Shown piece after piece: positions 1-64,000 of a DNA stretch of 64,000 nucleotides. The notes beneath the pieces were generated by a model. It did not search any database. It saw nothing but the letters and a program-made list of their open reading frames with translations, and was not told the DNA's origin. Numbering within the stretch: the stretch's first letter is position 1; every line of letters begins with the position of its first letter. Both the position numbers and the translations under genes were made by a program. Origin of the DNA: Tautonia sociabilis (lineage in GTDB: Bacteria > Planctomycetota > Planctomycetia > Isosphaerales > Isosphaeraceae); NCBI RefSeq assembly GCF_003977685.1, contig NZ_RYZH01000028.1, forward strand, positions 1 to 64,000. The letters run 5' to 3'.

Positions 1-82
1 CGGCCCGCCGATCGATTCGCCTCCGGCTCGGGTGCGACCGGGGTCGGTCGCCGATCGGGCGAGGGGAGTCGCCCGGATCCCA

Positions 83-1294
83 TCACAGATAGCTAAACAG
101 CTCTCGGAAGGCCCCTTCCTTCTTGCGGGCCTTCGCCTCGGGATCGTGGGCGACGAAGTCGTCCAGCGGCAAGGGGGGGATGGTGCGGTTCATCAGCAGT
201 TCGATGTTGGTCAGCGGTTCGCCCTGCTCGGGGGTGACGAACAGGTAGGCGACGCCGTTGCGTCCCATCCGGCCGGTACGGCCGATCCGGTGGACGTAGT
301 TCTCCGGGTCTTCTGGGATGTCGTAGTTGATCACGTGGCTGATGCCGGTGACGTCGATGCCCCGGCCGACCACGTCGGTGGCCACCAGCACGGGGATCTC
401 GCCGCTCCGGAACGCCTTCATCACCTTGTCTCGGGCGGTCTGGGGCAGGTCGCCGTGGATGGTGGCCACGCCCTTGACGACGCGATTGATGCGAGCGGCC
501 AGGCGATCGGCCCCGCGTTTGGTGCGGGTGAAGACGATGCACTGCGTCGGCTTCTCCTTGCGAAGCAGGTGCAGCAGCAGCTCGGTCTTCCGGTCCTGGT
601 CGACGGTGACGTAGAACTGGTTGACGGTTTCGGCCGAGGGCTCGTCCTTGGAGAGGAGCAGCTCCACCGGCTCGAACATGTACGTGTCGGCCAGGCGCCG
701 GATCTCCGGATCGATGGTGGCCGACAGGAGCAGCGTCTGGTGCGGGTCGGGGACCCGTCGGAGGATTTTCTCGATGTCGGGCCGGAACCCGATGTCGAGC
801 ATGCGGTCGGCCTCGTCCAGGACGACGTGGACCACGTCGCCGAGGTACAGGCTGCCGCGTCGGATGTGGTCGATGACGCGACCTGGGGTGCCGACGACGA
901 TGTCGACGCCGCGCTGCAACGCCCGAAGCTGCTTGTCGATCGGCTGCCCGCCATAGACGGCGCAAATCGCCACGTCGTGGTTGATCGCCAGCTTCTCCAG
1001 CTCGGCAACGATCTGCTGGGCGAGTTCGCGGGTCGGAGCGAGGATCAGGGCCTGAGGCCCCTTGCCGCGCTCCTCCAGCATCTCGATCAGCGGGATGCCG
1101 AAGGCGGCGGTCTTGCCGGTGCCGGTCTTGGCCTGGCCGATCACATCATTGCCGTCCAGGGCCTCGGGGATGACGGCGGCCTGGATGGGAGAGGGGGTGA
1201 CGTAGCGGGCGCGGCGCAGGGAATCGAGCATCTCGGGGCTCAGCCCCAGGTCGGAGAAGCCGGGTTCCGGCTCCTCGGCGGCTCGCTGGATCAA
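83..1294 (-). CDS. DEAD-box ATP-dependent RNA helicase (RhlE/CshA-like)
   Basis: This is an RNA-unwinding ATPase that remodels RNA duplexes in ribosome assembly or mRNA turnover. The 403-residue protein shows the full core: a Q-motif (FSDLGL to PSPIQ, about residues 13-38), motif I AKTGTGKT (55-62), PTREL (88-92), DEAD (160-163), SAT (191-193) and HRIGRTGR (335-342). There is almost no C-terminal extension, so this is a minimal-core helicase; the specific subfamily cannot be fixed. The start is TTG at 1294, chosen because an AGGAGG box lies about six bases upstream. It stands alone on the minus strand, divergent from the small gene at 1593. Confidence 0.93.
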   Translation of the reverse strand: MIQRAAEEPEPGFSDLGLSPEMLDSLRRARYVTPSPIQAAVIPEALDGNDVIGQAKTGTGKTAAFGIPLIEMLEERGKGPQALILAPTRELAQQIVAELEKLAINHDVAICAVYGGQPIDKQLRALQRGVDIVVGTPGRVIDHIRRGSLYLGDVVHVVLDEADRMLDIGFRPDIEKILRRVPDPHQTLLLSATIDPEIRRLADTYMFEPVELLLSKDEPSAETVNQFYVTVDQDRKTELLLHLLRKEKPTQCIVFTRTKRGADRLAARINRVVKGVATIHGDLPQTARDKVMKAFRSGEIPVLVATDVVGRGIDVTGISHVINYDIPEDPENYVHRIGRTGRMGRNGVAYLFVTPEQGEPLTNIELLMNRTIPPLPLDDFVAHDPEAKARKKEGAFRELFSYL

Positions 1295-1592
1295 ACAGGA
1301 CCTCCTCGTGGGGGATGGTCGAGGGAAGAGGAAGGATCAGGCGTACGGTGACGCCCTGATGGTACAGATTTTCGCGATCTTTCCACCGTACTTCCAGAGG
1401 CGGCCCCGGTCAAGTCCGATCGATGGGACGATGGGACCTTCCCGGGCGGCTCTTGCGGGGCGCCCCGCGCCGCCGATAGGCTTTTTCTCTGGGTACGAAC
1501 GATCCCTTCGGGCGGTTCGGCCGGGCCTCACCCCCATCCGGGCCGGCCCCCGGCGAGGATACCTCTTCCTGGCCTTCGGGAGTGCGAGAGCG

Positions 1593-1802
1593 ATGGCCGA
1601 CCAGACCCCCGCCAGCGGCGACATCCAGCAGAAGTATCGCCAGTTTCTGGATCTGATGCCCCTGACGATCGCCCTGGCCGGCCTGCCCCCCAGCGAGGGG
1701 CGGCTGTTCAACGAGGAGCAGATCGAGGCGAGGGCCATGACGGTCCGCCACGCCTACCGGGTCGCCAAGGCAACCGTCCGGGAACTGCTGGGCGGGTCGT
1801 AA
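1593..1802 (+). CDS. small hypothetical protein, 69 aa
   Basis: The family is not recognised. The 69-residue product has no signal peptide or membrane segment and looks mostly helical, with a C-terminal half rich in Arg, Ala and Val. The ATG at 1593 has a GGGAG box about ten bases upstream. The frame is open further upstream, but that part has the Pro/Arg/Gly composition of untranslated high-GC sequence, so the short form is preferred. It may form a pair with the next small gene at 1982, also of unknown function. It could be a planctomycete-specific small protein. Confidence 0.6.
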   Translation: MADQTPASGDIQQKYRQFLDLMPLTIALAGLPPSEGRLFNEEQIEARAMTVRHAYRVAKATVRELLGGS

Positions 1803-1981
1803 GAGGCGTGAGGAGGGGTCCGCCTTGGGCCGGCCGGGGGGGCCGATTCCCCCCCTTGGGCGCTGGCCCGTCGCCGTCGGGGAGCCGATATGAAAGCCGT
1901 GGCGGCCGGGGCCCACCGGCCCGATCCGAGCCGCCGCGTCGGACCGAGACCGACTCCCCACTCGCGAAAGGCCAACCCTTG

Positions 1982-2356
1982 ATGACGACGCACCCCTCGG
2001 AGCCCCGGCCCCGGCGACGGCTCCGGGCCATGCTGGTTGGGCTGGGCCTCGACGACGTCGACGCGACCCGGCGGATCATCAACGGCGAGCAATGTCTCGT
2101 CCTCGGCGGCTCGGAGCAGACCCACGCCGAGCTGCTCGAAACCGTGCTCCGGCTCGAATCCGAGCTCGAACGCCGCGACCGCAGCCTCGGCGAGGTTTCT
2201 CCCGCCGAGCTGGCCGACATCGCCTGGCGCATCGACTCCCCCGAGCTGCACCGCATCGCCCTCCGCCTGCACCATGAGCTGCACCGCCGCGGCCTCAGCT
2301 TTCATGAGTCAACCGCCGAGCAACTGACCGAGATCGTCCTCGGCGACGATCACTGA
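1982..2356 (+). CDS. hypothetical protein, 124 aa
   Basis: The family is not recognised. The product is soluble, charged and predicted mainly helical, with regularly spaced Leu, Glu and Arg residues (LLETVLRLESELERRD) that suggest a short coiled coil at about residues 45-63. It has no signal peptide and no catalytic motif. The start is set at the ATG at 1982 because the frame upstream is Pro/Arg/Gly-rich and looks non-coding; no strong ribosome binding site is visible. It lies about 180 bases after the 69-residue gene on the same strand and converges on the TatD gene. Confidence 0.6.
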   Translation: MTTHPSEPRPRRRLRAMLVGLGLDDVDATRRIINGEQCLVLGGSEQTHAELLETVLRLESELERRDRSLGEVSPAELADIAWRIDSPELHRIALRLHHELHRRGLSFHESTAEQLTEIVLGDDH

Positions 2357-2494
2357 TCGGCGCCGATCGGAGAACGGGCCGAGGCCTCGAGGGCCCGGAG
2401 CGGGGCGAATCCGATCCACCTCCACTCGCCCCCGCTCCTCCCCTCGGAGCCCCGCCGCCAGGCTCGACCGGACCCGGATCCCGCCCCGAGCGGG

Positions 2495-3346
2495 TCAATC
2501 CCGGGCCGGAGTCCCTCGGTTGAGCACCTCCTCGGCGTCCAGCCGGAAGAGGCCCCGAGCATTCCGGGTCGTCGCCTCCGCCAGCGTCTCGAACTCCAGG
2601 CCGCGCAGCTCGGCGATCCGGGCGCAGGTCACGGCCACCCGGGAGGGCTCGTTGGTCTTCCCCCGGAACGGATGCGGGCTCAAGTACGGGCTATCGGTCT
2701 CGACAAGGAGCCGGTCCAGAGGGATCCGAGCAGCGACCTGCCGCAGCGGATCGAGCGTCGGGTTCCGGAAGGTGATCATCCCCGCGATCGACAGGTGCAG
2801 CCCCAGTGCGAGGAACGCCTGGGCATCGTCCCACGTCCCGGTGAACGAGTGCAACACCCCCGAGATCGGCCGGCCGAGCCGTTCGAGCTGGGCGATGATC
2901 TCCTCCTCGCACTGCCGGCAATGGATCACAACGGGCAACCCCCGATCGGCCGCCAGCGCAAGGTGACGATCGAACTCCTCCTGCTGCTGGGGAAACGGGG
3001 TGTGGTCCCAGTAGCGATCCAGGCCCGTCTCCCCAACCGCCACGACCCCGGGCTCCCCGACGAGCGATACCACCTGCTCCCAGTCCCCCGGCCTCGCCTC
3101 GGCGACGTGGTTCGGCTGGATCCCCACCGCCGAGAACACCCCCCTCCTCGACCCCGAGAGCCGGACGACCTCCCGGCTCGAATCGGCCGTCGTGCCGATC
3201 GCCACAACCTGCACGACCCCCGCGTCGATCGCCCGAGCCAGCACGGCGTCGAGCTCCTTCGAGAGCCTCGGATCGTCCAGATGAGCGTGTGTATCGACCA
3301 GTCGGGCCGCTCGATCCGGGCCGACGGTTGGTTCCTCGACTGCCAC
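2495..3346 (-). CDS. tatD: TatD family metal-dependent hydrolase / DNase
   Basis: TatD-family enzymes are two-metal TIM-barrel hydrolases with 3'-5' exonuclease activity on DNA and RNA, linked to DNA damage repair and RNA quality control. The protein of about 283 residues opens with the metal-binding DTHAHLDD motif. It also shows GETGLDRYWD, VIHCRQ, GVLHSFTG and the C-terminal ETDSPYLSPHPFRG signature, so all the usual ligands are present. The start is placed at GTG 3346, with a GAGGAG box seven bases upstream. The frame stays open about 30 codons further, but that extension is Gly/Arg/Ser-rich and lacks family similarity. Confidence 0.9.
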   Translation of the reverse strand: MAVEEPTVGPDRAARLVDTHAHLDDPRLSKELDAVLARAIDAGVVQVVAIGTTADSSREVVRLSGSRRGVFSAVGIQPNHVAEARPGDWEQVVSLVGEPGVVAVGETGLDRYWDHTPFPQQQEEFDRHLALAADRGLPVVIHCRQCEEEIIAQLERLGRPISGVLHSFTGTWDDAQAFLALGLHLSIAGMITFRNPTLDPLRQVAARIPLDRLLVETDSPYLSPHPFRGKTNEPSRVAVTCARIAELRGLEFETLAEATTRNARGLFRLDAEEVLNRGTPARD

Positions 3347-4058
3347 TCCCCCGCTCCTCTCGAACCATCGTGACTGCGATCCGCTCCGACCTCCGCCCGA
3401 GCCCTCGAGGGCGCTCCCCCGAGCCGCTCTCTCCACTCAGGCAGGATCTCCCGGATCCTGGAATCCCGGGTGCGTCCGGGAGGCCCCCCCCATCGTCCTC
3501 CTCCCCTCCCGGTTCGTCGAGCTCGACCGGCGATCACTCGATCGGCTCGTAAACGCCTGATCACGGAATCGACTCCCGGCCCTCCGCGACGCGACGGCCG
3601 GCGATTCGGCCCATTCGCTCCAGTCCTCTCATGGTGCGCAGTCTGTATTCTTGCGATGGCTCTCGTGGCTGACCAGGCGACCCGGGGACGATCCCGGTCC
3701 CTCTCCTGGGGAGCGCGGACGGCCGCCGGAGCAGGGTCCTTCCGGCCGCTTGACAGCCGGCGGAGGACGTCGATAGAGTAAGCAAGTGGGTCGAGGTTGG
3801 TGCGATGCGCCTCGGCTCCGGGTTGGGGCGTCCTTCCGGCTCCGGATTCGCTCGCCGTCGCGAGTCTTCGGCGACGATGATCCCCTCCGGTCGATCGTCA
3901 CCGGAGGGCCCGGATCGGTCGAGGTCCAACGACGCTGCGATCGCGGCGTCCGGTTGCACCGCGGTGGTCGGGCCCGTCGGAGAGCCCCCATCGTCGCGCA
4001 CCGGAGGGTCGGGACGCCGCCGCGAGGCCGGTCCCGCCACTCGCGTCGGAGGAGTTGG
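3347..4058. other. intergenic region and nusA leader
   Basis: No convincing conserved gene is seen in these roughly 700 bases between the divergent tatD and nusA genes. It holds a good promoter at 3749-3778 and then an untranslated leader of about 270 bases before nusA. A possible leader reading frame (3805-4062) is listed separately. rimP, which commonly precedes nusA, is absent. Confidence 0.5.
3749..3778 (+). promoter_or_regulatory. sigma-70-type promoter of the nusA operon
   Basis: A perfect TTGACA (3749-3754) is followed after 18 bases by TAGAGT (3773-3778). Transcription would start near 3785, giving a leader of about 270 bases ahead of nusA. It is one of the clearest promoters in the window and points toward nusA-infB-rbfA. 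Confidence 0.6.
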
Positions 4059-4062
4059 ATGA
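3805..4062 (+). CDS. possible leader ORF overlapping the nusA start (doubtful)
   Basis: An 85-codon frame opens with ATG about 20 bases after the predicted transcription start, with a GAGG box about nine bases upstream. It ends with TGA overlapping the nusA ATG as ATGA, the usual arrangement for translational coupling. The composition (Ser, Arg, Gly, Pro) resembles untranslated high-GC sequence and no family is recognised. It is either a coupling leader peptide or a chance frame. Confidence 0.2.
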
Positions 4063-5762
4063 GCGTCGATCTGGTCCGGATCGTGGATAGTATCCACCGA
4101 GAGAAGAACATCCCCAAGGAAGTCCTCTTCGAGGGCTTGCAGTCGGCGCTGGCGACCGCCGCCCGGAAGCACTATCCCGACGCCAACGACATCCAGGTCA
4201 CGATCGATCCCGAGACGGGGAGGATCGCCACCCTCAAGGACGGGGAATCGGTCGAGCCGCCGGATTTCGGCCGGATCGCCGCCCAGACCGCCAAGCAGGT
4301 CATCATCCAGAAGATCCGGGAGGCCGAGCGCGACACGCTCTTCGACGAGTTCGACGTTCTTCGCGGCGAGATGGTCACCGGCACCATCCAGCGCTTCGAG
4401 GGGGGGGCCGTCACCGTCAATCTGGGGAAGACCGACGCCCTGCTCCCCCGCAGCGAGTCGATCCCCGGCGAGAGCCACCATCCCGGCGAGCGGGTCCGCG
4501 CCATTGTGCTGGACGTGCGCAAGGTCGGGCAGCGCGTGAAGATCATCCTCAGCCGCACCCACCCCGATTTCGTCCGCCGCCTCTTCGAGTTGGAGATCCC
4601 CGAGATCGCCGACCAGACGATCCAGATCCGGGCCCTGGCTCGGGAGGCCGGCTATCGCTCGAAGGTGGCCGTCAGCTCGCTCGACCAGAAGGTCGACGCC
4701 GTCGGCGCCTGCGTCGGCGTTCGGGGGACCCGCATCAAGAACATCGTCGACGAGCTGGGCGGCGAGCGCATCGACATCGTCCGCTGGAACGACGCGCTGC
4801 AGGTGCTCATCCCCAACGCCTTGCAGCCGGCCGAGATCGAGGAGGTGCTGCTCTGCAACCTGCTTGGTCGCGCCATCGTCCTGGTCCGAGACGACCAGCT
4901 CTCCCTGGCCATTGGCCGCCGCGGTCAGAACGTCCGGCTGGCGTCGAAGCTCGTCGGCTGGGACATCGAGATCATGACCGGCGAGGAGCTCGACGAGCTG
5001 ATCGACAAGGCCGTCGGCCAGTTCTCCGCGCTGGAGGGGTGTGACACCGACCTGGCCAACCGCCTTGTCGAGCAGGGCATCCTCAGCTACGACGACCTGT
5101 CGATCATGGAGATCGACGACCTGGTGAACACCATCGAGGGTTTGGACGAAGAACTCGCACGGTCCCTCGTCTCCCAGGCCGAGCAACTGGCCGAGCAGGC
5201 CGAGCAGGAAGAGCTGCCGCGCCGCAAGGGAGGCCGTCCCGCCGCCGCTGCTCCGGCCCCCGAGTCCGAGGCCCCCACCCCCGAGGAGTCGGGCGCCGAG
5301 GGAATCGCCACCGACCAGCTCCCGTCCCCCCTCGAGGAGGAGCCGGAGCGCGACCCGACCCGGGAAGCCGGTGTCGAATCCGAATTGGGCGAGGCGGAGG
5401 AGCCCTCCCTGGAGGAGGTTTCCCCGGACCTGGAGCCCGACGGCGAGGAGGCGGCCTACGGGTCGCATGACCTGGACCTGGCCGACGAGGCCGGCCACCT
5501 CGAACACCGGGGGCACGAGGTGACGCATCCCCCGGTCGACGAGGAGAACCCCGAGGACGACCTGCAGGACGAGACGGGAATCCGCCCCAGCACCATCCTG
5601 ACCGATCGGGCCGACCACCGGCCCCCGACCAAGGCCACCGCCGAGGCAGGGGATCGAACGGCCCCCCCGCCCCCCCCGACCGACGCCCCCTCGACCGCCG
5701 AGGCCGAGACCCCGGGGCCGGACTCTCCGGAGCCTACCGAGATGGATCCCAATCAGCCATGA
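4059..5762 (+). CDS. nusA: transcription termination/antitermination factor NusA
   Basis: NusA binds RNA polymerase and nascent RNA, controlling pausing, termination and antitermination. The 567-residue protein has the N-terminal NusA domain (about 1-100, with [17 protein letters not shown]), an S1 domain (about 105-175), two KH domains (about 200-330, with [20 protein letters not shown] and [19 protein letters not shown]) and a helix-hairpin-helix segment. A long Glu/Pro/Asp-rich acidic tail follows (about 400-567). The ATG at 4059 has GGAGGAG immediately upstream; longer versions of the frame are compositionally non-coding. It heads an operon with infB and rbfA. The acidic tail makes it longer than the roughly 500 residues usual for the family. 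Confidence 0.95.
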
Positions 5763-5970
5763 CCCCCGCGACGGTCCCCCTACGACCGCCGCGCGCCGAT
5801 CGCGACGCCCCCGCCGCCCCCCCCTCCTGAGCTTCGCACCGGGCCAACCCGGCCGCGTTGCGGGCGGGAGGACCGGGAAATTGGCCTGGCACGAGCGGTC
5901 GGTCGAGACCACAATACCGACCGGGCCGCCCCGATCGTCAGGGAGCGTGCCAAGCCTGGAGGAGGAGCCG

Positions 5971-9090
<3,120 letters not shown>

Positions 9091-9230
9091 CCTCCCCCGC
9101 CCCCGACCCCCGGCCCCTCCCCCCGCCCCCCTTCCGGCGCGGGGAGGGGTCGAGTCGTCCCGGGCCGGCCTGAGCACCGCCGCCGCATCCGACGCATCCG
9201 CATCGCAACGACCGCCCGAGGCCCCTCCCC

Positions 9231-9749
9231 ATGCCCTCGCACCGCATCGAGCGCCTGAACGAGGCCGTCCGCGAGGTGGTCTCCTCAGCCGTGCTCTTCG
9301 AGGTCGCCGATCCCCGCGTCCAGGGCGTCACCGTCCTGAACGCCGAGGTCGCCGCCGACCTGAAGCACGCCACCGTCTTCGTCTCGGTCATGGGGGACGA
9401 GGGGAAACAAAAGCTCGCCCTCCGAGGCCTCCAGTCCGCCGCCGGCTTCCTTCAGTCCCGGCTCGCCTCCCGGTTGAAGACCCGATACACCCCCTTGCTC
9501 TCCTTCAAGCTCGACCAGGGCGTCAAGCGGTCGGTCGCCATGTCCCGACTCATCGACGAAACCCTCGCCGCCGACCGCCGCGCCCGGGGAGAGCCCGACC
9601 CGACCGAAGCGGGCGTCCAACCCTCCGTCGAGGACTCCTCCGAGCCCGTCCCCTCACCCTCGGCCGACGGTGATGTGGATGTTCACCTTGCGGTCGACAC
9701 CGACACCGACACCGAATCCCCCGGGGCCGATCGCCTTCCCGCCGAGTGA
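9231..9749 (+). CDS. rbfA: 30S ribosome-binding factor RbfA
   Basis: RbfA binds immature 30S subunits and helps 16S rRNA 5'-end processing and cold-adapted assembly. The KH-like domain fills roughly the first 110 residues, from RIERLNEAVREVVSSAV through DPRVQGVTVLNAEVAADL to the LSFKLDQGVKRS region. Another 50 residues follow, rich in Glu, Asp, Pro and Thr, ending in a run of Asp-Thr pairs; this makes it longer (172 residues) than the usual 115-135. It lies 140 bases after infB in the conserved nusA-infB-rbfA order. Confidence 0.92.
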   Translation: MPSHRIERLNEAVREVVSSAVLFEVADPRVQGVTVLNAEVAADLKHATVFVSVMGDEGKQKLALRGLQSAAGFLQSRLASRLKTRYTPLLSFKLDQGVKRSVAMSRLIDETLAADRRARGEPDPTEAGVQPSVEDSSEPVPSPSADGDVDVHLAVDTDTDTESPGADRLPAE

Positions 9750-9802
9750 TCCCCCGGCTCCCGACTCTTCGACCCGATCTCGCTCCGGACCCCAAGACAC
9801 TC

Positions 9803-10624
9803 ATGGCCGCACCCAGCAAGTCGCAATTGCTCGACAAGATTCAACCCCCGCTGGCCAAGCACTATCAGCTCGGCCCGAGCGAGGCGAAGATGTCGGTGCT
9901 GGAAGCGGTCCTCTTCGGGATCTGCCATGAGGGCACCACCCGGGAGCAGGCCAACCAGGCGATGAGCCGCTTCCGAGACACCTTCTTCGACTGGAACGAA
10001 CTCCGCGTCAGCTCCGTCGAGGAGATTCGAGACACCCTCTCCGGACTGCCCGACCCCGAGGGCAAGGCGCAACGCATCCGAAAGTTCCTCCGGCAGCTGT
10101 TCACCCGGACCTACAAGTTCGACCTCGACCACCTGGGCAAGAAGCCGCTCAAGGAGTCGATCAAGTCCCTCCAGGAATTCGAGGCGCTGAGGTCCGACTT
10201 CGTGCTCGCCACCGTCGTCCAGCAGGCGCTCGGCGGCCACGCGATGCCGGTCGATGAACCGATCGCCCGGGTCCTGACCCGCCTCGGCTTCGCCGACGAG
10301 GGGACTCCCGCCGAGGCGATCCGGGGCTCCCTGGAGCGCGCCGTGCCCAAGGCCCGCGGTCCTCAGGTCCTCGGCCTGCTCGAAGAACTCGCCCACGATA
10401 CCTGCGTTGCGAACGATCCGCGTTGCGTCGCGTGTGTGGTCGTCAAACTGTGTCCGACGGGCCAGACTCGGCTGGCCGCTGCCAAAGCCGCCCCCGCCGC
10501 CAGGTCCGCCTCCGACGCCAAAGTAGCTTCCGAGGCCGCTGCCGCCACCGGTCGCCGACGCTCCTCGCCCTCGGGCGATGGCGAGGCCAAGCCCGCCCGA
10601 AGTCGCGCTCCCCGTTCCAAGTGA
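9803..10624 (+). CDS. HhH-GPD superfamily endonuclease III-like protein lacking the catalytic lysine
   Basis: The 273-residue protein has the endonuclease III layout. The [4Fe-4S] loop is complete as C201-x6-C208-x2-C211-x5-C217. The position equivalent to E. coli Nth Asp138 is conserved (VDEP, D151). The helix-hairpin-helix region is degenerate: LPGVGRKTA of Nth aligns with FEALRSDFV, so the catalytic Lys120 becomes Phe133. A bifunctional lyase activity is therefore unlikely; a monofunctional glycosylase or a DNA-binding or structural role remains possible. The ATG at 9803 gives a natural N-terminus; a GTG at 9746 overlapping the rbfA stop is an alternative. The C-terminal 50 residues are a basic Ala/Ser/Arg tail. 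Confidence 0.8.
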   Translation: MAAPSKSQLLDKIQPPLAKHYQLGPSEAKMSVLEAVLFGICHEGTTREQANQAMSRFRDTFFDWNELRVSSVEEIRDTLSGLPDPEGKAQRIRKFLRQLFTRTYKFDLDHLGKKPLKESIKSLQEFEALRSDFVLATVVQQALGGHAMPVDEPIARVLTRLGFADEGTPAEAIRGSLERAVPKARGPQVLGLLEELAHDTCVANDPRCVACVVVKLCPTGQTRLAAAKAAPAARSASDAKVASEAAAATGRRRSSPSGDGEAKPARSRAPRSK

Positions 10625-11248
10625 GCCCGGTCGCCGCGGCGCGCGGCGGGACGACCATCGGCGCCGGAACCGTTTCCTGAGCACCGATCGGCTTCCCGCT
10701 TCCATCCAATCTGGCTCCATCGCGCTCGAACCGACAACCCGCGGGCAAGCCGCCTCGGAGAGTTCTCCCTCGCGCTCGCCGAGGCGCTGCCCTCTCGGCT
10801 CTCGATCCCTTCCATCCTCCCGGCTCGATGGGGATCCCCTCATCGATCCCGTACCCCCGTGTCTCCTCGCCGCGACCGGAACGGAGATCGCGAGGCGGTC
10901 CTCCCCCGGCGGTTCGCCGCGCCCGGAGGGCCCGAGCCACCCGCATCGGCGTTCCCGTCGATCGCGTTCCGCCGCGCGGCACCCCCGGCGGTTGGCTCTT
11001 CTCTTCCGCCTCGCGTCATCGCTCGTGCTCCCTCCCACCGACCTCAACGAGCGAAGCGGGTTCGAGGATCGCACAGCCGCCAGGGCCTGATGCGCGGCGC
11101 TTGTGGAATTTTTTGCTGTGTTTCTCTCGACGAACGAGCGGACCGGCCTACAACACCGACGGCCGATCGAAGAACTCGCTTCGGGGGGGGCTTCGATCGG
11201 AACGAACGATTTGCGCATCCGATAGGCTGCGACCAAGGAGATCGACTT
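10625..11248. other. long intergenic region before the fasciclin gene
   Basis: No gene is supported in these 624 bases. Frames are open, but their Ser/Arg/Pro-rich products match no family. A lower-GC stretch near 11100-11130 followed by TACAAC at 11149-11154 may be the promoter of the downstream secreted protein, although its -35 box is weak. Confidence 0.4.
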
Positions 11249-11743
11249 ATGCGCACATTCGCCGCTCTTGCGTTCGCCCTTTCGCTCAGCGCTCCGGTCT
11301 TCGGCCAAGAGAAGACGATCGTCGAGACCGCGGCCGGCAACGACGCCTTCAGCACGTTGGTCGCCGCGGTCAAGGCGGCGGACCTCGTCGAGGTGCTCTC
11401 CAGCGAGGGGCCATTCACCGTCTTCGCCCCGACCAATGAGGCGTTTGCGAAGCTGCCCGAGGGGACGCTCGACGATCTGTTGAAGCCGGAGAACAAGGAG
11501 AAGCTGGCGACGATTTTGAAATACCACGTCGTTCCGGGGAACGTCCTGGCCGCCGACGTGGTCAAGCTCGACGGGGAGAAGGTCGCCACCGCCGCCGGCC
11601 CGAAGGTCACGATCAGCGTCTCCGGAAACACGGTGCGCGTCGATCAGGCCAAGGTGGTCCAGACCGACATCGCCTGCTCCAACGGCGTGATCCACGTGAT
11701 TGACACCGTGATCCTCCCCCCCGCTGAAACGCCGTCCAAGTAA
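11249..11743 (+). CDS. secreted fasciclin (FAS1) domain protein
   Basis: FAS1 domains are extracellular adhesion or binding modules. The 164-residue product has a short signal peptide (hydrophobic stretch ending SAPVFGQ, cleavage near residue 20) and one FAS1 domain covering the rest. Its signatures are [25 protein letters not shown] and the terminal [13 protein letters not shown]. The ATG at 11249 has AAGGAG eight bases upstream. It is monocistronic: a strong hairpin follows at 11804. The likely location is the periplasm or cell surface. Confidence 0.9.
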
Positions 11744-11803
11744 GCAAGCAACGATCCGATCGTCGCGGTCGGACCCCGTACTGAACCGCATCGGAACGTG
11801 AAT

Positions 11804-11836
11804 GGCCCGCTCACCGCTCATCGGGGTGAGCGGGCC
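11804..11836 (+). terminator. strong hairpin terminator after the fasciclin gene
   Basis: A perfect 12-bp stem (GGCCCGCTCACC at 11804-11815 pairing with 11825-11836) has a 9-base loop and is followed by the T-rich GTCGTTGTTG. It isolates the fasciclin gene from the purine genes. Confidence 0.75.
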
Positions 11837-11870
11837 GTCGTTGTTGATGCCGGTCGGACGAGGCACCGTC

Positions 11871-11900
11871 TTGACGCGGAGCGTCCCGATTCAAGATACT
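11871..11900 (+). promoter_or_regulatory. putative promoter of the purine genes
   Basis: TTGACG (11871-11876) and GATACT (11895-11900) are separated by 18 bases, just past the terminator and pointing at purSL. The leader would be about 170 bases. No purine-riboswitch structure was recognised by eye. Confidence 0.4.
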
Positions 11901-12078
11901 CCTCCTGATGACCTGTCATCGAACGGCCAACTGACCCCCACCGCGCTTTGGCTGTCCCTCCTCGAGACGGCTCGCTCCCCCTCCGGATCGGGCCGGAGTC
12001 GCTCGCCCTCCTGGACACAACGCCCGCTGGAATCGTCAAGAACGCCCTCCGAGTCGGACACCGAAATCGAACGCTTTC

Positions 12079-15018
12079 ATGCTCTGGCATCTCCAAATCG
12101 ATCCGGCCCCTGGCCTCTCCGACTCGGAAGGGCACCGGGTGGCCGCCGAGGCCGCCGATCTCGGCCTTCCCGGCCCCTGGTCCGTCCGATCCGCCCGGGG
12201 GTTCCTCATCGAGGGTGACCTCGACGAATCCGACTTGCGTCGGGCCGCCGAGCAGGTGCTCGCCGACCCAATCGTCGAGACGTTCACGATCGCGCCCTGC
12301 CGGGCCGAGGGCGGGGCCCGGGCCCGGGCCCGGAACGGAGGCGATTCCTCGATCGTGCACGTGCTCCCCCGCCCCGGCGTCACCGACCCGGTGGCCGAGA
12401 GCGCCCGGGCCGTCCTCCGAGGCCTGGGGCTGGCCGTCGCCGAGGTCCGGTCCGTCCGCTCCTACACCCTCGAAGGCCCGGCCGACGCCCTGCCGGCGCT
12501 CATCCGTCGAGTGCTGGCCAACGACGCCGTCGAGGTCGCGGTCGTCGGCGAACTGGCCCTCGACCACCTCGGCCAGGGGAGGCCCTACGCCTTTCGTCGC
12601 ATCGAGATCCCCCTGCGGTCCATGGATGATGCCGCGCTGATGCGGACCAGCCGAGAGGGGCAGCTCTCGCTCTCAATCGACGAGATGAGGACCATCCGAG
12701 ACCACTTCCTCGACCTCGGCCGAGACCCCACCGACGCCGAGCTGGAAACCATCGCCCAGACCTGGAGCGAGCACTGCTCGCACAAGACCCTCCGCGGCCG
12801 GGTCGAGTTCGACGGCGAGATCATCGACAACCTCCTGAAGCAGACGATCTTCAAGGCCACCAAGGACCTCGAGGCCGACGGCCTCGACTGGCTGGTCTCG
12901 GTCTTCGAGGACAACGCCGGGGTCATCCGGTTCGACGACGACCACGACGTCTGCTTCAAGGTCGAGACCCATAACCACCCCTCCGCCATCGACCCGTACG
13001 GCGGCGCCAACACCGGCATCGGCGGCGTGATCCGGGACCCGATGGGCACCGGGCTCGGCGCCAAGCCCATCTGCAACACCGACGTCTTCTGCGTCGCCCC
13101 CCCCGACTTCCCCGCCGAGGCCCTCCCCGGCGGCGTTCTCCACCCTCGACGCGTCCTCAAGGGCGTGGTGGCCGGCGTCCGAGACTACGGGAACCGCATG
13201 GGCATCCCGACCGTCAACGGCGCCGTCGTCGCCGATGAGCGCTACCTGGCCAACCCTCTGGTCTTCTGCGGCACGGTCGGGGTCCTCCCCCGGGGGAAGG
13301 CGTTCAAGTCGGTCGAGCCGGGGGACCGGATCGTCGCCCTGGGCGGGAGGACCGGTCGGGACGGCATCCACGGCGCCACGTTCAGCTCCGCCGAGCTGAC
13401 CGGCGAGAGCGAGGAACTCTCCGGCGGCGCCGTCCAGATCGGCAACGCGATCACCGAGAAGATGGTCCTCGATGCGCTGCTCCGAGCCCGGGACCTCGGC
13501 CTCTATCGAGCCGTCACCGACTGCGGAGCCGGCGGCTTTAGCTCCGCCGTCGGCGAGATGGGGGCCGCCCTCGGGGCCGAGGTCGACCTGGAGAAGGCCC
13601 CGCTCAAATACGAAGGGCTCTCGTATACCGAGATCTGGATTTCCGAGGCCCAGGAGCGGATGGTGCTGGCCGTCCCCCCCGAGCACCTCGAGGAACTGGT
13701 CGCGCTCTGCGCCTCCGAGGGGGTCGAGGCGACCGACCTCGGCCGATTCGTCGACACCGGCCGCCTGACGCTCCGCTATCACGGCCAGGTCGTCGGCGAC
13801 CTCTCGATGCGGTTCCTCCACGAGGGGCGGCCGAAGGTTGTCCGCAAGGCCACCTTCTCCCCTCCCCCGGAACGGCCCGTCCCCCTGCCCGATCGCGACG
13901 ACTACACCCCCGACCTGCTTGCCCTGCTGCACGACTGGGACGTCTGCTCCAAGGAGTGGATCATCCGCCAGTACGACCACGAGGTCCAGGGCCGCACGGT
14001 CCTCAAGCCGCTGGTCGGTCCTCGGGAGGAGGGGCCGGGGGACGCCGCCGTGGTTCTCCCCGTCCGGGGGTCGAACCGGGGGCTCGCCGTCGGCTGCGGG
14101 CTGAATCCCCGGTACGGCGACCTCGACCCCTACGCCATGGCCGGCAACGTCATCGACGAGGCCATTCGCAACGTGGTCGCCGTGGGTGCCGACCCCGATC
14201 GGATCGCCCTGCTCGATAACTTCTGCTGGGGCAATCCCGAGCGTCCCGAGACGCTCGGCTCGCTCGTCCTGGCCGCCCAGGGCTGCCACGACCTGGCCCT
14301 CTCCTACCGGACCCCCTTCATCTCCGGCAAAGACAGCCTCTACAACGAATACTCCCACGAGGGGAAGAGCCTGGCGATCCCGCCGACCCTGCTGATCTCC
14401 GCCATCGGCCAGGTCCCCGACGCCCGCCGATGCGTCACGATGGACCTGAAGGAGCCCGGCAATACGCTGCTCCTGGTCGGCCAGACGAGGGAAGAGCTGG
14501 GAGGGTCCTCCTACCTGAAGATCCTCGGCCTCTCCGGAGGCCTCGTGCCGAAGGTGGATCCCCCGACCGGCCTGGCCACCTTCCGGGCGCTCTTCTCCGC
14601 GATCGCTCGGGGCCTGATCCGCTCCTGCCACGACCTCAGCGAGGGGGGCCTTGCCGTCTCGGTCGCGGAGATGTGCCTGGCCGGAGGACTCGGGGCCGAG
14701 GTTTCCCTCCGAGACGTCCCCTGCCCCGACTCCGCCGCGATCGACCCGGTGCTGCTCTTCTCCGAGTCCCCGTCCCGATTCCTGATCGAGGTTCGGCCCG
14801 CCGACGTGTCCGACGTGCTGGATCTCTTCGCTGGCCTTCCCGTGGGCCGGCTCGGTTCGGTCTCCGACCCCGGCGCCGGTCCTCCCCGACTGGTCGTCCG
14901 GGGGCTCCAGGAGACGACCTTGATTGATGCGACCGTGTCCGAACTCCGGGCACGCTGGCTCCGTCCGATCAATGATCATGGTTTTGATCCTGTCATCCAT
15001 CCTCCTCTGAACCGGTGA
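12079..15018 (+). CDS. purL: phosphoribosylformylglycinamidine synthase, PurS-PurL fusion
   Basis: This enzyme makes FGAM from FGAR, ATP and glutamine-derived ammonia, the fourth step of purine synthesis. The 979-residue protein has about 180 N-terminal residues that look like two PurS-type modules (around 1-75 and 93-165). PurL proper follows, with TWSEHCSHKTLRGRV, VETHNHPSAIDPYGGANTGIGG, TDCGAGGFSSAVGEMG and the second-half motifs SGKDSLYNEY and SCHDLSEGGLAVSVAEM. A separate purS is therefore not needed, and the ammonia-donating partner is purQ at 16135. PurL alone is about 740 residues in small-type enzymes, so the extra length is the fused N-terminus. Confidence 0.93.
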   Translation: MLWHLQIDPAPGLSDSEGHRVAAEAADLGLPGPWSVRSARGFLIEGDLDESDLRRAAEQVLADPIVETFTIAPCRAEGGARARARNGGDSSIVHVLPRPGVTDPVAESARAVLRGLGLAVAEVRSVRSYTLEGPADALPALIRRVLANDAVEVAVVGELALDHLGQGRPYAFRRIEIPLRSMDDAALMRTSREGQLSLSIDEMRTIRDHFLDLGRDPTDAELETIAQTWSEHCSHKTLRGRVEFDGEIIDNLLKQTIFKATKDLEADGLDWLVSVFEDNAGVIRFDDDHDVCFKVETHNHPSAIDPYGGANTGIGGVIRDPMGTGLGAKPICNTDVFCVAPPDFPAEALPGGVLHPRRVLKGVVAGVRDYGNRMGIPTVNGAVVADERYLANPLVFCGTVGVLPRGKAFKSVEPGDRIVALGGRTGRDGIHGATFSSAELTGESEELSGGAVQIGNAITEKMVLDALLRARDLGLYRAVTDCGAGGFSSAVGEMGAALGAEVDLEKAPLKYEGLSYTEIWISEAQERMVLAVPPEHLEELVALCASEGVEATDLGRFVDTGRLTLRYHGQVVGDLSMRFLHEGRPKVVRKATFSPPPERPVPLPDRDDYTPDLLALLHDWDVCSKEWIIRQYDHEVQGRTVLKPLVGPREEGPGDAAVVLPVRGSNRGLAVGCGLNPRYGDLDPYAMAGNVIDEAIRNVVAVGADPDRIALLDNFCWGNPERPETLGSLVLAAQGCHDLALSYRTPFISGKDSLYNEYSHEGKSLAIPPTLLISAIGQVPDARRCVTMDLKEPGNTLLLVGQTREELGGSSYLKILGLSGGLVPKVDPPTGLATFRALFSAIARGLIRSCHDLSEGGLAVSVAEMCLAGGLGAEVSLRDVPCPDSAAIDPVLLFSESPSRFLIEVRPADVSDVLDLFAGLPVGRLGSVSDPGAGPPRLVVRGLQETTLIDATVSELRARWLRPINDHGFDPVIHPPLNR

Positions 15019-15040
15019 CCCGCCCGGAAGGATCGCGCCG

Positions 15041-15853
15041 ATGCAGCGCTTCGTCACCTTCGTCGACGGCTCGAATCTCGACGGCGTCCTGAAGCACCTG
15101 AACCTCCGCGTCGACGACTACGGCTCGTTCTATCGCTACATTTTTGAGCAGAGCGTCAGCCACTGGGGCCGCACCTTCGCCGAGGGCGCCCCCTGGGCCT
15201 CGGCCCAGCACGCCCGGATCTACTGGTACGTCGTCGGTAAGATGGACGAGTGGGACCTCAACGACTCCAAGGCCGAGAACCGGCTGCGCAACCGCTTCGA
15301 GCTCAACCCCCGCCTTCGGGACAGCTACATCGAGGACGTCATCCGCAAGCAGCCCGACGTCCCCCCCGAACGCCGACTCGACGAGGCCTGGGCCCTCTGC
15401 TTCGCCGAGACCCGAGACTGGTACGAGGGCAAGCGCCGCGCCCTGGAGCGCAAGAAGCGCTTCTATCACGGCGTCCAGTCGGCCACCGACTTCGTCGAGA
15501 TCCGCCAGGAGGGGCACTGGAAGGTCGACCTGCTGCACCACAACCTCACGGAGAAGGGGCTCGACACGAGCATGGCCGTCGACATGGTGGCCCTCCAGGA
15601 CACCTACGACATCGCCCTGCTCATCTCCGGAGACGCCGACGGCATCCCCGGCATCAACTACGTCAAGAACCGGTCCAAGCACGTTGGCGTCGTCGAGTTT
15701 CGGCGCGGTTCCCGGGACGACTCGCTCAAGGGAGCCAGCTCCCGCCTGAAGATCGCCGCCGACTTCGTCGTGCAGATCTACGAGGCCGACCTGCTCCGCC
15801 ACGACCTGTCCTATCGCGCCAACCCCGATTACGACGCCTCGTCCGACTACTAG
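15041..15853 (+). CDS. NYN domain (PIN-like) protein, putative ribonuclease
   Basis: NYN domains share the PIN/FLAP nuclease fold and are usually metal-dependent RNases. The 270-residue product shows the expected acidic positions: an N-terminal FVDGSN, a middle KGLDTSMAVDMV and ALLISGDADGIPGI, spaced as in LabA/NYN proteins. It has no membrane segment. The gene starts 22 bases after purL and precedes purQ, so it appears to sit inside the purine operon; nothing in purine synthesis explains an RNase there. The fold assignment is firm, the substrate unknown. Confidence 0.82.
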   Translation: MQRFVTFVDGSNLDGVLKHLNLRVDDYGSFYRYIFEQSVSHWGRTFAEGAPWASAQHARIYWYVVGKMDEWDLNDSKAENRLRNRFELNPRLRDSYIEDVIRKQPDVPPERRLDEAWALCFAETRDWYEGKRRALERKKRFYHGVQSATDFVEIRQEGHWKVDLLHHNLTEKGLDTSMAVDMVALQDTYDIALLISGDADGIPGINYVKNRSKHVGVVEFRRGSRDDSLKGASSRLKIAADFVVQIYEADLLRHDLSYRANPDYDASSDY

Positions 15854-16134
15854 AGAGCGGCCCCGGGCCGCGACCGCATTCTCGGCCAGACCCCGTCGAA
15901 CGGCCGTACCGACCTCGGCTCCGACGAGGACTGAGCCCCGCCGATCGTGGTCGTCGTCCGCTCGGGGTTGCTCCCGCCCCCTCCCCTCGGCCTCCGACTC
16001 GGGGGGAGCACCGGACCTCATCGCTCCCCCAGGGTCCGGGAGCTTGCCGGGGTCGACCGGCGCGCCCTGCCCGCCCTTCGGTTGAGTCTCGACCCGCCGA
16101 TTTCCCATCCTCGCCCCTCGCCGACGACACGGAC

Positions 16135-16896
16135 ATGAGCACCCCCCGAGCGATCGTCCTCCGGGCCCCCGGCACCAACTGCGACGAGGAGACGGTCGCC
16201 GCCTGGGAGCGCGCCGGCGCCGAGGCCGAGACAGTCCACGTCGACCGCCTGCTCGAACGCCCCAAGTCCCTCGACGCCTTCGGCATCCTGACCCTCCCGG
16301 GAGGCTTCAGCTACGGCGACGACCTCGGCGCCGGCCGGATCCTCGCCACCCGGCTCGGGGCGCTGGACGAGGCGCTCCGGCGGTTCCACGACCGAGGAGG
16401 CCTGATCCTCGGCATCTGCAACGGCTTCCAGGTGCTCGTGAAGGCCGGCCTGCTCCCCGGCCCGAGCCGGGCCACGATCACCCAGAACGACTCCGGCCGG
16501 TTCGAGTGCCGCTGGGTCCGCCTCGTCCGTTCCCCCGGCGCCCGATCCCCGTTCCTCCCCGACGACGCCCCGATGGAGTTGCCCGTCGCCCACGGCGAGG
16601 GGAAGTTCGTGGCCGAGAGCGCCGACGCCCTCGAGGCGCTCGACCGATCCGGTCAGCTCGCCCTCCGGTACGCCGACGAGCACGGCCTCCCCACCGAGTC
16701 GTATCCGGCCAACCCCAATGGCGCCCCCCGAGGTGTCGCCGGCGTCGTCGACCCAACCGGCCGCATCTTCGGCCTGATGCCGCACCCGGAGCGGTTCATC
16801 GAGTTCATCCAGCACCCGAGGTGGACCCGGCTCCACCCGAGGCCCGAGGGGGACGGCCTCCGGATCTTCCGGGGGGCGGTCGACGCGATCCGATAA
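16135..16896 (+). CDS. purQ: phosphoribosylformylglycinamidine synthase glutaminase subunit PurQ
   Basis: PurQ is the class I glutamine amidotransferase subunit that feeds ammonia to PurL. The 253-residue protein has the nucleophile C95 in GICNGFQ, and H217 and E219 in MPHPER, completing the triad. Other signatures are APGTNCDEET near the N-terminus and GGFSYGDDLGAGRI. The start is the ATG at 16135; the 280 bases between the NYN gene and this start hold no gene. It pairs functionally with the PurSL fusion. Confidence 0.95.
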   Translation: MSTPRAIVLRAPGTNCDEETVAAWERAGAEAETVHVDRLLERPKSLDAFGILTLPGGFSYGDDLGAGRILATRLGALDEALRRFHDRGGLILGICNGFQVLVKAGLLPGPSRATITQNDSGRFECRWVRLVRSPGARSPFLPDDAPMELPVAHGEGKFVAESADALEALDRSGQLALRYADEHGLPTESYPANPNGAPRGVAGVVDPTGRIFGLMPHPERFIEFIQHPRWTRLHPRPEGDGLRIFRGAVDAIR

Positions 16897-16988
16897 GCCC
16901 CCCCGGGGCCTCCCCAGCGGCGGACGAGCCCCCGGTCGACCTCTCCGCCCCGAGATCGCCTCGGGTCGAAGACTCCTCTCGAGCGCTC

Positions 16989-18194
16989 TTATCGGTCGGT
17001 CGGCGATTCCGGCGCCGACTCTCCCTGAGGGGAGGCGCCCTCCCGGTCGGCCATCGCGTCCAGCTCGGAGAGAGAAAGCCGGATGCTGACGATGTACGGG
17101 GGCTCCCCCTCGTCCCAGTGCCCATAGGTCGTCGTCACGATGGTTCCGTCCGGCAGGACCTCGACCCCGGGGTAGGCGCAATCGACCCCCTTCGTGTTGT
17201 CCATGAGCCGGACGCGGTACTGCCCCGACCGGCCCTGGATGATGTCGTCGAAGGTGCCCACCCAGGCGACCCAGTCCCCGAGGGTCGGGCTTCCCGGCGC
17301 CGTGTCCCGGAACGAGATGAACAGGCGGCCGTCGGGGGCGTACTTCCCGACGTGACGGTCGCCGGTCAGCGCCAGCGACACCTCCCGGGGCTCGGACCAG
17401 GTCTTCCCCTCGTCGTCGGAGACGATGACGAACGAGGGGAAGCGCCGGCTGTTCTCTCGGAGGAGGACGGCGATCCGCCTCCCGTCCGGGGATCGGATCA
17501 GGCCCGGCTCGCAGAGGTGGGCCTCGGGGTGCTCGGCGATCACCTCGGGAGGCCCCCAGGTCAGGCCGCCGTCGGCCGATCTCGTGGCGAAGACTCGGAA
17601 CCGGCAGGCCCGACCGCTTCCGGTCAAGAACCGGCCGTCGTCGTGGAAGAGGGCCAGGTACGACCCGTCCGCCAGGCGTTCCACGCTCGACATCGCCACG
17701 ATCCCGCCGAAGTCCCCGATCGGCTCCAGGGGGGACCACGACTCCCCGTCATCCTCGGAGACGGCCATGCGGATCGGATACAGGCCGGAGAACAGGATCA
17801 AGCGCCGCTTCCCCTCGGCGTCGATGACGCGGTGAATGGTGGGAGTCTCCTGCGACGAGGCCCAGTTCTCCGGCGTCGGCAGGCGATCGCTCCAGGTCAG
17901 GCCGCCATCGACGCTCCGCTTCATGACGATCGGGCCCCGGCCGTGCCCCTTCGGGTAGACGGCGATCATCGTCCGGCCGTCTTCCAGCAGCACGGTGGTC
18001 GGATGGCCGAGGTACTGCCCCTCCTCGCGATCGACCACCACCCGGCGGCCGTCCTGGTCCGAGAGGTCGAGGCGAGTGATCTCCTTCCCGTCTTCGGGGG
18101 GAGGGGCGGGTTCGGGACCTTCCCCCCTCGCCTCGACCGGAGCGAGGCAGAGCGAGAGGACGAGCACAAGAACGGAGTCGAGCGAAGGGGCCAT
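16989..18194 (-). CDS. secreted sialidase-like BNR/Asp-box protein
   Basis: The 401-residue protein resembles exo-alpha-sialidase-type six-bladed beta-propellers that release or bind sialic acid or related glycans outside the cell. A signal peptide is visible (hydrophobic LVLVLSLCLAPVEA). Four Asp-box repeats follow: SVDGGLTW, SEDDGESW, SADGGLTW and SDDEGKTW. Arg-rich loops such as GLYPIRMAVSEDDG fit the sialidase pattern. Substrate specificity cannot be read from sequence; planctomycetes carry many such genes for degrading complex glycans. The ATG at 18194 is chosen because it starts the signal peptide. It lies about 100 bases after the PLP decarboxylase on the same strand. Confidence 0.82.
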   Translation of the reverse strand: MAPSLDSVLVLVLSLCLAPVEARGEGPEPAPPPEDGKEITRLDLSDQDGRRVVVDREEGQYLGHPTTVLLEDGRTMIAVYPKGHGRGPIVMKRSVDGGLTWSDRLPTPENWASSQETPTIHRVIDAEGKRRLILFSGLYPIRMAVSEDDGESWSPLEPIGDFGGIVAMSSVERLADGSYLALFHDDGRFLTGSGRACRFRVFATRSADGGLTWGPPEVIAEHPEAHLCEPGLIRSPDGRRIAVLLRENSRRFPSFVIVSDDEGKTWSEPREVSLALTGDRHVGKYAPDGRLFISFRDTAPGSPTLGDWVAWVGTFDDIIQGRSGQYRVRLMDNTKGVDCAYPGVEVLPDGTIVTTTYGHWDEGEPPYIVSIRLSLSELDAMADREGASPQGESAPESPTDR

Positions 18195-18291
18195 CTCAGC
18201 AATCTCCCGGTCCTGGGGGCGGCGATGGGCCGATCCTAGCCCGATTTCGCCCCCCTCGCCACTGCTCGCGATCCCCAAATCGAGCGCGAGC

Positions 18292-19704
18292 TCATCCCTC
18301 GGCCTCCCGGCGCAGCCGTTCCCAGAGCGATTCCACCCGCCCCCGGTCGGTGGCCTCGGCGCCGATCGAGACGCGGGCCATCCACCTCCCCTCGAGGATC
18401 GCCGGGGTGAGCAACGCCTCCCCGGACCGGTTGACCCGGTCGACCCAGGCCAGGGTGTGCCGGTCCAGCTCCTCTGCGTCGAGGCCCGGCGGCTCGTGCC
18501 GGAGGCAGACCGTCTGGAGGGGGACCGGCGCCACGACGCGCCAGCCGGGCGTCGATCTCGCCTGATCGGCGAGCCACCGGGCAAGCTCCAGGTCGCGCCG
18601 GAGCCTCGATCGGAGCCGTTCCAGCCCCTCCATCCGCAGCAAGGCCCAGAGCTTCAGCGCCCGGAAGCGTCGGCCGAGCGGGATGCCCCAGTCCCGGTAA
18701 TTGACCGTCCGGTCGTCGGCCGCCGATCGGAGGTAGCTCGGGTTGGTCGACATCACCCGGACCAGGTGCTGGGGGTCCCGGACGTAGTACAGCGAGCAGT
18801 CGAACGCCGCTCCCAGCCATTTGTGGGCGTTCAGGACGACCGAGTCGGCCCGCTCGACCCCCTCCCAGAGGTGTCGGCATTCGGGCAGGATCATCGCCGA
18901 GCCGGCCATCGCGGCGTCGACGTGCAGCCAGAGCCCCTGCCCGGCGATCTCCTCGGCGATCCGTCCCACCGGGTCGATCGCGGTCGAGGCGGTCGTCCCG
19001 GTGGTCGCCACCACGGCGCACGGGGTCTTCCCCGCGGCCCGGTCGGCTCGGATCGCCCGGCAGAGGGCCTCGGGGTCGAGGGCGAACTCCGAGTCGACCG
19101 GGAGCGATCGCACGTGCTCCTTGCCGAACCCGGCCAGCAGCGCCGCCTTCTCCACCGAGCTGTGCGCCTGTTCCGAGGCGTACACCACCAGCGGAGACGA
19201 CACCCCCTGCAACCCCCCCCGGGAGAGCCCAAACGCGCTCGACCGTTCCCGGGCGCAGATCAGGGCCACCAGGGTGCTCGTCGACGCCGAGTCCTGGATC
19301 ACCCCCCGCCACTGCTCCGAAAGCCCGACCGCCTGCCTCATCCAGTCGAGGACAACCTCCTCCAGCTCGGTCAGCGCCGGCGACGCCTGCCAGGACAGCC
19401 CGATCACCCCCAGCCCCGTGCTGAGCAGGTCGCCGAGCACGCTGCTCGGCGAGGCCACCGCCGGGAAGTAGCCGAAGAACCCGGGATGCTGCCAGTGGGT
19501 GATCCCCGGCAGGAGGATCCGCTCCAGGTCGCCGATCAACGCCTCCAGGTCCTCCGGGGATTCCGGGGGAGCCGCCGGGAGCTGCTCCCGGATGCTCCCC
19601 GGTTCGGTCCGAGCCATCACCGGATGCCGACCGATCGTCTCCCGGTAGTCCGCGATCCAGTCGATCAGCCGGTGTCCGGCCGACCGGAACTCGTCAGGGG
19701 TCAT
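18292..19704 (-). CDS. PLP-dependent group II amino-acid decarboxylase (aromatic-type)
   Basis: This enzyme family decarboxylates aromatic L-amino acids such as tyrosine, tryptophan or DOPA to amines. The 470-residue protein has the PLP lysine K295 in NAHKWL, the pyridine-N Asp D263 in HVDAAMAGSA, and H181 in SEQAHSSVEKA stacking on the cofactor. HWQHPGFFGYFPA near the N-terminus is typical of the aromatic decarboxylase branch. The ATG at 19704 has GAGGAG just upstream. The substrate is not determinable. It is followed by the sialidase gene and preceded by the YbaK-type deacylase. Confidence 0.9.
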   Translation of the reverse strand: MTPDEFRSAGHRLIDWIADYRETIGRHPVMARTEPGSIREQLPAAPPESPEDLEALIGDLERILLPGITHWQHPGFFGYFPAVASPSSVLGDLLSTGLGVIGLSWQASPALTELEEVVLDWMRQAVGLSEQWRGVIQDSASTSTLVALICARERSSAFGLSRGGLQGVSSPLVVYASEQAHSSVEKAALLAGFGKEHVRSLPVDSEFALDPEALCRAIRADRAAGKTPCAVVATTGTTASTAIDPVGRIAEEIAGQGLWLHVDAAMAGSAMILPECRHLWEGVERADSVVLNAHKWLGAAFDCSLYYVRDPQHLVRVMSTNPSYLRSAADDRTVNYRDWGIPLGRRFRALKLWALLRMEGLERLRSRLRRDLELARWLADQARSTPGWRVVAPVPLQTVCLRHEPPGLDAEELDRHTLAWVDRVNRSGEALLTPAILEGRWMARVSIGAEATDRGRVESLWERLRREAEG

Positions 19705-19881
19705 GCCTCTCCTCGGTCTCGAGTCGGGCGCGTTCCCGGCCGACCGGCCGAGAGCGTCGCGATGTGGGCGGATTCCCTCTCGGACCGTCCGTCCCCCAGG
19801 CCCGAAACCCAGGGGGGGGCCGCTCCTCCCCCAATCGAAGGCCAGGCGGCTCCCTCGGCCGAAGGCTCCCGAGCCTGGCGG

Positions 19882-20367
19882 CTACCGCTTCGCCCTCGAG
19901 ATCGCCGCCACCCGGGCTCCGACCGCCCGGATGTAGTCGGCCGGCGACAGGAGGATCTGGAGCCCCCGGGCTCCGGCGGAGATCGAGATCACCTCGAACA
20001 GCTCCGCCGTCTCGTCCAGCACCACCGGGTACGGCTTCTTGCAGCCGAGGGCGGTTACCCCTCCCCGGACGTAGCCGGTCAGCGGCTCGACCTCCCGGAG
20101 CGGGACCGTGTCCACCTTCTTGTCCCCGGTGACTCGGGCCATCGCCTTCGGATCAAGCTCGCAGTCCCCAGGAACGACCGCCAGCCAGATCCCGTGCGTC
20201 TCTCCCCGGGCGACCAGCGTCTTGAACACCTGCTCCGGAGGCAGGCCAACCTTCCGGGCGACCGACTCGGCCGACAGGTCGTCCGGGTCAACCTCATAGG
20301 CCCTCAACTCGAAGCCGATCCCCTGCCGCTCCAGCAGGCGGACGGCATTCGTCTTCGCCATCGACAC
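19882..20367 (-). CDS. ybaK: Cys-tRNA(Pro)/Cys-tRNA(Cys) deacylase, YbaK/EbsC family
   Basis: YbaK-type proteins hydrolyse mischarged Cys-tRNA(Pro), protecting translation fidelity. The product of about 160 residues shows the family pattern: KTNAVRLLERQGIGFELRAYE at the N-terminus, the conserved lysine in EQVFKTLVARG, PGDCELDPKAMARVTGDKKVD, and GYVRGGVTALGCKKPYPVVLDE. The start is either GTG at 20367 (GGAGG eight bases upstream) or ATG two codons later at 20361. The protein is cytoplasmic. It sits in the same-strand run between the Fae homologue and the decarboxylase. Confidence 0.92.
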   Translation of the reverse strand: MSMAKTNAVRLLERQGIGFELRAYEVDPDDLSAESVARKVGLPPEQVFKTLVARGETHGIWLAVVPGDCELDPKAMARVTGDKKVDTVPLREVEPLTGYVRGGVTALGCKKPYPVVLDETAELFEVISISAGARGLQILLSPADYIRAVGARVAAISRAKR

Positions 20368-20406
20368 CGACCCCTCCTCCGGCGAATCCTCCTGCGGAAT
20401 CAGTGG

Positions 20407-20844
20407 TTACAACTGGCCGTCGCGCCCAAGCCGGTGGTCGTGATGTTCCCCCTTCTCCTGGTCCACCCGCAGCCAGTCGATCGTCGGCTCGAGGCGCATC
20501 GCCTTGCCCATGACCTTCGCCGTGGCCTCTCGGTGGATCCGGAACAGGGCCTCGGGGTCGAGCCGGTCGACCGTCGTCACGGCCGGACCCAGCCCGACGG
20601 AGTCCATGATCCCCAGGTCGTTGACCTTCTCCCAGGGGATGTCGCCGGCCCGAACGGCGTCGAGCACCCCGTTGGCGACCGCCGCCTGGACCGTCCCCAT
20701 CAGGATGTTCGTGGACGAGCCGTCCCGCACCGTCACCTTGCTGACCATCACGGTCGCCGGCCGGACCTGCACATCGCTGTTCAGCAGCGCGAAGACCCGC
20801 GTATGCCCCTTCGCCTGATCGCCGCTCAGGATCCGATCGCTCAT
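20407..20844 (-). CDS. short homologue of formaldehyde-activating enzyme (Fae)
   Basis: Fae condenses formaldehyde with tetrahydromethanopterin in C1-metabolising bacteria and archaea. This 145-residue protein matches the central Fae core: GHTRVFALL aligns with AGHTPLLAV, RPATVMVSKVTV with KPATLIVPKVTI, and LMGTVQAAVANGVLDAV with the LMFGPAQAAVAKAVADSV segment, ending in HREATAKVMGKAM. It begins some 35-40 residues later than canonical Fae (about 170 residues). The region holding the catalytic His17 is therefore missing, and no in-frame extension restores it. The role may be binding rather than catalysis. It lies 40 bases upstream of the YbaK gene, suggesting co-transcription. Confidence 0.68.
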   Translation of the reverse strand: MSDRILSGDQAKGHTRVFALLNSDVQVRPATVMVSKVTVRDGSSTNILMGTVQAAVANGVLDAVRAGDIPWEKVNDLGIMDSVGLGPAVTTVDRLDPEALFRIHREATAKVMGKAMRLEPTIDWLRVDQEKGEHHDHRLGRDGQL

Positions 20845-21040
20845 CGCGGCTCCGCCTCCTTCCCCATCGACCGGGGGGCGTCCCCGGGTCCTCCATCATC
20901 GCCAAGCGGCCGGCTCCTGGGAAGCCGCCGCCCGCCGATCCGCCGACCCCCGGATCGGCCCGCCCTCCTGCCGGGCGGTCGCCTCCTGCCCAGCGACAGC
21001 GACGATCGGCCCCCCGGGCCCTCCCCGGCACCCAACCCCC

Positions 21041-21259
21041 TCAGCAGGAGCTCCTCCCTCCCACCCCGAGAATCTCCCGGAGCGTCTCCCTCTGCTCGGC
21101 GGTGATCCGACCGGCCTTCGCCAGTTCCTCCACCTCCTCGAAGCACGACGCGATCACCCGGTCCTTCCCCGGGTAGTCCGGATGCCGGGCGATGAGGCCA
21201 ACCGTCTCGGCCACCCGATCAAACGAGAACCGAACCTCCATCGCCATCCCCCCGTTCAT
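21041..21259 (-). CDS. small hypothetical protein, about 72 aa
   Basis: The family is not recognised. The product is charged, soluble and helical (VIASCFEEVEELAKAGRITAEQRETLREIL), with no signal peptide. Several ATGs lie close together at 21259, 21247 and 21241 (reading on the minus strand), so the exact start is uncertain; a G-rich run precedes the internal ones. It lies between ruvB and the Fae homologue on the same strand. Confidence 0.5.
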   Translation of the reverse strand: MNGGMAMEVRFSFDRVAETVGLIARHPDYPGKDRVIASCFEEVEELAKAGRITAEQRETLREILGVGGRSSC

Positions 21260-21499
21260 GCGCTGAATCGGAGTTGCATGGATGTGGTTGTCCGAGGTAC
21301 GCGCCGTCGCTCCCCGTCGTGACGATCAGGTCTTCTGCCTCGTACCGAATGCTTCGGTCTCACCCCGCGACCAAGCGGCTCGTTGGCCATTGCCCCGGGG
21401 CCCTCGTCGGCCCGTTTCTGGAAGGACCCTTCCGCGGTCGGGGATGGGTGAGTTAAGAAAACGGGGGGAAATAACGGGGCCTGCTCCCGATCGCATCGA

Positions 21500-22609
21500 T
21501 CAGTCGAAGAGGCGGGGCTGGTCCGAAAGGTCGAAGGTCGGCTCGGGCTCCGGAGGTTCGAGCCCGAGATGCCGGTAGGCCGACTCGGTGGCTCGACGGC
21601 CCCGGGGGGTGCGGACGATGAACTCGCGCCGGAGCAAATACGGCTCGACCTCGTCGGTCAGCGTGTCGACCGCCACGTTCATTGTCGCCGCCAGGGCCTC
21701 CACCCCGGTCGGCCCTCCCCGGAAGACTCGGATGATCGTCTCGATGTAGCGGCGGTCCTGGCGGTCGAGCCCCTCGATGTCCACCTCCTGCATGTCGAGC
21801 GCGTCGACCGCGATGGTCCGGGTGATGTGCCCGTCGGCCCGGGCGACGGCGTAATCCCGGACCCAGCGCAGCCGGGCGTTGGCCAGGCGAGGGGTTCCCC
21901 GGCTCCGCCGGGCCAGCTCCTGCGAGGCATCCTCGGTGATCGTCGTGCGGAGCTTCCCCGCGTTGATCGCCACGATCTTCGCCAGTTCCTCGACCTCGTA
22001 GAACTCCAGGTGCTCGTGCAGGTGGAATCGGTCTCGGAGCGGGCCCGAGAGCATCCCGCTCCGGGTCGTGGCTCCGATGATGGTGAACTTCTTCAGCGGC
22101 AGGTTCACCGTCCTGGCGTTCATCCCCTCGCCGAGGACGATGTCGACCCGGAAGTCCTCCATCACCGGGTAGATGAACTCCTCGACCACCCGGGGCAGCC
22201 GGTGGATCTCGTCGATGAACAGGATCGACCCGGGCGAGGCGTTGGTCAGGTACGGCAAGATGTCGGCGTTCTTGGCCAGCGCCGGGCCGCTGGTCATCGC
22301 CAGCTCGACCCCCAGCTCGTTATGCAGGACCGTGGCGAAGGTCGTCTTCCCCAGGCCCGGGGGGCCGTCGAAGAGGATGTGGGGCAGCGGTTCTCCCCGC
22401 TTCCGGGAGGCCTCCAGCGCGATCGAGAGCCGTTCGGCCACGGCCCGCTGGCCGATCACCTCGTCCAGGCGTTGCGGGCGGAGCTTCTCGTCCATCGCGT
22501 CGGCCGGCTTGTGGAGCCGGTCGTCGTGGACGTCGTGCCCCCTCCGGCGATCGTCGTCGCCGGGCGCCGGGCCGCCTCCTCCCGTGATGATCGGCTCTCT
22601 CGCGCTCAT
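21500..22609 (-). CDS. ruvB: Holliday junction branch migration helicase RuvB
   Basis: RuvB is the hexameric AAA+ motor that drives Holliday junction migration with RuvA. The 369-residue protein has Walker A GPPGLGKTT (82-90), Walker B FIDEIHRLPR (131-140), sensor ATTRSGMLSGPLRDRF with its arginines, and the C-terminal winged-helix DNA-binding domain. Its N-terminus (about 35 Gly/Asp/Arg-rich residues) is longer than usual. A GGAGGGGG ribosome binding site precedes the ATG. It starts 50 bases after the ruvA stop. ruvC is not in the window. Confidence 0.96.
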   Translation of the reverse strand: MSAREPIITGGGGPAPGDDDRRRGHDVHDDRLHKPADAMDEKLRPQRLDEVIGQRAVAERLSIALEASRKRGEPLPHILFDGPPGLGKTTFATVLHNELGVELAMTSGPALAKNADILPYLTNASPGSILFIDEIHRLPRVVEEFIYPVMEDFRVDIVLGEGMNARTVNLPLKKFTIIGATTRSGMLSGPLRDRFHLHEHLEFYEVEELAKIVAINAGKLRTTITEDASQELARRSRGTPRLANARLRWVRDYAVARADGHITRTIAVDALDMQEVDIEGLDRQDRRYIETIIRVFRGGPTGVEALAATMNVAVDTLTDEVEPYLLRREFIVRTPRGRRATESAYRHLGLEPPEPEPTFDLSDQPRLFD

Positions 22610-22658
22610 CGCGGTCCCCCCTCCTCGACTCGGACTCGCGCCCGGGGCCTCTCCCGAC

Positions 22659-23324
22659 TCACTTCCCGGGGGCCTCGTTCTGGTAAATCGCCATCAGCAT
22701 CGCGTCGACGGTCTTGTACTTCTTCTTGCCCGAGAGAGCCTGGTCGATCAGTTGCCTGGCCTGCGCCTCGGAGTGCCCGACCGACAGCAGCGCGTGGTAG
22801 GTGTCCCGGATCACGTCCGGCTCGGCGTTGGCGGGCTCGCCGTTCGCTTCGTGGGAGCCGGCGGCGTGGTCCTCGGTCCCCGGGCCGACCATCAACGCGA
22901 ACTTGCTCACCTTCCGGCGCAGCTTGGCGACGATTCGCTCCGCCGTCGCCTCGCCGATCCCCGGGAACGTGGCCAGCGTCCGGAGGTCCGAGTCCTGGAT
23001 CATCCTCGCCAGCTCCCGAACCGGCCGGACCATCGCCCGAAGCGCCTTGCGCACCCCGACGCCATCGACCGAGCAGAAGACCTCGAAGAACTCCCGGTCC
23101 ACCGGAGAGAGGAAGCCGATCAGCCTCGGCCGCATCCTCCCCGACATCTGGTTCCCCTCGATGTCGAACACCGTGTGCAGCACCACCGGCTCGCCCACCT
23201 TCGCCTGGAGCTGGCGCCGGGCGTACTCGGGGATGAGCACCTCCAGGTCGAAGAACGGCTCCACGCCGAGGATCAACGACTCCTCCGCCACCGACCTCAA
23301 GATGCCCCGGATCTGCGTGATCAC
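22659..23324 (-). CDS. ruvA: Holliday junction branch migration complex subunit RuvA
   Basis: RuvA forms the tetramer that holds the four-way junction for RuvB. The 221-residue protein starts with an OB-fold domain (ITQIRGILRSVAEESLILGV), has the tandem helix-hairpin-helix region (LATFPGIGEATAERIVAKLRRK, about 115-135), and a C-terminal UBA-like domain that contacts RuvB (SVGHSEAQARQLIDQAL). The start is GTG at 23324, with GAGGTGG about nine bases upstream. The frame extends 50 codons upstream but would add unrelated Cys/Pro-rich sequence. The family match is clear though divergent in the N-terminal domain. Confidence 0.9.
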   Translation of the reverse strand: MITQIRGILRSVAEESLILGVEPFFDLEVLIPEYARRQLQAKVGEPVVLHTVFDIEGNQMSGRMRPRLIGFLSPVDREFFEVFCSVDGVGVRKALRAMVRPVRELARMIQDSDLRTLATFPGIGEATAERIVAKLRRKVSKFALMVGPGTEDHAAGSHEANGEPANAEPDVIRDTYHALLSVGHSEAQARQLIDQALSGKKKYKTVDAMLMAIYQNEAPGK

Positions 23325-23482
23325 GATCGTCGCCCACCTCTCCGGTTCGAGGGCGCGGCCGCCCGGTTCGGGCTTCCGATTGCATTTTGTACACCATTCT
23401 GCCGAGTGGGACCCGATCCGACAAGGGGTTCTCGGCGCTTGGGCAAAGATCGAGCGCAAGGCCGGGCAAGGCAACCCGATCG

Positions 23483-23986
23483 TCAGAGGCGATCGCTCGA
23501 CCCGAATCCCCGGTCCCCCCGGTCGGTCTGGTCGAGTTCCGCCACCTCGACCGGTTCCGCCAGCCTCACCGACTGGATCAGCAACTGGGCGACCGCCTTC
23601 CCGTAGGGGATGCGGACGCTGGCCTCCTCCATCGCCCGCTCGACCCCCTCCTGGGGGCCCGAGGCCAGCGCCCGGAGCACCGGCCCAAGGTTCAAGTTGG
23701 TGACGACCACCAGCAATTCCCCGGTGTAGGGCTCGTCGATGACCCCTCCCATCGTCTTCAGCCCGGAGGCGGCCCGCCCGCTCTTGTCCCAGACCAGCGA
23801 GACGATCGCCTCCGATCCCGACGGGGGCGATGCCGGCTGGATCGCGATCCCGGTGCGGACCTTGAGGATCTCCCCCGGCCGCACCACCAGGTCGTCGAGG
23901 GCGAAGAGGTCCAGCCCCGCATCCCTCGGGGTGTGCCGGGACGGCAGGATCGCGCGATCGTGCAGGCGACGGACGCGGAGTTGCAT
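23483..23986 (-). CDS. dut: dUTP diphosphatase (dUTPase)
   Basis: dUTPase hydrolyses dUTP to dUMP, keeping uracil out of DNA and supplying the thymidylate pathway. The 167-residue trimeric-type enzyme shows the conserved motifs in order: DAGLDLFA (motif 1), WDKSGRAASGL (motif 2), GGVIDEPYTGEL with the catalytic Asp and Tyr (motif 3), KAVAQLLI (motif 4) and RGDRGFGSSD (motif 5). An insert between motifs 3 and 4 makes it a little longer than usual. The ATG at 23986 starts at MQLRVRRL. It lies upstream of ruvA-ruvB on the same strand and is divergent from the SDR gene. Confidence 0.9.
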   Translation of the reverse strand: MQLRVRRLHDRAILPSRHTPRDAGLDLFALDDLVVRPGEILKVRTGIAIQPASPPSGSEAIVSLVWDKSGRAASGLKTMGGVIDEPYTGELLVVVTNLNLGPVLRALASGPQEGVERAMEEASVRIPYGKAVAQLLIQSVRLAEPVEVAELDQTDRGDRGFGSSDRL

Positions 23987-24128
23987 GGGACTCGTCTCAC
24001 CAAAAGACGCCACTCGGCCGGCCGGCCGATCAGGTTGACCGACCCCGGAGCCGGCCTACAACACCACCATCCTTGACATCGACGCAACCTGGGCCCGGCG
24101 TGTATTCAGAACCCGGAGGGACGCGACC

Positions 24129-24902
24129 ATGGCCGACCCCCAGACCATCCTCATCAACGGAGCAACCGGAGGGATCGGGTCCCACCTGGCACGAATGCTG
24201 GTCGATCGCGGCGACCGCGTCGTCCTCTTCGCCCGCCACGAGGAGCCCCTCCGAGCGCTGGCCTCGGAACTCGGCGGCGATCCGGTCGCCCGGCCCGAGG
24301 TCGGAGACGCCGGCAACCCCGCCGACCTGGAACGGGCCGTCGCGAACGCCGTCGAAACCTTCGGCCGCCTCGACGGCCTGGCCCATTGCATCGGCTCCGT
24401 GGTCATCAAGCCGCTCCACCTGCTCAGCCTCGACGAGTTCGACGCCGCCCTGCACATCAACCTTCGCACCGCCTTCAACGCCGTCAAGGCCGCGTTGAAA
24501 CCGATGCGGTCGCGGAATTCCGGCGCGATCGTCCTCTTCAGCACCGTGGCCGTCCGGCAGGGGATCAACAACCACGAGGGCATCTCCGCCGCCAAGGCCG
24601 GCATCGAGGGCCTGGTCCGATCGGCCGCCATCTCCTATGCTCGGTCCAAGATCCGGTTCAACGCGGTCGCCCCGGGGATGACCGAAACCGGCCTGACCGA
24701 GCCCTTGCTCAAGAACGAGGCCTCGCGCCGCTTCAGCGCCACCATGCATCCGCTCGGCCGGATCGGCTCGCCCACCGAGCCCGCCGCCGTCGCCGCCTTC
24801 CTCCTCAGCCCCCAGGCCGACTGGATCACGGGGCAGGTCTGGGGCGTCGACGGCGGCCTTGGCGCCGGCGTCTGCCCCCCCCGGCCCAGCACCGGGGCGT
24901 GA
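24129..24902 (+). CDS. SDR family oxidoreductase-like protein with Tyr replaced by Ile
   Basis: The 257-residue protein has the Rossmann NAD(P)-binding signature GATGGIG (11-17), a catalytic-type Asn (N111), Ser138 in FSTVAV, and Lys156 in SAAKAG. The catalytic Tyr expected four residues before the Lys is Ile152 (HEGISAAKAG). FNAVAPGMTETGLTEPLL and the C-terminal ITGQVWGVDGG are typical of short-chain dehydrogenases. Without the Tyr, standard alcohol/ketone oxidoreduction is doubtful. A GGAGG lies ten bases before the ATG. It is followed by the DUF4149 gene about 70 bases downstream. Confidence 0.85.
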   Translation: MADPQTILINGATGGIGSHLARMLVDRGDRVVLFARHEEPLRALASELGGDPVARPEVGDAGNPADLERAVANAVETFGRLDGLAHCIGSVVIKPLHLLSLDEFDAALHINLRTAFNAVKAALKPMRSRNSGAIVLFSTVAVRQGINNHEGISAAKAGIEGLVRSAAISYARSKIRFNAVAPGMTETGLTEPLLKNEASRRFSATMHPLGRIGSPTEPAAVAAFLLSPQADWITGQVWGVDGGLGAGVCPPRPSTGA

Positions 24903-24973
24903 TCCGAGACGATACCCCCGGCGGTCGAAGCCCTCGGACCCGATTCGAGCCCTCTGGCCCACCGATTCCCCCA

Positions 24974-25636
24974 ATGGATGCGCGGACGCTGCTGACTCTC
25001 TTCGATGCCATCTTCCTGCTGGCTCTGGCCGCCTGGCTCGGCGCCCTGCTGTTCTTCTCCTTCGGAGTCGCGCCGATCATCTTCCAGGTGCTCGAGGCGG
25101 CACAGGCCGCCCGATTCGTCCGGACGCTTTTCCCCAGGTACTACGCCTGGGGGGCGACCTCGGCGACGATCGCGCTGGCCGCCTTCACCTCGGGGGTGCT
25201 CGTCTATCCCGAGTTCCGAGGACCCGGGGCGCTGGCACAGATTGTGCTGCTCCTCGGCGGGGTTCTGGGCAACCTCTATTGCGGCAACGTGCTGACCCCC
25301 CGGATCAACGCCGCGAGGGACGCCGGACCCGAGCAATCAAGCCGGTTCGACCGGCTCCACCGGAGGAGTGTCCGCATCAATGCCCTGATGCTCCTCTCGA
25401 GCGCCGTGCTCGTCGTCGCCCACGCCTGCCGGCCGGATCCGACCGGCCCCGGCGTCTCGGAGCCGTCCCCCGCCGAGCGGGCCAGACGCAGCGTCGATCG
25501 CTGGCGGCAGGAGCAGCAGCGGTGGCGATCGGCAAGGACGGCGGCCGGCTCCCCCGCGGTCGCTCCCCTCCGGGAGCCCGAGCCCGAGGGGCCTCGGTCC
25601 GGCCTGGAAGCCCCCCGAATCCGCGTCGTAAACTAA
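24974..25636 (+). CDS. DUF4149-type membrane protein
   Basis: The function of the family is unknown. The 220-residue protein has four hydrophobic segments (about residues 7-30, 52-72, 80-100 and 135-152), with the TMEM205/DUF4149 pattern (AWLGALLFFSFGVAPIIFQVL, then RYYAWGATSA). About 65 hydrophilic residues, Pro/Arg/Glu-rich, extend into the cytoplasm. The start is the ATG at 24974. It lies between the SDR gene and the DHH phosphoesterase, all on the plus strand. Confidence 0.75.
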   Translation: MDARTLLTLFDAIFLLALAAWLGALLFFSFGVAPIIFQVLEAAQAARFVRTLFPRYYAWGATSATIALAAFTSGVLVYPEFRGPGALAQIVLLLGGVLGNLYCGNVLTPRINAARDAGPEQSSRFDRLHRRSVRINALMLLSSAVLVVAHACRPDPTGPGVSEPSPAERARRSVDRWRQEQQRWRSARTAAGSPAVAPLREPEPEGPRSGLEAPRIRVVN

Positions 25637-25713
25637 ATGATGCCGGGCCGTTGGCAGCGTCGACCGCCGAGGACGACCGTGCGACGGCCCCCCGGCGTCC
25701 CGGGGGCGATCCC

Positions 25714-26790
25714 ATGATGAAGACCGAAACGAACCGCCGCCCCGCCGTTTCCCCAAGTCGCCGATCCGATCGCTTCCTCGAGGCGATGGCCCCCTTCGAT
25801 CGCGTCGTGCTCGCCTCTCACATCAACCCCGACCCCGACGCCCTCGCCTCCATGCTCGGGATCCGGGCCGTGCTGGAGCACCGCCGCCCTCGGCTCGAGG
25901 TCACCCTGACGCTCGACGGCATGCTCGCCCGGGCCGAGAACCGAGCCATGGTCGAGCTGCTGGAGATCCCACTGGTCCCCATCGAGGATGCCCCCCGGGG
26001 AGACGGCGTGGCGCTGGTGATGGTCGACTCCCAGCCTCACACCGGCCGACGAGCCAGCGAGTCGATTACCCCGGTCGCCGTGCTCGACCACCACCAGACC
26101 GGAGGGAACCTGGACGGAGTCGCGTTCCTCGACATCCGACCCGACATGGGCGCCACCTCCACCATGGTCGCCGGCTACCTGATGGAGCAGTCGGTCCCCC
26201 TCACCCCCCGCCTGGCGACCGCACTGTTCTACGGAATCGAGTCCGAGAGCATCGGCTACCCCCGGGAGGCCGGCCCCGCCGACGACGGCGCCCTCGTCTG
26301 GCTCTTCCCTCGGGCCGACAAAGACCTGATGGCCCGCATCCGAAACCCCCGCCTGCCGGTCAGTTACTTCGCCACCGCCCAGCACGCCCTGGCCAACGCC
26401 TTCCTCTACGGCCCGCTGCTGGTCTGCTGGTGCGGCCAGGTCCCCCAGCCCGACATCATCGCCGAGCTGGCCGACTTCTTCATCCGCTGCGACCAGGCCC
26501 ACTGGGTCGTCGCGATCGGACGGTTCCAAGACCAGATCCGGCTCTCCCTTCGCACCGACTCCCTCGGCACCAACAGCGGCGAGGTCCTCCGCGCCGTCGT
26601 CGACGGCCTCGGCACCGCCGGCGGGCACGACAAGCGGGCCGGAGGCGCCATCCCCCTCTCCGACCCCTCCCCCGAGGCCATCGACGAACTGCTCCGCCTC
26701 ATCCGCCGCCGCCTCTTCGAGCAGCTCCAGGTGGCCGAGTCCCCCGGCCGCCGCCTCCTCCCCGCCAGCCCGACGATTCAGGTCCCCTGA
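25714..26790 (+). CDS. DHH/DHHA1 family phosphoesterase (NrnA-like)
   Basis: DHH phosphoesterases of this type degrade short oligoribonucleotides, pAp or cyclic-dinucleotide products. The 358-residue protein has SHINPDPDALASM (H36, D40, D42), MVDSQPH (D105) and the family-defining LDHH (D125-H127), all metal ligands. The DHHA1 substrate-binding motif GGHDKRAGG is near the C-terminus. It is soluble. Two adjacent ATGs (25714 and 25717) can start it. It may complement the nanoRNase role that Orn plays elsewhere. Confidence 0.87.
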   Translation: MMKTETNRRPAVSPSRRSDRFLEAMAPFDRVVLASHINPDPDALASMLGIRAVLEHRRPRLEVTLTLDGMLARAENRAMVELLEIPLVPIEDAPRGDGVALVMVDSQPHTGRRASESITPVAVLDHHQTGGNLDGVAFLDIRPDMGATSTMVAGYLMEQSVPLTPRLATALFYGIESESIGYPREAGPADDGALVWLFPRADKDLMARIRNPRLPVSYFATAQHALANAFLYGPLLVCWCGQVPQPDIIAELADFFIRCDQAHWVVAIGRFQDQIRLSLRTDSLGTNSGEVLRAVVDGLGTAGGHDKRAGGAIPLSDPSPEAIDELLRLIRRRLFEQLQVAESPGRRLLPASPTIQVP

Positions 26791-26879
26791 GCCCCCCCCG
26801 CCGTTCCCGAGCGGCCGATCCCCCCGGCCCGGCCGCTCGGGTCGGCTCCCCGGCCCGCTCGAGCCCGGCGTCGCGCCCC

Positions 26880-26909
26880 TTGACAATCGGCCCCCGGCTT
26901 GGGCACGAT
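26880..26909 (+). promoter_or_regulatory. putative promoter of the DUF1559 gene
   Basis: A perfect TTGACA (26880-26885) and CACGAT (26904-26909) are 18 bases apart, about 50 bases ahead of the GTG start at 26962. Confidence 0.45.
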
Positions 26910-26961
26910 CGGTCCCGCGACTGAGATCGAGTCTCAATCTTCCGAGCCTCCGGAGGCCGTC

Positions 26962-27987
26962 GTGTTCTCGTTTTCCCCCCGTCGTCGCGGCTTCACGTTG
27001 ATCGAGCTCCTGGTGGTGATCGCCATCATCGGCATCCTGATCGCCCTGCTGCTGCCGGCGGTCCAGTCGGCCCGGGAGGCGGCTCGGCGGATGTCCTGCG
27101 CGAACAACTTGAAGCAATTGGGGCTGGGCCTGCACAGCTACGAGTCGGCCCACGGGGCGTACCCGCCGGCACTGGTCGTCTCCGGATCGGGGACCACCGT
27201 TTCCTGGTTCGGCGGCTGGAGCGTCCACGGCCGGATCCTGCCCTTCCTGGAGCAGGGGCCGATGTTCGACGCGATCAACTTCGCCACCTCGTACAGCCAC
27301 CCTCAGAACGTGACCGTCTCGGCCCAGATGCTGGAGGTCTTTCTCTGCCCGAGCGAGGTCAACACCGAGGTTGCCACTCACGGCTTCGGCCTGGCGGGCA
27401 TCACCAATTACGGCTTCTCGATGGGGGACTGGTACGTCTGGGGAGGCTTCGGCGGCCCCGACAACCGCGCCGCCTTCGTCGTCAACCGCAGCCGGCGGCC
27501 GGCCGACTTCCGAGACGGCCTGACCCAGACCCTCGTGGCCTCCGAGGTCAAGACCTATCAGCACTACTACCGGGACTGCGGCGGCCTGGCCCACGTCAAC
27601 CAGCCCGCCGGCTCCTACCCTCCCGATGCCGACCCCCTGACCCTCGTTCCCGAGTACGGCGGCTCGTGCGGCTCACTCCACTCCAGCGGCCATACCGAGT
27701 GGGTCGACGGCCACGTGCACCAGTCCGGCTTCACCACCGCCTGGCGGCCGAATCGAGCCATCCGGTCGGCCGACGGTCAGTTCGACCTGGACATCAACGG
27801 CCAGCGCGAGGCACGCGGCGGCCCCACCTTCGCCGCCGTCACCAGCCGCTCCTGGCACCCCGGCGGCGTCAACGCCCTCTTCGGCGACGGCTCCGTCCGG
27901 TTCATCCAGGAGACCGTCAACGGCCTCGTCTGGCGCGGCCTCGGCACGATCCGAGGGGGCGAGGTGATCAGTTCCGACTCGTATTGA
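26962..27987 (+). CDS. DUF1559 type IV pilin-like protein
   Basis: DUF1559 proteins are hugely expanded in planctomycetes; they carry a prepilin N-terminus and a large outer domain of unknown function. The 341-residue product has the prepilin peptidase site and helix ([19 protein letters not shown], about 9-27, cleavage after Gly) followed by the family [20 protein letters not shown] stretch. The C-terminal H-X9-DG box is present ([12 protein letters not shown]). The start is GTG at 26962, with GGAGG five bases upstream. It stands alone, with no pilus assembly genes nearby, as is common for this family. Confidence 0.92.
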
Positions 27988-28386
27988 GACTCAGTCCTGG
28001 TTTCCGGGCCGATTCCGCTCAGGAGCCGAGCGCGCTCCCGGGCCTCGGCCCGGGGACCGCTCCCTGTCGGAACAAGAGCTCCGAGTGGTTCAGGACGGAC
28101 CCGAGCCGGTCCTCCGCCTCCCGACGCCGGTCGCCCGGACCCCAGGCCGCCCCGCACCTCCCCTCGATCGATCGGACGACGCTCCTCGTCCCAGGGGGGC
28201 CGGCAGCGCCTCGCCAGGAACCGTTGCACGAGGATCGCTCGGTTCTCGGCCCGGCCGACGGCGCGACCGGCCGCCGCGGCTGCTCTCCGGCGATTCGATC
28301 TCCCCCGGCGCCTCGGGGGCCTCCCTCCGGTTACACTGGGGACGATCTCGACACACCGTCCCTTGCCCCCGGTTCGGAGCCCTCCC
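27988..28386. other. intergenic region between the DUF1559 and M32 genes
   Basis: About 400 bases with no supported gene. The only signal seen is TACACT at 28332-28337, a possible -10 box for the carboxypeptidase gene, with no clear -35. Confidence 0.35.
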
Positions 28387-29901
28387 GTGGACCCCAGGGC
28401 CTCCTACGACGAGTTGATCCGACGCTCCCGAGAATGGTCGACGCTCTCCTCCTGCTCCGCGCTGCTCTCCTGGGACGAGCAGACGATGATGCCCCCCTCG
28501 GGCTCCTCGTTCCGGAGCGAGCAGCTCGGCCTCCTCGCCGGCCTGGAGCATGACCGAGCCGCCGATCCCCGGGTCGGCGAGCTGCTCGCGATCGTCGAGG
28601 GCTCCGACCTCGTCGCCGACCCCGAATCCCCCGAGGCCGTCAACGTCCGAGAGCTGCGCCGATCGTTCGACCGGAAGACCAAGCTTCCTCGTTCGCTGGT
28701 CGAGGAGCTGGCCCGGGTCACTTCCCGGGCCCAGCACGAATGGGTCGCCGCCCGCAAGGCCCGCGACTTCGGCCGCTTCCTCCCCTGGCTCGGTCGCGTC
28801 CTCTCCCTCAAGCGCCAGGAGGCCGACTGCGTGGGAGCCCCCAGCGGCGACCCCTACGACGCCCTGCTCGACGAGTACGAGCCCGGCGCCACCGCCTCCC
28901 AGCTCTCCCGGCTCTTCGACGCCCTCCGAGCCGATCTCGTCCCCCTCGTCGAGGCCATCGCCGGAGCGACCGACCGCCCCGATCCCGCCGTCCTCAAGGG
29001 GACCTTTCCCGTCGACCGCCAGAAGATCCTGGGCGAGCTGGTCGCCTCCTCGATCGGGTTCGACTTCGATCGAGGACGGCTCGACACGTCCGCCCACCCC
29101 TTCTGCTCCGGCATCGCCCCGGGAGACTGCCGGATTACCACCCGATACCGGCCGGACGACTTCGAGGAGTCCTTCTTCGGCGTCCTCCACGAGGTCGGCC
29201 ACGGCCTCTATGAGCAGGGGCTCGACCCCGACCGCTTCGGCACCCCGATGGGGGCGTCCGTCTCGCTCGGCATCCACGAGTCGCAGTCCCGCCTCTGGGA
29301 GAACCTCGTCGGCCGGGGCCGACCCTTCTGGACTCACTGGTTCCCCATCGCTCGCCGCCTCTTCCGAGACCCCCTCGGCCACGCCGAGTTCGACGCCTTC
29401 CACCGCGCCATCAACCGCGTCGAGCCCTCGTTGATCCGCACCCAGGCCGACGAGGTGACGTACAACCTTCACATCATCATCCGGTTCGACCTCGAACGCG
29501 CCCTGCTCTCCGGCGACCTCCCCCCCGCCGACCTCCCCTCGGCCTGGGACGAACGCTACCGCCACGACCTCGGCGTCGTCCCCCCCGACGCCTCCTCCGG
29601 CTGCCTCCAGGACGTCCACTGGTCCGCCGGCCTGATCGGCTACTTTCCGACCTACACCCTCGGCAACCTCTACGCCGCCCAGCTGTTCGACCGCGCCACC
29701 GCCACCCTCGGCGACCTCGACCAGTCCCTCTCCCGGGGAGACGCCCTCCCCTTGCTCCACTGGCTCCGAGACCACATCCACCGCCACGCCCGCCGCCACT
29801 GCCCCGCCCTCCTCATCCAGCGCGCCACCGGCTCCCCCCCCGACCCCTCCCCCCTCGTCCGATCCCTCCGGGAGCGTTACGGGCCGGTCTACCGGCTCTG
29901 A
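28387..29901 (+). CDS. carboxypeptidase, M32 family
   Basis: M32 metallocarboxypeptidases remove C-terminal residues from peptides using one divalent metal. The 504-residue protein has the HEXXH motif as H268-E-V-G-H272 (LHEVGHGLYEQG) and the family-specific GIHESQSRLWEN, where Glu is the third ligand. Further signatures are IRTQADEVTYNLHIIIRF and YFPTYTLGNLYAAQ. The length is typical. The start is GTG at 28387 with GGAG seven bases upstream. It is cytoplasmic (no signal peptide). Confidence 0.93.
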   Translation: MDPRASYDELIRRSREWSTLSSCSALLSWDEQTMMPPSGSSFRSEQLGLLAGLEHDRAADPRVGELLAIVEGSDLVADPESPEAVNVRELRRSFDRKTKLPRSLVEELARVTSRAQHEWVAARKARDFGRFLPWLGRVLSLKRQEADCVGAPSGDPYDALLDEYEPGATASQLSRLFDALRADLVPLVEAIAGATDRPDPAVLKGTFPVDRQKILGELVASSIGFDFDRGRLDTSAHPFCSGIAPGDCRITTRYRPDDFEESFFGVLHEVGHGLYEQGLDPDRFGTPMGASVSLGIHESQSRLWENLVGRGRPFWTHWFPIARRLFRDPLGHAEFDAFHRAINRVEPSLIRTQADEVTYNLHIIIRFDLERALLSGDLPPADLPSAWDERYRHDLGVVPPDASSGCLQDVHWSAGLIGYFPTYTLGNLYAAQLFDRATATLGDLDQSLSRGDALPLLHWLRDHIHRHARRHCPALLIQRATGSPPDPSPLVRSLRERYGPVYRL

Positions 29902-30097
29902 GCCGGCGCAGGGTGCTGCTGGGTGCGACGATCCCGCTTGGCCCGGAGGGGAGCCCCCTGTCCATTCGCGTGTCCCCGACCCATCAACGCCCGCCCGACG
30001 AGTGCTCGGCCGCCAGGACCACCATGACTCGTCGGGAGTGATCCAACAAGCGTCGGAACGAAGCCTCGGAGAATGAGGAGCCTGGAGCGTTCCTGCG

Positions 30098-30865
30098 ATG
30101 GATGAACACGACGATCGACTGGCGGGCGATCCGGTCTGGGAGCTGTTCCCCGAGGGCGAGCCGACCGCGACGGCGAGTCGCCTGGGCTGGTGGCGGAAGG
30201 CCGTCCCGATCGTTGTGCTCTGCTGGCTGCTCTCTCCTTCGCTGGCGGTCGCGATGGCGAGCGTGGCCGCGTCGATCGGGGAGTTCCGAGCGGCCCGGCG
30301 GTTGCGGAGGGCGATTCCCGACCCGGCGGGCGGCGAGATTTGCGCCCTGTTCCGCGAAGCATGGGGGGGCTGGAGGATCGGCGTGACCTCCTTCGCGCTG
30401 ATGTTCGTCACCCTGGCCCTGGCCGGAGCCACCGGCTGGGAGGGGGATGAACCTCCCCCGGAATTCCTCGTGGCGTCGCTCCTGAGTCTCGCCGGGTTCA
30501 TCGCGTCGGCCGCCCTGACCGCGGCCGGACTGATCAAGGCGCTGCGATCGGGGATGCGCGTCTGGCTCGGCGAGGGGATCAACCAGGCCAGGACCCTGAT
30601 GCTCGGCATGCTGCTGGTCGGCTTCACCTGCACCGTTCTCCTGCCGGCCTGCGTCCTAATCCTCCCCGGTCTCGCTCCGTCCGACGGCGGCCGATGGCAA
30701 GGCGTCGCGGCCTTCGCGATGATGATCTCCTTCTTGTTCGTCGCTCCTGTCTTGATCCTCGTCCTCCTCGACGGGCTCAGCCGCCGCATTCTCGCCGACC
30801 GGCCCGGGAAGTTCGGACCGAAGGCGCCGACCGTGGGGAAATGGGACGTCGGACGATCGGACTGA
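30098..30865 (+). CDS. multi-pass membrane protein of unknown function
   Basis: No family is recognised. The 255-residue product has about five hydrophobic segments (near 35-58, 96-117, 128-150, 170-195 and 205-228) separated by short charged loops, with hydrophilic ends. It has no catalytic motif. The start is the ATG at 30098, with GGAG fifteen or more bases upstream, so the ribosome binding site is weak; a second ATG lies nearby out of frame. No operon partner is evident. Confidence 0.65.
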   Translation: MDEHDDRLAGDPVWELFPEGEPTATASRLGWWRKAVPIVVLCWLLSPSLAVAMASVAASIGEFRAARRLRRAIPDPAGGEICALFREAWGGWRIGVTSFALMFVTLALAGATGWEGDEPPPEFLVASLLSLAGFIASAALTAAGLIKALRSGMRVWLGEGINQARTLMLGMLLVGFTCTVLLPACVLILPGLAPSDGGRWQGVAAFAMMISFLFVAPVLILVLLDGLSRRILADRPGKFGPKAPTVGKWDVGRSD

Positions 30866-31535
30866 TTCGGATCGACCGGTCGACGGCGCCTCAGGGTGAC
30901 TGGCGATGGCTCGACCCGGCTCGGCATCGCGTCCGATCCTGGAGTCTCACCGCGGCCGCCCCCCCTCCGCATCGGGAATCTCGCCTCCCGTCCTGACTGG
31001 CAAGGCCCGGCGCTTCGATCTTATCGATTAGGCAGCGATCCGCTGGCACCGCGGCCCCCGTCCGTCGACACCCTGGGGCCGATCCTCGCCGGTGGTCAAA
31101 TGTTCCGGTTCGTCTCCCGTCTCTTTGACAATCGAATCTCGCCATCAGATCGTGCCGATCCGCGCTGGCCCCGATCCGGACGGGAACGCTCGCGCACCGT
31201 TGCGGAACGAACCCATTGCGGGCTCGTGGGGATTGATGGAACTCCCATCTCTCAAAAAAGATGGGGCGAGAAGTCGCGGACCCGTCGTCAGCGCACCGGT
31301 CGGGGAACCGACCCGCTCCCCGAGGCGTCCTCGGCGTCCGAGGCGGCCCCGGGGAAGGGAGACGGAGCGAGTCGCGCCGTCGCGCGGAACGAACCCAAAC
31401 GGGTCGCCGTAACTGGAGGCGGCGAAAGCGGTTTCCCAATCTGGCGGCAGCGCACCGGGAGCGCACCGACTCGATCTTGGGTCGGTCCGGTCCGGTCCGG
31501 TCCGGTCCGGTCCGGGGCCGTGGTGGTCCGGGGGA
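30866..31535. other. 670-base gap with a pentanucleotide repeat
   Basis: No gene is supported here. Base composition is slightly less GC-rich than the coding parts. A small hairpin with an A-rich loop lies at 31244-31265 (CCCATCT/AGATGGG), and a GGTCC tandem repeat lies at 31484-31513. Two genes converge on this region. Confidence 0.45.
31484..31513. repeat. six tandem copies of GGTCC
   Basis: Six perfect GGTCC units run from 31484 to 31513, 22 bases beyond the stop of the sugar isomerase gene on the opposite strand. The repeat is too short and unspaced to be CRISPR; it is a pentanucleotide microsatellite. Confidence 0.9.
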
Positions 31536-32303
31536 TCAGCCCTCGTCGGGCTGGAGCTCCTCCCAGAGGGCCCGGTAGTAGCGGAGCAGCCGCTCGGGAT
31601 CGGGGTTGCCCTGGATCTCGGCGAGGGTGAAGCCCTCGTAGCCGGATTGCTGGAGGAGCCGGAAGAGGGTCTTGTACGGGTAGCCGCTGTGCAGCTCGTT
31701 GATGTGGACCATGCCGATCCGGTCGCCGACCATTCGGAAGGCCGGCTCGATCGAGCCGTCGATCAGGTCGGTCGGGTTGGAGTTCCAGCAGACCGTCACG
31801 TTCGGGTGGTTGGCGTGCCGCATGATCGTCGCGAAGGCCGGGAACTCGGCGGTCTGGCTCCCGTGCACCTCGACCCGGATCTCGACGCCGAACCCCTCGC
31901 CGAACTCGCCGACCTCGATCAGGGCGTCGCCGATCTGGCGGAAGGTCGCCGCCGGGTCGGCCCCGTCGGGGATGCCGTTGGGCCGGACCTTCACGCCGGG
32001 GGCTCCCACGTCGTGAGCCAGGCGGATGTACTCCTTGGTCCCCTCGATATTGCGGCGGACCTCGGCCGGGTCGCTGGAGTGGTACTCGAAGGCGCTGCCG
32101 AGGCCGACCAGGACGAGCGGGGAATCGTCGAACCGCCGGTGGACCTCCTCCCGCTGCTTCTCGGTCAGGTCGACCTCGACGCCGTGGGCGTGGGTGGTGC
32201 GCAGCTCCACCCCCTCGAAGCCGAGTTTGGGGAGCGTCTCGAAGATCGTGTCGAGGTCCCAGTCCTTGGCGATGTTGTACGTGACCGTGCCGAGGCGGAG
32301 CAT
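31536..32303 (-). CDS. sugar phosphate isomerase/epimerase (AP endonuclease 2-like TIM barrel)
   Basis: Family members isomerise or epimerise sugars and sugar acids in the cytoplasm or, when exported, outside it. The 255-residue protein has the TIM-barrel pattern: LPKLGFEGVELR, then GAPGVKVRPNG, EIRVEVHGSQ, VCWNSNPTD and MVHINEL supply the usual metal and substrate positions. It ends GFTLAEIQGNPDPERLLRYYR. It has no signal peptide. The start is the ATG at 32303 (MLRLGTVTYN). It lies downstream of the large cytochrome-type gene on the same strand. Confidence 0.83.
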   Translation of the reverse strand: MLRLGTVTYNIAKDWDLDTIFETLPKLGFEGVELRTTHAHGVEVDLTEKQREEVHRRFDDSPLVLVGLGSAFEYHSSDPAEVRRNIEGTKEYIRLAHDVGAPGVKVRPNGIPDGADPAATFRQIGDALIEVGEFGEGFGVEIRVEVHGSQTAEFPAFATIMRHANHPNVTVCWNSNPTDLIDGSIEPAFRMVGDRIGMVHINELHSGYPYKTLFRLLQQSGYEGFTLAEIQGNPDPERLLRYYRALWEELQPDEG

Positions 32304-32376
32304 GAGACGACGTTCCCCGGGTTGAGGAGGGCGGATCGGGAATGGGATCGACCGGGAGCCGGACCCTCCGGCGTCG

Positions 32377-34851
32377 TCAGTCAATAAACTGGAATTCCTT
32401 CGCGTTGACCAGGGCCCAGAGGATGTCCTCGAAGGCCTCCTTGACCCGGTCGGGCCGCGATTCGACGTGGAAGACCGCCGTCGCCCGCTCGCTGTCGGAG
32501 GGGAGCCGACCGAAGGCCAGCCGGAACAGCTCGTCCACTTTTTCCTCGATCGGCCTCGGGTCGTTCGCCAGGGCGGCGGCCCGGCCCGAGTCGTCGGACA
32601 GCCGCGACTGGATCTCGACGGAGTTCAGCAGCATCAGGCTCTGGCTCAGGCTCGCGTCCGCCACCCGCTCGCACTCGCAGGCGGTTTCCCTCCTCGGCCG
32701 GCCGAAGGTGTCCAGGAAGTCGGACGTCACCGCCTCGTCCGGCAGGGAGATCGCCCGGAAGCCGACCGGGAGCCCCTCGAACCGGTTGGGCACCCCGGTG
32801 ACGCTGGAGATCGCGTCGAGCAGGACCTCGGCGCTCATCCGCTTCGGGTAGAACCGCGAGAACCCCTGGGTGTCGTCCCGGTTCGTCTCGTTCGGCAGGC
32901 TGGAGAGGCTGTAGAGCCGGCTGGTGCAGAGCGTGCGGATCAGGTGTTTCAGGTCGTAACCGCTGGCGATGAAGTCGTCGCTGAGGGCCTGCATCAGGGC
33001 CGGGTTGGTCGGCGGGTTCGTCTCCCGGAGGTCGTCGATCGGCTCGACCAGCCCCCGGCCGAAGAAGTGGGCCCAGTAGCGGTTGACCACCGCCGGGGCG
33101 AAGAAGCGATTCTCCGGCGCCGCCAGCCAGTCGACCAGGGCCTCCCGGGGGTCCTCCAGCGGCGAAACGGCGGCCGGCTCCGGCTCTCCCAGGGCCCGGG
33201 GTTCCATCGGCTGCCCGGTCTTCGGGTTGGGCACTCGGCCGCTCCGCTTGGTGAAGATCACCAGCTCGTCGCGCCCCGCTTGCTGCGCGGCCAGCGATTG
33301 CTTCCGCCCGATTCGTCCGAAGAAGGCGGCGAAGCCGTAGTAGTCGTCCTGGCTCCAGGTCTCGAACGGGTGGTGGTGGCACTTGGCGCACTGGAGCCGC
33401 ATTCCCAGGAAGACCTGGGCCGAGTCGTCGACGAACTGGTCCGGCTGCTTCAGGTCGCGGTACCAGACGGTCGCCGGCGTCGTCTCCGGAGAGCCGTTGG
33501 CGGCGAGGATCTGGCGGGTGAACTCGTCGAACGGGGTATTCTGGTCGAGCTGCCGGCGGATCCAGTCGTAGAACCGATAGGTCGAGCGCTGATACCTCGC
33601 GTTCCCCGCCCGCTTGTTGCGGAGGATGTCGGCCCACTTGATCGCGAACGTCTCGGCGTACTCCGGGCGGTCGAGCAGGGCGTCGACCAGCCGGGCCCGC
33701 TTGTCCGATCGGTCGTCGGCCAGGAACGCCTCGACCTCGGCGGTCGAGGGCAAGGTCCCGGTGATGTCGAGCGACGCCCGTCGGATGAACTCCTCGTCGG
33801 AGCAGAGGTCCGAGGGCGCCAGCCCCAGCTCTCGCCACTGGGCCATCGCCAGCTCATCAACGAAGTTGTTCGGCTCGAATCCGGTGAGGTCGGGGGCAGC
33901 TCCCCCCCGGGGGACGGTCGCCCGGAAGACGGACACCTTCCCCTGGTACCGGGCCATGACGGCCGCCATGCCGGGCAGCTCCCCGGTCCGGACGCGCCCT
34001 CCCGTCTCGACGGCGGCGACCTCCGAGACGTTCGACTCGTACTGCGCCCACCGGGTCACGTCCTCGGTCGTCCCGTCGGTGTAGACGGCCGTGACTACCA
34101 GTTGCTGATCGGTTCCCTGCTCGAGCACCCGGGAGGGCGGGTGGACCTCGATCCGGGCGACGGTCGGGGCGTCGGCGTCTCCGACGGGCATCCCCTCGGC
34201 GATCCAGCGCCGGATCAGACGATACTCGTGAGAGCCCGGCTCCAGCTTCTTGCCTCCACCGTGGGGCACCTCGGCGGTCGCCTTGGTCAGCAGCAGGCTC
34301 TGCTCCGGGGCGGCGGGGAAGAGGCGGCGTCCTCGGCCTTCCTTGACCAGCGTCTCGTAGTCCAGTTCCGGCTCGAAGCCGAGCAGGCTCAGCCGGAACC
34401 CATTTTGACCGCCTGATTTGCCGTGGCAGCCGCCGCCATTGCATCCGAGCTTGGTGAAGATCGGCACGATCTGGTTGGCAAAGTGGATCGGGGGCGGGTC
34501 GGCGATGCGGCGGACCTCCACCGGGACCTCGACGGCTTGGCCGTCGACCTCCACCGTCACGGTCGTCCGGCCGTCCCCCCTCGCCTCGATCATCCCGGAC
34601 TCGTCGACGACCGCGACCGATTCGTCGCCCACGACGAACCGGGCGGAGCGTGTCCGGTCCTTGCCGTCCGAGGTTCCCTCCACGGCGAGCTGCTGGACCG
34701 AGTCTGGCCCGACCAGGACAACCGCCTCGGGGACGACCCGCAACACCTCGGCCTCGACCCGATCGGCCGGTTCGCCGGCGCCCGCGGGAACCGCGAGCCC
34801 GAGGGCCGAAAGGACCAGTCCGATCGTCGTCGCGGCCTGCCAGCTTCGCAT
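32377..34851 (-). CDS. DUF1549/DUF1553 planctomycete cytochrome c-type protein with Big2 domain
   Basis: Proteins of this family are abundant in planctomycetes, are exported, and are thought to act in polysaccharide or redox metabolism; the reaction is unknown. The 824-residue product has a signal peptide (VLSALGLAVPAGAG), an Ig-like segment (about 35-110), a haem-type CNGGGCH site (about 140), a second Ig-like region (about 220-300), then DUF1549 (DELAMAQWRELGL onward) with CAKCHHHPFE, and DUF1553 to the C-terminus. The start is the ATG at 34851 because it begins the signal peptide. The DUF1501 partner gene that usually follows is not here. Confidence 0.87.
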   Translation of the reverse strand: MRSWQAATTIGLVLSALGLAVPAGAGEPADRVEAEVLRVVPEAVVLVGPDSVQQLAVEGTSDGKDRTRSARFVVGDESVAVVDESGMIEARGDGRTTVTVEVDGQAVEVPVEVRRIADPPPIHFANQIVPIFTKLGCNGGGCHGKSGGQNGFRLSLLGFEPELDYETLVKEGRGRRLFPAAPEQSLLLTKATAEVPHGGGKKLEPGSHEYRLIRRWIAEGMPVGDADAPTVARIEVHPPSRVLEQGTDQQLVVTAVYTDGTTEDVTRWAQYESNVSEVAAVETGGRVRTGELPGMAAVMARYQGKVSVFRATVPRGGAAPDLTGFEPNNFVDELAMAQWRELGLAPSDLCSDEEFIRRASLDITGTLPSTAEVEAFLADDRSDKRARLVDALLDRPEYAETFAIKWADILRNKRAGNARYQRSTYRFYDWIRRQLDQNTPFDEFTRQILAANGSPETTPATVWYRDLKQPDQFVDDSAQVFLGMRLQCAKCHHHPFETWSQDDYYGFAAFFGRIGRKQSLAAQQAGRDELVIFTKRSGRVPNPKTGQPMEPRALGEPEPAAVSPLEDPREALVDWLAAPENRFFAPAVVNRYWAHFFGRGLVEPIDDLRETNPPTNPALMQALSDDFIASGYDLKHLIRTLCTSRLYSLSSLPNETNRDDTQGFSRFYPKRMSAEVLLDAISSVTGVPNRFEGLPVGFRAISLPDEAVTSDFLDTFGRPRRETACECERVADASLSQSLMLLNSVEIQSRLSDDSGRAAALANDPRPIEEKVDELFRLAFGRLPSDSERATAVFHVESRPDRVKEAFEDILWALVNAKEFQFID

Positions 34852-35039
34852 CGGTCCGTCTCCTTGGCGCGGCCCAGTCGGCCGTCGTCGGGCCGGTCCG
34901 ACCGGGGTCGTCTTCCTTCCGACTGTATCTCCCCCACCGGCCGCCGACAAGGAGGATGTTTAACCGGCCTCCATCATCCCCAGCCGCCGCCGCCTCCCTC
35001 GGAGCGATGGGAGAACCATCTCCGGGGGGCGTGGGTCAC

Positions 35040-35068
35040 TGGACGTGACGGCCTCGGTCGCGTACCCT
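35040..35068 (+). promoter_or_regulatory. possible promoter of the tRNA-Lys gene
   Basis: TGGACG (35040-35045) and TACCCT (35063-35068) are 17 bases apart and about 57 bases upstream of the tRNA. The match to consensus is partial. Confidence 0.3.
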
Positions 35069-35124
35069 GGAACCAGTCGGGGAGCGGGGGGTCGAGCCGT
35101 CGATCCCCCTTCCCGACCACCCCT

Positions 35125-35507
35125 GACCGGGTAGCTCAGTCGGTAGAGCAGCGGACTTCGACGCCGCCGGCAACGGCGCGCACCTGGAGCCTCCTCCGGG
35201 AAGAAACCGAACCGGGGGAGTGGATGCCGCAGTATGCTGGGACGCCCTGAGAGCCCGCGCCGCCACAACGGCAGCCGGTGACGGCAAACGTGACGGCCCG
35301 AAAAGCGCGCGGGATTGGGTCATCAGCAGGCAAGGGCGCCGGCGGATCGCCGGGCCCAGCCCCAGAGACTCGACGCGGCACACCTGCGACGGTGAAGGGA
35401 GAGTCCAGACTCCAACCCGGAACACCCCCTCGGGGCGAACCGGGGTCGGTGAAAGCCGATGGGGTAGGTTAATCCGCTGGTCGTGGGTTCGAGTCCCACC
35501 CCGGTCA
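35125..35507 (+). tRNA. trnK-UUU: tRNA-Lys(UUU) interrupted by a group I intron
   Basis: The exons (35125-35158 and 35469-35507) join to a perfect 73-nt tRNA. It has acceptor GACCGGG/CCCGGTC, D arm GCTC/GAGC with loop AGTCGGTA, anticodon stem GCGGA/TCCGC with loop CTTTTAA, variable loop TGGTC, T arm GTGGG/CCCAC with loop TTCGAGT, and discriminator A. The spliced anticodon is UUU, and the loop and variable-region sequence match bacterial tRNA-Lys. The 5' exon ends after position 34, so the intron sits between U34 and U35. CCA is not encoded. The last three bases of the tRNA are also the stop codon of the minus-strand HTH gene. Confidence 0.88.
35159..35468 (+). ncRNA. group I self-splicing intron in tRNA-Lys, 310 nt
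   Basis: The interruption has the expected group I ends: the 5' exon ends in U and the intron ends in G. The catalytic core is visible as AGACTCGACG (35366-35375) and GAGAGTCC (35399-35406), which pair as P7 and closely resemble the core of cyanobacterial tRNA-Leu introns. GC-rich hairpins near 35162-35178 (CGCCG/CGGCG) and 35425-35435 (CCCC/GGGG) fit peripheral P2- and P9-type stems. No homing endonuclease frame exists inside. I could not assign P1 and P3-P6 with certainty. The position matches that of cyanobacterial tRNA-Leu(UAA) introns, U34/N35. Confidence 0.82.
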
Positions 35508-35975
35508 CTTCGACTTGGACTGGCTCCGCGTTCGGCCGCCTCCCGGGGAGGATCGCTGGGGGGCGGTCCCCCCCCGAGTCCGGCCGGCGGTTCTCGGCGT
35601 CTTGCCGCCGGAAGCCTCCAGCACGTTCCGGAGCAAGGCCGACATCCGGTTCGCCGCCGGGCCGTCGTACGAGGCCAGCTCGGCCATCTCGACGAAGCTC
35701 AGCCTCGGGTCGGGGAACGGAAGCCGCTCCTCCGCCTCGGCCAGCGAGCCCTGCAACTGGTACTGCTTGCGCACCAGCCGCACCTTCACGCCGCAGCGTC
35801 GGAGGAGGTCCAGTTCGCGATAGAACGTCCGCAGGCCGATCCGCAACGCTTGCAAGAGTTCCTCCCGGCTCCGGGGGGCCTCGTCGAGCAGGCGGGCCAT
35901 CCGGTGCAGCCGAGCGGCCCGGCCGTCGGTGATCTGAACCGCCGGCCTCCTCCTCGTCGGCGACTTGGCGCTCAT
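35505..35975 (-). CDS. HTH-domain transcriptional regulator, WYL/DeoR-like N-terminus
   Basis: The 156-residue protein has a helix-turn-helix of the HTH_11/DeoR type (RLHRMARLLDEAPRSREELLQAL then RTFYRELDLLRRCGVKV, about 30-75). This is the arrangement that opens WYL-domain regulators, but the WYL domain is absent and the protein ends in a basic Arg/Gly/Ser tail. It could be a stand-alone DNA-binding protein. The start is the ATG at 35975; a TACAAT -10-like box lies upstream on the minus strand (36069-36074). Its stop codon TGA coincides with the last three bases of the convergent tRNA-Lys gene. Confidence 0.7.
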   Translation of the reverse strand: MSAKSPTRRRPAVQITDGRAARLHRMARLLDEAPRSREELLQALRIGLRTFYRELDLLRRCGVKVRLVRKQYQLQGSLAEAEERLPFPDPRLSFVEMAELASYDGPAANRMSALLRNVLEASGGKTPRTAGRTRGGTAPQRSSPGGGRTRSQSKSK

Positions 35976-36396
35976 CGACTCGACTCCTCCTCCCGACCGA
36001 CCCGCTCCCGATCCCCGGCGCGCGTCGGCTCTCCTGGCGGGCCCTCCTGGCGTCGCCCCTATCACGTTATTGTATGGTTGTTGGCAAGCATGGAATGTTC
36101 GGGGTGGATTGTCGGCACGCGGATGCGTCGATCGTGCCGGTCGTGACGGATTTCCTCAAGGGGTGAGGCGGGCCGGCCGACACTAAGGGGGGAAGTCGGA
36201 GGCCGCCGAGGGCGGTCGACGGCCGGCCCGGCCGCAACTGGCGGCGGGACGGCGGCCGCGGTGGCTGGTCCGGGCGGAGAGGGGGCCTCGGGTCGCCGCC
36301 GCCGCCGGCGGGGCCGGACGGGCCCCGGGGACTCGGCTGGCCCGGGAGGCCGGCCCGACCCGGGCGTGATTGCCCCCTTGCAGGGAGACTGTCTCC
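35976..36396. other. divergent intergenic region
   Basis: These 421 bases separate the HTH regulator from the surface-protein gene. The AT-richer stretch 36061-36095 carries TACAAT reading leftward, the likely promoter of the regulator. The remainder (36180-36360) is extremely GC-rich with no supported gene. Confidence 0.4.
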
Positions 36397-37956
36397 ATGT
36401 CGACGTCGAAGCGCCGTCGGTCGCGGTCCTGCCGTCCGGGTTCCGAGCCTCTGGAGGGCCGGCAGATGCTCTCCGCCGTGCTGCGGGGGGTGGACGTTGA
36501 CGGGGACACCTGGACGCTGCGACTGGCCGGGCCGGGGGCGCTGCAGGTGATCAACCAGCCCGGCTCCGATGGCGTGACCCCCGTTCCGTTGGGGCAGCCC
36601 GGCCTGATTGACACCATCACGTACCAGGGGGCCAACCCCGCCACCACCCGGCTGATTGGTGCCGTCACCAAGGGGCCCAACGGCGATGGCCGCGTTTACT
36701 TCGCGAACCTGGTCTCTCCGGCGAGCAACCCGCCGGGTCCGGGGATCGGCGTGGGGGCCCTGGCCATCGACATGCCCGACTTCTGGCTGGGCGACACCAG
36801 CCCCGGGGGGACGGAGACGGTCCAGGGCACGATCTCCATTCCCGACGGCGTCGCGACCCTGAACTTCGGCGGCGTCGACACCACGGCCTTCTTCGGGACC
36901 GACCCGAGCCAGCGGCTGGACCAGAATGGGCAGTCTGATCGCTTCACGATCTCGCTCGGGCTGCCGACTCGGGTGGGCACGAGCATCATCGTGGACCGGA
37001 TCATCACCGCCAATCAGCCGGCCACCGGGACTGGCCAGGGCCAGCAGGCCACCCAGGACACGGTGAGCATCAACGTCGCCGGCCGACTGAACGTCTTCCA
37101 GGCCAATGCCATCGAAGGCGACCCGACGCTTGATCTGGGAGACTCGGGGGTCTTCCAGGGGGACAACCCCGGGGGGACCACGATTGTCTCGTCGGCTCCC
37201 CAGGTGGTTGGCAGCCAGGTGGCCACCGGGGCGATTGGCCGGTTCCGGATCGGGGGGGACGCGACGAACCTGAGCGTGCAGGTGACCGGGAACAATGCGC
37301 GTCTGACGAATTTCTTTATTGGAGGCGAGACGAACAAGGTGTCGGTTTCCGCCGTCGAGGGGGTTCGGACCGCGCTCTTCGGCCTGGGGATGGACACTGT
37401 GTCGATCGAGGCCGGCCAGATCGAGCAGCTCTCGGCGAACCGGGGGGCGGTGGGTTCCTCGGTCGTCGTCGGGGGATCGGCGGGCTCGCTCGCCTTCGGC
37501 GGCGACGTGATCAACACCAACATCCTGGCCGGCTACACTCCGGGGACCGCCGGAGGCAGCCCCACCGCCGAGGGGGGGGGCACGATGACCATCCGGGTCG
37601 GCGGCGACCTCTTCGACTCGATCATCGCCGCCTCGGTGCAGCCGTTCCAGGGGGTGTTTGGCTCGCCCAACGACCTGGTGATCCCGACCGGGTACATCAA
37701 CGCCAAGGTCGAGGGGCTGATCGACAACAGCCTGAATCCCGCGGTCGATCCGTCCTCGGCCGACTCGGCCTTCTTCGCCAAGCGCGTGCGGCTGGAAAAC
37801 GGGCCGGTTGTGCCGCCGGCCGCACCGGGGGCGCCGTATCGCCCGCGGCTCGGCCCGGGCCGGACCCCGGGCGTCGAGGGCCTCTCCGGAGGGATCGGCA
37901 GCCCCGCCTACAAGGAAGTCAAGCGGTTCAACGCCCGTCGCCCCCTGTCGGGATGA
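36397..37956 (+). CDS. exported surface protein with planctomycete leader box
   Basis: The 519-residue protein begins with an Arg-rich stretch and PGSEPLEGRQMLSA (about 14-27), the LEGRQMLS form of the N-terminal box seen in many large planctomycete cell-surface proteins. The rest is Gly/Asn/Thr/Val-rich and built of beta-type segments (for example GAIGRFRIGGDATNLSV, VVGGSAGSLAFGGDV, MTIRVGGDLFDSIIAA). That pattern suggests a right-handed beta-helix or calycin-like repeat fold. There is no recognised enzyme motif. The ATG at 36397 has AGGGAGA about ten bases upstream. The location is inferred to be the outer surface. Confidence 0.7.
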   Translation: MSTSKRRRSRSCRPGSEPLEGRQMLSAVLRGVDVDGDTWTLRLAGPGALQVINQPGSDGVTPVPLGQPGLIDTITYQGANPATTRLIGAVTKGPNGDGRVYFANLVSPASNPPGPGIGVGALAIDMPDFWLGDTSPGGTETVQGTISIPDGVATLNFGGVDTTAFFGTDPSQRLDQNGQSDRFTISLGLPTRVGTSIIVDRIITANQPATGTGQGQQATQDTVSINVAGRLNVFQANAIEGDPTLDLGDSGVFQGDNPGGTTIVSSAPQVVGSQVATGAIGRFRIGGDATNLSVQVTGNNARLTNFFIGGETNKVSVSAVEGVRTALFGLGMDTVSIEAGQIEQLSANRGAVGSSVVVGGSAGSLAFGGDVINTNILAGYTPGTAGGSPTAEGGGTMTIRVGGDLFDSIIAASVQPFQGVFGSPNDLVIPTGYINAKVEGLIDNSLNPAVDPSSADSAFFAKRVRLENGPVVPPAAPGAPYRPRLGPGRTPGVEGLSGGIGSPAYKEVKRFNARRPLSG

Positions 37957-38274
37957 GGCGTCTGCCGGCGATCCCGATCGGGAGGAAGGGCCCGGAGTGC
38001 CGGGCTCGACCTCCCTCGGGGCCGGGCGTCGACCGAGGGACGCGACGATCCTCACCGGCGGATTGGCATTGGCCGTCTTCCTCCGAGGGGGTAGAGGTGG
38101 TGGTTGACCTCCTCGTCCCGGCCCTCCCGGGCGATCACTCGGAGGATGATCCCGGCGGTCTGCTTGCTGCCGCTAGGGACGGGAGTCGTCGGCGTGAGGT
38201 GCGTCGTCCCCCGTCCGCCGGCTTCAGGGGACTGGTTTCCACAGGCCAGGTTAGGACCGAGGGACCCGATCGGA
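37957..38274. other. intergenic region before the GT-C-like gene
   Basis: No gene or clear promoter is seen in these 318 bases. An upstream extension of the following reading frame exists but has no family character. Confidence 0.35.
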
Positions 38275-40572
38275 ATGGAACGCACGGACGATTCCCCGCC
38301 GTCTGGTCGCCCGGCCTGGCCGAGCGGCCGGCGACTGCTCGGCATGTCGGCCGTCTACGCCGTCCTCGCGGTCGTCGGGACCTGGCCGGCGATCACGACG
38401 GTCCACACCGCGTTGCCGGGGCAGTTCAGCGACCCGCTGGTCCACCTCTGGACGATGCGGTGGCACAAGCAATGCCTCCTGGAGGGGAGGCTCCCCTTCC
38501 ACTCCCCCGGCCTCCAGCACCCGGTCGGGGCGCCGGTCGGCTACCTGCCGCCGTTGCAGTACCAGAGCCTCCTCTACCTGGGCCTGTCGTCGGTCCTTTC
38601 CAACGACGTCCTCTGCTACAACATCATCTGGTTTCTCGGGTTCGTGCTCACGGGCGTCGGGACGTACGTCCTGGCGTGGTACGTCCTCCGGGACGGCTGG
38701 GCGGCGGCCCTGGCCGGGTTGCTCGGAATGCTCGGCGGCCCGATGACCTACTTCGCCAGCGGCCAGGTCGAGCAGATCACGCTGGGGTGGTTCCCCATCT
38801 TCCTCGTCTGCTGGATTCGCTTCGTCGACCGACCGTCCTGGGGACGGCTGCTCCGCTCCTCGGGCGTCTACCTGCTGACCGCCTCGAGCGCTCCGTACTA
38901 CGGCGTCTTCGCGGTCTTCCCGGCGGCGATCTATCTCGCCTGGGCGGCGATCCGGGCTCGTCGCAATCGGGATCGGGAGCGGTTCCTGCCGCCTCGGGTC
39001 TGCTGGCTGACCGCGTTTGTCGGGCTGACCCTGCCGGCGCTGCTGGTGCTCTTCTCCAGCCAGATCTGGGCGATGACGCATGGCTTCGCGATGGACCGCT
39101 CCTCGGCCGAGTTCAACCTGTACAAGGCCCCGATCCTCTCCTACCTGATGCCGTTTCCTCCCAAGCTTCTCGCTGGCCTGCTGCCGGAGCGCTGGATCAC
39201 CGAGTCCGGGATCATGGTCTTCCCGACCTACCTCGGCCTGGTGACCCTGGGGCTCCTTGCCGTGGCCCTGCTGGGCCGGGCTCGTTTTGAACGGTCCTCT
39301 TACTGGTGGGTCGTGCTGACGACCTGCCTGGTGCTCTCGCTCGGGGCGTCGGTGACGGTCCTCGGGAGGGAGCTGACCCTGCCGGCGCACTGGCTCCGGG
39401 AGTACGGCCAGATCCTCAAGCCGATCCGGGTCCCCGGCCGCTTCGCGTTCGTCGCGCTTCCCGTCGCGGCCACGATCGCGGGGGCCGGGATGCTCCGACT
39501 GGCCTCCCGAATCTCCTCCCGAGCGGGACGGGCGGTGCTGGGGGTCGGCGTGATGGCCCTGGCGACGATCGACCTGGCCCAGGTCCCCTTCGGCACCGTC
39601 CCGATGCCGGAGATGCCCGCCTGCTACCGCTGGATCCGGGATCGAGCGCCCGAGGCCTCGATCTTCGAGGCCCCCCACTTCAACGCCGCCTGGCGATTGC
39701 CCGCGCTCTGCACCTACTGGCAGTCGATCCACGGCCTGCGGACGTCCGCCGGATACACCGCCGACCTGAACCCGGTCCAGGAGAACCTGCTCTCCCACCA
39801 GTCTCCGTTCCACGCCCACCGGCTCGCGATCCCGGACTACCTGGAGCATCCCGAGTCGATCCGCTTCGACGTGCACGGCGTGAGCGGGCCGGCGCCGTTC
39901 GACGACTTCTCCTGGCTCTATCTGAAGACATTTGGGTTCGACTACCTGGTCCTCCACCATCGCCCCGGGGATTACCCGGAGCTTCCGGTGACGCTGGACG
40001 CACTCGAGCGCCGGCTCGCCCCCGCCCTGGTCTTCGAGGACGAGGAGGCGGCCGTCTACCAGGTCGACCGGCTGCCGCCCCCCTCGACCCCGGTGGTGCT
40101 TTGCGCCGAGGGCTGGCGGGGCTACATCTGGTCGAGGAGGGGAGTCGGGCGAATCATCGACCCGGTCAGCCGCCTTGCGCTCTACAACCCTCAACCCGGC
40201 GGCCCGGTCGTGCTCGCGATCCGGGCGATGTCGAGGAGGCCGACGAAGGTGGTCGAGCTGCGGGAGGGGGAGGCCCTGCTGGCCCGCTGGGAGTTCTCCG
40301 GAGGGGAGGAACAGACCCTGATCTCCCCCCCTCTGGCCCTCTCCGAGGGGATGCACCGGCTGGAACTGCGGTGCGACGGCGTCGAGCCGGACGTCTCCCA
40401 CGTCCCCCAGTTCGAGGAAGAGCAACGCCCGTTCGCGCTCTGGGTTTCCGCGGTCGGGATCGGCCCCACCGCCGAGCTGGCCGCGTCCTGGGCCGCCGGC
40501 TCGGAGCCGGAGTCGGAGGAAGAGTCGGAGGGGCTCCTCGCCCGACGGCCGGACGGTTCCGAGGCCCGATGA
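38275..40572 (+). CDS. GT-C-like polytopic membrane protein, putative glycosyltransferase
   Basis: The 765-residue protein has about eleven membrane segments in its first 420 residues and a soluble C-terminal part of some 340 residues. The first outer loop carries PGQFSDPLVHLW, with an Asp placed as in GT-C glycosyltransferases that use lipid-linked sugars, and the next segments (LQYQSLLYLGLSSV, YAFASGQVEQ-like) follow that pattern. The C-terminal part ends with an acidic Glu/Ser stretch. The start is the ATG at 38275, giving a short cytoplasmic N-terminus. A role in cell-envelope glycan or surface-protein glycosylation is inferred only. Confidence 0.65.
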   Translation: MERTDDSPPSGRPAWPSGRRLLGMSAVYAVLAVVGTWPAITTVHTALPGQFSDPLVHLWTMRWHKQCLLEGRLPFHSPGLQHPVGAPVGYLPPLQYQSLLYLGLSSVLSNDVLCYNIIWFLGFVLTGVGTYVLAWYVLRDGWAAALAGLLGMLGGPMTYFASGQVEQITLGWFPIFLVCWIRFVDRPSWGRLLRSSGVYLLTASSAPYYGVFAVFPAAIYLAWAAIRARRNRDRERFLPPRVCWLTAFVGLTLPALLVLFSSQIWAMTHGFAMDRSSAEFNLYKAPILSYLMPFPPKLLAGLLPERWITESGIMVFPTYLGLVTLGLLAVALLGRARFERSSYWWVVLTTCLVLSLGASVTVLGRELTLPAHWLREYGQILKPIRVPGRFAFVALPVAATIAGAGMLRLASRISSRAGRAVLGVGVMALATIDLAQVPFGTVPMPEMPACYRWIRDRAPEASIFEAPHFNAAWRLPALCTYWQSIHGLRTSAGYTADLNPVQENLLSHQSPFHAHRLAIPDYLEHPESIRFDVHGVSGPAPFDDFSWLYLKTFGFDYLVLHHRPGDYPELPVTLDALERRLAPALVFEDEEAAVYQVDRLPPPSTPVVLCAEGWRGYIWSRRGVGRIIDPVSRLALYNPQPGGPVVLAIRAMSRRPTKVVELREGEALLARWEFSGGEEQTLISPPLALSEGMHRLELRCDGVEPDVSHVPQFEEEQRPFALWVSAVGIGPTAELAASWAAGSEPESEEESEGLLARRPDGSEAR

Positions 40573-40728
40573 TCGAGGACCGGGCCTCGGCGGCACGGAC
40601 CCGTCGAGGCCCGGTGGGTCGGCTGGCTTCGGATCGGATGGCGACGATCACGGACCCTCGGGCCGAGGGGGGCGGCAGCCGGTGCGACGCCGGCCCCGCC
40701 GGGCTCGAAGGATCGGGGGACGCGGGGG

Positions 40729-42042
40729 TCAGATGAACTCGTTGATCAGGTTCTCGAGCATCTCCTGCCGGCCGCTGACGTTCGGCGTCACGTCCCCCTT
40801 GGGCAGGATGTACGCTTCCAGGTCGGCGAAGGTCGCCCGGCCGGATTCGACCTTCCGGCCGAGCTCGCCGTCCCAGCTGGCGTAGCGGTCTCGGACGAAC
40901 TGGGCCAGGCGGCCGTCTTCCCGGATCCGGTGGGCGATTTTCAGGCCCCGGGCGAAGGCGTCCATGCCGCCGATGTGGGCGTGGAACAGGTCGACGGGCT
41001 CGAAGCTTTCGCGGCGGACCTTGGCGTCGAAGTTGATGCCGCCGGTGGTCCAGCCGCCCATGTCGAGCACCTCGAGCATGCAGGTGGCCGTCAGGTAGAT
41101 GTTCGTGGGGAACTGGTCGGTGTCCCAGCCGAGCATCGGGTCGCCGGTGTTGGCGTCCATCGACCCGAGCACGCCGGCGGCGGCGGCCATGCGGAGCTCG
41201 TGCTGCATCTCGTGGCCGGCGAGGGTGGCGTGGTTGGTTTCCAGGTTCAGCTTGAAGTGGCCGAGCAGGTCGTAGGTGCGGAGGAAGTTCAGACAGCTCT
41301 CGGTGTCGCTGTCGTACTGGTGCTTGGTCGGTTCCATCGGCTTCGGCTCGATGTAGAACTGGCCGTCGAAGCCGATCGCCTTCTTGTAGTCGACGGCCAT
41401 ATTCAGGAACCGGCCGAGGTGGTCGAGCTCGCGCTTCAGGTCGGTGTTCCAGAGGGTCGAGTAGCCCTCCCGGCCTCCCCAGAAGGTGTAGCCCAGGCCG
41501 CCGAGCTCCTTGGTCACCTCCATCATCTTCTTCACTTGGGCGCCGGCGAAGGCGAAGGCGTCGAAGTTGGGGCTGGTGCTGGCGCCGTGGACGTATCGGG
41601 GGTTGCTGAAGAGGTTGGCCGTGCCCCAGAGCAATCGGACCCCCGTCCGCTGCTGCTCCTCCTTGAGGACCTTGGCCACGGCGTCGAGGTTGGCGTTGGT
41701 TTCCTTGAGGGTCTTCCCCTCGGGGGCGACGTCGCGATCGTGGAAGCAGTAGAAGGGAGTTCCCAGCTTCTCCAGGAACTCGAAGGCGGCGCGGACGCGG
41801 CGGACGGCGTTTTCGACGGTGGGGGTGCCGTCGTCCCAGGGGCGGAGGGCCGTGCCGGCGCCGAAGGGGTCGCTCAGGGGGTTGGTGAAGGTGTGCCAGT
41901 AAGCGACGGAGAACCGCAGGTGGTCCTTCATCGGCTTGCCGCCGACCAGCTCGTCCGGGTTGTAGTGTTTGAATTCGAGCGGGTTCTTCGAGTCCGGGCC
42001 GCCGTAGACAATCTTGGGGACGTCGGGGAAGAACTCGGACAT
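40729..42042 (-). CDS. xylA: xylose isomerase
   Basis: Xylose isomerase interconverts xylose and xylulose (also glucose and fructose) using two divalent metals. The 437-residue protein is the long (class II) type. It has H101 and D104 in [21 protein letters not shown]-type strands, the metal ligands E230 and K232 in [13 protein letters not shown], and the C-terminal [13 protein letters not shown]. The start is the ATG at 42042. No xylulokinase or transporter lies nearby, so it is an isolated gene. The promoter region is shared with the divergent efflux operon. Confidence 0.96.
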
Positions 42043-42174
42043 CGCAGGGCCTCGCGCCGCGTGGAAGGGGGGCGTTGGGTCGCTCGCCGGGGCCCCGACC
42101 ACGGGCCTCGACGGCGATCGGAGACGAGTCTAAGGGGCGCCTCGGGACGGGACAAGTCCCCCCCCAGCCGACGC

Positions 42175-42202
42175 TTGACTCCGGCCCGGCGCCGGGTATC
42201 GT
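42175..42202 (+). promoter_or_regulatory. putative promoter of the efflux operon
   Basis: TTGACT (42175-42180) and TATCGT (42197-42202) are 16 bases apart. The predicted start is near 42209, about 50 bases before the Cys-rich gene. A GCCCGGCGCCGGG palindrome fills the spacer and could be an operator. Confidence 0.5.
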
Positions 42203-42260
42203 AGCGTAAGAGGGGCCTTCCGCGCCAACGGCCCCGATCGTCCCCGAGGACCCCCCAGCG

Positions 42261-42665
42261 ATGCTCCGCGTGGCGGTGCGACTGCTGCACCTGTACCTGA
42301 TTTTCCGGATCGTCTGCTGCCCGTGCCTGACGGGCCAGAACATCCACGATCGGGCCACGCTGTCGCTGTTCGCCTGGGGGGGGGCCGCCAGCGTTCCCAG
42401 CGACGAGTTGGGCAATCCCGACGATCTGGCCACCGAGGCCGGCGCTTGCATGTGCGACGGCGCCAGCGCCCCCTCCTGCCCCGACTGCCCGCCCCCCGAT
42501 CGCTCCGGCAGCCCGATCGACGCGCCGGATCACCTGCTCGCCCTCGTCTCCTCGATCGGGCGGGACGGTCTGACCGATCTTCCCCCCGCCCCTCCTCCGC
42601 TTCGATCTCCGGAGCCGAGTGACGCGAGGATCGTGCGCGCCCGGCTCCAGTCCTTCCGCTGCTGA
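42261..42665 (+). CDS. small Cys-rich membrane-anchored protein
   Basis: The family is not recognised. The 134-residue product opens with a hydrophobic helix (about 3-19) that runs into CCPC (residues 19-22). CMC (63-65) and CPDC (73-76) follow, then a Pro-rich tail ending in Cys. The paired cysteines suggest metal binding. It is the first gene of a run with the RND adaptor and pump, with a clear promoter in front, so a periplasmic metal-binding or accessory role is a reasonable inference. Confidence 0.6.
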   Translation: MLRVAVRLLHLYLIFRIVCCPCLTGQNIHDRATLSLFAWGGAASVPSDELGNPDDLATEAGACMCDGASAPSCPDCPPPDRSGSPIDAPDHLLALVSSIGRDGLTDLPPAPPPLRSPEPSDARIVRARLQSFRC

Positions 42666-42811
42666 TCTCCCCTCCGAGCGCTCCCTCGGCCGCGTTTCCC
42701 CCCTCGGGAGACGCCGGTCCCGTCGAGGATCCATCTCGAACGGTTCCCCCCCGGATCGATCACCCTCCCCAATTCCCGCCCAAGCACTCCCACCCTCGGA
42801 GGGATACCCCC

Positions 42812-44110
42812 ATGCGCCGTTTCCTGTCCTGGCTGCCGACGATCGGCGTCCTCGCCGCGATGGTCGTCGTCGGGGTCGTCATCGTGGCCCCGGAACTGAT
42901 CCCGATCCCGATGCTCCGGGGGGACGAGACGCCCTCGGCCGAGCAGGAGGAGGCCCCTTCGGCCACCCGCTCCGTCGAGGAAACCGTTGACGACGGCTGG
43001 TACGACGCCCACCCGGGGAAGGTCGGCGCCGAGTTCCGGCGAGAGCTGCCGGTCGTCCGCCTGTCTTCCCCCGAGGTGGCGGCCCGCATCGGTCTGAAGA
43101 CGGCCCGGGCCGAGGAGCGAATCGTCGTCGACCGGGTCGAGGGGAACGCCGAGACCGCCTACGACGCCCACCTCTTCGCCGAGGTCATTCCCCGAGTGCG
43201 CTGCGTTGTTCGGGAGGTCTTCGCCGACCACGGCGACCACTTCGAGCCCGGCCAGCCGATGGCCGTGGTTGACTCGGCCGAGGTCGGTCTCGCCAAGGCG
43301 AACTACCTGGCGCTGCGGTCGACGGTTGGCCTGGCCGAGAAGACCTACACGCGGATCCAGGGCCTCGCGGCCAAAGACGCCTTGCCCAAGGCGAACGAGA
43401 TTGAGGCGAAGGCCGCGCTCAGCAAGGCCGAGGCCGATCTGCTTGGCGCCCGGCAGTCGCTCCGCAACCTCGGCTTCGACGATGACGATCTCGATCGGAT
43501 CGCCGAGGAGATGGACACCTCTTCCCTGCTGGAGGTCGTGGCCCCGATCTCGGGCACGGTGGTCGAGCTGCACGCCGTCGTCGGCGAAGCGCTGGAGCCG
43601 AACACGGTGATGTTCCAGCTGACCGACCTGGACACGCTCTGGGCCTGGATCGACGTGCCCGAGTCCGAGTTCCGGTTGGTGCGGCCGGGCCACCGGGTGA
43701 GCTTCACCGTTCCCGGGCTGGACGAGGTGACGGCCAGCGGCGAGGTTGAGTGGGTCGAGGCGTCGGTGAACCCCAACACCCGGACGGTTCGCGTGCTCGC
43801 CGCGCTGGACAACCGAGACCGCTGCCTCCGGGCCGGCCAGTTCGGCCGGGGAGTGATTAAGGTCGGCGAGCCCCGAGCGGCGGTCGTCATCCCCCGAGCC
43901 GCGCTCCAGGACTTCGGGCCGGGGGTCGGGCTGGTCTTTCTCGTCCGGGACGACGGCACCTACGTCCCCCAGCGCGTCGAAACGAAGGACCTGCCCGACC
44001 CGGAGGCGGTCGAGGTCTCCTGGGGCCTCGAGGCGGGGGAGGAGGTCGTCACCACGGGCTCCTTCCTGCTGATGACCGAGCTGCGTCGCGACGAACTCGT
44101 CGGCGATTGA
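42812..44110 (+). CDS. efflux RND transporter periplasmic adaptor (CzcB/CusB-like)
   Basis: This is the membrane-fusion subunit that links the inner-membrane RND pump to an outer-membrane channel. The 432-residue protein has an N-terminal membrane anchor (about 8-30), a barrel-sandwich half (PRVRCVVREVFADHGDHFEPGQ), a helical hairpin (about 155-230), the matching half (VVAPISGTVVELHAVVGEALEP) and a beta-barrel ending in PRAALQD. An acidic spacer follows the anchor. A GGAGGG box precedes the ATG. The gap to the pump gene is 40 bases. Confidence 0.9.
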   Translation: MRRFLSWLPTIGVLAAMVVVGVVIVAPELIPIPMLRGDETPSAEQEEAPSATRSVEETVDDGWYDAHPGKVGAEFRRELPVVRLSSPEVAARIGLKTARAEERIVVDRVEGNAETAYDAHLFAEVIPRVRCVVREVFADHGDHFEPGQPMAVVDSAEVGLAKANYLALRSTVGLAEKTYTRIQGLAAKDALPKANEIEAKAALSKAEADLLGARQSLRNLGFDDDDLDRIAEEMDTSSLLEVVAPISGTVVELHAVVGEALEPNTVMFQLTDLDTLWAWIDVPESEFRLVRPGHRVSFTVPGLDEVTASGEVEWVEASVNPNTRTVRVLAALDNRDRCLRAGQFGRGVIKVGEPRAAVVIPRAALQDFGPGVGLVFLVRDDGTYVPQRVETKDLPDPEAVEVSWGLEAGEEVVTTGSFLLMTELRRDELVGD

Positions 44111-44150
44111 GGTCCGTCCCGTCCCGAACCGATCGCCGGAGGGTCCGCCG

Positions 44151-47100
44151 ATGCTCAATGCGCTGATCAATTTCAGCCTCCAGAACCGCGTCGTCATCCT
44201 GCTGCTGGCCGGGCTGCTGATCTTCGTCGGGGTGAACTCGGCGCTTCGGCTGCCGCTGGACGCCTTCCCCGACACGACGCCCAATCAGGTCCAGATCAAC
44301 ACCGTCGCCCCGTCGATGACGCCGGAGCAGATCGAGCTGCTCGTCACCTATCCGGTCGAGTTGGCGCTGGGCGGCCTGAAGGGGCTGGAGGAGGTCCGCT
44401 CGGTTTCCAAGTTCGGTCTGTCGCAGGTGGTGGCGATCTTCGGCGATGCCACCGACATCTACTTCGCCCGCCAGCAGATCACCGAGCGCCTGACCAATCT
44501 CGAGCTCTCTCCCGGGATCGGCCAGCCTCAGATGGGGCCGGTGGCCACCGGGCTGGGGGAGATTTACCACTACTACCTGACCAGCGAGGTCTACGACCTG
44601 ACGGAGCTTCGGACGCTGCACGACTGGGTTGTCCGCCCCCGACTGATCCGGGTGCCGGGCGTGGCCGAGATCAACACCCTCGGCGGCCTGGCCAAGCAGT
44701 ACGAGGTCCGCGTCGATCCCGACAAGCTCGCCAAGTACCACCTCACCTTCGATGACCTGACGCTCGCCCTGCAGGAGAACAACACCAACGTCGGGGGCGG
44801 TCCGGTCGACCAGGCCGGGCAGGTCCACCTCGTGCAGGGGGTTGGCCTGCTCCGGACCGAGCGGGACATCTCCGATGTGGTCATCACGGCCGTCAACGGC
44901 GTGCCGATCCGGGTCCGAGACGTGGCCGACGTCGCCATCGGGCACGCCATCCGTCGGGGCGGGACCACGGCCCACGGCAAGGGGGAGGTCGTTCTCGGCC
45001 TGGCCTTCATGAGGATGGGGGAGAACTCCCGAGAGGTCACCAACGCGCTGGAGGCCGCAATGGAGGACGTCCGCCAGCTGCTCCCCCCCGGCGTCGAGGT
45101 CAACGTCGTCTACCGACGCACCGACCTGATCTCCCGAGTCTTGCACACCGTCGAGCGGAACCTGTCCGAGGGGGCGATTCTCGTCGTCGCCGTGCTCTTC
45201 GCCTTCCTGGGCAATCTCCGGGCGGGCCTGATCGTCGCCAGCGCCATTCCGCTCTCGATGCTCTTCGCCGTCTCGATGATGCAGCGCGTGGGCATCGCCG
45301 GCAGCCTGATGAGCCTTGGCGCCATCGACTTCGGCCTGGTTGTGGATAGCTCGGTCGTCATGATCGAGAACTGCGTCCGGCGCCTCTCGCACGACCGCAC
45401 CGACCGCCCCAAGCTCGAAGTCGTTCGGGAGGCCGCCGTCGAGGTCCGCAAGCCGACCATGTTCGGCGAGCTGATCATCATGGTCGTCTCCCTGCCGATC
45501 CTCACCCTCCAGGGGGTCGAGGGGAAGCTCTTCCGGCCGATGGCCTTGACCGTCATCTTCGCGCTGCTCGGCTCGATGGCCCTCTCGCTGACCCTGATGC
45601 CGGTGCTCGCCTCGTTCACCCTCCGCAAGGGGATGTCCGAGAAGGAGACGATCATCGACCGCATCGCCCACACCCTCTACCGTCCGCTGCTCGAGCTGGC
45701 CCTGCGCAACCCGCTGCCCACGCTCGGCGCTCTGATCCTGCTTACCCTGCTCGCCGCCCGGGTCGGCCTGGGGCTGGGCTCCGAGTTCATCCCCCGGCTG
45801 GCCGAGGGGTCCATCGTCTTCAACACCGTCCGCCTGGCGAGCGTCAACCTCGAGGAGTCCCAGCGCTACGGCACCGAGCTGGAGCGAATCCTCCTGGAGG
45901 AGTTCCCCGACGAGATCGACGACATCTGGACCCGAACCGGCACCGCCGAGGTGGCCACCGACCCGATGGGTCTGGAGCTGAGCGACGTCTTCGTCACCCT
46001 CAAGCCCCGGGAGGGCTGGACTCGGGCCGTCGACCAGGAGGACCTGGTCAACCAGATGGCCGAGGTTGTCGGGCGGCTTCCCGGGATGGAAGCGGTCTTC
46101 AGCCAGCCGATCGAGCAGCGCATCAACGAGATGATCGCCGGCATCCGGGCCGACCTCGGCATCAAGCTCTTCGGCGACGATCTGGAGACGCTCCAGACCA
46201 AGGCGGGCGAGATCGCCCGGGTCATCGAGCGGATCCCCGGCGCCGCCGACGTCAGCGTCGAGCAGATCACCGGCCTGCCGGTGCTTCGGATCGTCGTCGA
46301 CCGCGAGGCCGTCTCCCGCCACGGCGTCCCCGCCCGGGTGGTCCTCGACGCGATCGCCGCCATCGGCGGCACGACCGTCGGCGAGATCTTCGAGGAGGAG
46401 GGGGGCCGCCGCTTCCCCCTGGTCGTCCGCCTTCCCGAGCCGTACCGAGACAACCCCGACGCCCTGAAGGGGATCCTGATCCCGACGGCCACCGGCGCCC
46501 GGCTCCCTCTGACCCGCCTCGTCCGGTTCGAGGACTCCGTCGGCCCCTCGGCCATCCCCCGGGAGTGGGGCCAGCGCCGGATCATCGTCCAGGCCAACGT
46601 CCGGGGCCGAGACGTCGGCTCGTTCGTCGAGGAGGCCCAGCGTACGATCGAGCGGGAGTTCACCCTGCCGGCCGGTTACGCCATCGAGTGGGGAGGCCAG
46701 TTCGAGAACCTCATCCGGGCCCGATCCCGGCTGAACCTGGTCGTGCCGCTCTCGCTGCTCTTGACGATGAGCCTGCTGTACCTGACGTTCAACTCGCTGC
46801 GGGACGCCCTGCTCATCTTCACCGGCCTGTTCTTCGCCACCAACGGCGGGGTCTTCGGGCTCTGGTTCCGCGGGATGCCCTTCACGATCTCGGCCGGCGT
46901 CGGCTTTATCGCCCTCAACGGGGCGTCGATGCTCATGGGCCTGGTCCTGCTCAACGCCGTCCACCAGCGCATGAGGATGGGGATGTCCAAGGCCGACGCG
47001 ATCCGGGACGCGGCCCTCGAGCGGCTCCGGCCCGTGCTGATGACCGGCACCGTCGCCGCGCTCGGCTTCCTGCCGATGGCCCTCTCCTCCGGGTTCGGCG

Positions 47101-47276
47101 CCGAGGTCCAGCGCCCGCTGGCGACCGTTGTCGTCTTCGGCATGATGACGGCCACGCTGCTGACGATGATCTCCCTGCCGGTCCTCTACCTCCTCTTCGG
47201 CCGGGGCCCCGCCCCCGATCCCGAGGCGGCCGCCCTGCTGGCCGGCGATCCCGACGGCCCCCCGGCCTCCTCCTGA
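44151..47276 (+). CDS. heavy-metal efflux RND pump (CzcA/CusA family)
   Basis: CzcA/CusA proteins are proton-driven trimeric pumps exporting Co/Zn/Cd or Cu/Ag. The 1041-residue protein has the standard two-fold layout: 12 membrane helices, a porter domain after TM1 and another after TM7. The proton-relay motif in TM4 is present as DFGLVVDSSVVMIEN, with both Asp and the Glu conserved. LDAFPDTTPNQVQINT after TM1 and the metal-pump segment TGLGEIYHYYL are typical. Metal specificity is not readable. No outer-membrane channel gene follows; the next gene is a secreted unknown. Confidence 0.93.
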   Translation: MLNALINFSLQNRVVILLLAGLLIFVGVNSALRLPLDAFPDTTPNQVQINTVAPSMTPEQIELLVTYPVELALGGLKGLEEVRSVSKFGLSQVVAIFGDATDIYFARQQITERLTNLELSPGIGQPQMGPVATGLGEIYHYYLTSEVYDLTELRTLHDWVVRPRLIRVPGVAEINTLGGLAKQYEVRVDPDKLAKYHLTFDDLTLALQENNTNVGGGPVDQAGQVHLVQGVGLLRTERDISDVVITAVNGVPIRVRDVADVAIGHAIRRGGTTAHGKGEVVLGLAFMRMGENSREVTNALEAAMEDVRQLLPPGVEVNVVYRRTDLISRVLHTVERNLSEGAILVVAVLFAFLGNLRAGLIVASAIPLSMLFAVSMMQRVGIAGSLMSLGAIDFGLVVDSSVVMIENCVRRLSHDRTDRPKLEVVREAAVEVRKPTMFGELIIMVVSLPILTLQGVEGKLFRPMALTVIFALLGSMALSLTLMPVLASFTLRKGMSEKETIIDRIAHTLYRPLLELALRNPLPTLGALILLTLLAARVGLGLGSEFIPRLAEGSIVFNTVRLASVNLEESQRYGTELERILLEEFPDEIDDIWTRTGTAEVATDPMGLELSDVFVTLKPREGWTRAVDQEDLVNQMAEVVGRLPGMEAVFSQPIEQRINEMIAGIRADLGIKLFGDDLETLQTKAGEIARVIERIPGAADVSVEQITGLPVLRIVVDREAVSRHGVPARVVLDAIAAIGGTTVGEIFEEEGGRRFPLVVRLPEPYRDNPDALKGILIPTATGARLPLTRLVRFEDSVGPSAIPREWGQRRIIVQANVRGRDVGSFVEEAQRTIEREFTLPAGYAIEWGGQFENLIRARSRLNLVVPLSLLLTMSLLYLTFNSLRDALLIFTGLFFATNGGVFGLWFRGMPFTISAGVGFIALNGASMLMGLVLLNAVHQRMRMGMSKADAIRDAALERLRPVLMTGTVAALGFLPMALSSGFGAEVQRPLATVVVFGMMTATLLTMISLPVLYLLFGRGPAPDPEAAALLAGDPDGPPASS

Positions 47277-47531
47277 GCCCGGAGCCGACCGGGCTCATCC
47301 TCCGGGAGCGATCGCGAGCCCCGCCGACGGCCATCCTCGGGGTCGTCGGCGGGGAGCCCGAGCCCCGGCCGATGCCGGCCCCCGGCGTTGTGATCGCGAG
47401 CCAGGCGACCTATGATTGGAGGCGACATCGGGCCGGCCGTCCGCCGGGCCGACGCCGATCGCCCGGGGACGCTCGGAGCAGCCGGGGACCATCTCGACGG
47501 ATCGCGGACGACGCCGACTGAGGCCGCTTCG

Positions 47532-48332
47532 ATGACGACTCTCGCACCGAGCACCGCCCCCGGGCCGGCCCCCTGGCGAGCCCTCCGGCGGTGCGGGGGC
47601 CCGGCCCTCGCCGCGGTGGCCCTCGCGCTCCTCTCCGCCGGCGAGGCCGACGCCCAGTTCGGCTTCGGCGGCTACGGCTGGGGATACGGGGCCTTCCTGC
47701 ATCCTTACACCCCCCCCTCCGTCTCGACCCTCGACCGGATCGCCGTCACCCGGGCTGGGATGGACCAGGAGGCCCTCAACCGGACCTCGCTCTCCACCCC
47801 CGACCGGTTCGACTACCGCCGCCAGCAGGTCGCCCTGCAGCAGCGGTACGACGTCCAGTCGATGCAAGGCATCGACGTCGACCGTCGCGGCCGGGGCACC
47901 CCGATCCCCGGCTCCCGACCCGCGCCGGGGGCCGTCGACAATGCGGCCGAACCCGGCGCTCCCGAGGCCCCCTCGGTCCCCCGGCCGGTCCTGAGCGTCT
48001 CCAGCTTCGTCAACGACAACGGCCAGGTCGTCTGGCCGGCCGACGCCCCCATCTCCGGCGACCTGGCCGACCAGCGCGACCGGGCCGACGCCGCCATCAA
48101 GGAGGTCGTCGACGAGGAGCGGGCGATGGGGTACTCCCGGATCTCGACCGTTGCCTCGGCCCGCCAGGCCCTGCTCGACTACGGTCAGCCGGCCCTCCAG
48201 TTCGTCCGGGAGACCTCCACCCCCCGCGTCGCCGACACCTTCCACCTCTTCCTGCTCTCGCTCTACGACGCCCTCGCCCAGGCCGCCGAACGCGGCGCCT
48301 CCCGGACCGGCGGCCCTCCTCCCCCTCCGTGA
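47532..48332 (+). CDS. secreted hypothetical protein
   Basis: No family is recognised. The 266-residue product has a signal peptide (LAAVALALLSAGEADA, cleavage near residue 38) followed by a Gly/Tyr/Phe-rich start to the mature protein. A Pro/Arg-rich middle and a helical C-terminal region (about 175-250) follow. The start is the ATG at 47532; the frame is open further upstream but lacks features. It lies 256 bases after the RND pump gene, so it may or may not belong to that operon. Confidence 0.62.
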   Translation: MTTLAPSTAPGPAPWRALRRCGGPALAAVALALLSAGEADAQFGFGGYGWGYGAFLHPYTPPSVSTLDRIAVTRAGMDQEALNRTSLSTPDRFDYRRQQVALQQRYDVQSMQGIDVDRRGRGTPIPGSRPAPGAVDNAAEPGAPEAPSVPRPVLSVSSFVNDNGQVVWPADAPISGDLADQRDRADAAIKEVVDEERAMGYSRISTVASARQALLDYGQPALQFVRETSTPRVADTFHLFLLSLYDALAQAAERGASRTGGPPPPP

Positions 48333-48442
48333 TTCGACCCGATCCGATTCGATCTCGTCGGAGCGCTCGGATCCGGAGGAACCGAGGGGGAGGGTCGCCT
48401 TCCGGGCGATCTTCCCCGCGATCGATCGGGGCTGGCTTCTCC

Positions 48443-49513
48443 TTAGGAGCCGCCGAGGACCTTCTCGACCTCGGTCGCGAACGTCCCCGGCCCCAACTCC
48501 AGCGCCGCGATCCGGCCCGTGCCGTCGATCAGCACGTTGGCCGGGATCTCGCTGATGCCGAAGGCCCGGGCGATGTCCCCGTCTCCCGGGACGTTGACGA
48601 TGTTCGGCCAGGGGACGTTGTGTCGCAGCACATACTCGCGGACCTCCGGGAGCACCTCCTCCAGCGGGCGTCCCCCATTGGCCAGGGCGTCCAGGTTCAC
48701 GCCGATGATCCGGAGCCCCCGCTCCCGGTACGAGCCGTAGGCCTCCTTCATCCAGGCGATTTGCTCGGCGTTCGGCTGATACCAGGTCGCCCAGAAGACC
48801 AGCAGCACCGGCTGACCGGCGAGATCCTGCGACCGGATCGCTCGGCCGTCCACGTCGACCCCCTCGAACGCCGGAGCGGGCTGGCCGACCATGTCGAGCT
48901 GGGCGATCCGGTTCTCCAGATAGGAGACGATTTCCGGCTCGCTGCCGTCCTGGAGATTCCGCCGGATCGTCCCGAAGGCCTTGCGGGCGATCTCGTACTG
49001 CCCCGCCTGGACGAGCCGTTGGTAGTAGGTATCCAGCAGCGAGAGCCGGGCCGCGGGGGGCAGGGCGATCCGAGCGAGCTGGGCGTCCTCCTGCCCCTCT
49101 CGTTCGCTGGCCTGCACGGCGCGGACGATGCTCGTGAGCGACTCCTCGAAGGCCCCCCGATCCGCCTCCGCCATCACGTTGGCCACCTCGGCGAGGTAGC
49201 GGAGCACCGGGGAGGGGGCCCCGGCCTCGAGCACCCGATGGGCCAGCTCCTCGGCCTCCTGGAAGAGGCCGGCGCCCAGGGCGCTGCGGAAGTAGGTTTC
49301 GTAGGCCCGGATGGCCTCGGGTCCCTCGCTCCGCTCGGCGAGCGCCGCCAGTTGCTCCAGCCGCTCGCGCTCCAGCGCTCGGAACTTGCGGTCGAACTCG
49401 GCGTCGATCGCCGCGATCGGGTCGGCGGGCTGGCCCTGCTCCTGGGGCTCGGCCGGGGTCGGGGCCGGGGCGATCGACAGCAGCAGCAGGGCGGCGAGTC
49501 GGGGGTCGATCAT
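48443..49513 (-). CDS. TlpA-like thioredoxin-fold protein without the CXXC site
   Basis: The 356-residue protein has a signal peptide, a helical N-terminal domain (about 30-200, TPR-like) and a C-terminal redoxin domain beginning VGQPAPAFEGVDVDG. The active-site segment that reads WATWCGPC in TlpA/ResA is WATWYQPN here (Y245 and N248 in place of the cysteines). The cis-Pro segment ISEIPANVLID is kept. It therefore cannot do thiol-disulfide exchange at the usual site and may act as a binding or scaffold protein in the periplasm. The start is the ATG at 49513; upstream sequence in frame lacks a signal. Confidence 0.8.
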   Translation of the reverse strand: MIDPRLAALLLLSIAPAPTPAEPQEQGQPADPIAAIDAEFDRKFRALERERLEQLAALAERSEGPEAIRAYETYFRSALGAGLFQEAEELAHRVLEAGAPSPVLRYLAEVANVMAEADRGAFEESLTSIVRAVQASEREGQEDAQLARIALPPAARLSLLDTYYQRLVQAGQYEIARKAFGTIRRNLQDGSEPEIVSYLENRIAQLDMVGQPAPAFEGVDVDGRAIRSQDLAGQPVLLVFWATWYQPNAEQIAWMKEAYGSYRERGLRIIGVNLDALANGGRPLEEVLPEVREYVLRHNVPWPNIVNVPGDGDIARAFGISEIPANVLIDGTGRIAALELGPGTFATEVEKVLGGS

Positions 49514-49809
49514 AGCGGGGTCGGACTCCTGGCGGGACCTGGTTCGTGCCGGGCGGCTCGCCGCGCTCGGCGTCCGGGAGGCGGGTCGGCCGGTCCTGGC
49601 CGGGCCCGGCTGTCGTCGAATATGACAGGATCCGGGGCCGATTCCCAGGGGTCGCCTCCCTCCGGGGTGGCCGGCCCGATTGGTCGCCCTTCCCGGCGGC
49701 CTGAAGGTTTGACTAAGATTGGTCCAGGAGCACGAGGGGCGGACGGAGCCCCCCGCCCGGTCTTTCGCCGACCGCCCGACCGAACCTCGACCAGGCACCC
49801 CGGCCGATC

Positions 49810-50319
49810 ATGACCCGACGCACCCGAGGACGAGAGATCGCGCTCCAGGTCCTCTACCAGCTCGAACAGAATCCCGACAGCGCCCCGGACGAGGTCCGCG
49901 ACTTCATCGCCCGTCGGATCCGGGACGAGGGCCTCCGCTGCTACGCCGACGCCCTGATCGCCGGCGTCCGCTCTCACCGAGAGCAGCTCGACGCCCTCAT
50001 CGGCCAGGTCGCCGAGAACTGGTCGCTGGAGCGCATGGCGGCCATCGACCGCAACATCCTCCGCCTCGGCGCCTTCGAGCTGCTCCACCGCCCCGAGGTC
50101 CCCCCCAAGGTCGTCATCAACGAGGCGCTGGAACTCGCCAAGCGATACAGCACCGCCCAGTCCAGCCGCTTCGTCAACGGCATCCTCGACCGCCTCCAGG
50201 CCCCCGCCGCCGAATCCCGGGCCGCCTCCTCTCCAGAGGCCTCCGGGGAGGAGGCCTTCTCCCCGGCCGACGACGCCTCTTCCCCGGTCGACGGCCCCTC
50301 GGCCCCCCCCTCCCCATGA
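49810..50319 (+). CDS. nusB: transcription antitermination factor NusB
   Basis: NusB works with NusE (S10) on boxA of rRNA operons to prevent early termination. The 169-residue protein has the all-helical NusB fold: RTRGREIALQVLYQLEQN at the N-terminus, WSLERMAAIDRNILRLGAFELL, and KVVINEALELAKRYSTAQSSRFVNGILDRL, the strongest family signature. A Pro/Ser/Glu-rich tail of about 30 residues follows. The gene starts at ATG 49810 and overlaps the PHP gene by four bases (ATGA), so the two are translationally coupled. Confidence 0.94.
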   Translation: MTRRTRGREIALQVLYQLEQNPDSAPDEVRDFIARRIRDEGLRCYADALIAGVRSHREQLDALIGQVAENWSLERMAAIDRNILRLGAFELLHRPEVPPKVVINEALELAKRYSTAQSSRFVNGILDRLQAPAAESRAASSPEASGEEAFSPADDASSPVDGPSAPPSP

Positions 50320-51179
50320 CCCGACGCCGACGGCCCCGTCCCCGGCCGGTCGACCGGGCCGACCGCGGGGCCGACCTGCACGTCCACACCTCGCACTCCG
50401 ACGGCACCCTCTCCCCCGGCGAGGTCGTCCGCTCCGCCGCCGCCGTCGGCCTCTCGGCCGTCGCGATTACCGACCACGACACCCTCTCCGCCCTGGCGCT
50501 GGCCCTCCCCGAGGCCGACCGCCTCGGCATCGAGCTGGTCCCCGGCATCGAGCTCAGCGCCCGGGACGAGGGGAGGGAGGTTCATCTCCTCGGCCACTTC
50601 GTCGACCCCGATCACCCCGAGCTGCGATCGGCTGCCGACGCCCTTCGGGCCTCCCGTCGGATCCGCCTGGAGCGGATGATCGATCGGCTGGCCGACTTCG
50701 GCCTGATCGTCGATCCCGAGGCCCTCCGGCGCGCCTTCCCCCGAGCGGCGCTCGGCCGCAAGCACCTGGCCGATTACCTTGTCCGGACCGGCCAGGTGCC
50801 GACCCATCGCCTGGTCTTCTCCCGGTTCCTCGGCGACGACGGCCCCGCCGCCGTGCCCAAGGCCGGGCCGACCGTGGCCGAGGCGATCGCCCTGATCCGA
50901 CGCGCCGGGGGCGTTGCGGGGCTGCCCCACCCCCCTTATGATCTGTCGATGGAGCGGCTCCGCTCCTACCGCGAGGCGGGGCTCGGCGCGCTGGAAGTCG
51001 ACGGCCCCAGCCTCGACCGCCGCCGGTCCTCGCGATGGCGGCTCGTCGCCGAGCAGCTCGACCTCGTCCCGATCGCCGGCTCGGACTTCCATGCTCCCGA
51101 TCGCCCTGGCCGATGGGTCGGCTCGATCACCACGCCGGCGGCCGACCTCGACCGGCTTCGCCGGCTCTCGAGTCGATAA
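50316..51179 (+). CDS. PHP domain phosphoesterase (TrpH/YciV-like)
   Basis: PHP-domain enzymes of this group are metal-dependent phosphoesterases, some hydrolysing 3',5'-nucleoside bisphosphates or short RNA ends. The 287-residue protein shows DLHVHTSHSDG (metal-binding His and Asp), AITDHDT, VPGIELSA, LLGHFVD, GLPHPPYD and the final SDFHAPD, all in the expected order. The start overlaps the nusB stop. It is followed after 58 bases by the macro-domain gene; both may act on nucleotide derivatives. Confidence 0.88.
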   Translation: MTRRRRPRPRPVDRADRGADLHVHTSHSDGTLSPGEVVRSAAAVGLSAVAITDHDTLSALALALPEADRLGIELVPGIELSARDEGREVHLLGHFVDPDHPELRSAADALRASRRIRLERMIDRLADFGLIVDPEALRRAFPRAALGRKHLADYLVRTGQVPTHRLVFSRFLGDDGPAAVPKAGPTVAEAIALIRRAGGVAGLPHPPYDLSMERLRSYREAGLGALEVDGPSLDRRRSSRWRLVAEQLDLVPIAGSDFHAPDRPGRWVGSITTPAADLDRLRRLSSR

Positions 51180-51237
51180 CGCCCCGGCCGGCCCGGCCCG
51201 CTCGACCCGAATCCCACCGACCGCGGAGGGCTGCCCG

Positions 51238-51780
51238 ATGGCGACCGATCCCATCTCCTCCCGCTTGAGAGTCGTTCGGGGGGATATCACCACCCTGGCG
51301 GTCGGGGCGATCGTCAACGCGGCGAACGAGTCGCTGCTCGGCGGCGGAGGGGTCGACGGCGCCATCCACCGAGCCGCCGGGCCGGGGCTGAAGCAGGAGT
51401 GCCAAACCCTCGGCGGCTGCCCGACCGGCCAGGCCCGCATCACCCAGGGGTACAACCTGCCCGCCCGCCACGTCATCCATGCCGTCGGCCCGCGCTACCG
51501 GGGAGGCTCGTCCGGCGAGGAGGCCCTGCTCCGCTCCTGCTACGTCGAGGCGATGACGCTCGCCGAGCACCACGGCATCGAGACGATCGCCTTCCCCTGC
51601 ATCGCCACCGGTCTGTTCGGCTACCCCAAGGACGAGGCCTGCGCCATCGCCGTGGACGCCGTCCGGCTGTTCCTCCGCGGCCACGACCTGCCCCGGGAGG
51701 TCATCTTCTGCTGCTTCGACCAGGAGGATTACGACCGCTACCGCGAGGAACTCTCCGGAGGGGGGATCGCCCTCTCCTGA
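51238..51780 (+). CDS. macro domain protein, putative ADP-ribose/O-acetyl-ADP-ribose hydrolase
   Basis: MacroD-type domains remove ADP-ribose from proteins or hydrolyse O-acetyl-ADP-ribose. The 180-residue protein is a single macro domain: VVRGDITTLAVGAIVNAANE (about 11-30), the catalytic-loop segment GGGGVDGAIHRAAG, PARHVIHAVGPRY, and FPCIATGLFGYP, the phosphate-binding loop. It has no signal. The ATG at 51238 is preceded by GGAGGG. The usual length and motifs make the family firm; the exact substrate is not. Confidence 0.92.
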   Translation: MATDPISSRLRVVRGDITTLAVGAIVNAANESLLGGGGVDGAIHRAAGPGLKQECQTLGGCPTGQARITQGYNLPARHVIHAVGPRYRGGSSGEEALLRSCYVEAMTLAEHHGIETIAFPCIATGLFGYPKDEACAIAVDAVRLFLRGHDLPREVIFCCFDQEDYDRYREELSGGGIALS

Positions 51781-51865
51781 GCCGGCCGGGCACGAGCGTC
51801 GGCCGATCGCGTACAATGGGACGAGTCTCGACGCTCTCTCTTCCCGCGACCCCGAACCGACGATC

Positions 51866-52771
51866 ATGGCCTTCAAAGACCTGCTCGACCGCTTCAAGCA
51901 CGGCCTGGCGAAGACCGCCCGGCTCTTCGACGTCCGCTCCTGGTTCGGCCGCAAGGTGGATCAGGATTTCCTCGACGAGCTGGAGGCCAAGCTCATCCGG
52001 GCCGACGTCGGCGTGAAGGCCACCCAGATCCTCATCGACCGCGTCCGGGAGGCCTACGCCGATAAGACCGCCGATGAGGACCTGCTGGCCTTCCTCAAGG
52101 CCGAGATGAAGGCGCTGCTCCAGGATCCCCAGGCCGGCGCCCTGGCCAAGGCGCCGACCAACCCCACGGTCATCCTCATCGCCGGCGTCAACGGATCGGG
52201 CAAGACCACCTCCATCGCCAAGCTCGCCCAGCGGCTCAAGGACCAGGGGAACTCGATCCTCCTGGGCGCCTGCGACACCTTCCGAGCCGCCGCCGCCGAC
52301 CAGCTCGCCATCTGGGCGGAACGCTCCGGCGCCGATATGGTTCGGGGAAACGCCGGAGCCGACCCCGCCTCCGTCGCCCACGATGCCTGCGACCGGGCCC
52401 TCGCCCGGAAGGTCGACTACCTGATCGTCGACACCGCCGGCCGCCTTCACACCCAGACCCACCTGATGCGGGAGCTGGAGAAGGTCCGAGGCATCATCTC
52501 CCGGAAGATCGAGGGGGCCCCGCACGAGTCCCTGCTGGTGCTCGACGCCACCAACGGCCAGAACGCCATCCAGCAGGCCCGGATCTTCTCGAAGTCAATC
52601 GCCTGCTCCGGCGTGATCCTGACCAAGCTCGACGGCACGGCCAAGGGGGGAGTCGTCGTCGCCGTCCGGCAGCAGACCGACCTGCCCGTCAAGTTCGTCG
52701 GCGTCGGCGAGGGGATCGACGACCTGCAGCCCTTCGACCCCGACGCCTTTGTCGAGTCCCTCTTCTCCTGA
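51866..52771 (+). CDS. ftsY: signal recognition particle receptor FtsY
   Basis: FtsY is the membrane-associated GTPase that docks SRP-ribosome complexes at the translocon. The 301-residue protein has the helical N domain (about 1-90) and the G domain: GVNGSGKTT (107-115), DTFRAAAADQL, DTAGR, and TKLDGTAKGG, with GVGEGIDDLQPF near the end. It lacks the long acidic A domain of E. coli FtsY, as is common outside proteobacteria. A TACAAT box at 51812-51817 may be its -10 element. The start is the ATG at 51866. Confidence 0.95.
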   Translation: MAFKDLLDRFKHGLAKTARLFDVRSWFGRKVDQDFLDELEAKLIRADVGVKATQILIDRVREAYADKTADEDLLAFLKAEMKALLQDPQAGALAKAPTNPTVILIAGVNGSGKTTSIAKLAQRLKDQGNSILLGACDTFRAAAADQLAIWAERSGADMVRGNAGADPASVAHDACDRALARKVDYLIVDTAGRLHTQTHLMRELEKVRGIISRKIEGAPHESLLVLDATNGQNAIQQARIFSKSIACSGVILTKLDGTAKGGVVVAVRQQTDLPVKFVGVGEGIDDLQPFDPDAFVESLFS

Positions 52772-52854
52772 GGAGCTTCTCGGGCCGATCGACCCCTCCA
52801 CTGCCCCGCCGCGATCGGCCGGCCTTGGCCCGCCTTCGCGCCTTCGCCCCGCCG

Positions 52855-52884
52855 TTGAAGCCGGCCGCTCCGCCCGGCTATAAT
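52855..52884 (+). promoter_or_regulatory. strong sigma-70-type promoter
   Basis: TTGAAG (52855-52860) and a perfect TATAAT (52879-52884) are separated by 18 bases, about 50 bases upstream of the DUF6599 gene. This is the best -10 box in the window. Confidence 0.65.
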
Positions 52885-52932
52885 TCGGGGCAAGTGTTCA
52901 ACCATACGCCAACCTTCAGCCTCCTCCGGGGG

Positions 52933-54708
52933 ATGCGGATGGGACAGGATTCGTCGGGGTGGTCCGTGCTGCTCGACTGGTTCTGGTCCGATCCCCTGCG
53001 GGGGCTGGCCGCGCTGGCCTGCGTGCTGGCGCTGGCGAGCACACCGGTCGCCTTCGCCGTGCTCGGCCGCCGCGAGTACCTCTTCACCCGGCGCGGCCGG
53101 ACCTACCGCCCCCCGGAGTGGTGGTCGGTCGTCTGCGGCATGGCTCTGGTCATGGGGGTGCCGGGCATCGTCCTCACGCTGCTGGTCAAGAGCCAGTACT
53201 TCGACGAGGACCGCTACGCCTTCGACCCGAACACCACCTGGTCGGTCGTCGAGCAGGGCCGGCAGTACCGCAGCGCCCAGGAGCTCGCCGAGGCCGCCGA
53301 GCGCGAGTACTCCCGTCTCCAGGAGGAGCGCCGCCTTCTGGTCGAAGGGGTCAAGAAGCTCGACGAGGCGATGATCCCCCTCCGGGCCGCCGCCGCGACC
53401 TTCCCCCCCACCGCCGAGGCGCTCCCCGGCGTGCTCGAGAACCTGGCGACCATCCGAGAGGCCGTCGGCGTCGACGCTCCTCAGCAGTTGCTCGACGAGA
53501 CCGCCCCGCCGATCGAGCTCGCTCGAGACTCCGCGACGGCGATCCCCTTTCCCTACCCGATGGCCGTTCCCCCCGGCTTCAACTGGCCCTCGGCCCCGGG
53601 AGCCTCCCCGGCCCCCGCCGTCGGCCCCGGCCTGACCCCGGCCGAACGCGAGGCCGAACTCGCCCAGGTCCCCGCCCCCCAGCGCGACCTGGCCGCCCTG
53701 CTCCCCCTCACCAACCTTCCCCAAGGCTGGGAGGTCGGCGATTCCGGCGGCCGATCGCTGGAAACCTTCAACGCCGACAACCTCTACGAGAAGATCGACG
53801 GCCGAGCCGAGTCCTTCGTTCAGTACGACGTCGTCGGCATGGCCTACACCTTCTACCACCCCGAGGGGAACCCGGCCAACGAGGTCCAACTCTACATTTT
53901 TGAGCTGTCCAACCCCCTGAACGCCCTCGGCAAGTACGGTACCGAGAAGCCCGAGGACGCCGAGCCCCTCCAGCTCGGGACCGCCGGCTACTCGTCCGGC
54001 GCCAGTGTCTTCTTCCACGCCAAGTCGTACTACGTTCAGATCGTCCCCACCTCCGAATCCGACGAGTTCCGCGCCTTCGCCCTCGCCCTGGCCCGCCGGA
54101 TCTCCAACGACATCCTCCCCGGCTCGGCCCCTGAGCCGGACTCCTCGGCCTCCCCGGCTGTCGCGGCGGCCGACGGCAGGGATGGCTCCGAGCCCCCGCC
54201 CTCCTCGACCGAGGAGCCGGCCGAGGCCGCCGACCCCACCGCCCTCTTCGCCCTGCTGCCCGACGGCCCCGGCCGCTCGAACGAGCAGTACGTCGCCCAG
54301 GACGTCTTCGGCTACTCCTTCCTCTCCCACGTCTTCATGGCCAGCTACGCCGAGGGGGACCGCTCCTGGCAGGCCTTCATCCGCCCGTATGCCTCCCCCG
54401 AGCGCGCCCGGGAGGTCTTCGATCTCTACCGGGCCGAGGCCGAGGCCTTCGACGCCAAGATCCAGGAGGTCGAGTCGGAATCGGTCGATGCCATGTACGT
54501 CGCCGAGAACTTCGGCCTGATCGACGTGCTGTTCCTCCGGGGCAACGTCTTCGGCGGCGTCAACGGCGCCACCGACCTCGACGCCGCCCGCGCCTTCGCC
54601 GAGCGATTCGCCGGCTCCCTGCCCGCCGAGGTCCCGCACTTCGACAACACCGATTCCGAAACCGAAACCGACACCAAGGCCGCCTCGGACGCCGAGGAAG
54701 GGGACTAG
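52933..54708 (+). CDS. membrane-anchored protein with two DUF6599-like domains
   Basis: The function is unknown. The 591-residue protein has two N-terminal membrane segments (about 18-44 and 62-82), a coiled-coil-like stretch (about 105-145), a Pro-rich linker, then a DUF6599-like domain (about 255-400, with NLYEKIDGRAESFVQYDV). A second, more divergent copy follows (about 445-570, with VFMASYAEGDRSWQAFI and ENFGLIDVLFLRGN), and an acidic Thr/Glu/Asp tail. DUF6599 is frequent in planctomycetes and Acidobacteria. The start may be ATG 52933 or 52939. The strong promoter at 52855 drives it. Confidence 0.72.
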   Translation: MRMGQDSSGWSVLLDWFWSDPLRGLAALACVLALASTPVAFAVLGRREYLFTRRGRTYRPPEWWSVVCGMALVMGVPGIVLTLLVKSQYFDEDRYAFDPNTTWSVVEQGRQYRSAQELAEAAEREYSRLQEERRLLVEGVKKLDEAMIPLRAAAATFPPTAEALPGVLENLATIREAVGVDAPQQLLDETAPPIELARDSATAIPFPYPMAVPPGFNWPSAPGASPAPAVGPGLTPAEREAELAQVPAPQRDLAALLPLTNLPQGWEVGDSGGRSLETFNADNLYEKIDGRAESFVQYDVVGMAYTFYHPEGNPANEVQLYIFELSNPLNALGKYGTEKPEDAEPLQLGTAGYSSGASVFFHAKSYYVQIVPTSESDEFRAFALALARRISNDILPGSAPEPDSSASPAVAAADGRDGSEPPPSSTEEPAEAADPTALFALLPDGPGRSNEQYVAQDVFGYSFLSHVFMASYAEGDRSWQAFIRPYASPERAREVFDLYRAEAEAFDAKIQEVESESVDAMYVAENFGLIDVLFLRGNVFGGVNGATDLDAARAFAERFAGSLPAEVPHFDNTDSETETDTKAASDAEEGD

Positions 54709-54891
54709 TCGGGCCTGGCGCCTGGCCCCGGAGCGAGTCCATCCACCCCGCTTCCCGGCCGATCGAGGCGCCTCCCCTGCTCCCGGGCTCCTGTTCCCCG
54801 GGCCCTCGCCAACCACCCGGCATCATTCCCGCCGCAATCGCGATTCCGTTGCCGACCCCGCCGCCCGCCCCCGAACGTCGAGGCCATCGCC

Positions 54892-55995
<1,104 letters not shown>

Positions 55996-56320
55996 CGCGG
56001 CGAGGCGGGCCAAGCGCCTCTGCTCCTCGGAGTCGCGGGGCCGGGGCCGGGTCCAAGGGATCGAGGCGATCCTCTTCGAGCTCGACCGCCCCGGCTCCCC
56101 TCCCCGGTCGAGCGCCGCAAGCGCCCGGAGACGCGCTCCGGTGAGGACGTCCTCTCCGTCCTCATCCTTGTCCTCGTCCTCGACCGCGAGGGCCTCCGGT
56201 TCGATTGACCGCCCGTCCCCCGTGTTCAACCTTCCCGCTCGATCGTGTTAGAATCGCCCGATCGCTCGTCCTGATCGCGAGTCATCCCGGGTCGCGCCGG
56301 CCCAGGCTTCGGAGGGACCG
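55996..56320. other. intergenic region between DUF362 and polyferredoxin genes
   Basis: No gene is supported in these 325 bases; a promoter with TTCAAC/TAGAAT lies at 56225-56254 (listed separately), so the two genes can be transcribed apart. Confidence 0.45.
56225..56254 (+). promoter_or_regulatory. putative promoter of the polyferredoxin gene
   Basis: TTCAAC (56225-56230) and TAGAAT (56249-56254) are 18 bases apart, about 65 bases upstream of the ATG. Confidence 0.45.
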
Positions 56321-58210
56321 ATGGTCAAGATCCGACGCGTCTACGAGGCGCTTGCCCTCGGACTCTTCCTCTTCTTCCTGCTGATCACCGACCTCCGGTT
56401 CCTCAAGGGATGGCCGGTTTCGTGGTTCCTGGAGGCCTCTCCGCTGGTGGCCGTCGCCACGGCGCTGACCACGCACACGATCTACCGCAACCTGTTCTGG
56501 GGCCTGGTGATCCTGGGCATCACCATGATGCTTGGCCGGGTCTGGTGCAACTGGATGTGCCCGTTCGGCATCCTGCACCACCTGTTCGGCAACATCGGTC
56601 GTCGGCGGAGTACCAAGCAGGCGATCGAAGCCAACCGATACCGGCGCATTTATGCGCTGAAGTACTACATTCTGGCCGGCATGATCGCCATGGCCAGCCT
56701 CTGGATCGTCCCGACGCTGTGGAACGCGCCGGAGAAGATCGCCGAGTCGTACAACGAGGCCGCCCTCTCCCGGGCCGCCGACGGCCAGACCCCGACGACC
56801 TTCGGCCAGGCGTTCGGCCTTTCCTCCTGGATCGTCGGGCTCGGCCTGGCGAGCCTGGGAGCCGTCGCGGTGTTCCGGGGGCTGGGGTTTCCCGTCCCGC
56901 GGAGGCTGGGGAGGGTTCCCGTCGTCGGAGCGTCGCTGGGAGTGATCGTGCTCGGCCTGGGGATCGGCGTTTTGCGGGCCGGGCTCCCGGAGACGATCGC
57001 CGCGGTCGGAGACGGCCTGGGCCGCTCGGCCAACGCCTCCCGTCGCGAGAATGCCACGCTCCAGATCGGCCTGCTTGATCCGATCGCGCTGACCGTCCGG
57101 TCGATGACCACCAGCGTCTTGCCCTCGGTGGACAAGGCGACCGAGGGGGTCTACACCGAACCCCGAGAATACTGGTTCGCCTGGGTCGTCGGGTTGATCT
57201 TCCTCGGCCTCCTGGTCGCCAACTGGTTCATCCCGCGATTCTTCTGCCGGGCCCTCTGCCCGCTCGGGGCCTTGCTCGGCGTCTTCAGCCGGTTCTCCCT
57301 CTGGCGGATCGACCGCGACCCGGTGCGCTGCACCGACTGCGACCTCTGCCTGAAGAGCTGCGAGGGGGCCTCCGACCCTCAGGGGGACCTGCGCAAGAGC
57401 GAGTGCTTCGTCTGCTTCAACTGCATCGAGGACTGCCCTCACGACGCGCTGCAGTTCCGCTTCCTCCCCCGCAAGGCCAGCGAGGTCACCGCCCCGGCGC
57501 TCGACCGCCGCACGCTCATGCTCGCCGGCCTCTTTGGCGTCCTCTTCTTCCCGATGGCCCGCCTTTCCGGAGGCGTGAAGAAGAACTTCGACCGCCGGGT
57601 GATCCGGCCTCCCGGCTCGGTCGCCGAGCAGGAGTTCCTCCAGCGCTGCATCAAGTGCGACCAGTGCATCCGGGTCTGCCCCACCAACGTCCTTCAGCCG
57701 GCGCTATTCGAGGCGGGCGTCGAGGGGCTCTGGACCCCGATCATGATCTCCAAGATGGGCTGGTGCGAGCTGAACTGCACCCTGTGCAGTCAGGTCTGCC
57801 CCACGGGCGCCATCCGGGAGATCTCGATCGCCGAGAAGCTCGGTGTTGGCCCGTTCGAGGCCCAGGGACCGATCAAGACCGGCACCGCCTTCTACAACCG
57901 GGGGCGCTGCCTCCCCTGGGCGATGGACACCGAGTGCGTCGTCTGCGAGGAGGTCTGCCCGACCAGCCCCAAGGCCATCTTCACTCGGAACGTCGAGGTC
58001 ACCAACCGCTGGGGAGGCATCAAGGAACTGAAGCGCCCCTTCATCGACCCGGAGAAGTGCATCGGCTGCGGCATCTGCGAGCACGAGTGCCCCGTCAAGG
58101 ACGACCCGGCCGTCTACGTCACCGCCATCGGTGAAACCCGAGACAAGGAACGCTCGCTGCTGCTCTCCCTCGTCGAGGATCCGAGCCTGGCCGATCGCGT
58201 CCTGGCCTGA
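56321..58210 (+). CDS. NapH/RdxA-like membrane polyferredoxin
   Basis: This is an inner-membrane iron-sulfur protein likely to pass electrons from quinol to periplasmic partners. The 629-residue protein has about five to six membrane helices with NapH-type Cys pairs (WCNWMCPFG about 80; FCRALCPLGALLG about 310). Cytoplasmic or periplasmic ferredoxin segments follow: CTDCDLCLKSC, CFVCFNCIEDCP, CIKCDQCIRVCP, CELNCTLCSQVCP, CVVCEEVCP and CIGCGICEHECP. Enough cysteines are present for roughly five [4Fe-4S] clusters. A further hydrophobic, RR-less segment (about 395-415) splits the ferredoxin modules. Its neighbour is the DUF362 protein. Confidence 0.85.
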   Translation: MVKIRRVYEALALGLFLFFLLITDLRFLKGWPVSWFLEASPLVAVATALTTHTIYRNLFWGLVILGITMMLGRVWCNWMCPFGILHHLFGNIGRRRSTKQAIEANRYRRIYALKYYILAGMIAMASLWIVPTLWNAPEKIAESYNEAALSRAADGQTPTTFGQAFGLSSWIVGLGLASLGAVAVFRGLGFPVPRRLGRVPVVGASLGVIVLGLGIGVLRAGLPETIAAVGDGLGRSANASRRENATLQIGLLDPIALTVRSMTTSVLPSVDKATEGVYTEPREYWFAWVVGLIFLGLLVANWFIPRFFCRALCPLGALLGVFSRFSLWRIDRDPVRCTDCDLCLKSCEGASDPQGDLRKSECFVCFNCIEDCPHDALQFRFLPRKASEVTAPALDRRTLMLAGLFGVLFFPMARLSGGVKKNFDRRVIRPPGSVAEQEFLQRCIKCDQCIRVCPTNVLQPALFEAGVEGLWTPIMISKMGWCELNCTLCSQVCPTGAIREISIAEKLGVGPFEAQGPIKTGTAFYNRGRCLPWAMDTECVVCEEVCPTSPKAIFTRNVEVTNRWGGIKELKRPFIDPEKCIGCGICEHECPVKDDPAVYVTAIGETRDKERSLLLSLVEDPSLADRVLA

Positions 58211-58220
58211 CCCGGCCGGC

Positions 58221-58664
58221 TCATCCCGTCGCTTTGCCCTCGCCTTGGTCCTCGCTCCCGGCCCGATCGAGCCGATCGAGCCGGGACCAGAGCCACGAGG
58301 CCCCGCGGGACTCGGCCCCCAGCTCGGCCACCCTCCGGACCAGGGTGCGATCGGAGGTCACCACGACGACCCCTTCCGGCCGATCGGCGACCAGCTCCAC
58401 GATCCGATCATCCGCCGCGTTCGGACCGGGCCGGTCGGCGTAGACCACCTCGATTGGGCCCGATCGTCCCTCGGGGAGGCCGGCGATCGGCTTGCCGTCG
58501 TAGACGACCGAGATCAGGCCGTCCTCTTCGAGGGCCAGCCGGCCGAGCCGAGCCGCGAGCCGGGCCTTCGCTCCCTCCCGGTCGCGCCACCAGCCGTCCG
58601 GCCGGCTGCCGATGACGTTCATCGCGTCCACGATCAGCCGAGGTCCTCCGGGCTCCTCCCCCAT
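58221..58664 (-). CDS. YacP-like NYN domain protein
   Basis: YacP/NYN proteins are PIN-fold nucleases implicated in rRNA and mRNA processing. The 147-residue product has LIVDAMNVIGSRPDGWW at the N-terminus, ISVVYDGKP, NAADDRIVELV and VVVTSDRTLVRRV, which place the conserved acidic residues as in the family. The start is the ATG at 58664 with AGGAGAG about eleven bases upstream. It lies 60 bases downstream of ispG on the same strand and converges on the polyferredoxin gene. It is the second NYN gene in the window. Confidence 0.83.
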   Translation of the reverse strand: MGEEPGGPRLIVDAMNVIGSRPDGWWRDREGAKARLAARLGRLALEEDGLISVVYDGKPIAGLPEGRSGPIEVVYADRPGPNAADDRIVELVADRPEGVVVVTSDRTLVRRVAELGAESRGASWLWSRLDRLDRAGSEDQGEGKATG

Positions 58665-58723
58665 GATTGGCCGCTCTCCTGGTTCCGATCGGCTCTCCCC
58701 GGACGGATCCGATCGCGGGGAGA

Positions 58724-59893
58724 TCAGCCGAGCACCGGCAGCGAGGCCGTTCGCTGCTTCTGCTGCTGCTTCCTCAGGTACGACTCCAGCGCGGGGGTGT
58801 CTTCCTCGAACCGCTGGACTTCCTCCCAGAGGGCCTCCACCATGTCCTCCTCCTTGACGTGGCGGATGGGCACTCCTCGCTTGAAGATCACGCCCTTGCC
58901 GCTGCCGGCGGCGATGCCGATGTCGGCCTCCTTGGCCTCGCCGAAGCCGTTGACCAGGCAGCCCAGGATGCTGATGCGGAGCGGGTTCTTCAGCCCCTTC
59001 ATGCGCTGCTCGACCTCGGCGACGATTCGCTCCAGGTCGATGTCCAGCCGGCCGCAGGTCGGGCAGGCGACCACCTCCGGCTCGTTGATCCGGCGGCTGG
59101 TGGCCCGGAGGATGTCGAACCCGGCCTTCACCTCGGGCACCGGGTCTCCCAGCAGGCTGACCCGGATCGTGTCGCCGATCCCCTTGAGCAGGATCGCCCC
59201 GATGCCGGCGGCGCTCTTGATCGTCCCGTACTCTCGGGAGCCGGCCTCGGTGATGCCGACGTGCGTGGGGTAGTCGCTCTGCTCGGCGAACAGCGAGTAG
59301 CACGCCACGGCCGTGGGCACGTGGCTGGCCTTGAGGCTGACGATGATCTGGTTGTAACCCAGGGACTCGGCGATCTCGATGTGCCGAAGGGCGCTCTCGA
59401 CCATCGCCTCGGGGCAGGGGAAGCCGTACTTCTCGATCAGGTCTTCCTCGAGGCTGCCGCTGTTGACGCCGATCCGCATGGGGACGCCGGCGTCCTTCGC
59501 CTTGCGGACGACCTCCTTGAACCGCTCGACCCCGCCGATGTTCCCCGGGTTGATCCGGATCTTGTCCACCGCTCGTCTCCCGGAGGGGGTGCGGGCCTCC
59601 AGGCAGGCCAGGGCCATGCGGTAGTCGTAGTGGATGTCGGCGATGAGCGGGATCCGGATGTGATCCCGGATCGCCTTGCAGGCCTCCACGTCCTCCTTCT
59701 TGGGCACGGTCACGCGGATGATCTCGCAGCCGGCCTCCTCCAGCCGCCGGATCTGGTCCAGCGTCGCCGCGGCGTCGGCCGTGTCGGTGGTGGTCATCGA
59801 CTGCACCCAGATCGGGTTGTCCCCGCCGACGACGTGGTCGTCGATCCCCACCTCGCGGGTCTTGCGCCGCTGCACCGAGGTCGCGTAGGCCAT
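58724..59893 (-). CDS. ispG: (E)-4-hydroxy-3-methylbut-2-enyl-diphosphate synthase IspG
   Basis: IspG makes HMBPP in the MEP isoprenoid pathway using a [4Fe-4S] cluster. The 389-residue protein is the compact bacterial type. It has NPIWVQSMTTTDT, the barrel segment IRINPGNIG, GVNSGSLEEDLIEKYG, and the cluster cysteines in CPTCGR and ILGCLVNGFGEAKEADIG, with the Glu ligand following. The ATG at 59893 (MAYATSVQRR) is favoured by family length; a TTG 57 bases upstream is possible, and neither has a strong ribosome binding site. The MEP partner genes are not in the window. Confidence 0.95.
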   Translation of the reverse strand: MAYATSVQRRKTREVGIDDHVVGGDNPIWVQSMTTTDTADAAATLDQIRRLEEAGCEIIRVTVPKKEDVEACKAIRDHIRIPLIADIHYDYRMALACLEARTPSGRRAVDKIRINPGNIGGVERFKEVVRKAKDAGVPMRIGVNSGSLEEDLIEKYGFPCPEAMVESALRHIEIAESLGYNQIIVSLKASHVPTAVACYSLFAEQSDYPTHVGITEAGSREYGTIKSAAGIGAILLKGIGDTIRVSLLGDPVPEVKAGFDILRATSRRINEPEVVACPTCGRLDIDLERIVAEVEQRMKGLKNPLRISILGCLVNGFGEAKEADIGIAAGSGKGVIFKRGVPIRHVKEEDMVEALWEEVQRFEEDTPALESYLRKQQQKQRTASLPVLG

Positions 59894-60425
59894 CGCTGTA
59901 TCGCGTCCGTATCGTTCGGGATGCGTTGGCTTTGCGCGATCTTCACGCAAAGCGGGGCCGACTCGTAAGTTCAGTTATCGTAGTCGAGCCCCGCCCCGCC
60001 ATCAAGGTCGGCCGGCCGTCGGACTCCGCTCCCCGAGCCCTTGGCCGAGGGGGGGGCGATGACGCCTTTCGGTTGGCGTCGGCCGGGCTCCGATGCGGAG
60101 ATCGGCAAGGCTCTTGGGGCTCGGCCGGCGGCCTCGGCCATCGCGGACGGGCCGTTCGGGATCCGGATCGGGCTCGCTCCTCACTCCCGGGGGCCGGATC
60201 AAGGGCGGGCTGGCAACGATTCCGTCCGGAATGGGCCTTGCCGTCTCGAAGTGGTGGGTCTCACCGACCCCAACCCCGGGAATCCTGCCGCTTCGGAAGC
60301 GTCCGATCGGGTCCTGCCGAGATGGTTCCGGAGACCGACCGTGGCTTGCGAGCCGATCGGCCGCTGTCGGGCCGCACTCCCAGAGGCCGACGAGACGACG
60401 CGATCGGGCGGCCCTGGCGAACATG

Positions 60426-60438
60426 GTTCATAATGAAC
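60426..60438 (+). promoter_or_regulatory. palindrome GTTCATAATGAAC, possible operator over a -10 box
   Basis: A perfect 13-base palindrome centred on 60432 contains CATAAT, a plausible -10 element for the methyltransferase gene 180 bases downstream. No good -35 is seen. In such a GC-rich region an AT-rich perfect palindrome stands out. Confidence 0.35.
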
Positions 60439-60474
60439 TTCGACTCCTCGGAGCGTCGGAAGGGACCGGACGAT

Positions 60475-60508
60475 GGGCGCGATCACGTTCGCAATCGCGA
60501 TCGCGCCC
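60475..60508. promoter_or_regulatory. 10-bp stem-loop in the methyltransferase leader
   Basis: GGGCGCGATC (60475-60484) pairs perfectly with GATCGCGCCC (60499-60508) around a 14-base loop. No T-run follows, so it is not a clear intrinsic terminator; it could be a leader structure. Confidence 0.35.
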
Positions 60509-60613
60509 GGGATCGGTCGCCGGGCGATTCCCGGGCGGACGGGCCGGCTGGACTGGCTGGCTCGGCGGCCCAGCGTCGGCGACTGCTTCGATTGACCCGA
60601 GCCGGGGCCGTTG

Positions 60614-61624
60614 ATGCCGCCGATTCCCCAATGGTTGAAGCATGCGCTGTTGCCCGCCTGGAACGGCGGGCATCGCCTGGCCTGGCGTCTCGGGGAACTC
60701 CTCGGCGCGCTGGCGCACCGGCGCTTCGGCCGCTGTGCCGTCTGCGGCCGATGGGGCCCATTCCTTTACCGGCGCTGGGTCATTCGCCCCGAGCTGGAAC
60801 GCCGGGCCGGCGTCTCGGCCGAGGTCGCCGAGGCCTGGGCGCGCAAGGAGTCGAGCGATTGCTCCTTCTGCGGCGCCAAGCTCCGGGCGCGACGCATCGC
60901 CGAGGTCCTGCTGCGGCTCGTCCCCTCCGGAGAGGGCCCTCCCCTCCGATCGATCCGGCAGTGGGTTCGCTCTCCCCAGGCCCGCCGGCTGGTTGTGGCC
61001 GAGGTCAACGAGGTGGAGGGCCTCCACCGGGAGCTGCTCCGGCTCCCCGGGCTGCGCTACAGCGAGTTCCGGGAGGGGGCCGCGCCGGGCTCGGTTGTTG
61101 ATGGCGTTCCGAGCGAGACTTTGGAGCGGCTGTCCTACGACGACGCCTCGATCGACCTGATGATCTCGTCCGAGACGCTCGAGCACGTTCCCGACCTCGA
61201 TGCCGCCCTCGTCGAGATCCGGCGCGTTCTTCGGCCCGGCGGGCGGCACGTCTTCACCGTGCCGATGCTCCCCGGCGTCCCCGAGACGTTCCGACGCGCC
61301 ACCCTGCTCCCCGATGGCTCGGTCGAGCCCCTCGGCCCGATGGTCTGCCACCCTGGAGGCGACTGGGGCTATCCCGTCTTCACCGAGATTGGCGCCGACT
61401 TCCCCGAGCGTCTCCGACGCGCCGGGTTCGAGGTGGACGTCTTCTTCGGGCCGGTCCGCCCGGAGGACGTCTGCCAGGTCTTTTCCTGCCGCAAGCCAAG
61501 CGAGCCGACCGGATCGACCGGCCAGCGCTCGGACCAATTCAAGTCCACACGTCCGAGTTCTTCCAGAAATCAGGATGGTTCCTGGCGTTTGTGGTCCCGT
61601 CCCGCGATGCGAGCCGTTCTCTGA
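60614..61624 (+). CDS. class I methyltransferase-like protein with N-terminal zinc-ribbon cysteines
   Basis: The 336-residue protein has Cys pairs CAVC (41-44) and CSFC (83-86), then a SAM-methyltransferase C-terminal half: DDASIDLMISSETLEHVPD, LVEIRRVLRPGGRHVFTVPML and the FGP-type final strand. This layout (zinc-ribbon, then methyltransferase) occurs in genes for surface polysaccharides. The usual Gly-rich SAM-binding motif I is not evident (RRLVVAEVNEVEG stands in its place), so activity is uncertain. The ATG at 60614 follows a TTG at 60611. A basic Ser/Arg tail ends the protein. Confidence 0.7.
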   Translation: MPPIPQWLKHALLPAWNGGHRLAWRLGELLGALAHRRFGRCAVCGRWGPFLYRRWVIRPELERRAGVSAEVAEAWARKESSDCSFCGAKLRARRIAEVLLRLVPSGEGPPLRSIRQWVRSPQARRLVVAEVNEVEGLHRELLRLPGLRYSEFREGAAPGSVVDGVPSETLERLSYDDASIDLMISSETLEHVPDLDAALVEIRRVLRPGGRHVFTVPMLPGVPETFRRATLLPDGSVEPLGPMVCHPGGDWGYPVFTEIGADFPERLRRAGFEVDVFFGPVRPEDVCQVFSCRKPSEPTGSTGQRSDQFKSTRPSSSRNQDGSWRLWSRPAMRAVL

Positions 61625-61789
61625 GAGCGATCGTGCTCCGGTCCGCTCCGGATGAGCTTCACTTCAGAGCGGTCCCTCGGAAGGAGAACCCCGGATCGGG
61701 TTCCTCCCCCTCGGCGGGCAAGGGAATCCTGCCGAGGCCGGGACGAGCCGTCCTCTGCCCGTGCCGAGAGTGGCTGCTCCGCTCACGCC

Positions 61790-61817
61790 TTGCCCGCTCG
61801 GGGGGCCGGGCTACAAT
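61790..61817 (+). promoter_or_regulatory. putative promoter of larC
   Basis: TTGCCC (61790-61795) and TACAAT (61812-61817) are 16 bases apart, about 40 bases upstream of the GTG start. Confidence 0.5.
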
Positions 61818-61857
61818 CGAGGCACGCCCGAGCCGGGCGGGAAAGGGACGCTCACCC

Positions 61858-63153
61858 GTGCGCATCGCCTACTTCGACTGCTTCAGCGGCATCTCCGGCG
61901 ACATGACCCTCGGCGCCCTGGTCGACGCCGGGGTCGACCCGCAGGTCATCGTCGGCGCCGTCGGCCGGCTTGGCCTGGAGTTCGAGTTGACGTTCGAGAC
62001 CGTCCGCCGAGGAGGCTTCCGGGCCTCCTACGCCCGGGTGGTCGCTCCCGAGGAGCACGCCCACCGCCACCTGCACCACATCGAGGCGATGATCGACCGG
62101 GCCGAATTGCCCCCTCGCCAGGCCGAACTGGCCAAGCGCATCTTCACCCGGCTGGGCGAGGCCGAGGCGAACGCCCACGGCATGGACGTCCGCAAGGTCC
62201 ACTTCCATGAGGTCGGCGCCGTCGACTCGATTGTCGACATCGTGGGGGCCGCCGTCGGGCTCGACCTGCTGGGCGTCGATCGCTTCGAGGCCAGCCCCAT
62301 CCCTCCCGGCCGGGGTTCCGTGATGGCCGCCCACGGCCGGATGCCCCTGCCCGCCCCCGGCACCGCCGAGCTGCTCCGGGGCGTCCCGCTGGCCGACTCC
62401 CCCGTCGAGATGGAGCTGACCACCCCCACCGGCGCCGCCATCGTCTCCACCATCTGCGAGCGGTTCGGCCCCCTGCCGGCGATGACCATCGACGCGATCG
62501 GCCACGGCGCCGGCACCAGGGAGATTCCTGGTCAGGCGAACATCGTCCGGCTCTTCGTCGGCACCGCCGCCGAGTCCCCCGACGCCGACCGGGTCTGGGT
62601 CCTCGAAACCAACCTCGACGACCTGGCCGGCGAGCTCGTCGGCTACACCACGACCCGGCTCCTGGAGGCCGGCGCGCTCGACGCCTTCGTCACGCCCATC
62701 TACATGAAGAAGAACCGCCCCGGCGTGATGATCTCGGTCCTTTGCACCGAGGCCATCGCGAGCGAGCTGGAGGCGATCCTCTTCCGAGAGACGACCACCC
62801 TGGGCGTCCGCCGCTACCCGGTCAGTCGCCACAAGATGCGCCGCAAGGCCGCGGAGGTCATGACCCCGCTCGGCCCCATCAAGGGCAAGCTCGGCTGGCT
62901 CGGCGACCGTCCCCCCACCTTCAGCCCCGAGTACGACGACTGCGCCCGGGTCGCCTCCGAGCGCGGCGTCCCGCTCCGGGAGGTCTACCGCCTGGCCCTC
63001 GAAGCGCATGCCGCCGCCGGCGCCGCTCCGGCCGCCGCCTCCCCCGAATCCCGGGGCGAGAGCCAGGCCCACGACCACCATCACCACCACGACCACCACC
63101 ACGACCACGACCACCACCACCACGACCACGGGCACCCTCACCACGAGGACTGA
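61858..63153 (+). CDS. larC: nickel pincer cofactor biosynthesis protein LarC
   Basis: LarC inserts nickel into the pyridinium-dithiocarboxylate cofactor of lactate racemase-type enzymes. The 431-residue protein is one uninterrupted chain: RIAYFDCFSGISGDMTLGAL at the N-terminus, VHFHEVGAVDSIVDIVG, ELTTPTGAAIV, and the C-terminal CTP-binding half with ETNLDDLAGELVGY and MKKNRPGVMISVLC. It ends in a tail with 18 His in about 28 residues, suited to nickel storage or delivery. In some lactobacilli larC is split by a programmed frameshift; here it is not. The start is GTG at 61858. larA, larB and larE are not in the window. Confidence 0.92.
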   Translation: MRIAYFDCFSGISGDMTLGALVDAGVDPQVIVGAVGRLGLEFELTFETVRRGGFRASYARVVAPEEHAHRHLHHIEAMIDRAELPPRQAELAKRIFTRLGEAEANAHGMDVRKVHFHEVGAVDSIVDIVGAAVGLDLLGVDRFEASPIPPGRGSVMAAHGRMPLPAPGTAELLRGVPLADSPVEMELTTPTGAAIVSTICERFGPLPAMTIDAIGHGAGTREIPGQANIVRLFVGTAAESPDADRVWVLETNLDDLAGELVGYTTTRLLEAGALDAFVTPIYMKKNRPGVMISVLCTEAIASELEAILFRETTTLGVRRYPVSRHKMRRKAAEVMTPLGPIKGKLGWLGDRPPTFSPEYDDCARVASERGVPLREVYRLALEAHAAAGAAPAAASPESRGESQAHDHHHHHDHHHDHDHHHHDHGHPHHED

Positions 63154-63641
63154 GGGACGGGGAGGCTGGGGTCCTCCGCCTCCGCACCCGTCGGTTCGGC
63201 GGCTCTCCCCTCGGATGGGTGCTCCGGGGTGTCTTCCACCCGAGTCGGGGCCGACGAGGGCCCGGGGTCCGCAGCCGGGACCTGTGGCACCCGAACCCCG
63301 GCCACCTGCCGTCTCGGTCCCGGCCTCCCGGCCGAGTGGTCCTGGATGACGCCGGGCCGATGACCGACGGGTCGGCCGACGGGTCGCCTTGCCGGGCGTG
63401 GCCTCCCGGCGTAGCATGGTGCCCGAGACCGGCCCCCTCCACGGCGGCCCGCGGCCGGTCGCCCTCGCCGAGATCGGCGCGGAGGTCGGACGGGAATCGA
63501 GGATCACGAGGCTCGTTGGCGTCGTTCGGGTCCTCGGCCGGCTTCGGGGGGATCGGGCCGATCGTTGACGGACAGGCCGGAGCATCCGGGGAGGCCCGGG
63601 CGGGATCGGGGCCGAACCCGGCGGGGATCGAGGAGATCGCG
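63154..63641. other. intergenic region after larC
   Basis: No gene is supported in these 488 bases. A plausible promoter lies at 63389-63417. The region right after larC (63154-63340) is Pro/Gly-codon-like in several frames but matches no family. Confidence 0.4.
63389..63417 (+). promoter_or_regulatory. putative promoter of the right-edge gene
   Basis: TTGCCG (63389-63394) and TAGCAT (63412-63417) are 17 bases apart, giving a start near 63424. Confidence 0.4.
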
Positions 63642-64000
63642 TTGCTCACCGACGGGCCGACCCTCGTCCTGATCGTCCTGGCGGCCGCCGCCGTCGGCTC
63701 GGGGGCGGTCGCCGCGTCCTGGCGGGCCGCTCGACGCTCGTCGATCGAGGCGGGGACCCGGTTCGACCGCCTCGAGGGGCGGCTTGCCGCCATCGAGTCG
63801 GCCCTGCGCCGGCCCCGGACGGACCGGGCGACCGCCGAGTCGGCCGATCGTCCCCGAGCGCGTTCCCCCCGGTCGTCTCCCCCGGGCCGACCGGCATCGA
63901 CCGAGCGGGTCGACCCGCCCGGCCCGGCTCCCCCCGGGCCGATCCTCATCGCCGTGCCCGACCTTTCCGGTTCCCGGCAGGGGGTCGGCACTCAGGCCGA
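63642..64000 (+). CDS. partial membrane-anchored hypothetical protein, cut by the window edge
   Basis: The frame from TTG 63642 stays open to the window edge (at least 119 codons) and has an AGGAG box six bases upstream. The product starts with one membrane helix (PTLVLIVLAAAAVGSGAVAA, about 5-24). A short amphipathic segment (RFDRLEGRLAAIESALRR) of coiled-coil type and a Pro/Arg/Ser-rich linker follow, then PGPILIAVPDLSGS. The family is not recognised and the C-terminus lies beyond the window. Confidence 0.5.
   Translation, partial: MLTDGPTLVLIVLAAAAVGSGAVAASWRAARRSSIEAGTRFDRLEGRLAAIESALRRPRTDRATAESADRPRARSPRSSPPGRPASTERVDPPGPAPPGPILIAVPDLSGSRQGVGTQA

Follow-up and report, generated by a model that had tools for sequence, protein, structure and literature searches.

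A predicted group I intron in the anticodon loop of tRNA-Lys(UUU) in planctomycetes of the family Isosphaeraceae, with counterparts in other phyla and phages

Results and Discussion

A split tRNA-Lys(UUU) gene

The stretch of Tautonia sociabilis DNA analyzed here (64,000 nt, hereafter the window) very probably carries a tRNA-Lys(UUU) gene that is interrupted by a group I intron in its anticodon loop, between U34 and U35. Once the 310-nt insert is removed, the joined exons give a 73-nt tRNA-Lys(UUU) with a full cloverleaf, including a perfect 7-bp acceptor stem (GACCGGG/CCCGGTC), the anticodon loop CUUUUAA and a complete T arm, the CCA end not being encoded. The original prediction had proposed such a gene in a planctomycete, and its exon lengths (34 and 39 nt), its intron length, the U before the 5' splice site, the terminal G and both P7 strands proved right to the base. 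The features of the gene are as follows (window coordinates):

35125 to 35158, forward strand: 5' exon of tRNA-Lys(UUU), 34 nt, mature nucleotides 1-34, ending C32-U33-U34; border taken from the intron-free orthologs L087-L090
35159 to 35468, forward strand: predicted group I intron, 310 nt, G+C 70.6%, terminal G at 35468; covarying fold in 36 aligned orthologs and RF00028 matches in orthologs
35187 to 35189, forward strand: GAG of the internal guide, pairing with C32 U33 U34 (P1, with U34·G at the splice site); invariant in 36/36 and so without covariation support
35225 to 35230, forward strand: P3 5' strand, TGCCGC; three of six pairs changed on both sides
35235 to 35240, forward strand: P4 5' strand, TGCTGG; pairs invariant in 36/36
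35323 to 35328, forward strand: P4 3' strand, TCAGCA; from the fold of 36 orthologs, letters checked in the window
35365 to 35371, forward strand: P7 5' strand with bulged A35366; P7 100% paired in the 36
35375 to 35380, forward strand: P3 3' strand, GCGGCA, pseudoknotted with P7
35381 to 35394, forward strand: P8 hairpin, CACC...GGTG; one pair with both-side changes, in 8 sequences
35401 to 35406, forward strand: P7 3' strand, GAGTCC; from the fold of 36 orthologs, letters checked in the window
35469 to 35507, forward strand: 3' exon of tRNA-Lys(UUU), 39 nt, nucleotides 35-73, starting U35 U36 A A; border identical in 36/36

When both strands were searched for split tRNAs whose acceptor, anticodon and T stems pair fully, the window gave a single match, at 35125-35507. 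The splice border and the Lys(UUU) identity are settled by comparison, because the intron-free genes of four relatives (G017-G020, all of genus g13) read GGACTTTTAATCC.

Distribution and descent in the Isosphaeraceae

The survey of trnK in relatives that had been proposed with the prediction took in 45 genomes of the order, which represent 21 genera of one family. BLAST found the intron in 36 of them, an exon-exon match (i.e., an intact gene) in the four g13 genomes, and neither form in five (G013, G016, G021, G025, and G035). A pattern search of the same 45 genomes for an intact tRNA-Lys(UUU), allowing up to three mismatches, gave exact matches only in G017-G020 and none in intron carriers, the weaker matches listed being tRNA-Lys(CUU) and other tRNAs. 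Several relatives share genes flanking the split tRNA with the window, and two of these genes also border the intron-free gene of G018, the one intron-free genome of the four for which wider flanks were compared; the intact gene of G018 occupies the orthologous locus.

Broadly, these data agree with the vertical inheritance suggested originally, at least within the family. In a cross-family tree that took in 17 of the 36 family introns, and in which branches are long and several forks unresolved, these 17 introns and one from a viral contig (L154) form one clade (99/99), which fits one acquisition and later descent, i.e., an intron that would have entered once, in an ancestor of most or all Isosphaeraceae, and been inherited from there. 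Given its placement among the family introns, the L154 contig may itself be host flank.

A second group I intron lies elsewhere in the window's genome (G000:C11:20415-20700, L124; RF00028 score of 52 bits), in a CAU tRNA (tRNA-Ile2-like) and after U36. Introns of this type were extracted from 26 relatives, three of them g13 genomes (two with an intron-free tRNA-Lys), and they form a separate clade in the cross-family tree. The tree of these 26 introns, for which the root was chosen by hand and most inner branches are unresolved, sets g19 apart from the rest (100/100), and favors neither loss of the tRNA-Lys intron in g13 nor its never having been gained there.

Two further observations concern individual genomes. 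G009 has two tRNA-Lys introns, the second of which (L079) is nearly identical to that of G015 (L058) and probably reflects assembly contamination. Five genomes hold, elsewhere, second copies of tRNA-Lys exon 2 together with 7 to 21 nt of the intron tail (L093, L094, L095, L096, and L097), which were found by BLAST and not by a regular-expression search; in the four genomes with both on one contig, the copy lies ~6 to 74 kb from the gene. These copies look like the attachment-site repeats of integrated elements.

Decoding of AAA in the window's genome

The assembly of the window's genome comprises 6.76 Mb and is 94.8% complete, so that an intact copy could be missing from it, and the model RF00005 marks 70 places in it. 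At these places ARAGORN called tRNA-Lys only with the anticodon CUU, once as an ordinary gene on contig C73 and once within a degenerate array on contig C100. This array consists of 23 ARAGORN tRNA calls on one strand, many of them low-scoring (G000:C100:77383-80225; L063:2383-5133). RF00005 and ARAGORN thus found no intact tRNA-Lys(UUU) in this assembly and, since the other tRNA-Lys genes are CUU only, no other AAA decoder is seen; as far as an assembly of this completeness goes, the tRNA is single-copy, as had been supposed.

We next consider whether the split gene might be a silent relic, with AAA read by another tRNA and the intron no longer harmful. AAA is indeed rare, accounting for 20 of the 368 lysine codons counted in 32 long ORFs of the window, and there are two tRNA-Lys(CUU) genes, albeit one within the degenerate array, that might be thought to take over. 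However, a tRNA with C34 is not expected to read AAA, and conservation of the exons, core and splice sites extends to all 36 introns across many genera. Moreover, no genome has both an intron-bearing and an intact gene among the 45 members of the order or among 12 others. We therefore consider a relic very unlikely, and retain a working tRNA-Lys(UUU) gene with a group I intron as the preferred reading. On that reading, AAA decoding throughout a bacterial family that contains the culturable type strain Isosphaera pallida seems to require a ribozyme.

Group I fold and predicted splicing

The fold was derived from an alignment of 36 complete introns, 281-338 nt long and drawn from 35 genomes of the order, of which G009 gave two. 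From these RNAalifold returned P1, P2, P3, P4, P5, an extended P5 with three more covarying stems, P6, P8 and a P9 hairpin, and P7 was put into this structure by hand before scoring. So completed, the structure has 98.0% of its cells paired and both-side changes in 30 of 76 pairs; none of 500 shuffles scored as high on any of five measures, and slid structures were only 30-40% paired. The stems follow the canonical group I order with the P3/P7 pseudoknot, are nearly always paired (P3 99.5%, P4 100%, P5 97.2%, P6 97.2%, P7 100%, and P8 100% of cells), and show both-side changes in P3, P6, P7, and P8. Other elements are invariant across the 36 introns, namely P1 and P4, which are accordingly without covariation support, the U·G wobble at the 5' splice site (U34 with the G of GAG), the CTT that ends exon 1 and the G that ends the intron. 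The last P7 pair is A-U in 26 introns and C-G in 10, the window copy being C-G, and P10 is weak, with three pairs in 17 introns, two in 10 and one in nine (the window among these nine). By analogy with G264-C311 of Tetrahymena, we take G35367-C35405 to be the guanosine-binding pair, and the intron may resemble subgroup IC3 (the type of cyanobacterial tRNA-Leu and Azoarcus tRNA-Ile).

The Rfam group I model (RF00028) did not report the window copy, either at E ≤ 1 or at the gathering score. Among 16 loci searched with this model, four matched at E ≤ 10 (L083, 57.2 bits; L084, 54.1; L061, 42.0; L041, 37.2), and only L083 and L084 exceed the cut-off of 50 bits; the tRNA-Lys introns of G037 and G034 also score above it. 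The lack of a group I covariance match, named beforehand as a ground for rejecting the intron, is thus true of the window copy and untrue of orthologs. The silence of the model on the window copy might be expected of an insert that is removed by proteins (an archaeal- or eukaryal-type splicing endonuclease), or of a group II or other insertion. Against these stand a group I core with covarying P3, P7, and P8 and the RF00028 matches of orthologs, and 310 nt is far above the <100 nt that a review section gives for archaeal tRNA introns (PMC4033280), which leaves such inserts highly improbable. On the strength of its covarying fold and of these matches in orthologs, the insert is a group I intron by prediction. 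As also anticipated, no homing endonuclease gene was detected within its 310 nt, a length that leaves too little space for one, and the one fully open frame has no Pfam match.

Splicing would then proceed as follows. In the folded precursor, the GAG of the intron would pair with C32-U33-U34 (P1, with U·G at the cleavage site), and P3-P8 would make up the catalytic core. Cleavage after U34 would be by exogenous guanosine bound in P7; U34 would then attack after the terminal G and so join the exons, and the product would read AAA and AAG. From sequence we infer transcription and self-splicing of the precursor, as well as its essentiality.

A gene built in this way is overlooked by standard tRNA finders. 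The ARAGORN check suggested with the prediction gave a mixed outcome, as a plain run found no tRNA in the whole window, whereas a run with introns allowed (-i) did locate the split tRNA but set its border one base off and called tRNA-Asn(GUU), here (L001) and in many relatives. We dropped this Asn reading as next to impossible, for the intron-free orthologs are Lys(UUU) with an identical tRNA body, the window's genome has a separate tRNA-Asn(GUU) gene (L017), and the intact gene is fitted only once that border is shifted by one base.

Comparison with known introns

The cyanobacterial tRNA-Leu(UAA) intron is taken to share both the U34/N35 position and the CUU end of the 5' exon with the window's; the host tRNA and the phylum differ, and the Isosphaeraceae copies have an extra set of covarying P5 stems. 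Phage tRNA-Leu(UAA) genes (those of Atu_ph07 and of a 735-kb phage, see below) are likewise split at U34/N35. In their passages on the subject, reviews list bacterial tRNA group I introns in tRNA-Leu, tRNA-fMet, tRNA-Ile and others (PMC8450103, PMC4033280, PMC3984707). The tRNA-Ile(CAU) and tRNA-fMet introns (Azoarcus-type, Acidovorax, Burkholderia, Gloeobacter, Synechocystis), as described in part of one of these sources, resemble the present one in being group I introns of the anticodon loop that hide the tRNA from annotation (PMC8450103), but they sit in other tRNAs. The group I introns of tmRNA, present in 21 phyla (PMC11915505), are likewise short, mostly lack an endonuclease and interrupt a tRNA-like RNA, but lie in the T-loop rather than in the anticodon loop.

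In the portions of the open-licence PMC literature covered, we found no report of a bacterial tRNA-Lys with a full-length group I intron. One passage does claim that the tRNA-Lys of Gloeocapsa sp. PCC 73106 has such an intron in its anticodon loop, at nucleotides 38-74 and with a length of 37 to 49 nt (PMC5733544), which would be too short for a group I core of ~200 nt, in contrast to the 310 nt of the window's intron. Within open-licence literature, tRNA-Lys is thus new as a host of bacterial group I introns, although we do not claim priority, and tRNA-Lys(UUU) is added to the tRNAs in which they occur.

tRNA introns in other bacteria

The prediction had regarded an intron of this kind in a planctomycete as unusual; the host phylum was right, but this view was too narrow, as the same tRNA is interrupted in three further phyla and in phages. 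Within the phylum, a core model (R1) run over 392 genomes found, beyond the Isosphaeraceae, introns in the tRNA-Lys(UUU) of G075, which belongs to another family, and in the tRNA-Arg(UCU) of G363. In the family of G075, five of 170 genomes match, all five in tRNA-Lys(UUU). The G363 intron (L132, contig C174) is a 232-nt group I intron from another planctomycete family. Two genomes from another family of the class (G082 and G144) have group I introns (L101, L108) with flanks that look 23S rRNA-like by eye.

An exon-pattern scan of named genome contigs, limited to inserts of 224-284 nt and to fixed exon letters, gave 16 stretches, seven of which are introns (L137, L139, L144, L146, L147, L148, and L150). 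Their hosts are metagenome-assembled genomes (MAGs) of Planctomycetaceae, Blastopirellula, Gemmataceae, two Sphingomonadales and one Gemmatimonadetes, and the strain Agromyces terreus JCM 14581. RF00028 returned nothing in the genomes of L146, L148, and L150. The remaining stretches were rejected, eight of them being runs of intact tRNAs in tandem and the ninth (L140) a partial tRNA repeat that flanks an ORF. Full-length matches occur in three of 249 genomes of the Agromyces family and in seven of 249 of the sphingomonad family; six loci that were fetched there proved to be Lys-type, and other matches look like tRNA-Leu(UAA) introns. Among 12 further genomes, the 11 intron bearers have no intact tRNA-Lys(UUU), and G509, from the genus of G075, has an intact gene. 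Judging from these loci, in which most carriers outside the Isosphaeraceae are MAGs whose single contigs may be misbinned, predicted group I introns of tRNA-Lys(UUU) reach three phyla beyond Planctomycetota, as well as phages.

Viral and phage introns

Fourteen viral contigs of 6.9 to 381 kb, some identical to each other, carry an intron in tRNA-Lys(UUU). Viral exon-pattern scans yielded one intron among three stretches, two among five and seven among 12, and a core-pattern scan yielded 79 loci, seven with a tRNA-Lys context (three of them already known) and 72 without a script-detectable tRNA. Several viral introns are supported by RF00028, the best scoring 79.8 bits on the 54-kb contig of L157, which also encodes 23 ARAGORN tRNAs in 14 kb along with a polynucleotide kinase, an RNA ligase and an HNH endonuclease (PHROGs). 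At L202 (IMGVR_UViG_3300019776_000919), the tRNA-Lys intron is ~655 nt long and holds a PDDEXK_5 ORF (E-value 2.3e-21).

Isolated and annotated phages add further cases. In Gordonia phage Daredevil, an isolate, a tRNA-Lys(UUU) that is missing from the annotation contains an intron of 238 nt; a 484-kb phage has one in tRNA-Lys, and a Microcoleus phage has one in tRNA-Arg. At L249, L250, and L253, group I introns also interrupt tRNA-Leu(UAA), namely in Agrobacterium phage Atu_ph07, in a 735-kb phage and in a 595-kb phage, where the intron is ~700 nt long. A 2014 review states, in its section on the subject, that all phage introns so far lay in protein genes despite the many tRNA genes of phages (PMC3984707); the present survey shows group I introns in phage tRNA genes.

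The phage tRNA-Lys introns form no single clade in the cross-family tree and are scattered around the bacterial ones, a topology that permits, without proving, their spread by phages. Taken together, one might picture the anticodon loop of tRNA-Lys(UUU) as a recurrent landing site of group I introns, in which guide pairing with C32-U33-U34 would allow moves among U34 tRNAs (Lys UUU, Leu UAA), phage tRNA arrays, some with homing-endonuclease introns, would seed chromosomal copies, and phages might retain the intron for hiding the anticodon from antiphage ribonucleases until splicing. As a whole we hold this picture to be unlikely. Its phage-reservoir part is suggested by the sequences above. 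The hiding of the anticodon is conjecture; antiphage ribonucleases (PrrC, PARIS) favor the anticodon of tRNA-Lys(UUU) as a target. The route of tRNA introns between phyla is directly testable, given an isolated phage (Daredevil) and a cultured bacterium.

Three viral loci (L173, L179, and L202) at first appeared to be tRNA-Thr(UGU), a reading that was dropped. They would instead be tRNA-Lys(UUU) genes whose border lies one base further on (CUUU|...G|UAAUCC), since only there does the intron end in G and a U precede the splice site. The same one-base-later border also fits the Sphingomonadaceae loci L326, L327, and L329-L331.
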